From positions 1 to 27,704 of IMG/VR virus record IMGVR_UViG_3300030106_001270: a DNA stretch of 27,704 bases; one strand, given 5' to 3'. Under the pieces are notes generated by a model. The model did not search any database. It worked only from the letters and a program-made list of their open reading frames with translations, and was not told where the DNA came from. Of this stretch, positions 1 to 27,704 are shown one piece after another. Source of the DNA: a virus. The position numbers and the translations under genes were made by a program. Position 1 is the stretch's first letter. Every line of letters begins with the position of its first letter.

Positions 1-326
1 ATTTTGTACAAAGATTTATAGACAGAATTACAATAACTTTATATCAAACACCTGGCACATCACAGGCAGGAAAGTTTTTAAATTATTACTACGTAACTAG
101 AATTGAAGATGCAGGAGCTTACACAAATGCAACAGACGTTCCATACAGATTTGTACCTTGTATGGTAGCTGGTTTAACTTTTTATTTATCACAAAAGTAT
201 GCTCCACAAAGATCACAAGAATTTAAATTATATTACGAAGATGAATTAAATAGAGCTTTACAAGAAGATGGATCTTCTTCTAGTTCTTACATAACACCTA
301 AATCTTACTTTACGGAGGTTAATTAA
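1..326 (+). CDS. Head-tail connector/adaptor-like structural protein (5' truncated)
   Basis: An open frame runs in from the window edge (codons in phase with position 3) and stops at TAA 324-326. About 107 residues are visible and the true start lies upstream. The visible part has a YYYVTRIEDAG segment, then VPYRFVPCMVAGLTFYLSQ and a helical charged tail (YYEDELNRALQEDG). Connector/adaptor proteins of marine podoviruses often end with such a helical segment, and the protein at 814-1494 ends in a comparable way (LLLYAALVEAY...YYEAAYKRA). Function is inferred as part of the ring joining portal to tail. Its stop overlaps the next start (TAATG), so translation is probably coupled. The family is moderately sure; the exact position in the connector is not. 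Confidence 0.7.
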   Translation, partial: FVQRFIDRITITLYQTPGTSQAGKFLNYYYVTRIEDAGAYTNATDVPYRFVPCMVAGLTFYLSQKYAPQRSQEFKLYYEDELNRALQEDGSSSSSYITPKSYFTEVN

Positions 327-814
327 TGGCTGTTGGTAAACATGCAAAATTTATATCTGACCGATCGGGTTTAGAATTTCCATATAAAGAAATGAGAATA
401 GAATGGAATGGAGCAAGAGTTCATATATCAGAGTATGAAAAGAAACATCCGCAACTAGAACCAAAAAGATTTACAGCTGAACCACAAGGTTTGCGTAATG
501 CAAGACCTGACAGAATAGAACCTGCAGTTGCTAGATTACTTGGCTCTAATCCTTTTTCAATAACTAGTGGATCTACAACAATAACTGTTACAGAAATAAA
601 TCATGGACGATCTACAAATGATACGGTGAGATTTAGAAATGTAGAAGGTTCACCAGGAGGACTGGCTTCAACAGCTTATACAGCTGGATCTGGTTTTACA
701 ATTACAGTTACAACAACAGATAAGTATACGTTTACATTAGGGTCAACCCCTACTATAACAGAACAAGCAGGAGGCATGACAGTTACAGCAGGACCAGTAA
801 CTCTAGACGCATAA
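326..814 (+). CDS. Small virion structural protein with N-terminal EWNG motif and C-terminal beta domain
   Basis: This 162-residue protein starts at an ATG inside the upstream stop (TAATG), with GGAGG at 314-318 as ribosome site. The N-terminal half (residues 10-65: SDRSGLEFPYKEMRIEWNG, then KHPQLEPK) matches a short family common in marine phage structural clusters. From memory, relatives often begin that motif with CDR; here it is SDR, so a cysteine that might bind metal is absent. Residues 78-150 form a Thr/Val/Gly-rich beta domain (NHGRSTNDTVRF, then TVTTTDKYTFTLG) resembling an insert in the large protein at 14077-16023. It lies between two connector-like genes, which suggests a virion role. 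The exact function is unknown. Confidence 0.8.
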   Translation: MAVGKHAKFISDRSGLEFPYKEMRIEWNGARVHISEYEKKHPQLEPKRFTAEPQGLRNARPDRIEPAVARLLGSNPFSITSGSTTITVTEINHGRSTNDTVRFRNVEGSPGGLASTAYTAGSGFTITVTTTDKYTFTLGSTPTITEQAGGMTVTAGPVTLDA

Positions 815-1494
815 TGGCATATACTTTAACAAATATAACAGACGATATTAGAAATTATACAGAAGTAGATAGCGGAGTATTAACAACTGCAGTCGTAAAT
901 AGATTTGTACAGAATGCTGAGAATAGAATTTATAGAGAAATAGATTCTGACGATAACAGACACTATGCTACATCTAATCTAGCTATTGGAAACAGGTATG
1001 TAACTATTCCTTCTGATCTTAGAAATATTAGATATGTACAACTAAAAGATACAAATGTAACACCAAACACACAAACGTTCTTAGAGAAAAAAGACACTAG
1101 TTATATGGCGGCTTTTTATGATACGCCAAGCACAGCTTCTGGAATACCAAAGTATTATGCAAACTGGGATGCAAATTTTTGGGTGGTTGCACCTACACCA
1201 AACGCTACATATGAGATTACATTAGCGTATATGAAACAACCTGTGAGTCTTACAGATGCTACTAAAAGCGGATCTGGGACTTACCTATCTAACAAATATC
1301 AAGACTTACTTTTATACGCTGCGTTGGTCGAAGCATATGCATACTTGAAAGGTCCAGTGGATATGTTACAATACTACGAAGCGGCATATAAGAGAGCGGC
1401 AGCATCGTACTCTATCGAACAAGAAGGTAGAAGACGCAGAGACGAATATCAAGATGGTGTTATTCGTAACAGTATTAAATCACCATCACCATAA
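814..1494 (+). CDS. Phage adaptor / head-tail connector protein (SU10 adaptor or P22 gp4-like type)
   Basis: The product has 226 residues and its start overlaps the previous stop (TAATG). The N-terminus (LTNITDDIRNYTEVDSGVLT, then VNRFVQNAENRIYREID) is a helical segment typical of phage adaptor proteins that dock beneath the portal. The middle, from IPSDLRNIRYVQLKD to PTPNATYEITLAYMKQP, is a beta domain; the C-terminus (LLLYAALVEAYAYLKGP...YYEAAYKRAAASYSIEQEGRRRRDEYQDG) is helical and ends in a strongly charged tail. This N-helix/beta/C-helix plan fits adaptors of podoviruses. It follows the truncated connector gene and precedes tail genes, as expected. The broad family is fairly sure; whether it is the main adaptor or a second tail-tube ring protein is open. 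Confidence 0.8.
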   Translation: MAYTLTNITDDIRNYTEVDSGVLTTAVVNRFVQNAENRIYREIDSDDNRHYATSNLAIGNRYVTIPSDLRNIRYVQLKDTNVTPNTQTFLEKKDTSYMAAFYDTPSTASGIPKYYANWDANFWVVAPTPNATYEITLAYMKQPVSLTDATKSGSGTYLSNKYQDLLLYAALVEAYAYLKGPVDMLQYYEAAYKRAAASYSIEQEGRRRRDEYQDGVIRNSIKSPSP

Positions 1495-1510
1495 TAAGGA
1501 GATATAAAAT

Positions 1511-1960
1511 ATGGCAAATATAGTACCAAATTCGTTCAAGTCCGGCTTGTTAAAAGGAACATTTAATTTTGACACTTCTGGAAATGGAGGAAATGCTTTT
1601 AAGTGTGCTTTGTATACTAGCATAAGTAACTACAGCGTAGCCTCAACTGTGTTCCTATCAGGAACAGGTCAAGGTGAAGTTAACCCGAGTGGAACAGGTT
1701 ACTCAGCGGGTGGAAATACGTTAACAAACGCAGGGATTGCAGGGACAACAACTGCATTCGTTGATTTTGATGATCTGACTTTTCCATCTGTTACGTTGAC
1801 TGCTGCAGGAGCTGCTATTTACAAAACAACTGGTGGCGGAAACGAGCTTGTACTAGTTTTAGATTTTGGTGGCAATAAAACAGCAACTAACGGAGACTTT
1901 GTTATTCAGTTTCCTTCTGCTGATGCTACAAATGCTATTATTAGACTAGGCGACGCGTAA
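1511..1960 (+). CDS. Small beta-rich tail/virion protein, unknown function
   Basis: The 149-residue product begins MANIVPNSFKSGLLKG and is preceded by a strong ribosome site (AAGGAGAT, 1496-1503). It is rich in Gly, Thr, Ala and Asn and has almost no charged stretches, as in beta-structured virion proteins. A C-terminal motif (LVLVLDFGGNKTATNGDFVI then QFPSADATNAIIRL) recurs in small structural proteins next to tail-fibre genes of marine phages; this is from memory, not a search. It could be a collar, fibre-attachment or decoration protein. No enzymatic motif is visible. It starts a series of fibre-related genes and is spaced 16 nt from the connector gene, the widest gap in this part of the operon. 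Confidence 0.8.
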   Translation: MANIVPNSFKSGLLKGTFNFDTSGNGGNAFKCALYTSISNYSVASTVFLSGTGQGEVNPSGTGYSAGGNTLTNAGIAGTTTAFVDFDDLTFPSVTLTAAGAAIYKTTGGGNELVLVLDFGGNKTATNGDFVIQFPSADATNAIIRLGDA

Positions 1961-1975
1961 TAGAGGATTATATAA

Positions 1976-2434
1976 ATGGCTTTTGTACTTAACGATAGAG
2001 TCAAGCAGACGAGTACGTCTACTGGCACAGGAACAATAAACCTTTCAGCTACAGCTGAAACAGGTTTTGAAACTTTTGTTGCTGGTATTGGAACTACAAA
2101 TAGTACGTTCTACTGTATATCTCACGATGGAACTGCTGAATTTGAAGTCGGTATTGGAACTGTAACAGATGCATCACCTGATACACTTTCTAGAGATACC
2201 GTTATCTCCTCTTCAAACTCAGATAACAAAGTTGATTTTGGTGTTGGAACTAAAACTGTATTTTGTACTTATCCTGCAAAAAGAGCTCCGTCTGCAAGTA
2301 TGACAGCTACAACATATATTAATACACACGCAGCTACGATTTCAGATTCACAAACAATTGATTCAGGAGTATTAGCTGGTCCCGTAACTGTAACAGGTAC
2401 GGTAACAGTAACAGGTAATTTGGTAGTTATATAA
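1976..2434 (+). CDS. Fibre-proximal structural protein with C-terminal VTVTG repeats
   Basis: The 152-residue product starts at ATG 1976 behind AGAGGA. Residues 1-102 (MAFVLNDRVKQTSTSTGTGT, later FEVGIGTVTDASPDTLSRDT and TKTVFCTYPAKRAP) match a compact domain found in many phage tail and fibre proteins, where it is thought to form an attachment domain. The remaining 50 residues end in a short repeat, GPVTVTGTVTVTGNLVVI, which looks like the start of a beta-helical fibre shaft that stops early. Its stop overlaps the first cassette's ATG (TAATG at 2432-2436). It is plausibly the base or linker for the adhesin proteins that follow. Family resemblance is good; function is inferred. Confidence 0.8.
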   Translation: MAFVLNDRVKQTSTSTGTGTINLSATAETGFETFVAGIGTTNSTFYCISHDGTAEFEVGIGTVTDASPDTLSRDTVISSSNSDNKVDFGVGTKTVFCTYPAKRAPSASMTATTYINTHAATISDSQTIDSGVLAGPVTVTGTVTVTGNLVVI

Positions 2435-3240
2435 TGAGTCAAATAGAAGTAGATAAAATAATACCTCAATCTGGAACAGCACTACAAGTTGGTGAAAATG
2501 GTGACACAATTACAGTTCCAGCAGGAACTACTTTAAATTTAACAGACGGTACAGTTACATATCCAAATGGTTCTGTGCAAAACGTAGACCTTGCAAACTC
2601 TTCTATTACAATAAATGGATCATCTGTATCTTTAGGTGGATCTGTTACGATCGGTGAAACTAAACCTACAATAACTGGAGTAAGTCCAACAGTAATTGAA
2701 AACGCACAAGCTACTATTACAATTACAGGAACAAATTTTGTTAGAATACCTGTAGTTACAGCAATCAATAATAGTACCGGTCAAAGATTTTCTGCTGATG
2801 AAGTATCTTTTTCTAGTGCTACAAGTATCACAGCAAAATTTACGATTAGTGTAGATGGAACTTATTTATTATATTTAGAGAATCCAGATGGTAACGCGGT
2901 TCAAGTTGCTCAAGGGTCTGCTCAAGTTTTAACAGTTTCAGACGCTCCGGCGTGGACAACATCTGCTGGATCTTTAGGATCAAACGCTGCGGGAACTTTA
3001 GTTTCATATACAGTAGCAGCAACTAATGCTACTAGCTTTGCAGTACAATCAGGATCATTACCTGGAGGTGTATCTTTAAATACAAGCACAGGTGTGATAT
3101 CAGGTACAGAGTCAGGTTCTACGCAAGAAACAACGTACTCGTTTACTATTCGAGCTACGGATGCAGAAGGCCAGACAGCTGACAGAGCTTTTAGTATAAC
3201 AATAACACATGGAGTTAGTAACTCAGGACAGTTTAACTAG
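2434..3240 (+). CDS. TIG/IPT + Ig-like fibre protein, cassette copy 1
   Basis: The product has 268 residues. Residues 1-50 (MSQIEVDKIIPQSGTALQVG, then GTVTYPNGSV) form an N-terminal segment shared by many marine phage fibre proteins and probably an anchoring/trimerisation leader. Residues 55-76 (NSSITINGSSVSLGGSVTIG) are a linker almost identical to that in copy 2. Residues 77-168 (KPTITGVSPTVI...ITITGTNF...YLLYLENPDGNAV) are a classic TIG/IPT beta-sandwich. Residues 170-258 (FAVQSGSLPGGVSLNTSTGV, then TTYSFTIRATDAEGQTADR) are a putative-Ig (He_PIG) domain. It ends GQFN. No catalytic residues are seen. Such domains are extracellular binding or spacer units, so a role in receptor contact or fibre architecture is inferred. 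It starts inside the upstream stop. Confidence 0.87.
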   Translation: MSQIEVDKIIPQSGTALQVGENGDTITVPAGTTLNLTDGTVTYPNGSVQNVDLANSSITINGSSVSLGGSVTIGETKPTITGVSPTVIENAQATITITGTNFVRIPVVTAINNSTGQRFSADEVSFSSATSITAKFTISVDGTYLLYLENPDGNAVQVAQGSAQVLTVSDAPAWTTSAGSLGSNAAGTLVSYTVAATNATSFAVQSGSLPGGVSLNTSTGVISGTESGSTQETTYSFTIRATDAEGQTADRAFSITITHGVSNSGQFN

Positions 3241-3249
3241 GATAAAATT

Positions 3250-4587
3250 ATGGCATCAACTTATTTATACAGAACAAATGGAACACCTACTTTAGGAAAA
3301 AAGTACACATTTTCATTTTGGATGAAAAGAAGCGCAGTAGATGCTGATCATAGACTTGTTAATAATTATGTAGATGCAAACAATCTTGGACAAATTTATA
3401 TTGATGCAACTAATAATAAATTAAACATCATTGATAAAAGCGGTGGATCAACTCATTTAGATGTAACAGTTTCACATAAATTTAGAGATCCAACAGCTTT
3501 TCATCATATTGTTATAGCGGCAGATACAACACAAGGTAGCGCATCTGATAGAGTGAAAGTTTATATTAATGGTACTCAACAAACAGACTTTGCTTTAGGT
3601 GCAACTTATCCAAGTCAAGACGCTGTTTTAAAGATGAATGCAGCATCGGCTTCAGATCAATTCAGAATAGGTAGTCACAACGGAGGAGGTGATTATTTTG
3701 ATGGTAATCTAACTCATTTTCATTTTGTAGATGGTACAGCTTATGCAGCAAGCACTTTTGGTCAAACAAATGCTACATCAGGAATCTGGACTCCAAAAAC
3801 TTCACCAAGTGTTACTTATGGAAATAATGGTTACTTTTTAAAATTTGAAAATAGTGGTGCTATGGGCACAGACAGTTCAGGTAACACAAACACATTTACT
3901 GTGTCAGGAACGATGACACAAAATATAGATACACCTACAAATGTTTTTGCTACATTAAATAAATTATCAACGCATGGTAATAATACTTTATCGAATGGCA
4001 ATCTTAAAATTGCTTTTACGGCAAACACTTCTTACACAAATTCAATTGGAACTTATGGTATTAATAAAGGCCGTTGGTATGTTGAAGCAAAAGTTGCTGG
4101 TGCAACTACATATTATCCTTGTATTGGTTTTTGCAGTATGGCGAATACTTCAAGAAGATACTATGACCCTCTTTATACAGCAGCACACTTAGGGGCAGAT
4201 GAAGGAACAGGATATTTTGCTCATGGTAATATTCAAAAAGGTGGCTCAACAGATGGTGATTATGCAACATTTACCACTGGTGATATTATTTCAATGTATC
4301 TAGATTTAGAATCAGGAACAAAAACAATGAAATATTATAAGAATGATTCTTTAATAAGAAGCACAACTATAACTCCTGTTGACGGACAATTTTATACTTT
4401 TGGAGCGACAGGAACCTCTGGTTCTGATATTGTTGATTTTAATTTTGGTTCAGGATTTTTTGGAACTACAGCAGTTGCTTCAGGTAACGCAGATGCAAAT
4501 GGTTTCGGATCTTTTGAATATTCACCAACATTAAGTGGAGTAAATTATTATGCACTATGCACTAAAAACATAAAGGAGTTTGGATAA
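3250..4587 (+). CDS. LamG (concanavalin-like) + SPRY-like adhesin, cassette copy 1
   Basis: The product has 445 residues. Residues 18-165 form a LamG/concanavalin-like domain: KKYTFSFWMKRS opens it, FRDPTAFHHIVIAAD and VKVYINGTQQTDF are typical middle strands, and FRIGSHNGGGDYFDGNLTHF closes it. Residues about 270-400 resemble a SPRY/B30.2-like sandwich (KGRWYVEAKV, GDIISMYLDLESGTKTMKYY, IVDFNFGSGFF). The tail FGSFEYSPT...ALCTKN is shared by all three copies. Concanavalin-like domains often bind glycans, so binding of host surface polysaccharide is the best inference. There is no signal peptide or enzyme motif. AAAGGAG (4572-4578) near the 3' end serves the next gene, whose ATG overlaps this stop. 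Confidence 0.87.
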   Translation: MASTYLYRTNGTPTLGKKYTFSFWMKRSAVDADHRLVNNYVDANNLGQIYIDATNNKLNIIDKSGGSTHLDVTVSHKFRDPTAFHHIVIAADTTQGSASDRVKVYINGTQQTDFALGATYPSQDAVLKMNAASASDQFRIGSHNGGGDYFDGNLTHFHFVDGTAYAASTFGQTNATSGIWTPKTSPSVTYGNNGYFLKFENSGAMGTDSSGNTNTFTVSGTMTQNIDTPTNVFATLNKLSTHGNNTLSNGNLKIAFTANTSYTNSIGTYGINKGRWYVEAKVAGATTYYPCIGFCSMANTSRRYYDPLYTAAHLGADEGTGYFAHGNIQKGGSTDGDYATFTTGDIISMYLDLESGTKTMKYYKNDSLIRSTTITPVDGQFYTFGATGTSGSDIVDFNFGSGFFGTTAVASGNADANGFGSFEYSPTLSGVNYYALCTKNIKEFG

Positions 4588-5642
4588 TGGCCTATATATC
4601 TTTTCAACCACACGATTATTTTAATACTAAACTTTATACAGGTAATGCTGGAACAAATGCTATCACAGGTGTTGGCTTTCAACCTGATTGGCTTTGGGTA
4701 AAAGCTAGAAATAGAAATGATAATCATAGAGTAATTGATGTTTTAAGAGGCACTAATGCTTTTAAGATGAATGAATCAAATGCACAAAATGATGTTTCAG
4801 GAGATGGTTTTACGAGTTTAGATAGTGATGGTTTTACATTAAATGGTTCAGGCGGTGGTGGTGAGTTTAACGCAAATAGTGGAACATTTGCAGCATGGAA
4901 CTGGAAAGCTGGTGGAGCTGGCTCAGCAAATAATGATGGTGCTACAGCATCAACTGTTTCAGCAAGTCCTACTTCTGGATTTTCAGTTGTTACACATACA
5001 GGTACAGGTGGAGCAACAACTATAGGACATGGATTAAATGCTACGCCTAGAGTTATCTTTACTAAAATGACAAGTGGTTCAAATAATACATTTGTACAAC
5101 AACCTATTTTAGGTGGTTCTTGGACTAGCAATAATTATATATCAATAACTACAGATAGCGGAGCTGCTTCGGCTTCAAGTTCTACTATAATTAATGCTGT
5201 GAGTAACAGCACCATATCTTTTGCTGGTTCTGATGATTGGGTTAATGGTAACGGCTCTTCATATGTTCATTATGTTTTTGCGGAAAAAAATGGATTTTCT
5301 AAATTTGGACAGTACATTGGTAATGGAAACGGTAATGGTCCAACTATATACGCAGGATTTAAACCAGCTTGGTTTTTAGTTAAAAAAACAAATGTTTCTG
5401 GAGAATATTGGGGCATGTATGATAATAAAAGAAATACATTTAACGAGGTTGATGATGCGCTAATGGCAAACAGAACTGATCAAGAAGCAGACATGGGAGA
5501 TGGAGTTGATTTTCTTGCTACTGGTATAAAAGTTAGAGATACAGGTGGAGAGCTAAATGCTAGTGGTGCTACATATTTTTATATGATGTTTGCAGAAGAA
5601 CCTACAGTAGCATCAAATGGAGACCCAGCGACGGCAAGATAA
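4587..5642 (+). CDS. GFxPxxxxxK-repeat fibre protein (DUF7483-like), cassette copy 1
   Basis: The 351-residue product starts in TAATG overlap with the LamG gene. It has three internal repeats of form [Y/H]xGN/T...G[F/L]xPxxxxxK: residues 17-40 (YTGNAGTNAITGVGFQPDW), 137-160 (HTGTGGATTIGHGLNATP) and 243-267 (YIGNGNGNGP, then GFKPAWFLVK). Between repeats 1 and 2 lie VIDVLRG, DGFTL and AAWNWKAGG, marks of a family common in marine phages that I recall as DUF7483 but cannot verify here. The end (YFYMMFAEEPTVASNGDPAT) is conserved in copy 2. The protein is beta-rich without catalytic motifs. It is probably a distal fibre or receptor-binding chain working with the LamG protein. Confidence 0.85.
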   Translation: MAYISFQPHDYFNTKLYTGNAGTNAITGVGFQPDWLWVKARNRNDNHRVIDVLRGTNAFKMNESNAQNDVSGDGFTSLDSDGFTLNGSGGGGEFNANSGTFAAWNWKAGGAGSANNDGATASTVSASPTSGFSVVTHTGTGGATTIGHGLNATPRVIFTKMTSGSNNTFVQQPILGGSWTSNNYISITTDSGAASASSSTIINAVSNSTISFAGSDDWVNGNGSSYVHYVFAEKNGFSKFGQYIGNGNGNGPTIYAGFKPAWFLVKKTNVSGEYWGMYDNKRNTFNEVDDALMANRTDQEADMGDGVDFLATGIKVRDTGGELNASGATYFYMMFAEEPTVASNGDPATAR

Positions 5643-5644
5643 TT

Positions 5645-6499
5645 ATGAGTGAAGTAAAAGTAAATAAAGTAACACCAAGATCAGGCACAACAGTACAAGT
5701 TGGTGAGGCCGGAGATACTGTTAATTTATCTACGGCTACTGTATCTTTACCAAACTCAACTGTAACAAGTGATCAATTAGTTGGATCTGTTGCAAATGCA
5801 AAACTTGCAAACTCATCAATTACAATTAACGGTTCTGCAGTTTCTCTTGGAGGATCTGTAACTGTAGGTGAAACTAAACCAACAGTTAGTGGAATTACAC
5901 CATCAACAATAGCACCTAATAGCTCAACAACTCTTACAATAGCAGGAGCTAATTTTGCTAGTGTTCCTTTAGTGCAAGCACAAAACACATCTACAGGGGC
6001 GGTAACTTCTGCAACTGCTGTGGCCTTTTCATCATCAAGTTCTATTACAGCTACTTTTACTTTAGCTTTAGGAACATATAAATTTTACATAGAGAATCCA
6101 GATGGAAATGCTGTGCTAACTTCACAAACTGTGCAAGCATCAACTGGTCCATCTTTTACGACTAATGCAGGGTCTTTAGGAACTTTTGCAGCAGGAAGCA
6201 CCATATCAGGATTGAATGTTGTAGCTTCGTCTGATAGTAATGTAACTATTACTGAGGTAACTTCACCGTTAACTCTAACAGGAAATACAGATACGCCAGC
6301 TTCAACAATGAATTTAGGTTTAACTGGAACACCTGCAACAACAGCTACTTATACAATAGCTGGCACGGCACCATCGCCATCATCTGAGACTACATATAGT
6401 TTTACTTTGAGAGCGACTGATGCTGAATCACAAACGACAGACAGAGCTTTTAGTATTACAATTTCTGTAGGTCTAAAAAATGGAGGACAATTCTGTTAA
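5645..6499 (+). CDS. TIG/IPT + Ig-like fibre protein, cassette copy 2
   Basis: This 284-residue paralogue of the copy 1 protein begins MSEVKVNKVTPRSGTTVQVG. The linker NSSITINGSAVSLGGSVTVG (residues 56-75) is nearly identical to copy 1 at protein level but uses many different codons. The TIG/IPT domain spans 79-168 (KPTVSGITPSTI...LTIAGANF...YKFYIENPDGNAV). The C-terminal Ig-like domain (169-275) is clearly different: it lacks the FAVQSGSLPGG motif of copies 1 and 3 and has a Thr-rich stretch (TEVTSPLTLTGNTDTPAST) before rejoining at TTYSFTLRATDAESQTTDR. It ends GGQFC. The next gene starts one base after this stop, with GGAGGA at 6482-6487. Confidence 0.87.
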   Translation: MSEVKVNKVTPRSGTTVQVGEAGDTVNLSTATVSLPNSTVTSDQLVGSVANAKLANSSITINGSAVSLGGSVTVGETKPTVSGITPSTIAPNSSTTLTIAGANFASVPLVQAQNTSTGAVTSATAVAFSSSSSITATFTLALGTYKFYIENPDGNAVLTSQTVQASTGPSFTTNAGSLGTFAAGSTISGLNVVASSDSNVTITEVTSPLTLTGNTDTPASTMNLGLTGTPATTATYTIAGTAPSPSSETTYSFTLRATDAESQTTDRAFSITISVGLKNGGQFC

Positions 6500-7813
6500 A
6501 TGGCTAGTACAAAAATAACACGAACATCATCATCAAGCACAGAAAAGAAAATTACTATTTCTATGTGGGTAAGATTAAACACTCCAGGGGAAAGATCATG
6601 TGTAGGAAATACTAATGATGGTTCAAACTGGGCTATGTTTTATTTTAATGGTGCACAGAAATTACAGTTTGCTTCTTACATAGGTGGATCTTATGTTGTA
6701 AGGTACACAACAAATAGAATATTTAGGGATGTTGGAGCTTGGTATCACTGCGTTGCAACAGCAGATGTAAGTTTAGCCTCTCCTGAAGTAAAAATTTATG
6801 TTAATGGTGAGGAACAAACAGATCTACAATATAATGTTACACCATCTCAAAATGCAGATATAGGTTGGTTTAACGCTTGGAATATGGAACTCGGTGTGCA
6901 ATTTGGTTCATCACATTATCTAGATGGCGCTTTAGCAGATGTATATTACATACAAGGATACATTCATCCAGCTTCAACCTTTGGTCAAACAGATGCAGTA
7001 ACTGGTCAATGGAAACCTATAACTTCTCCATCAATAAATTATGGTGGTAATGGTGGTAATTCTTTTCATTTAAAATTTGAAAATTCAGCGAATCTAGATT
7101 TAGATAGTGGAACTAATAACCTTTCGTTTACAACATCAGGAAACTTACTTCAATCACAAGACAATCCTAGTAACGTTTTTTGTACTTGGAACGATCGTAA
7201 AAAAATGACAGTAACTTTATCAAACGGCGCCACTACAACATCAGGAAATGGTGATCATGGTGTTTGGGGGACAATAGGAGACAACCAAGGTAAATGGTAT
7301 TGGGAAACACAACAAAACGCAGGTAATACAATGATGGGTATTGCTAGTGAGGATGTAACACAAGAACAAGATCGAAGTTCAAATGCTGCTGGTGGTGTTT
7401 ATGGTCTTCAAGATGGAACAACTTATGCTTATTATAGAAACAACGGATCAAGCGGTCAATCTTCAGGTTTCGCTCAAATTACAAACAGTGCTGTTCTTTG
7501 TCATGCTTTAGATTTAGATAATGGAAAATATTATCTTGGCGTAAATGGAAATTTTACAAATTTATCGGGAACAGCTAGTAATATATCAGGTGGAACCAAC
7601 CCTACTTTTTCAGGATTAGACACTGATAAATTTTGGTTTCCTTTTACAGAGTGTAGAGGAAATGGTGCTGGATGTGATGCTAATTTTGGTAATGGATTTC
7701 TTGGCACTAGTGCTATATCATCTGAAGGAAGTAACGCATCAGGTATAGGTAAATTTGAATATGACGTACCAGCAGGCTTTACTGCATGGTCAACTAAAGG
7801 ATTAAACGAATAA
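6500..7813 (+). CDS. LamG (concanavalin-like) + SPRY-like adhesin, cassette copy 2
   Basis: The 437-residue paralogue begins MASTKITRTSSSSTEKKITI. The LamG-like domain occupies about residues 15-165 (ISMWVRL, FRDVGAWYHCVATAD, VKIYVNGEEQTDL, HYLDGALADVYYIQGYIHPA). The linker carries NSFHLKFENSANLDLD and NPSNVFCTWN, matching copies 1 and 3. The second sandwich (about 258-395) has QGKWYWETQQN, LCHALDLDNGKYYLGVNGNF and CDANFGNGFLG. The tail GKFEYDVPAGFTAWSTKGLN is close to copy 3. Its last codons lie in a 24-base exact repeat shared with copy 3 (7796-7819 and 11393-11416). Inferred role: glycan or receptor binding at the tail. Confidence 0.87.
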   Translation: MASTKITRTSSSSTEKKITISMWVRLNTPGERSCVGNTNDGSNWAMFYFNGAQKLQFASYIGGSYVVRYTTNRIFRDVGAWYHCVATADVSLASPEVKIYVNGEEQTDLQYNVTPSQNADIGWFNAWNMELGVQFGSSHYLDGALADVYYIQGYIHPASTFGQTDAVTGQWKPITSPSINYGGNGGNSFHLKFENSANLDLDSGTNNLSFTTSGNLLQSQDNPSNVFCTWNDRKKMTVTLSNGATTTSGNGDHGVWGTIGDNQGKWYWETQQNAGNTMMGIASEDVTQEQDRSSNAAGGVYGLQDGTTYAYYRNNGSSGQSSGFAQITNSAVLCHALDLDNGKYYLGVNGNFTNLSGTASNISGGTNPTFSGLDTDKFWFPFTECRGNGAGCDANFGNGFLGTSAISSEGSNASGIGKFEYDVPAGFTAWSTKGLNE

Positions 7814-7819
7814 TGGCAT
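7796..7819 (+). repeat. 24-base exact direct repeat, copy A (LamG/GFxP gene junction, cassette 2)
   Basis: These 24 bases are identical to 11393-11416. They cover the codons for KGLNE, the TAATG overlap and the first codons of the next gene. Flanking bases differ (T versus G before; T versus A after). It sits at the equivalent junction of cassettes 2 and 3 and is absent from cassette 1, whose junction instead carries AAAGGAGTTTGGATAATGG. Confidence 0.9.
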
Positions 7820-8877
7820 TTACAACTATAAATAAAAGCTCAGATCATTTTAAAGCAATTAAATATACAGGGACTGGATCATCAAACGCTATAACAGGCG
7901 TTGGACACCAACCTGATTTTTTATGGATTAAAACAGCAAATGGTGCAGAACATCATATTTTAATTGATGCAGTTAGAGGACTAGATAAACAAATGTATTC
8001 AAGTCACTCTTCATCACAAGATACAAATGCTCAATCAGTAACAGCTGTTGGTGCCGATGGATTTACTGTAGGCACAAATGCACAAACTAACGCTAACAGT
8101 AGTATTTTTATTGCTCAAACATGGAAAGCTGGTGGTGGAGCAGGAAGCTCTAATACAGATGGAACAATAAACACAATATCTACTTCTGTTAATACAACAG
8201 CAGGAATCAGTATATCTACTTACACAGGTAACGCTACACAAGGAGCAACAGTGGGACATGGTTTAGGTGTTGCACCAAAAGCGATTATAATTAAATCTTA
8301 TACAAACTCTGAACAATGGGTAGTTGGTCACAACGAAATGAATTCAACAAATGCTTGGGATTATTATATGCATCTTCAATCAAATGCCGCAAGAGGACAA
8401 AATAATAATAGGTTTGGTAATGTTTATCCAACAAACCAAGTATTCACATTAGGTAGTGAAGATCAAGTTAACAGTTCAAGCAAGTCTTATGTGGCTTACT
8501 GTTTTGCAGAGAAAAAAGGATTCTCTAAGTTTGGAACATATAAAGGTAACGGAAGTTCAGATGGTTTATTTATTTATACAGGTTTTAAACCAGCATGGTT
8601 AATGACTAAGTATGCTCATAGTGGTGGAACTGGAAGTTGGTTAATGTATAACACAGGACTTAATCCAACAAACAAAGATCAATTTTTTCATCACGAAGCA
8701 AACACAACTAATACTTGGGTTGATAATACTGACAGAGTAGATTTTTATTCTAATGGTTTTAAATTTGTAGACAGCACAAATTCAGATAGTAACACGAGTG
8801 GTGGGTATTATGTTTATATGGCATTTGCAGAGGCACCATTTGTAGGAACTAATAACATTCCGGCAACGGCTAGATAA
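7813..8877 (+). CDS. GFxPxxxxxK-repeat fibre protein (DUF7483-like), cassette copy 2
   Basis: The 354-residue product starts in TAATG overlap. It begins MAFTTINKSSDHFKAIKYTG; the first repeat runs to GVGHQPDFLWIK, the second is YTGNATQGATVGHGLGVAPK, and the third is YKGNGSSDGLFIYTGFKPAW. The segments HILIDAVRG, DGFTVG, AQTWKAGGGAG, YVAYCFAEKKGFSKFG and YYVYMAFAEAP align with copies 1 and 3. The C-terminus FVGTNNIPATAR resembles both the copy 1 end (DPATAR) and the copy 3 end (FVGTNNTPSLAF), as an intermediate would. Likely a receptor-binding or structural fibre chain. No enzymatic motif is visible. Confidence 0.85.
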   Translation: MAFTTINKSSDHFKAIKYTGTGSSNAITGVGHQPDFLWIKTANGAEHHILIDAVRGLDKQMYSSHSSSQDTNAQSVTAVGADGFTVGTNAQTNANSSIFIAQTWKAGGGAGSSNTDGTINTISTSVNTTAGISISTYTGNATQGATVGHGLGVAPKAIIIKSYTNSEQWVVGHNEMNSTNAWDYYMHLQSNAARGQNNNRFGNVYPTNQVFTLGSEDQVNSSSKSYVAYCFAEKKGFSKFGTYKGNGSSDGLFIYTGFKPAWLMTKYAHSGGTGSWLMYNTGLNPTNKDQFFHHEANTTNTWVDNTDRVDFYSNGFKFVDSTNSDSNTSGGYYVYMAFAEAPFVGTNNIPATAR

Positions 8878-8879
8878 TT

Positions 8880-10058
8880 ATGAGTAGTATATTAAAAGTA
8901 GATACGATACAGGACCAAAGCGGTAATCTTATCATCAGTAAAGATTCTGGTGGTGGAGGTTTTCTTAGTCCTTATGCATCTTCATCTGCTCCAATAGTAT
9001 ACACAGTTACAGTTGCAACTAAAACTACAGCACATCCTTATAGTGGTGTTGGTAGTTCTAATGCATATTTCATAAATGGTATTGAGTCACCGGTCATAGA
9101 ATTAAAAGGTAATGATACAGCAAAGCCATACTATTATAAATTTGATCAATCAGATGCTTCTAATGGAAATGGTGGTGGACACCCTTTAAGATTTTACAAC
9201 GACGCTGCTAAGACTACACAATTTACAACAGGTGTGACTACATCCGGTACACCAGGTCAAGCAGGTGCACACACAACAATTGCTGTAGATAAAGATACAC
9301 CTAGCATTTTATATTACCAATGTTCCTCACATGCACACATGGGTAACCACACAATACATAATTCACCAACAGTTAACACAGGTGTATTTTTAAAATTACC
9401 TACAGCTGATGGTACAAATGGTCAAGCGATAACGACTAACGGATCAGGGACATTAGCTTTTACAACTGTAGAAGAAACTAAACCAGTGATCTCGTCTATC
9501 AGTCCTACTGTAATTACAAATGATGCGACAAACGTTGTAATCACTGGAACAGGATTTAAAGATAGTTCAACGCCACCTTTTGTAGATGCAATTAATGCAT
9601 CAACTGGTGCGATCGTAACTGCAAACTCTGTAACATTTACAAGTGCAACTTCGGTAACTGCAAATTTTACTTTACCGGTTGATGGAACATATTTTTTAAG
9701 ATTAGAGAATAACGATGGTCTAGCATGTAGATCAGCATCAGCTTTACTTACTGTTTCTGATGCACCAGCATGGACAACTGCCGCAGGAAATTTAGGAACT
9801 GTTGCCGCTTTAGGAACTATAAACTTTACAGTTGCCGCAACAGATGCTACAAGTTTCGCTGTACAGTCCGGATCACTTCCAGGTGGTGCAAGTTTAAATA
9901 CATCAACTGGTGCTATCACTGGAACAGAAACTGGATCAACTGCAACAACCACGTATACGTTTACAATACGTGCAACTGATGCTCAGGCACAAACAGCGGA
10001 TCGTCAGTTTAATATTATAATATCACACGGAGCTTCAGGAGGAGCACAGTTTACATAA
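8880..10058 (+). CDS. Fibre protein: cupredoxin-like domain + TIG/IPT + Ig-like, cassette copy 3
   Basis: The product has 392 residues. Residues 1-25 are a leader (MSSILKVDTIQDQSGNLIIS). Residues about 38-165 are a beta domain absent from copies 1 and 2. It contains His101 (GGGHPLRFYND) and, after PGQAGAHTTIAVDKDTPSI, the loop YYQCSSHAHMGN with Cys148, His151 and Met154. This His...Cys-x2-His-x2-Met pattern is the type-1 (blue) copper ligand set, with the same loop spacing as amicyanin. Residues 201-292 are a TIG/IPT domain (KPVISSISPTVI, VVITGTGF) and 293-382 an Ig-like domain very close to copy 1 (FAVQSGSLPGGASLNTSTGA). Copper binding is inferred from residues, not shown. It might stabilise the fibre, or the site might be an inactive relic. 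Confidence 0.87.
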   Translation: MSSILKVDTIQDQSGNLIISKDSGGGGFLSPYASSSAPIVYTVTVATKTTAHPYSGVGSSNAYFINGIESPVIELKGNDTAKPYYYKFDQSDASNGNGGGHPLRFYNDAAKTTQFTTGVTTSGTPGQAGAHTTIAVDKDTPSILYYQCSSHAHMGNHTIHNSPTVNTGVFLKLPTADGTNGQAITTNGSGTLAFTTVEETKPVISSISPTVITNDATNVVITGTGFKDSSTPPFVDAINASTGAIVTANSVTFTSATSVTANFTLPVDGTYFLRLENNDGLACRSASALLTVSDAPAWTTAAGNLGTVAALGTINFTVAATDATSFAVQSGSLPGGASLNTSTGAITGTETGSTATTTYTFTIRATDAQAQTADRQFNIIISHGASGGAQFT

Positions 10059-11410
10059 TGGCTAGTACTTATTTATCAAAAACTTTAGCAGGCACAAGAA
10101 CAAATGGTAAAAAATGGACTTGGAGTGCTTGGGTTAAAAGAAATGCAACTGGATCAATACAACCACTATTTTATGCAGATGATGGTAGTGCAAATTATTA
10201 CACAACAGTAAGATTTCATGACACAGATTCAATTGTATTTAGAAATAAACATAGTAGTGATCAAGGTTATTTAATTACAACACGTCTTTTTAGAGATACT
10301 GGAGCTTGGTACCATATACAGGCAGTGTATGACAGTGATAATTCTACGTCAGGTGATAGGATGATTTTGTATGTCAATGGTGAAAGAATAACAGCATATG
10401 ATAATGAAGCATATCCAGGATCAAGTGCAGGTTCAACTATCAATGATGGTTATCAACATAGAATAGGTAGAGGTAATCAAGTAGATGGCTCTAGTTATTT
10501 TGATGGTTGTATGAGTCATGTGCATTTTGTTGATGGTCAAGCATACGCACCAACAGTATTCGGAGAAACAGATGCAACAACTGGTATTTGGAAAATTAAT
10601 ACAAATCCAACTGTTACTTATGGTATAAATGGTTTCTTTATTTTAAAAAATAGTAATGCAGTTACAGATCAATCTCCAAACTCCAACGCTTTTGCAGTTA
10701 GTGGTGGAACTTTGTTAACTACTCAAGATAATCCTAGTAACAACTTTCCTACTATTAATAGAATGTTATCTGCAACACCTCCAACATCAAAAGGTTGTTT
10801 AACAATTACAAAAACAAACTCAGGCTACAAACCAGGTTTATCTACTTTTGGTGCTCACTCTGGTAAATATTATGCTGAGTTTAAACTAGAAACTGCATCA
10901 GGTTATACAAACTTTGGTGTTGTAAATGCTTTTAAAAAGAAAGCTTTAGGAACTGGTTCATCTTTAGATTATATTGGTGATGGTAATGATGGAGTTGCTT
11001 ATCAACCAGGTTCATCATCACTTTATTATAATGGTTCATCACAAGGTAGTTATGGTTCTGCATCACAAGGAGATATTATCGGAATAGCTTTGGATATAGA
11101 TAACGGATATGTTTATTGGTCTAAGAATGGAACATTTTTAAATTCAGGAGTTCCAACCTCAGGTGGTTCAGGCACAGGAGGATTTGCTTTATCAAACATA
11201 GCTGACACACAATTTGGTAATTATTATATATTTGGAGTTTCAGTTGCTGGAACTTCTGGAACTAGAACAGTAGCAATTAATTATGGTCAAGGGTTTTTTG
11301 GAACTACTGCCGTAGCTTCTGCTGGAAATAACGCAAGTGGTCATGGTGTATTTGAATATGATGTACCAACTGGCTATACTGCACTTTGTACGAAAGGATT
11401 AAACGAATAA
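10058..11410 (+). CDS. LamG (concanavalin-like) + SPRY-like adhesin, cassette copy 3
   Basis: The 450-residue product follows AGGAGGAG (10037-10044) with a TAATG overlap. The LamG-like domain (residues about 15-170) has KKWTWSAWVKRNA, FRDTGAWYHIQAVYD, MILYVNGERITAYD and SYFDGCMSHVHFVDGQAYAP. The linker shows NPSNNFPTINRM, equivalent to NPSNVF in copy 2. The second sandwich (about 268-415) has SGKYYAEFKLETASGYTNFG, GDIIGIALDIDNGYVYWSKN and VAINYGQGFFGT, a good SPRY-like pattern. The end GVFEYDVPTGYTALCTKGLN is closest to copy 2. Inferred role: surface glycan recognition by the tail. Confidence 0.87.
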   Translation: MASTYLSKTLAGTRTNGKKWTWSAWVKRNATGSIQPLFYADDGSANYYTTVRFHDTDSIVFRNKHSSDQGYLITTRLFRDTGAWYHIQAVYDSDNSTSGDRMILYVNGERITAYDNEAYPGSSAGSTINDGYQHRIGRGNQVDGSSYFDGCMSHVHFVDGQAYAPTVFGETDATTGIWKINTNPTVTYGINGFFILKNSNAVTDQSPNSNAFAVSGGTLLTTQDNPSNNFPTINRMLSATPPTSKGCLTITKTNSGYKPGLSTFGAHSGKYYAEFKLETASGYTNFGVVNAFKKKALGTGSSLDYIGDGNDGVAYQPGSSSLYYNGSSQGSYGSASQGDIIGIALDIDNGYVYWSKNGTFLNSGVPTSGGSGTGGFALSNIADTQFGNYYIFGVSVAGTSGTRTVAINYGQGFFGTTAVASAGNNASGHGVFEYDVPTGYTALCTKGLNE

Positions 11411-11416
11411 TGGCAT
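11393..11416 (+). repeat. 24-base exact direct repeat, copy B (LamG/GFxP gene junction, cassette 3)
   Basis: Identical to 7796-7819. It spans the end of the LamG gene, the TAATG overlap and the start of the third cassette gene. It could be a site where homologous recombination exchanges or expands cassettes. Confidence 0.9.
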
Positions 11417-12441
11417 ACTCAATAAACCCAAAAAGTTATTTTAATACTAAACTTTACACAGGAAACGAAAGTGCTGGTCACTCTATTACAGGTGTAGGCT
11501 TTCAACCAGATTTTATTTGGTTTAAGAATAGAGGAACTACTGATAGTCATGCTGTGTATGATGCAGTTAGAGGAGTAACAAAAGAATGGAATCCTGATAC
11601 TGGTGATGGAGAAACAACTCAGTCTACAGGTTTAACATCATTTGATTCTGATGGATTTACAACTGGGGCAAGAACATTGCTTAACAGTAATAACCAACCT
11701 TTAGCTTCATGGCATTGGAAAATGAACGGAGCTGGTTCTTCTAACAGTGATGGTAGTATAACATCGACAGTATCTGTTAACTCTACTGCTAAAATGAGTA
11801 TAGTAAGATTTACCGGAACAGGATCTTCTGCAACAGTAGGACACGGACTTGGAGTAAAACCTGATTACATCATAGTAAAATGTATGGACTCAGGTGAAAA
11901 TGGAATGGTATGGTCTAATGCTATGGGAGCAAATCAATTTTTAAGATTAAGCACATCTGCTTCTCTTGGCACTGATACGGGTGTGTGGGATAACACAGCT
12001 CCAACATCAACTGTTTTTTATGTAAAAGATGAAAATGTAACTAATAAATCAGGTGCTGTTCATATTGCGTACTGTTTTTCTAATGTTGATGGTTTTTGTA
12101 GAGCAGGAGAATATCAAGGTAATGGAAACACAGATGGTACTTTTATTTACACAGGTTTTAGACCATCTTTCATTTTAACAAAATTAGCTAATACAGGAAG
12201 TGAAGATTGGAAGTTACATGATGATAGACGACCAGGATTTAACTTAACAAATGATTTTGTGCAACCAAGTAATAACAATGCTGAACTAGACACAAGTAAC
12301 CAAATGGATATTTTATCACATGGTTTTAAATGGAGAAGTACAAACACAGCGACAAACTCTAGTGGTAATACAATAATCTTTTTAGCATTTGCTAGAGAAG
12401 CATTCGTAGGGACTAATAATACACCAAGTCTAGCCTTTTAG
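11410..12441 (+). CDS. GFxPxxxxxK-repeat fibre protein (DUF7483-like), cassette copy 3
   Basis: I place the start at ATG 11410, inside the upstream stop, giving 343 residues. An in-frame ATG at 11386 would add eight residues inside the LamG coding end, but both sister genes start at the TAATG overlap. The N-terminus MAYSINPKSYFNTKLYTGNE is very like copy 1 (YFNTKLYTGNA). Repeats are YTGNESAGHSITGVGFQPDF, FTGTGSSATVGHGLGVKPDY and YQGNGNTDGTFIYTGFRPSF. It retains VYDAVRG, SFDSDGFTTG, ASWHWKMNGAG and IIFLAFAREAFVGTNNTP. The last residues (SLAF) differ from the ATAR end of copies 1 and 2. Function is inferred as the third chain of the adhesin set. Confidence 0.85.
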   Translation: MAYSINPKSYFNTKLYTGNESAGHSITGVGFQPDFIWFKNRGTTDSHAVYDAVRGVTKEWNPDTGDGETTQSTGLTSFDSDGFTTGARTLLNSNNQPLASWHWKMNGAGSSNSDGSITSTVSVNSTAKMSIVRFTGTGSSATVGHGLGVKPDYIIVKCMDSGENGMVWSNAMGANQFLRLSTSASLGTDTGVWDNTAPTSTVFYVKDENVTNKSGAVHIAYCFSNVDGFCRAGEYQGNGNTDGTFIYTGFRPSFILTKLANTGSEDWKLHDDRRPGFNLTNDFVQPSNNNAELDTSNQMDILSHGFKWRSTNTATNSSGNTIIFLAFAREAFVGTNNTPSLAF

Positions 12442-12453
12442 GAGTAACCTCGC

Positions 12454-13092
12454 ATGTATTTCGGAACTACTCCTTTTTCCGCAGCAGCATTCTCAGATGT
12501 CGGATTTAATCCAAACGCATTTGTCAATGTCCTTGGATCAAGAATTAATGTAAACATTGGTAACTCTACAATAGCAGGAGATGCTAATTTCTCAGTCACA
12601 GGTAATCGAGTAAATATATCTACTGGTAATGTAACTATTATTGGTAAGGCTAGAGAAGTCTTAGTAGGTAACGGTTTAGAATTAGGTATAGGTAATGCTC
12701 AAGCTTCTATACCTAAAGATGTACCAGTTACAGGAAAAGGTTTTGAAATAGCTAAAGGAACAGTTACTACGAAAGCTGGTGCCATACCAACTATAGCATC
12801 AAATAGATTTAATATTGGTACAGGCAATGTTACAATTATTGGTAAATGTAATTTATCCGTTACTGGTAATGGGTTTGAAGTAGCTCTTGGTAATGCAACA
12901 GCCAAAGCAAATGCAACTGCAATTGTATCTGGTAAGAGATTTAATATAGGCACAAGTGATGTAACTGTATTAGCGAAAGCTAAAGCGCTACCTTCTGGTG
13001 AGGGATTTGAATTAGGTACATCTGATATAACATTAAGAATGTGGGAAGCAGTACCTACAAACGCAACACAAACTTGGACGGCGATACCATAA
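12454..13092 (+). CDS. 22-residue-repeat (beta-solenoid-like) tail protein
   Basis: The 212-residue product begins MYFGTTPFSAAAFSDVGFNP, a leader shared with the next gene. Residues 26-201 are eight tandem 22-residue repeats with no gaps. Two flavours occur: [G/N]xR[F/V/I]N[I/V]xxGNVTIIGKA (repeats 1, 2, 5, 7) and GxG[F/L]E[L/I/V]xxG (repeats 3, 4, 6, 8). Examples are VTGNRVNISTGNVTIIGKA and IASNRFNIGTGNVTIIGK. The end is TQTWTAIP. Such short glycine-turn repeats suggest a beta-solenoid or similar stacked fibre. There is no enzymatic motif. Position after the adhesin cassettes suggests a fibre shaft or spike. SD is GGAG at 12441-12444. Confidence 0.83.
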   Translation: MYFGTTPFSAAAFSDVGFNPNAFVNVLGSRINVNIGNSTIAGDANFSVTGNRVNISTGNVTIIGKAREVLVGNGLELGIGNAQASIPKDVPVTGKGFEIAKGTVTTKAGAIPTIASNRFNIGTGNVTIIGKCNLSVTGNGFEVALGNATAKANATAIVSGKRFNIGTSDVTVLAKAKALPSGEGFELGTSDITLRMWEAVPTNATQTWTAIP

Positions 13093-13093
13093 T

Positions 13094-13339
13094 ATGTTTT
13101 TTGGAGCTACATCATTTTCAGCTACGACTTTTGCCGGAGTAGGTATTCAAAACGTTGTGGTGCTACCAAACGGTAATAGAATCAATATTAGCATAGGAAA
13201 TACAACAGTAGGGTTTGGAGTCCGGCCTACAGGCAACAGATTTAATCTTGCCAATGGTACTGTTAATGTGGTATCTTGGAACGATATAGATCCAAACGCA
13301 ACAGGGACATGGGTGCCTATTGACCCATTAAACCCATAG
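13094..13339 (+). CDS. Short paralogue of the 22-residue-repeat tail protein
   Basis: The 81-residue product starts MFFGATSFSATTFAGVGIQN, matching the leader of the preceding gene. It holds about two 22-residue repeats (PNGNRINISIGNTTVGFG, then PTGNRFNLANGTVNVVSW) and a similar end, NATGTWVPIDP against NATQTWTAIP. It looks like a contracted copy of its neighbour, from duplication followed by repeat loss, or the reverse. It lies 1 nt from the previous stop, so the two are probably co-translated. It may form a cap or short spike with its larger paralogue. Confidence 0.82.
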   Translation: MFFGATSFSATTFAGVGIQNVVVLPNGNRINISIGNTTVGFGVRPTGNRFNLANGTVNVVSWNDIDPNATGTWVPIDPLNP

Positions 13340-13346
13340 GAGAATT

Positions 13347-14066
13347 ATGGCATCAAGCACGTCAAGTGATTTAAAATTAGAACTAATTACAACGGGTGAA
13401 AAATCAGGAACCTGGGGTACTATTACAAATACAAATCTACAAATATTAGAACAAGCAGCTAGTGGTTATATAGCTATTGACGTAGCAGCTAGCGATGTAG
13501 CTTTGGCATTATCAAACCATGCCGTATCAAACGGTAAAAATTTATACTTTAAACTTACTGGCACTCTAGCAGCTAATAGAACAGTAACTATGCCTGACTC
13601 TGCGGAAAGAGTTTTTATTGTCGAAGATGCTACAGCTAGATCTTCTAACAACTATACACTAACAGTTAAGACCGTATCAGGAACCGGGATAGCTCTACCA
13701 ATCGGATCTAAATCTTTAGTGTACTCAGATGGTACTAATGTAAATAAAGGTTTAATTAACAAAGGGTACTACACAGTACCAGGAGCATACACTGCAGTAG
13801 ATGGAGATCAGTTATTAGTTGATACATCTTCAGGCGGTATTAATAGTTCAGTAACCATAACCCTACCAGCATCACCTGCTATCGGTAATGAAGTTACATT
13901 TATTGATAGTGGAAACAATGTTAATTCTAACAATCTTACAATTGCAAGAAATGGCTCAAACATATTAGGGGCAGCTTCTAATTTAGTTGTTAGTGTAAAT
14001 GGCTCAGCTTTTACATTAGTATATGTAAATGCAACAAGAGGCTGGGCATACAAAGATAAAATATAG
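13347..14066 (+). CDS. Tail protein with GEKSGTWG N-terminal motif
   Basis: The 239-residue product follows AGGAGA (13338-13343), which overlaps the upstream stop. The N-terminus LKLELITTGEKSGTWGTITN then LQILEQAASGYIAID matches a very common marine and cyanophage tail-protein domain (the pattern GExxGTWGxxTNxN). Later segments, TMPDSAERVFIVEDAT and YTLTVKTVSGTGIALPIGSK, then VYSDGTNV, are also typical. The C-terminal half (DQLLVDTSSGG...VTITLPASPAIGNEVTFIDS...GWAYKD) resembles the end unit of phage fibres. A virion location is well supported by family resemblance; the exact structural role is not known. Confidence 0.84.
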   Translation: MASSTSSDLKLELITTGEKSGTWGTITNTNLQILEQAASGYIAIDVAASDVALALSNHAVSNGKNLYFKLTGTLAANRTVTMPDSAERVFIVEDATARSSNNYTLTVKTVSGTGIALPIGSKSLVYSDGTNVNKGLINKGYYTVPGAYTAVDGDQLLVDTSSGGINSSVTITLPASPAIGNEVTFIDSGNNVNSNNLTIARNGSNILGAASNLVVSVNGSAFTLVYVNATRGWAYKDKI

Positions 14067-14076
14067 GAGCTAGCAG

Positions 14077-16023
14077 ATGGCTCTTGTTGAGTACAAATTT
14101 CTCCCCGGAATAGACAAACAATCTTCTGACTCTGGTGCAGAAAACCGTTGGATTGATTCTGATAATGTTAGATTTAGATATGGCCTACCAGAAAAAGTTG
14201 GTGGATGGTCATCACTTGTTACAGATACTATAGTAGGTGTATCAAGAGCAATGCACGCTTTTACAGATTTAACAGGTAATAGATATGTTGCTATAGGTAC
14301 AGATAAATTTTTATTAATATACTTTGAAGGTAAACTTCACGATATTACACCATTAAAAGCAACATTAACATCTGCAACAATAGCAACAACAAATGGATCA
14401 CCTACATGTACAATTACAAAGTCAGCTCACAATTTAGCTGTGGGTGATATTGTACAATTAGCTAGTGTTACTTTACCGGGTGGTACAGGTTTTAGTAATT
14501 CTGATTTTGAAGATAAAAACTTTCAAGTTATAACGGTTCCAACGTCAAGCACGTTTACAATCACACAATCTAGTAATGCATCTGGCACAGTATCAACTGG
14601 CGGTAGTTTAAGTATAAAACCTTACGAGCCTGTAGGGCCAAGAGCACAAACATATGGATATGGTTGGGGTGTTGCCGGTTGGGGTGATGGTAACTGGGGT
14701 GAAGCTGCAACAGCTTCTGAAGTATCTCTAGAACCTGGTTTATGGTCATTAGATAATTTTGGAGAAGTTTTAATTGCAACGATTGCAAATGGTAAAACAT
14801 TTACATGGAATGGTGGTGCTGCTTCAGCATTAAACAACAGAGCTTCTACTACTACATCTAATTTTGAAACTAATAATAACCCAACAGCAAGTAGGATTAC
14901 ACTTGTATCACCAACAACAAGACACTTAATACACCTTGCAACAGAAACAACAATTGGAAATACAGCAACACAAGATGATATGTTTATGAGATTCTCAGAT
15001 CAAGAAGCAATTAATACTTACGCACCTACAGCAATAAACACTGCAGGCACACAAAGATTACAAGATGGTACAAAAATTATGGGTGCGTTAAAAGCAAAAG
15101 AAACAATTCTAATATTTACTGACAACGCTTTGTATACAATGAAATTTGTTGGTTCACCATTTACATTTGGTTTTGAACAAGTAGGAACAAACTGTGGTTT
15201 AATAGGTAAGAATGCATGTGTTGAAGTTGATGGTGTCGCTTATTGGATGTCTCCAAAAGGTTTCTTTGCGTATGATGGTACTGTTAAATCATTACCATGC
15301 ACAGTTGAAGATCATGTGTTTGAAAACATTGACACTACCAAAGGTCAACAAATTAACGCTGGATTAAATAATTTATTTACAGAAGTTATTTGGTGGTATC
15401 CAAGTTCAGGTTCTGACTATAACGACAAATATGTTGTGCTTAATTTTGGTGAATCCTCAATGATAAAAATGATTGGTGGTGTCTGGTATACAGGCACAGA
15501 ACCAAGAACTAGTTGGGTAGATGCAACTATATATCCAAAACCTTTTGCAACTAAATACAATGTATCTTCAAGTGGTACGTTTCCTGTAATTGTAGGTGAG
15601 TCTGGATTAGGACAAACAACATTGTTTGAACATGAAGTAGGTACAGATCAAGTAAATCCAAATGGATCAACAACAGCTGTTACATCATTTATTAAATCAT
15701 ACGATATTGATATAGAACAAAGATCTAGAAACCCTATAGCACCAGCAGTCGCTGGAGAACTGTTTATGAAGATGAGAAGATTTGTACCTGATTTTAAATC
15801 GTTGGCAGGTAATGCTAAAGTAACATTAGGTATAAAAAGATACCCACAAGAAACTCAAACTAATACAGCATTAAGTCCTTTTACAATCAACTCTACTACA
15901 ATTAAAAAAGATACTAGAGCAAGAGGACGATATATAAATATTAAAATAGAAAATGACACAGCTAGTGAGTCTTGGAGATTTGGCACTCTTAAATTAGATG
16001 TACAACCAGATGGTAGAAGATAA
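14077..16023 (+). CDS. Large tail hub/stabilisation protein, P22 gp10-like
   Basis: The 648-residue product follows AGGAG (14066-14070). It begins EYKFLPGIDKQSSDSGAENR with WIDSDNVRFRYGLPEKVGGW, the mark of the phage stabilisation/tail hub family related to P22 gp10. A propeller-like pattern of VAIGTDKFLLIY, LIATIANGKTFTW, ILIFTDNALYTMKF and VDGVAYWMSPKGFFAYDG follows. Residues about 100-180 form an inserted Thr/Ser-rich beta domain (AHNLAVGDIVQLASVTLPGG, TVPTSSTFTITQ) like that in the protein at 326-814. The C-terminus (ARGRYINIKIENDTASESWR, then FGTLKLDVQPDGRR) is a characteristic end for the group. In P22 this protein closes the portal channel after packaging. The same role is likely here. 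Confidence 0.83.
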   Translation: MALVEYKFLPGIDKQSSDSGAENRWIDSDNVRFRYGLPEKVGGWSSLVTDTIVGVSRAMHAFTDLTGNRYVAIGTDKFLLIYFEGKLHDITPLKATLTSATIATTNGSPTCTITKSAHNLAVGDIVQLASVTLPGGTGFSNSDFEDKNFQVITVPTSSTFTITQSSNASGTVSTGGSLSIKPYEPVGPRAQTYGYGWGVAGWGDGNWGEAATASEVSLEPGLWSLDNFGEVLIATIANGKTFTWNGGAASALNNRASTTTSNFETNNNPTASRITLVSPTTRHLIHLATETTIGNTATQDDMFMRFSDQEAINTYAPTAINTAGTQRLQDGTKIMGALKAKETILIFTDNALYTMKFVGSPFTFGFEQVGTNCGLIGKNACVEVDGVAYWMSPKGFFAYDGTVKSLPCTVEDHVFENIDTTKGQQINAGLNNLFTEVIWWYPSSGSDYNDKYVVLNFGESSMIKMIGGVWYTGTEPRTSWVDATIYPKPFATKYNVSSSGTFPVIVGESGLGQTTLFEHEVGTDQVNPNGSTTAVTSFIKSYDIDIEQRSRNPIAPAVAGELFMKMRRFVPDFKSLAGNAKVTLGIKRYPQETQTNTALSPFTINSTTIKKDTRARGRYINIKIENDTASESWRFGTLKLDVQPDGRR

Positions 16024-16190
16024 TGGCTAAAATTAATATACGATTACCAGAACCAAAAGAAGAATATGATGTATCAAATCAAAAACAAATTAACAGAGCT
16101 TTGACTATTATGAAGGATCAACTAAATTCTACATTTTTAGATGAAGTAAAACAGGAGCAGGAACGAGTATCCTGGTTTATAGGTGGCTAA
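16023..16190 (+). CDS. Small 55-residue virion-cluster protein
   Basis: The ATG at 16023 overlaps the preceding stop (TAATG). The 55-residue product begins MAKINIRLPEPKEEYDVSNQ and ends EQERVSWFIGG. It is mostly helical and charged (KQINRALTIMKDQLNSTFLD). Short proteins of this kind recur directly after the gp10-like gene in marine podovirus genomes, from memory. The last 8 nt overlap the GTG start of the next gene. Function is unknown; a small tail component or assembly factor is possible. Confidence 0.8.
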   Translation: MAKINIRLPEPKEEYDVSNQKQINRALTIMKDQLNSTFLDEVKQEQERVSWFIGG

Positions 16191-16512
16191 CGTATTTACA
16201 AACGCTAAAAAAGACTTAACAACCAATGGTGTAACCACTGTATATACAGTGCCTGCATCAACAACTGGTATAATAAAATCAATATTAGTATCTGAGGACT
16301 CGGGAAACGCTGATACTATAACTTTGACCTTGACAGATGCGTCTTCAAACGTGTTTAGTTTGTTTAAAACTAAGACTGTATCTGCCAATGCAACAATAGA
16401 ACTGCTAGAACAGCCAATAGTCTTACAAGAGAGTGAGGTTATTAAGGCCACGGCAGCCACAGGAAACAGGTTACATATCGTGCTTTCTGTGTTACAAATA
16501 AATAGGGAATAA
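16183..16512 (+). CDS. Small beta-rich virion protein, GTG start
   Basis: The 109-residue product starts at GTG 16183. The codon directly upstream (16180-16182) is TAG in frame, so no earlier start exists, and it overlaps the previous gene by 8 nt. The sequence (MANVFTNAKKDLTTNGVTTV, VPASTTGIIKSILVSEDSGN, LFKTKTVSANATIELLEQPI) looks like a single beta sandwich and has a family recurring in marine phage tails. No Shine-Dalgarno lies at the usual distance, so translation is probably coupled to the gene before. Structural role is inferred; no enzyme motif is present. Confidence 0.82.
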   Translation: MANVFTNAKKDLTTNGVTTVYTVPASTTGIIKSILVSEDSGNADTITLTLTDASSNVFSLFKTKTVSANATIELLEQPIVLQESEVIKATAATGNRLHIVLSVLQINRE

Positions 16513-16515
16513 TAT

Positions 16516-16767
16516 ATGTCATTTAAAGAAGAAGGATCAGTCGAATATATAGAGGTAGATGGTAAAAAAGTACCTGTTGTCCAGTGTGAAGCTGAGATAA
16601 CATTAAGAAATACTAAAACTGGTAAAGAATATGGCTCTGATAAAGAAGCAGAAGACGATATTAACAATCCAGATACAGATACTGTAAGAGAAGACATAAC
16701 AAGATCTGTAAAAATTAAAGTAGCAAAGATGCCAAGTTTAGGAGCATCATCAGATAAGGATGAATAA
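16516..16767 (+). CDS. Small acidic protein, unknown
   Basis: The 83-residue product begins MSFKEEGSVEYIEVDGKKVP. It is rich in Glu, Asp and Lys and has an acidic middle (KEYGSDKEAEDDINNPDTDT) that looks disordered. The first 35 residues (VEYIEVDGKKVPVVQCEAEI) could form a small beta unit. Its start follows the upstream stop by 3 nt and its stop overlaps the next ATG (TAATG). I do not recognise the family. Position suggests a minor virion or assembly protein. Confidence 0.72.
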   Translation: MSFKEEGSVEYIEVDGKKVPVVQCEAEITLRNTKTGKEYGSDKEAEDDINNPDTDTVREDITRSVKIKVAKMPSLGASSDKDE

Positions 16768-17513
16768 TGTCAATATTTAACGCACCAACATTTTACTCAG
16801 CACCTGATAGACAAACATATAGTTCAGGTAATTTTTTTATACCTCAAGAGAAATATACTTTTGGAGGTTTGCCTAGACAAGTAATACCTACTGGTGGAAT
16901 TACAGCAACTACTACAGCAAGTGTATTGCCAAGACGTATTCTACCATTCGGTCAAGGAGATAGCGGTGATGATGGTAATACAATTATAGGTGCAAAAGAT
17001 CCATACGCTTACACAGGTCCTGGTTCTTCTAAAGGTACATTTAATATAGAAGATATTGGTGAAGGAACTATTGATTACGACGATATTTATTATAATCCAA
17101 ATAATTTATCTAGAGCTGATTTAGCTAAGATGGGTCTTGCTTATACACTAGGTGGTCCTATTACTGGAATTTATCAAGCTATTAGAACTAACAGACAAAG
17201 AGAAGCGAGAGAAAAAGCTGCATTACAAGCAGAGTTAGATAGAGAATATGGAAAAACCAGAGCTCAATTTGCAGATATAAGAGATGGATCAGCACCAGGT
17301 GGTGGAGTATTTGATGGTGGACAAGCTGCTTATACAAACCCAGCTACTGGTATTGGCGGAGGACAATATACCGATGAATTAGGTAATGTAGATTATCAAG
17401 ATGCTTATGACCCAGCTGAAGGTAATGCTGATGGTGGATTTATTGATGGTACAAAAAGAAGAATAGATTTTATGGGTGGAGGACTAGCAAACCTAGTCGA
17501 TATATATGATTGA
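16767..17513 (+). CDS. Glycine-rich virion-cluster protein, unknown
   Basis: The 248-residue product begins MSIFNAPTFYSAPDRQTYSS and starts in TAATG overlap. The N-terminal 110 residues look disordered and Pro/Gly/Thr-rich. A helical segment follows (residues about 118-170: LSRADLAKMGLAYTLGGPIT, then QREAREKAALQAELDREYGK). The C-terminal third is Gly/Asp-rich and ends ADGGFIDGTKRRIDFMGGGL then ANLVDIYD. The DGGFIDG and MGGGL motifs echo Gly-Gly motifs in the next genes. I infer a virion or ejection component from position. No enzyme motif is visible. Confidence 0.75.
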   Translation: MSIFNAPTFYSAPDRQTYSSGNFFIPQEKYTFGGLPRQVIPTGGITATTTASVLPRRILPFGQGDSGDDGNTIIGAKDPYAYTGPGSSKGTFNIEDIGEGTIDYDDIYYNPNNLSRADLAKMGLAYTLGGPITGIYQAIRTNRQREAREKAALQAELDREYGKTRAQFADIRDGSAPGGGVFDGGQAAYTNPATGIGGGQYTDELGNVDYQDAYDPAEGNADGGFIDGTKRRIDFMGGGLANLVDIYD

Positions 17514-17514
17514 T

Positions 17515-17520
17515 TATAAT
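17515..17520 (+). promoter_or_regulatory. Candidate -10 element in the only internal gap of the late region
   Basis: A perfect TATAAT lies at 17515-17520 in the 43-nt gap before the gene at 17557, the largest gap inside the late operon. No good TTGACA box is found 16-18 nt upstream (17491-17498 reads ACCTAGTC). In A+T-rich DNA such hexamers are common, so this is only a candidate internal promoter. Confidence 0.25.
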
Positions 17521-17556
17521 AATAAAACACGATACAAAGAGGATTTAGACTAAATT

Positions 17557-18621
17557 ATGGCAATATCTAGAATGAACATGGAGAGACAACTACGTGCCGG
17601 TGGCGGAATCATGGGTTTAGAAGAGCCTAGACAAGGTTATTTTCTAGGTAAGATTGTAAAGAAAGCTGCACGTGCTGTTAAAAAAGTAGTTAAATCACCA
17701 GTAGGTAAAGCTGCAATTACTGGTGCATTAATGTTTGGTATACCAGGAACACAAATAGGTGGTTTACTTGGTAGAGCTAGTTTTGGTGGAGCTGCAAAAG
17801 GTTTATTTGGAAATACTGGTGGTATAGGAGCGTTGTTAGGACAAGGTGGAAAGTTTAGTACACTTGGAGATATTTTTAGAGTAGGTGGTAAAGCTGGGGC
17901 CGATTTTAGTGTGCCTAGAATTTTAGGTGGAGTAGGTGCTGCAGGTTTAATTGCATCTCCATTCTTAATGGGTGGGGAGGAAGAAGAACCAGTAGAAGAA
18001 GTTGATATCTCACAAACACCAGAGAATATTGCAAAAATAGTTGCACAAGCTAGAAATCAAGACCCAAGTTTAAGATTCTTACCTAAACCAAAATTCGTAG
18101 ATAACTTCTATGCTGCTGATGGTGGTAGAGCAGGTTACGATAATGGTGGTGGAGTTATGCAGATGGCGTCTAATATGGAAAACGATGCAATACTACAAAA
18201 CCTTTATGAAAAGTTTTTAGACATGGGAATGTCACCAGCAGAAGCAGAGAAAGCAGCACGACAAGAATTTGATAGAATGAGTCAAAAAACAACTATGCCA
18301 AGGACTGAAGCTGCTGAAGGTGGTTTGATGGACTTAGGTGGTCTTGAAAAAGATTATAGAGAAGGTGGTTTTGTACCACTAGGTGCTGAAGAAAGAGCAG
18401 ATGATGTGCCAGCTAGACTTAGCAAGAATGAATTTGTATTTACAGCAAAAGCTGTTCGAAATGCAGGCGGTGGCGATATAGATGAAGGTGCCAAAGTTAT
18501 GCAGAACATGATGGACAATCTAGAATCAGGTGGTAATATATCTGAAGAGTCTCAGGGTATGGAAAATCCTGCACAAGAGATGTTTGATCAATCACAACAA
18601 TTGGAGAGTAGAATAGCATAA
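17557..18621 (+). CDS. Glycine-rich internal/ejection protein with conserved DDVPARLSKNEFVFTA motif
   Basis: The 354-residue product has a basic Gly/Ala-rich N-terminus (QLRAGGGIMG, then KIVKKAARAVKKVVKSPVGK, residues 31-51), followed by two hydrophobic glycine-rich segments (about 52-72 and 121-139) that could touch membranes. After an acidic stretch (GGEEEEPVEEVD) comes a helical segment, and then the C-terminal signature REGGFVPLGAEERADDVPAR, LSKNEFVFTAKAVRNAGGGD (residues 268-308). That signature recurs in pelagiphage and other marine podovirus virion genes, from memory. Motifs DGGRAGY and NGGGV recur here and in neighbours. A role in the internal core or genome ejection is inferred. The ribosome site AAGAGGA lies 13 nt upstream, a long spacing, so the start at 17572 is an alternative. 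Confidence 0.78.
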   Translation: MAISRMNMERQLRAGGGIMGLEEPRQGYFLGKIVKKAARAVKKVVKSPVGKAAITGALMFGIPGTQIGGLLGRASFGGAAKGLFGNTGGIGALLGQGGKFSTLGDIFRVGGKAGADFSVPRILGGVGAAGLIASPFLMGGEEEEPVEEVDISQTPENIAKIVAQARNQDPSLRFLPKPKFVDNFYAADGGRAGYDNGGGVMQMASNMENDAILQNLYEKFLDMGMSPAEAEKAARQEFDRMSQKTTMPRTEAAEGGLMDLGGLEKDYREGGFVPLGAEERADDVPARLSKNEFVFTAKAVRNAGGGDIDEGAKVMQNMMDNLESGGNISEESQGMENPAQEMFDQSQQLESRIA

Positions 18622-19445
18622 TGGCATTACCAGATTATTTACAAGATACAGCCAAAGATTTTGCCAAACAATTAACGGCAACTACATCCGTACCTATTAA
18701 TACAGGTACATTTACCGGTAGACAATTTGTTGCTGGTGAAGACCCAATGCAAACGCAAGCTATTAATCTTGCAACATCTGGTGTTGGATCTTATCAACCA
18801 TTCTTAACAGCAGCACAAGGTGCTGTGCAACAACAAGCAGGACTGACTGGACCACAAGCGTTTCAACAGTTCATGTCACCTTTTCAACAACAAGTCATTG
18901 ACACAACTCTACAAGATTTTGATCGACAAGCCGCGATGGGTAGACAAGGAATCAGGGACCAGGCATTTACCGCTGGAGCTTTTGGTGGTGGTAGAGAAGG
19001 TGTACAAATGGCAGAATTTGATGCAAACAATTTAAGAAACAGAGCATCATTACTAGCAAGTTTACAACAACAAGGATTTACACAAGCACAAAATTTAGCA
19101 CAACAAGCTTTTAATCAACAAGGTAATTTAGCAGCTCAACAAATGGGCTTATCTAATTTCCAAAGAGGATCGTTAGGTCAAGATGTTTCTGCACTAGGTA
19201 ATCTTGGTGCATTTAGACAAGGTATAACACAAGCACAATTACAAGCAGATGCACAAGCTGCAAGAACAGGTGCTTACGAACCTATTGGAAGATTAGATCA
19301 ATATGGTGCTGGTCTTGGTAGACTTGCAGGATTTGGATCAACAGCTCAACCGATGGATTCTGGTGGTGCTTCTCCACTTGCTACAGCATTAAGTACAGCA
19401 ACAGGAATTGCTGGTATCTTTGGTAAACTATACGGTAATAGATAA
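18621..19445 (+). CDS. Gln/Ala-rich helical ejection-type protein
   Basis: The 274-residue product starts in TAATG overlap. It is rich in Gln, Ala and Gly with long helical stretches (QQQVIDTTLQDFDRQAAMGR, SLLASLQQQGFTQAQNLAQQ, AFRQGITQAQLQADAQAART). The segment RQGIRDQAFTAGAFGGGREG recurs in internal proteins of marine podoviruses, from memory. It ends in a hydrophobic Gly/Ala segment (LATALSTATGIAGIFGKLYG) that could insert in a membrane. The composition is like P22 gp7/gp20-type ejected proteins, but homology is not shown. Neighbouring glycine-rich genes support an ejection-apparatus role. No catalytic motif is seen. Confidence 0.77.
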   Translation: MALPDYLQDTAKDFAKQLTATTSVPINTGTFTGRQFVAGEDPMQTQAINLATSGVGSYQPFLTAAQGAVQQQAGLTGPQAFQQFMSPFQQQVIDTTLQDFDRQAAMGRQGIRDQAFTAGAFGGGREGVQMAEFDANNLRNRASLLASLQQQGFTQAQNLAQQAFNQQGNLAAQQMGLSNFQRGSLGQDVSALGNLGAFRQGITQAQLQADAQAARTGAYEPIGRLDQYGAGLGRLAGFGSTAQPMDSGGASPLATALSTATGIAGIFGKLYGNR

Positions 19446-19633
19446 TGAAAGATAAGAGAACTAAATTTCAAAAATTAAAAGATACTACAGGTTACAAAGT
19501 AGGATCTGGCCTTATGACAGGCACCACTCTTTTTGAGTTAGGTAGATACCTAATGGGTATGAAAAAAGGTGGCCGTGTTGGCTGCGGTATTGCTAAACGT
19601 GGATTTGGCAAAGCAATGAAGAGGCAGAAATGA
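19445..19633 (+). CDS. Small basic protein with GGRVGCGIAKRGFGKA motif
   Basis: The 62-residue product starts in TAATG overlap with the gene before and ends in ATGA overlap with the next. It has a basic N-terminus (MKDKRTKFQKLKDTTGYKVG), a short mildly hydrophobic middle (LMTGTTLFELGRYLMGM), and a C-terminal motif KKGGRVGCGIAKRGFGKAMK. The same C-terminal motif ends several otherwise unrelated small proteins of marine phages, from memory. The strong positive charge suggests DNA or membrane contact, perhaps as a virion-packaged peptide. Function is unknown. Confidence 0.72.
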   Translation: MKDKRTKFQKLKDTTGYKVGSGLMTGTTLFELGRYLMGMKKGGRVGCGIAKRGFGKAMKRQK

Positions 19634-20853
19634 AACCATTAAGTAGACCAATGTTTAGAAATGGTGGTCCTATTAAAGAAGGGATCATGACTGGAATGAA
19701 GGACAGACCTGGTTATAAAAAAGGTAGTCTTATTGGAGGAATAATATCTAAATTGCCTTACGGACAACAAGCTATAGATTATGGTCGAGGTATTATACCT
19801 AGAGTATTTAATAAATTAAAACCAACTCCTGTTCCTAAATTTAGACAAACTGGTTTAGATAAACCTATTGGTTTTAGAGGACCAATGTCAGAAAGAGCTA
19901 CAAGAATTCCTTTTATGGAAAGAGCCGGTATGTTTACTAGACAAAATCCATTTTTTGTTGGAGCTACATTGCCTTTTGGTGTTAGTGCTGGATTAAACGT
20001 TGGTAAAGGTATTTATGACGTAGGTCCAGGGATTGCTAAAAAAGCAGTGTTGCAAGCAACAGACCTTGCTGTACCTGATTTTATTTTTGACCAAGATAAA
20101 TTTTTAGAAAATAAAAAAATAGCTGAGTTAAATAAAAATATAAAAGAAAAGAAAAAATCAACTCTTCAACCAAAAGAAAAAATTACTACAACTACACCTA
20201 CAATAGATAGGGATGCAGAGATAGAAGCAAACAGAAAAAGATACTACAAACTTATGGGTATTGATAAGATGCAAAAAGGTGCTGCTTATGATTCATTAAT
20301 TGATGCAAGTAGAATTATTCAAGAAGAGGGCGCAGATCTTAAAGGTTCACTTAAATCAGGAACTTTACAGAGTAAACTTATAGGTGCTATTTCTAAAAAC
20401 TTAGATAGATCTACAGATCTTAAAAAACAAATTGATGCTGCAATACTTAAAGGTGAAATTACAAAAGATATTAATAGAGAAAAAGATTCATTAACAAAAG
20501 AACTTACTAGAAAAAAAATAGAGTTAGCAGATAAACAATTATTAGGTGGTAGTTTAAATGAAACATTAACCGCATTAGAAACTAAACAAGGTATTGTTCC
20601 AGAGGGACCAGCTCTAGCTACATTAGCTTTAGAAAAAGGAATTGATATTCCTTCAGGACATACATTTAATACTAAAGAAGTAAATACTTTTTTAAAAGAT
20701 AATCCAACTTTAAACGTTGTTGATTTTGTTAACGATCAAAACACTAAACTACAAGCTGCAGGAAAAGGTAGTCTAGATCCTGGTAATTATGTTGTTGGAA
20801 AAAATATCGTTGTAGTTGGCGATGACGGGACAGTTATTGACGTCATAACATAG
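19630..20853 (+). CDS. Virion/ejection-cluster protein with MFRNGGPIKEG N-terminus
   Basis: The 407-residue product starts at ATG 19630, overlapping the preceding TGA (ATGA). The N-terminus (SRPMFRNGGPIKEGIMTGMK, DRPGYKKGS) is a motif that recurs at the start of internal virion proteins in marine phages, from memory. Residues 30-60 (GIISKLPYGQQAIDYGRGII) and 105-145 (FFVGATLPFGVSAGLNVGKG) are hydrophobic. The middle (residues about 165-190) is Lys-rich and probably disordered (KNIKEKKKSTLQPKEKITTT), then helical (ELTRKKIELADKQLLGGSLN). The C-terminal part is a small globular unit ending GKNIVVVGDDGTVIDVIT. An ejection or core role is inferred from place and composition. Confidence 0.75.
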   Translation: MKPLSRPMFRNGGPIKEGIMTGMKDRPGYKKGSLIGGIISKLPYGQQAIDYGRGIIPRVFNKLKPTPVPKFRQTGLDKPIGFRGPMSERATRIPFMERAGMFTRQNPFFVGATLPFGVSAGLNVGKGIYDVGPGIAKKAVLQATDLAVPDFIFDQDKFLENKKIAELNKNIKEKKKSTLQPKEKITTTTPTIDRDAEIEANRKRYYKLMGIDKMQKGAAYDSLIDASRIIQEEGADLKGSLKSGTLQSKLIGAISKNLDRSTDLKKQIDAAILKGEITKDINREKDSLTKELTRKKIELADKQLLGGSLNETLTALETKQGIVPEGPALATLALEKGIDIPSGHTFNTKEVNTFLKDNPTLNVVDFVNDQNTKLQAAGKGSLDPGNYVVGKNIVVVGDDGTVIDVIT

Positions 20854-20861
20854 GAGTATAA

Positions 20862-23800
20862 ATGGCACTCCCTTCAGATTTAAATCCAGTTGCGTACAGT
20901 GAGAACAACAAAGTAAGTACAATCGAATCAGTATTATCTGGTGTTGCATCTGGTCTTATTGGTATACCAAAAGGTTTCTTTTCTTTGGGTGCAACGCTCA
21001 TAGATCTTGGTGCGGGAACAAGATATGCAGCAGAAGTAGAACAATTCTTTGATGATCTTACAGAGTTTGATGAAAAAGCAGAAGCCACAGCTGCTGGTAA
21101 GATAACTGAAGCGTTGGTAAACATAGGTATACCTGCGGTTAGAGGTATGAAAATAGGTGCACAACTTGCAGACGATGCGATGCGTGCAAGTAGAAATAAT
21201 AAATATTTTAAAACAACAAACCCTAATCTTTTAAAAGGTATTGATAAAGCTACAAAATTAAATGCAAGGGGTAAAACAAATAAATTTATTGCAGGTGCAT
21301 TAGGTGGTGGTGTAGCTGAAGCTGTGTTTGTTGGTGATGTAGAAAAAATTGGTACGTTTGGAGATTTTGTTGGTGGTCCAACTAAGATAGATAGATCTTC
21401 TGATGACGATCCAACTAGAGAATTATTAAACAGAGTTAAGTTTGGTGTCGAGGGTGCACTATTTACAGGTATTATAGGTGGTACAGGTAAAGTTATTAAA
21501 AGACTTACAGATAGAAACAAACAATTAGATACAGCTAATTCTAAACTAGATGCATTTATAGATAAAATTGCATCAGGGTTCAGGGCACGAAGCGGTAAGA
21601 CTCAAGAATTTTTTGATATAGAGAGAACATCTGTTGGTGAAAGAGCTGCAGATGCAGCAGGTGCAAGAAATATATCTAGAGAACTAGATCAAGCAATAGA
21701 TAAAATATTTCCACCAATACGAACAGTTTTAAATCAAGGTGAGGCTGCAAAAAGAAAACAACTGTTAACAAAAATAAATGATTTATTACTATCTGGTGAT
21801 CCTAAACTTGATGACCTTGGTGTTGCAACATTTGGTAAATTAGATGACGCAAAGAAAGCTGCATTAATAAAGGAACTAAGAGATATGAAAGTAGACGATC
21901 AAGTTATTACAGATATCTTTTTTAACCTCTCAGCAATAAGAACAAGATGGTCAGACTTATTTTCTAAATTAGGAAGATCATTAGGACAAAATGAAATAGC
22001 AGAATTTAAAAGGCTTTTTGGTAATAAATTTAAAAACTATATAGGTTCTACTTACGATATATTTCAAAACCAAAGTATCTTTCCATGGGTAAGATATGCG
22101 CCATCAAAAGAAGCAATTGAAGAAGCAAAAGAAGTATTTAAATCTAGTGCGCGAGAAGCGGGTGAACAGATGACAGATCTTCAAGCAGAGCAAGCTGTCA
22201 CAAGAGTATTAAAAACCGCACGACTACCAAAAGGTATTAGAATGGATAAACCTTCTGATGCTATTTTTGAAGTGCCATCATTTTTTGTAAACAGAACGAC
22301 ACTAGATGAAGTAGTAACGGCTAGAGGATCTGCATTAGTTTCTGCAGGTGCAATTAAAGAAGCGGATAGAAAAGTATTTGAAAGACTTTTAGGTAAACAA
22401 CAAAACCCAATGCAAACTATATTAGGTGGTACAGCTAAACTATCTATGATCACAAGAAGAAATTTATTCTTTCAAGATCTAATTAAAAAATCTGATGAGT
22501 TAAAAGCAGCTGGACAAAAACCTATGTTTGCAAAAACTGCTGATGAGGCAAGATTATTATTTGGTGATGACTATCAACAAATAAGAATCGATCAAGCTAA
22601 GACACTTAGTGTTGCAGCTAAAGGTGGATCTGTAAATCCTCTTAATGAATTATACACAACAAAAGGTATGGCCGAAGCTTTAGAAGGTACATCGTTATCT
22701 TTTGATAAAGCAGGCATGTTAGGTCAATTATATCAGAGTCTTGTATTGTATCCAAAAGGTCTATCTCAAATAGCAAAAACAATTTTATCACCCGTAACAC
22801 ATGTTAGAAATTTTATTAGTGCCGGTGCGTTCGCTACAGCTAATGGTATTATACCAAATAAAGAAGCAATTACTACAGCATACCAAGCACTACAAACACC
22901 ACTTAAAGGCACAAGACAACAAAATGATTTATACGAAGAATTATTAAAACTAGGTGTTGTAAATTCTAACGTAAGATTAGGAGATTTAACTAGATTACTT
23001 GAAGATGTAAACTTTGGTGAGACTATGACATCAGACAAAGGTCTTAGATTATTATTAAAACCATTATCAAAATTAAAATCTGTATCACAAGATTTATATA
23101 CAGCTGAAGATGACTTTTGGAAAATAGCATCATGGGCTATGGAAAAAACAAGATTAGAAAAAGCTCTTGCTAACAATGGTATTACAAGAGGTATGACCAT
23201 AAAAAGAAATGGTGTTGATATTGTAGTGGATGAACAATTTTTTAAACAAGAAGCTGCTGATATAGTAAAAAATAATATACCAAACTATGATTACGTATCT
23301 GACTTTGTTAAATCATTAAGAAAATTACCTATCGGTAACTTCGTATCGTTTCCTGCAGAGATAGTTAGAACAGGTACAAATATTGTAAGACGTGGTCTTA
23401 GAGAAATAAACGAAGAATTTGTTACGCCTGATGGTAAAACAATAAAACCTTTTGAAGGTATAGGGTATACAAGATTATTTGGCTTTGGTGCTACAGTTGC
23501 CGCTGTGCCATATGCAACACAAAAAGCTTTCCAAGCTATTTATGATGTAACCGATGAAGAAAGAGAAGCTATTAGAAGATATGTGGCTGATTGGTCAAAA
23601 AACTCTACACTACTACCTATAAAAGACAAGAATGGTAATTTTAAATACATAGATTTTAGTCATGCAAATGCTTACGATACATTGTTAAGACCTGTGCAAA
23701 CAATAATAAATGCTGTTGCCGATGGTAGAAAAGACGAAGATGGTTTAATGGATGATTTTATTGCAGGTACGTTTGCATCTATGTCAGAGTTTGCACAACC

Positions 23801-24701
23801 ATTTATATCTGAATCAATTTGGACAGAAGCTGTAGCAGATATTATAGCAAGAGGTGGTAGAACTAGAGATGGATTCCAGGTGTTTAACCCTCAAGATACA
23901 GCTGGCGACAAGTCATATAAAATTATGGGGCATTTAGTTAAAGCACAAATGCCTTTTTCTTTTGAACAATTAAAACGATTAGATAGATCGATAGAGTCTG
24001 TTGATGTGCTTACAAAAGGTAAATATGATAAATATGGTCAAGCGTTTGAATTTGGTGATGAGTTCGCAGGTCTTTTTGGTTTTAGGTCTGTAAACATAAA
24101 TCCTGAACGAGGTTTAAATTTTAAGGTTGCAGATTATCAAAGAGGAGTTAGGGAGTCTAGACAATTATTTACTAGAGAAGCTTTACGTGGTGGACCCATT
24201 GAAGCAAGAGATGTTGTTGATGCATATATAAATGCTAACAGAGCTTTATTTGGTGTAAGACAAAATTTTAAAAAAGATATAGATGCAGCAAGAGTATTAA
24301 ATATATCTAATTCATCTTTTAGAAATTCTGTTGGCAGACTATCTGGTATAGATGTAAACACAATAGATAATAACGTATTCAGACCAATAAATATATCTGC
24401 AGACATAAGAAAAGCTTTTAGAGATAATGCTGCTGCCATCGGTAATGTTAGTCCGTTAGATGAAGCATCATCTGTTATTTCTGCAATACAAAATGAAATG
24501 AGAAGTGTGTCTTTAGAAGAACCAAACTTTCCATTTATAGAAAACCCGTTATTACCTAGTGCAACAGAAACACCGGTAACACCAAGCGCATTAAATTTAC
24601 CAAGTATAGATAGTAATTTAATATCAAATACAGTTAATAACAACAACTTAAGCAACTTGAGTACAGCACAGAAACTTGCTATACTTTTTGGTAACAATTA
24701 A
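20862..24701 (+). CDS. Very large internal virion / DNA-ejection protein (1279 residues)
   Basis: The largest gene in the window starts at ATG 20862 after TAGGAG. The N-terminal 230 residues are Gly/Ala-rich with amphipathic stretches (GVASGLIGIPKGFFSLGATL, GALGGGVAEAVFVGD, GALFTGIIGGTGKVIK). Long helical, charged regions follow. A conserved-looking segment near residues 640-662 (ILSPVTHVRNFISAGAFATA) and another at about 815-842 (RKLPIGNFVSFPAEIVRTGT) recall large polyvalent or ejected proteins of marine podoviruses. The C-terminus is Asn/Ser-rich and disordered. No lytic transglycosylase or protease motif is evident. Size and place match T7 gp16-like or P22-type ejection proteins, so a role in genome delivery through the host envelope is inferred. 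Homology is not proven. Confidence 0.78.
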   Translation: MALPSDLNPVAYSENNKVSTIESVLSGVASGLIGIPKGFFSLGATLIDLGAGTRYAAEVEQFFDDLTEFDEKAEATAAGKITEALVNIGIPAVRGMKIGAQLADDAMRASRNNKYFKTTNPNLLKGIDKATKLNARGKTNKFIAGALGGGVAEAVFVGDVEKIGTFGDFVGGPTKIDRSSDDDPTRELLNRVKFGVEGALFTGIIGGTGKVIKRLTDRNKQLDTANSKLDAFIDKIASGFRARSGKTQEFFDIERTSVGERAADAAGARNISRELDQAIDKIFPPIRTVLNQGEAAKRKQLLTKINDLLLSGDPKLDDLGVATFGKLDDAKKAALIKELRDMKVDDQVITDIFFNLSAIRTRWSDLFSKLGRSLGQNEIAEFKRLFGNKFKNYIGSTYDIFQNQSIFPWVRYAPSKEAIEEAKEVFKSSAREAGEQMTDLQAEQAVTRVLKTARLPKGIRMDKPSDAIFEVPSFFVNRTTLDEVVTARGSALVSAGAIKEADRKVFERLLGKQQNPMQTILGGTAKLSMITRRNLFFQDLIKKSDELKAAGQKPMFAKTADEARLLFGDDYQQIRIDQAKTLSVAAKGGSVNPLNELYTTKGMAEALEGTSLSFDKAGMLGQLYQSLVLYPKGLSQIAKTILSPVTHVRNFISAGAFATANGIIPNKEAITTAYQALQTPLKGTRQQNDLYEELLKLGVVNSNVRLGDLTRLLEDVNFGETMTSDKGLRLLLKPLSKLKSVSQDLYTAEDDFWKIASWAMEKTRLEKALANNGITRGMTIKRNGVDIVVDEQFFKQEAADIVKNNIPNYDYVSDFVKSLRKLPIGNFVSFPAEIVRTGTNIVRRGLREINEEFVTPDGKTIKPFEGIGYTRLFGFGATVAAVPYATQKAFQAIYDVTDEEREAIRRYVADWSKNSTLLPIKDKNGNFKYIDFSHANAYDTLLRPVQTIINAVADGRKDEDGLMDDFIAGTFASMSEFAQPFISESIWTEAVADIIARGGRTRDGFQVFNPQDTAGDKSYKIMGHLVKAQMPFSFEQLKRLDRSIESVDVLTKGKYDKYGQAFEFGDEFAGLFGFRSVNINPERGLNFKVADYQRGVRESRQLFTREALRGGPIEARDVVDAYINANRALFGVRQNFKKDIDAARVLNISNSSFRNSVGRLSGIDVNTIDNNVFRPINISADIRKAFRDNAAAIGNVSPLDEASSVISAIQNEMRSVSLEEPNFPFIENPLLPSATETPVTPSALNLPSIDSNLISNTVNNNNLSNLSTAQKLAILFGNN

Positions 24702-24703
24702 TT

Positions 24704-24898
24704 ATGGCGATAGAACCTAAAAATACTAGAGAACATATTATATCTTTGTACGGACACATTTCAGGTGTCAAAAAGAACTTAAAACATGTACACGAAGACG
24801 TCGAGAAATTGGGCGGTAAGATAGATAAAGTCTATTGGGTTCTCTTAGCAGCTGCGGGAACTGCTGCACTCTTCGCTATAGAGAGGATGGTAACATAA
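24704..24898 (+). CDS. Small single-TM protein, candidate holin
   Basis: The 64-residue product has a soluble N-terminal helix (TREHIISLYGHISGVKKNLK, HVHEDVEKLGGKIDK) with heptad-like spacing, and one hydrophobic segment at residues 43-58 (VYWVLLAAAGTAALFA) followed by IERMVT. This plan, coiled coil then one C-terminal TM helix, resembles XhlA-type holin-associated proteins. Its stop overlaps the ATG of the endolysin (TAATG), a strong contextual clue to a lysis role. The endolysin lacks a signal peptide, so a holin would be required. No clear ribosome site precedes it. Function is inferred, not proven. Confidence 0.72.
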   Translation: MAIEPKNTREHIISLYGHISGVKKNLKHVHEDVEKLGGKIDKVYWVLLAAAGTAALFAIERMVT

Positions 24899-25374
24899 TG
24901 AATCTTTCACGTAATTTTAGTCTTTCAGAATTAACTAAATCAGATACAGCTATTAGAAAAGGAATTAATAATAATCCTAACGCAGAACAAGTAGAAAAAT
25001 TAAAAGCGCTATGCGAAAATATTTTGCAACCAGTTCGTGATCACTTCGGTAGAGTTAAGATAACGTCGGGATATCGTAGCCCTGAGTTGTGTATTGCAAT
25101 CGGCAGCAGCGTTAACTCTCAACATGCAAAAGCAGAGGCGGCCGACTTCGAATGTCCAGGTGTAGACAATGCTGAGCTTGCAGACTGGATACATAAAGAA
25201 CTTCCTTATGATCAACTTATTCTAGAATTTTACACACCTGGCGAACCTAATTCAGGATGGATACATTGTAGTTGGGTGCCGGAAGAACCAAGGGCATCAT
25301 ACTTACACGCATTTAGGGAAGATGGTCGTACAAAATATAAACCTGTAATAGGTGATTCTAAAAGTATACGTTAG
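24898..25374 (+). CDS. Endolysin: M15-family zinc peptidase
   Basis: I choose ATG 24898, in TAATG overlap with the holin candidate, giving 158 residues. An in-frame ATG at 24835 would place 21 unrelated residues inside the upstream gene. The N-terminus NLSRNFSLSELTKSDTAIRK and the segment VKITSGYRSPELCIAIGSSV are typical of the M15 (VanY/M15_3) family. Zinc ligands are visible as His76 and Asp83 in SQHAKAEAADFE and His123 in GWIHCSW; Glu110 (LILEFY) may help in catalysis. Family members cleave peptide bonds in peptidoglycan stems. No signal peptide is seen, so release depends on a holin. Family assignment is firm. Confidence 0.93.
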   Translation: MNLSRNFSLSELTKSDTAIRKGINNNPNAEQVEKLKALCENILQPVRDHFGRVKITSGYRSPELCIAIGSSVNSQHAKAEAADFECPGVDNAELADWIHKELPYDQLILEFYTPGEPNSGWIHCSWVPEEPRASYLHAFREDGRTKYKPVIGDSKSIR

Positions 25375-25438
25375 AAATACCAAACACAACAAGCGACAAG
25401 ACTAATCCATAGTCCCATTCTTATTACTACGTGTGGTC
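25375..25438. other. Convergent intergenic gap without a clear terminator
   Basis: This 64-base gap separates the ends of the endolysin (+) and helicase (-) genes. I looked for a GC-rich hairpin followed by a T run in either direction and found none; only a weak, bulged ACC-ACAC/GTGTGGT pairing across about 40 bases is visible. Transcription may run through into antisense. Confidence 0.5.
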
Positions 25439-26872
25439 TTAAATCCATTCTTTTAACTCCTCTCCCATTATCTGAGTTGCAATGTTAACTTTCTTACGTA
25501 AAGCTTTTACTATTCTAGTATCAACAGTCTTTTCACAAATAATATCTATGTATGTCATAGGTCTCTCTTGACCAATACGATCTATTCTAGCCTCTGATTG
25601 TTGTCTCTTCTCCAGGTCATAACCATTAGAATAATATATCATGGTGCTAGCAGCTGTAAGTGTAATACCATAACCACCAGTTTGAGTCGTGCCTACAAAA
25701 AAACGAACCGGGGAACTGGGATCTTGGAACTTCTGTATATTTTTTTGTCTATCTTCTTGAGGTGTTAAACCATAATAATCTACAAAAGAATCTGGACCAT
25801 ACTCTTTACTGATAGCTTCTATAATTCTATTTACATCTCTTTGAAAGTGAGCCCATATAACAACCTTACCCTCTATCTCATCAAGTAAATCCATAAGCTC
25901 TGGCAATCTATTGGTAGGTAACTCATGCGATGTGCCATCGTCTGCTGTAAAATTACCACAAGTTATTTGTTGTAGTCTCATGAGTTGAGTTAAGACTGTT
26001 GCTGTAGTCATCATCTTGCCATTAAAACTAGCAAGAGCTAGTCGACTCATCTCTCTGTATACTTTTAATTGGTCCGGTGTAAGTGTAACTACACGTTTCA
26101 TAAATGTCTTTTTAGGTAGATCTAAACATTCATCTTTTAATACACGATAAGAAAACGCTTTTAGTTTTTCTGATAGTTCTTCTAGGTTTCTATAACCAAC
26201 TACAATCTGTACAGATCTGCCACCAAAGTTTGCTGTCTTCATAATTGCATATCTAGTTCTGAATGTATAATAAGACTCATGGCCTAACAGACCAGGTCTC
26301 AGGAATTCACATTGCTTATATAAATCTAATGGCGATTTAGTTACAGGAGAACCTGTAAGTATTCTAGTATAACTAGCTTCTCTACCTAGAGCACAAATAT
26401 TTTTTGTACGTTTTGCATCTGGGTTTTTAATTGTAGTAGACTCATCAATAGCCATTAATGTTCTGTGTGATGATAAAAATTTAGCTGCAAAGTCCACACC
26501 TTTTTTAGTTGATAATGCTTCAACATTCATTACTAATATATGTAGATCTTCACCTGTTTCAAACAAACTATCTAATGCTGCTGTTTGTTTTTTAGTAATT
26601 AACGACTGCCATAAAACTGTTTTGTGTTCAATATGGTCCACAAGGTGTGTGGGTATCTCACCTTCATACCAGTTTTTTACTACACCTTTGGGTGCCACAA
26701 TTAGGACACCATTGATTTTACCGTTGTCATAAAGCATAGATATATTGTCTATCAATACCTTAGATTTACCAGTACCCATTTCCATAAAGTATGCAAAGTA
26801 GGGTCTGTCCCAAGACATTTCTAATGCCTTAATCTGATGCGCATATGGCTTTGTCTTAAATTTATAATTCAT
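25439..26872 (-). CDS. SNF2-type DEAD/DEAH helicase or translocase
   Basis: The 477-residue product is the only gene on this strand. It shows the superfamily 2 motifs in order: a Q-like AHQIKAL (11-17), Walker A EMGTGKS (31-37), Ia LIVAPKGVVKNW (57-68), Walker B LMAIDEST (139-146, DEST not DEAH) with TIKNPDAKRTK, III ILTGSPV (171-177), IV KVVIWAHF (336-343), V GGYGITLTAAS (399-409) and VI QSEARIDRIGQ (425-435) with arginine fingers at 429 and 432. This is the SNF2 pattern; such proteins move on duplex DNA using ATP. Roles in phage replication, recombination or removal of host proteins are possible. It is convergent with the endolysin gene (64-nt gap) and divergent from 26926. Confidence 0.92.
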   Translation of the reverse strand: MNYKFKTKPYAHQIKALEMSWDRPYFAYFMEMGTGKSKVLIDNISMLYDNGKINGVLIVAPKGVVKNWYEGEIPTHLVDHIEHKTVLWQSLITKKQTAALDSLFETGEDLHILVMNVEALSTKKGVDFAAKFLSSHRTLMAIDESTTIKNPDAKRTKNICALGREASYTRILTGSPVTKSPLDLYKQCEFLRPGLLGHESYYTFRTRYAIMKTANFGGRSVQIVVGYRNLEELSEKLKAFSYRVLKDECLDLPKKTFMKRVVTLTPDQLKVYREMSRLALASFNGKMMTTATVLTQLMRLQQITCGNFTADDGTSHELPTNRLPELMDLLDEIEGKVVIWAHFQRDVNRIIEAISKEYGPDSFVDYYGLTPQEDRQKNIQKFQDPSSPVRFFVGTTQTGGYGITLTAASTMIYYSNGYDLEKRQQSEARIDRIGQERPMTYIDIICEKTVDTRIVKALRKKVNIATQIMGEELKEWI

Positions 26873-26886
26873 TTTCTACTTTCTAG

Positions 26887-26914
26887 TTGACATCTATATA
26901 AACATAATTATATT
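26887..26914 (+). promoter_or_regulatory. Promoter for the 26926 block
   Basis: On the + strand, TTGACA (26887-26892) and TATATT (26909-26914) are spaced 16 nt apart. A transcript would start near 26921, only about five bases before ATG 26926, and there is no Shine-Dalgarno, so the first gene would be read almost leaderless. The promoter overlaps the opposing - strand one. Confidence 0.55.
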
Positions 26915-26923
26915 GTTTGTCAA
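26895..26923 (-). promoter_or_regulatory. Promoter for the SNF2 helicase gene
   Basis: On the - strand, TTGACA (26923-26918) is followed after exactly 17 nt by TATATA (26900-26895), a near-consensus sigma-70-type promoter. The predicted transcript would start near 26888, leaving a leader of about 16 nt before ATG 26872. The element overlaps the opposing promoter almost completely. Confidence 0.65.
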
Positions 26924-26925
26924 TA

Positions 26926-27282
26926 ATGTCAGAAAGAAAAGTTTATTTAATACAAGAAGTGCCTGGTACAAAAGCTGGAGTGCCTAAAATAAATATTGTA
27001 GGTGCTAGAAAGTACGGTGATGTAATACCATTGCTACCAGAACTTTCACAAATAATTTTTTCACCGGGACCTTTAATTTTTAAATTAAGAAAACTTTTAA
27101 AAAATTTTAGACCGGAAGATTATCTATTATTAACAGGTGATCCTGCTATAATAGGTGTTGCATGTTCTATTGTATCTGATATTACAAATGGTAAATACAA
27201 CTTATTGAAATGGGATAAACAAGAAAGACAATATTATCCTATAGCAATTAACTTATATGAGAAAGGAGAAGTAAATGAGTAG
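26926..27282 (+). CDS. Conserved small phage protein, unknown function
   Basis: I place the start at ATG 26926, giving 118 residues; a TTG at 26917 would add three. The protein (SERKVYLIQEVPGTKAGVPK, NIVGARKYGDVIPLLPELSQ, RKLLKNFRPEDYLLLTGDPA) looks like a single alpha/beta domain and ends with a charged tail. The pattern of YLIQEVPG...DVxxLLP and YLLLTGDPAIIG recurs in marine phages near replication or transcription genes, from memory. No catalytic motif is recognised. It is the first gene of a + strand block driven by the divergent promoter, and its stop overlaps the next start by 8 nt. Function is unknown. Confidence 0.8.
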   Translation: MSERKVYLIQEVPGTKAGVPKINIVGARKYGDVIPLLPELSQIIFSPGPLIFKLRKLLKNFRPEDYLLLTGDPAIIGVACSIVSDITNGKYNLLKWDKQERQYYPIAINLYEKGEVNE

Positions 27283-27704
27283 TATTGATTTTGAAAAAGA
27301 CCAACGAGAAGATTTGAATTCTGTTAATGATGCAAAATCTTTATCCGATCAAGTCGTAAAACTAAAATCATTAGAGGACGATCTTGAGAAAAAAGAAAAA
27401 GAATTAAAGGAACTGAAGAGACACATTGAATTAGTTTCTGGTGAGGTAATACCTACCATGATGCAAGAGATGAATATCTCTACATTGAAACTAGCAGATG
27501 GATCTTCGGTTGAAGTTAAACCAGTTTATGGTGCTTCTATATCACTAGCAAATAAAGAGGCAGCATATAAATGGCTTCGAGAAAACGGCCTGGGTGATCT
27601 TATTAAAAATGAGATTACTGTTTCCTTTGGTCGTAACGAAGATAACAAGGCATCGCAATATGCGATCCTTGCGCAAGGTCAAGGGTATGAACCTGTCCAG
27701 AAAC
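27275..27704 (+). CDS. Coiled-coil phage protein, unknown function (3' truncated by window end)
   Basis: The ATG at 27275 follows AAAGGAGA (27261-27268) and overlaps the previous gene by 8 nt. Of the product, 143 residues are visible and no stop is reached. Residues 20-55 form a coiled coil (SLSDQVVKLKSLEDDLEKKE, then KELKELKRHIELVSG). A small conserved domain follows (GEVIPTMMQEMNISTLKLAD, VEVKPVYGASIS, AAYKWLRENGLGDLIKNEIT). This coiled coil plus WLREN/DLIKN domain recurs in many lytic phages as an unassigned protein, from memory. Its place after the early-type promoter fits a DNA-metabolism or host-takeover block. I cannot give a function. Confidence 0.82.
   Translation, partial: MSSIDFEKDQREDLNSVNDAKSLSDQVVKLKSLEDDLEKKEKELKELKRHIELVSGEVIPTMMQEMNISTLKLADGSSVEVKPVYGASISLANKEAAYKWLRENGLGDLIKNEITVSFGRNEDNKASQYAILAQGQGYEPVQK

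Follow-up and report, generated by a model that had tools for sequence, protein, structure and literature searches.

A stretch of viral DNA of 27,704 nucleotides (positions 1 to 27,704 of IMG/VR record IMGVR_UViG_3300030106_001270; hereafter, the window) carries three adhesin units in a row. In the explanation that we favor, with a probability of roughly 0.6, they belong to a tail that offers three docking positions and bears interchangeable receptor-binding heads, in which the anchors are kept and the heads swapped. The locus would encode three tail-adhesin units, each opening with an A protein whose short N-terminus, of type T1, T2 or T3, would hold that unit at a tail position of its own. 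After the anchor would come a TIG/Ig stalk (A), followed by LamG+SPRY (B) and DUF7483 (C) proteins as putative exchangeable heads. The anchors would be kept by descent, and recombination with other phages would exchange the heads, as well as single domains in them, at borders that recur, each swap changing receptor specificity and preserving assembly. At the level of sequence there are homology and common order of the three trios, typed anchors bearing several kinds of cargo, a memory of slot that declines in the order A, B, C, and one domain exchanged between two contigs that are otherwise nearly identical. We infer location in the virion, docking, receptor binding, simultaneous display and an effect on host range, and the locus suggests that the virus could change its attachment targets by a plug-and-socket mechanism.

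By sequence comparison, the window comes from an ocean phage of the HTVC023P type, kin of the viruses of SAR11 bacteria. HTVC023P-type phages are Podoviridae of Pelagibacter (PMC9599517, a text on these genomes that does not mention tail fibres, host recognition or receptors), and the relatives of the window phage are presumably SAR11 podoviruses. For placement we used the conserved right flank, gene d648, which is closest to its homologs in 023Pt_psg01 (64% identity) and in the Pelagibacter phages HTVC027P and HTVC023P (48% each). These identities, with the gene order n107-n152, which is also found in 023Pt_psg01, give the conserved virion gene synteny and homology of the type. An initial annotation had proposed a repeated adhesin trio with a tail role in a podovirus; the neighboring SU10_adaptor gene and the nearest relatives of d648 support this proposal.

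All nine open reading frames of that annotation, at 2434-12441, stand, in three sets of the same order with sizes of 268/445/351, 284/437/354 and 392/450/343 residues (Table 1; the start of C3 is taken as the ATG at 11410, the mechanical ORF start being the TTG at 11386). Homology at equivalent positions, on which the annotation hinged, lies far beyond chance in BLASTP: E values are 7e-78 (A1-A2), 3e-63 (A1-A3) and 2e-26 (A2-A3), 1e-50 to 6e-63 for the B pairs and 3e-58 to 2e-74 for the C pairs. No A-B, A-C or B-C cross match was found among the nine window proteins. The trio families are TIG/Ig (A; He_PIG/TIG in Pfam), LamG+SPRY (B; Laminin_G_3) and DUF7483 (C; E 1e-98 to 1e-107), with SPRY above the Pfam cut-off only in B3 and sub-threshold in B1. 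The TIG/Ig and LamG+SPRY assignments made earlier agree with these families, and the supposed GFxPxxxxxK repeat protein is DUF7483, listed by Pfam as a domain of unknown function. The uniform junction style noted earlier holds for B-to-C, where ATAATGG forms the overlap in every trio, and for C-to-A, which is an identical AGATAATTATGAGT in both copies, but not for A-to-B, which varies between a 9-nt gap, adjacency and overlap.

Table 1. Features of the adhesin locus and its flanks in the window
Feature	Position	Strand	Evidence
SU10-type head-tail adaptor homologue	814..1494	+	Pfam SU10_adaptor 4e-23; 100% identical in L170; conserved upstream flank
n152 (152 aa), left border of three-slot region	1976..2434	+	Directly before first anchor across relatives
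A1: T1 anchor (~aa 1-18, 2434-2487) + TIG-like + He_PIG Ig	2434..3240	+	He_PIG 8e-14; T1 motif MSQIEVDKIIPQSGT
B1: LamG + SPRY-like	3250..4587	+	Laminin_G_3 1e-11; phrog_27411; model and SPRY fold
B1 variable SPRY block	~3958-4450	+	Alignment with L170 breaks at 3960
C1: DUF7483	4587..5642	+	PF24299 1.3e-98; model pLDDT 87.9
A2: T2 anchor (~5645-5698) + TIG/Ig	5645..6499	+	TIG 1.3e-4; T2 motif MSEVKVNKVTPRSGT
B2: LamG + SPRY-like	6500..7813	+	Laminin_G_3 2.5e-15; phrog_27411
C2: DUF7483	7813..8877	+	PF24299 4.8e-100
A3: T3 anchor (~8880-8963) + extra N-terminal domain + TIG/Ig	8880..10058	+	He_PIG 9e-10; phrog_30742 tail fiber; T3 motif MSSILKVDTIQDQSGN
B3: LamG + SPRY	10058..11410	+	Laminin_G_3 2e-14; SPRY 6.5e-6
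C3: DUF7483	11410..12441	+	PF24299 2e-107
C3 variable block	~11520-12091	+	Alignment with L009 breaks at 11520, resumes at 12091
d212 (212 aa, repetitive), right border of slot region	12454..13092	+	Conserved downstream neighbor in relatives
d648 (648-aa virion structural protein), right flank	14077..16023	+	phrog_3287; 99% identical in L009

The AlphaFold2 model of B1 (pLDDT 87.6) matched solved SPRY domains in Foldseek with an E value of about 1e-10. For C we make no fold claim, because the PDB search returned no match at E <= 0.001 and TM-scores were at most 0.32 among the matches listed; in BFVD the matches were mostly phage DUF7483-type proteins. The C profile also matched CanA and kappa-carrageenase weakly in sequence (E 0.004-0.035), and we did not count these matches as evidence.

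The fixed element of the locus, as read from its sequence, is an ordered set of three anchor N-termini that also carry unrelated adhesins. Each A opens with a slot-specific N-terminus, T1 (MSQIEVDKIIPQSGT), T2 (MSEVKVNKISPRSGT) or T3 (MSSILKVDTIQDQ.GN), and in the window lineage the order is nearly always T1-T2-T3. Over residues 1-18, mean identity is 84.6% within a type versus 44.6% between types (84 proteins with all kinds of cargo; the patterns were picked by eye ahead of counting), and in n152-containing loci every anchor-like N-terminus counted lay inside the slot region. HTVC023P-type relatives usually hold three adhesin units between the same flanking genes; three cassettes, first described as unusual, are by this comparison the usual state in the lineage. 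Anchors outlast replacement of the remainder by Gly-rich, C1q-like or S74-type adhesins, and phages that seem to lack a trio retain its anchor on other cargo. Gly_rich_2 adhesins sit on T1 in relatives L172, L185 and L234 and on T2 in L171. Other anchored cargo is Gly-rich by reading (L182 and L219), has C1q/TNF-like domains with weak Pfam support (L190 and L192), or consists of a 138-aa protein and one further gene (L137 and L208). In more distant relatives (L204, L242, L239, L231 and 023Pt_psg01), T1, T3-like and T2-like anchors carry either three Gly-rich or three S74-like adhesins, and the anchor order in Gly-rich relatives differs from T1-T2-T3. Three A-B-C trios also occur with other N-termini, in L117 and L267, L268 is without a T3-type anchor, and HTVC027P has no recognizable anchored gene.

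The three proteins differ in how far they follow their slots. Across nine complete triple arrays, the slot effect was +6.6 points for A (0 of 2000 permutations), +0.9 for B (19 of 2000) and -0.2 for C (1528 of 2000). In the trees, the anchor label changed 5, 8 and 14 times for A, B and C, respectively, against shuffled means of 25.5, 24.6 and 21.2. A tracks its slot, B barely and C not, though the C tree keeps some clustering by anchor type, partly from near-copies. Because A opens each unit, linkage could account for part of its slot memory. Plain tandem duplication of one trio with divergence in place, leaving three vertically inherited paralogues, would fit three homologous trios of the same order with similar junctions, and also the grouping of A by slot. 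We consider it improbable and already disfavored: C, and nearly B, are without slot memory across phages; window C1, C2 and C3 are scattered in the tree of 188, each joining different sequences; anchors are kept with non-homologous cargo; and swaps are sharp within near-identical flanks. The tandem triplication put forward as the key event is not supported. Rather, because C has no slot memory and the three window C proteins do not group, the trios appear to be drawn from a large pool common to other phages. The copies are judged to be old because they share 34-60% amino acid identity (BLASTP) and no direct repeat of at least 50 bp at 88% or more was found by self-match search in the window or 22 other arrays, and recent tandem duplication or gene conversion between slots was rejected on this result. 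As to a diversity-generating retroelement, the 28-kb record has no near-identical repeat, and no reverse transcriptase was among the family matches obtained.

Slightly less probable again is a single heterotrimeric fibre made of the three anchored proteins, one chain per T type as in C1q, with the anchors as pairing codes rather than docking codes. It would suit the usual three anchored genes per locus with mutually homologous anchors, and the runs of C1q-like genes in one relative. However, one genome can combine chains of unequal length and different cargo folds (Gly-rich beside Ig trios in L234 and L171), anchored genes are not always three (four in HTVC023P, at least six in L216), and phage fibres are usually homotrimers. 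We doubt still more that the units are alternatives of which one set is expressed at a time, for example through inversion or regulation, instead of being displayed jointly. HTVC200P does have one C gene inverted between B genes, but all nine window genes run in one direction, their overlapping or near-adjacent junctions agree with a single operon, and no recombinase was identified among the annotated neighbors, as judged from their annotation.

The swapping of heads on retained anchors, as in the reading that we prefer, can be followed between close relatives. B and C diverge even between phages with 94-100% identity in the flanking proteins: compared with the window, L170 has 100% identical flanking proteins, 49% identity in B and at most 50% in C, and L009 has 99% in d648 and 45-49% in C. 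L107 and L108 differ by a replaced SPRY domain in B1, flanked by sequence of 99.8% identity on one side and 99.3% on the other. As these are metagenomic contigs, any single pair could owe its apparent swap to a chimera. That B/C hypervariability as a whole is an assembly or sampling artefact is very improbable: close relatives are all metagenomic and chimeras occur, but many contigs, taken from different samples, show alignment breaks at the same domain borders, and hypervariability by read mapping is reported for Skadi-1 (PMC10504331), in a region (13,646-15,713) that spans its C and B genes. Hypervariability of a single trio is, in Skadi, already published.

The best reading by analogy is that the locus works like the conserved-peptide multi-RBP systems of Klebsiella phages combined with T4-gp38-style modular variation. 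The multi-RBP systems that combine an anchor with short, conserved peptides at the N-terminus include K1-5, G7C, Klebsiella KP32, Menlow and PhiK64-1 (PMC6872550). As in the Klebsiella-type systems, with their several receptor-binding proteins per tail, there are multiple units, here three in one locus with a putative receptor-binding role, and short conserved N-termini (residues 1-18) precede divergent, exchangeable specificity parts. Unlike them, the window has no Pfam match to the T4gp10-like branch domain (none in A1-A3 or tested neighbors, though a remote homolog may exist), each specificity unit is three separate proteins, the domains are lectin-like with no depolymerase found, and the lineage has three anchor types in fixed order. 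T4-superfamily gp38 adhesins, in the account of Trojet et al. 2011 given in PMC9229481, have conserved segments between hypervariable ones, and shuffling alters specificity. By that account, the layout is alike: the variability profile and recurring breaks place hypervariable segments between conserved motifs, exchange would likewise proceed by recombination, and relatives of the window hold Gly-rich cargo in the same sockets. In contrast to gp38, B and C of the window are LamG/SPRY and DUF7483 rather than polyglycine, Gly-rich cargo occurs only in relatives, and exchange in the lineage spans protein borders.

Relatives of the window phage infect SAR11, among the most abundant bacteria of the sea, and the receptors that SAR11 phages use are for the most part unknown. 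Natural head swaps on a conserved socket yield matched pairs (such as L107/L108) in which one domain stands out as a candidate determinant of specificity, and the locus suggests a role for DUF7483, which matched no solved fold in this analysis. Related loci are present in cultured phages (HTVC023P on HTCC1062; HTVC103P and HTVC104P on HTCC7211), which makes the idea testable. More tentatively, and at somewhat less than even odds, the anchors may form a socket code: with three non-interchangeable anchors, a small marine phage could show as many as three different heads simultaneously, unrelated folds (LamG/SPRY/DUF7483 trios, Gly-rich, C1q-like, S74-type) would occupy the same sockets, and host recognition in SAR11 phages would be combinatorial.

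Among known marine loci, the tails of HTVC103P and HTVC104P (MN698242, MN698243) also have three adhesin units in a row, A-B-C / third unit / A-B-C, but their anchor N-termini are of MAYIG type and the middle unit, of another type, looks Gly-rich. Metaviromic islands of marine phages likewise have host-recognition genes that vary between near-identical phages, but no cassette, anchor or domain-swap anatomy was found in the consulted passages of PMC3909814. Cultured pelagiphages commonly carry one A-B-C trio (HTVC011P, HTVC201P, HTVC204P, Skadi and Greip). This PF24299-bearing trio has the gene order of the window, Ig/TIG, then LamG+SPRY, then DUF7483, and shares the hypervariability of C and B reported for Skadi-1 (PMC10504331). 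Unlike the window, it is present in one copy, with A mostly fused to an annotated tail fibre and with no typed anchors or socket array. Gene fusions also speak for the favored explanation: in HTVC201P, HTVC011P, HTVC204P and others, A is the C-terminal part of that fibre, and B and C are fused in S-B68 and in phrog_19943.

The initial annotation read the nine adhesin genes as three tandem copies of a three-gene cassette, and the window sequence bears out both their positions and their homology. Pairwise BLASTP matched genes at the same position in each set (E 2e-26 to 7e-78) and gave no matches across positions. By Pfam, each trio comprises a He_PIG/TIG protein (A), a Laminin_G_3 protein (B, with SPRY above the cut-off in B3) and a DUF7483 protein (C), the last grouped by PHROGs with tail fibre and virion structural proteins. 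AlphaFold2 models of B1 and C1 were good (pLDDT 87.6 and 87.9). The SPRY fold is present in B (Foldseek, E about 1e-10), and no PDB structure matched the C model at E <= 0.001. The 212-aa protein at the right border has an internal repeat of NVTIIGK-like units and is matched one to three times over in relatives.

The memory of slot resides mainly in A. Across nine triple arrays including the window's, on partly overlapping metagenomic contigs that are not independent, same-slot likeness exceeded other-slot likeness by 6.6 points for A (0/2000 permutations) and 0.9 points for B (19/2000), with no excess for C (1528/2000). Anchor-type labels changed 5, 8 and 14 times on the A, B and C trees (shuffled means 25.5, 24.6 and 21.2), a clustering to which near-copies add. 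The signal is strongest in the A N-terminus, the anchor (types T1, T2 and T3): mean identity over residues 1-18 is 84.6% within types versus 44.6% between, compared with 64.2% versus 53.5% for the Ig part.

On sequence evidence, these anchors outlive their cargo. In relatives with only two trios, the missing trio's anchor is still there, in order, bearing Gly_rich_2 proteins, C1q/TNF-like proteins (Pfam support weak) or a 138-aa protein with another gene behind it. In more distant relatives all three adhesins are Gly-rich, or all three are S74-like, and their N-termini are T1, T3-like and T2-like. Patterns chosen by eye recognized three anchors in 14 of the 16 loci having both borders; the other two, L117 and L267, carry three trios with other N-termini. 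The three-anchor rule is not universal. HTVC023P has four anchors, HTVC027P no recognizable one, and contig L216 at least six on reading (three by pattern).

Close relatives differ by swaps within B and C. L170 shares four flanking proteins with the window at 100% identity, while B is 49% and C at most 50% identical; in L009 the 648-aa flank protein is 99% identical. L107 and L108, from separate metagenomes, have a differing B1 SPRY region; they match at 99.8% identity across 4.5 kb on one side of it and at 99.3% across 3.9 kb on the other. Breaks recur near B residues 4-9 and 237 and C residues 204-236 and 296-336, and bound a conserved island from B 402-422 to C 41; their positions broadly match conserved blocks of the variability profile.

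Coordinates of features in the window and in compared loci
Sequence	Coordinates	Feature
Window	2434-12441	nine-gene adhesin locus
Window	3960	break in DNA match to L170, at LamG-SPRY border of B1
Window	11520-12091	interruption of match to L009, within C3
Window	12454-13092	212-aa repetitive protein
Window	14077-16023	648-aa virion structural protein
Skadi-1	13,646-15,713	hypervariable region, spanning C and B genes
L008	22343-24740	oxygenase/ferrochelatase-like genes near adhesin slots
L339	10039-14989	oxygenase/ferrochelatase-like genes near adhesin slots
HTVC023P (L339)	3242-8938	gp59-gp62
HTVC200P (L006)	5792-6832	gp036 (MH598801), opposite strand
L268	7666-9153	slot with C-C ORF

Single trios are common among cultured pelagiphages (many), and a hypervariable one has been reported in Skadi-1 (PMC10504331). 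In most, the annotated tail fibre protein has A as its C-terminal part; in HTVC031P A is its own gene, and in S-B68 B is fused to C. Such fusions favour a proximal A, with B and C together. Most likely, each A would dock its own unit at a separate tail site through its T1, T2 or T3 N-terminus, B and C would lie farther out as putative receptor-binding parts, and B/C domain exchange would change specificity. The locus would work like Klebsiella phage conserved-peptide multi-RBP systems (PMC6872550) and modular gp38 adhesins (PMC9229481). Pfam showed no T4gp10-like branch domain, a feature of the former, in A1-A3 or the neighbouring genes searched, and B and C do not have the polyglycine fold of the latter. 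The literature searched, with incomplete coverage, contained no description of an anchored three-slot arrangement.

The window covers most of the 28,340-base IMG/VR record. In the 648-aa flank protein it shares 64% identity with 023Pt_psg01 and 48% with the Pelagibacter phages HTVC027P and HTVC023P; HTVC023P-type phages are described as Podoviridae of Pelagibacter (PMC9599517). A gene upstream of the adhesin locus has an SU10_adaptor match. From this kinship, a SAR11 host is inferred to be likely. HTVC023P-type phages have iron-dependent oxygenase and ferrochelatase-like genes near their adhesin slots; none was noticed adjoining those of the window.

Three-trio arrays also occur in the IMG/VR relatives L108, L117, L120, L164, L251, L267, L268 and the overlapping pair L176/L030; HTVC103P and HTVC104P have two trios with another adhesin gene in between. 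One ORF of L268 holds two DUF7483 matches, as in L066. The DUF7483 gene gp036 of HTVC200P, flanked by a B gene and by the B-C pair that follows, is possibly an inverted adhesin gene. The cultured phage HTVC023P has four adjacent genes for Gly-rich adhesins, gp59-gp62, whose N-termini resemble T1, T3 and T2, with one more resembling T2. Downstream of the 152-aa left-border protein, L216 and L212 have a series of small genes in place of three large adhesins; the N-termini of these are anchor-like, and several of the genes end in a C1q-like motif of GAYRIGS type.
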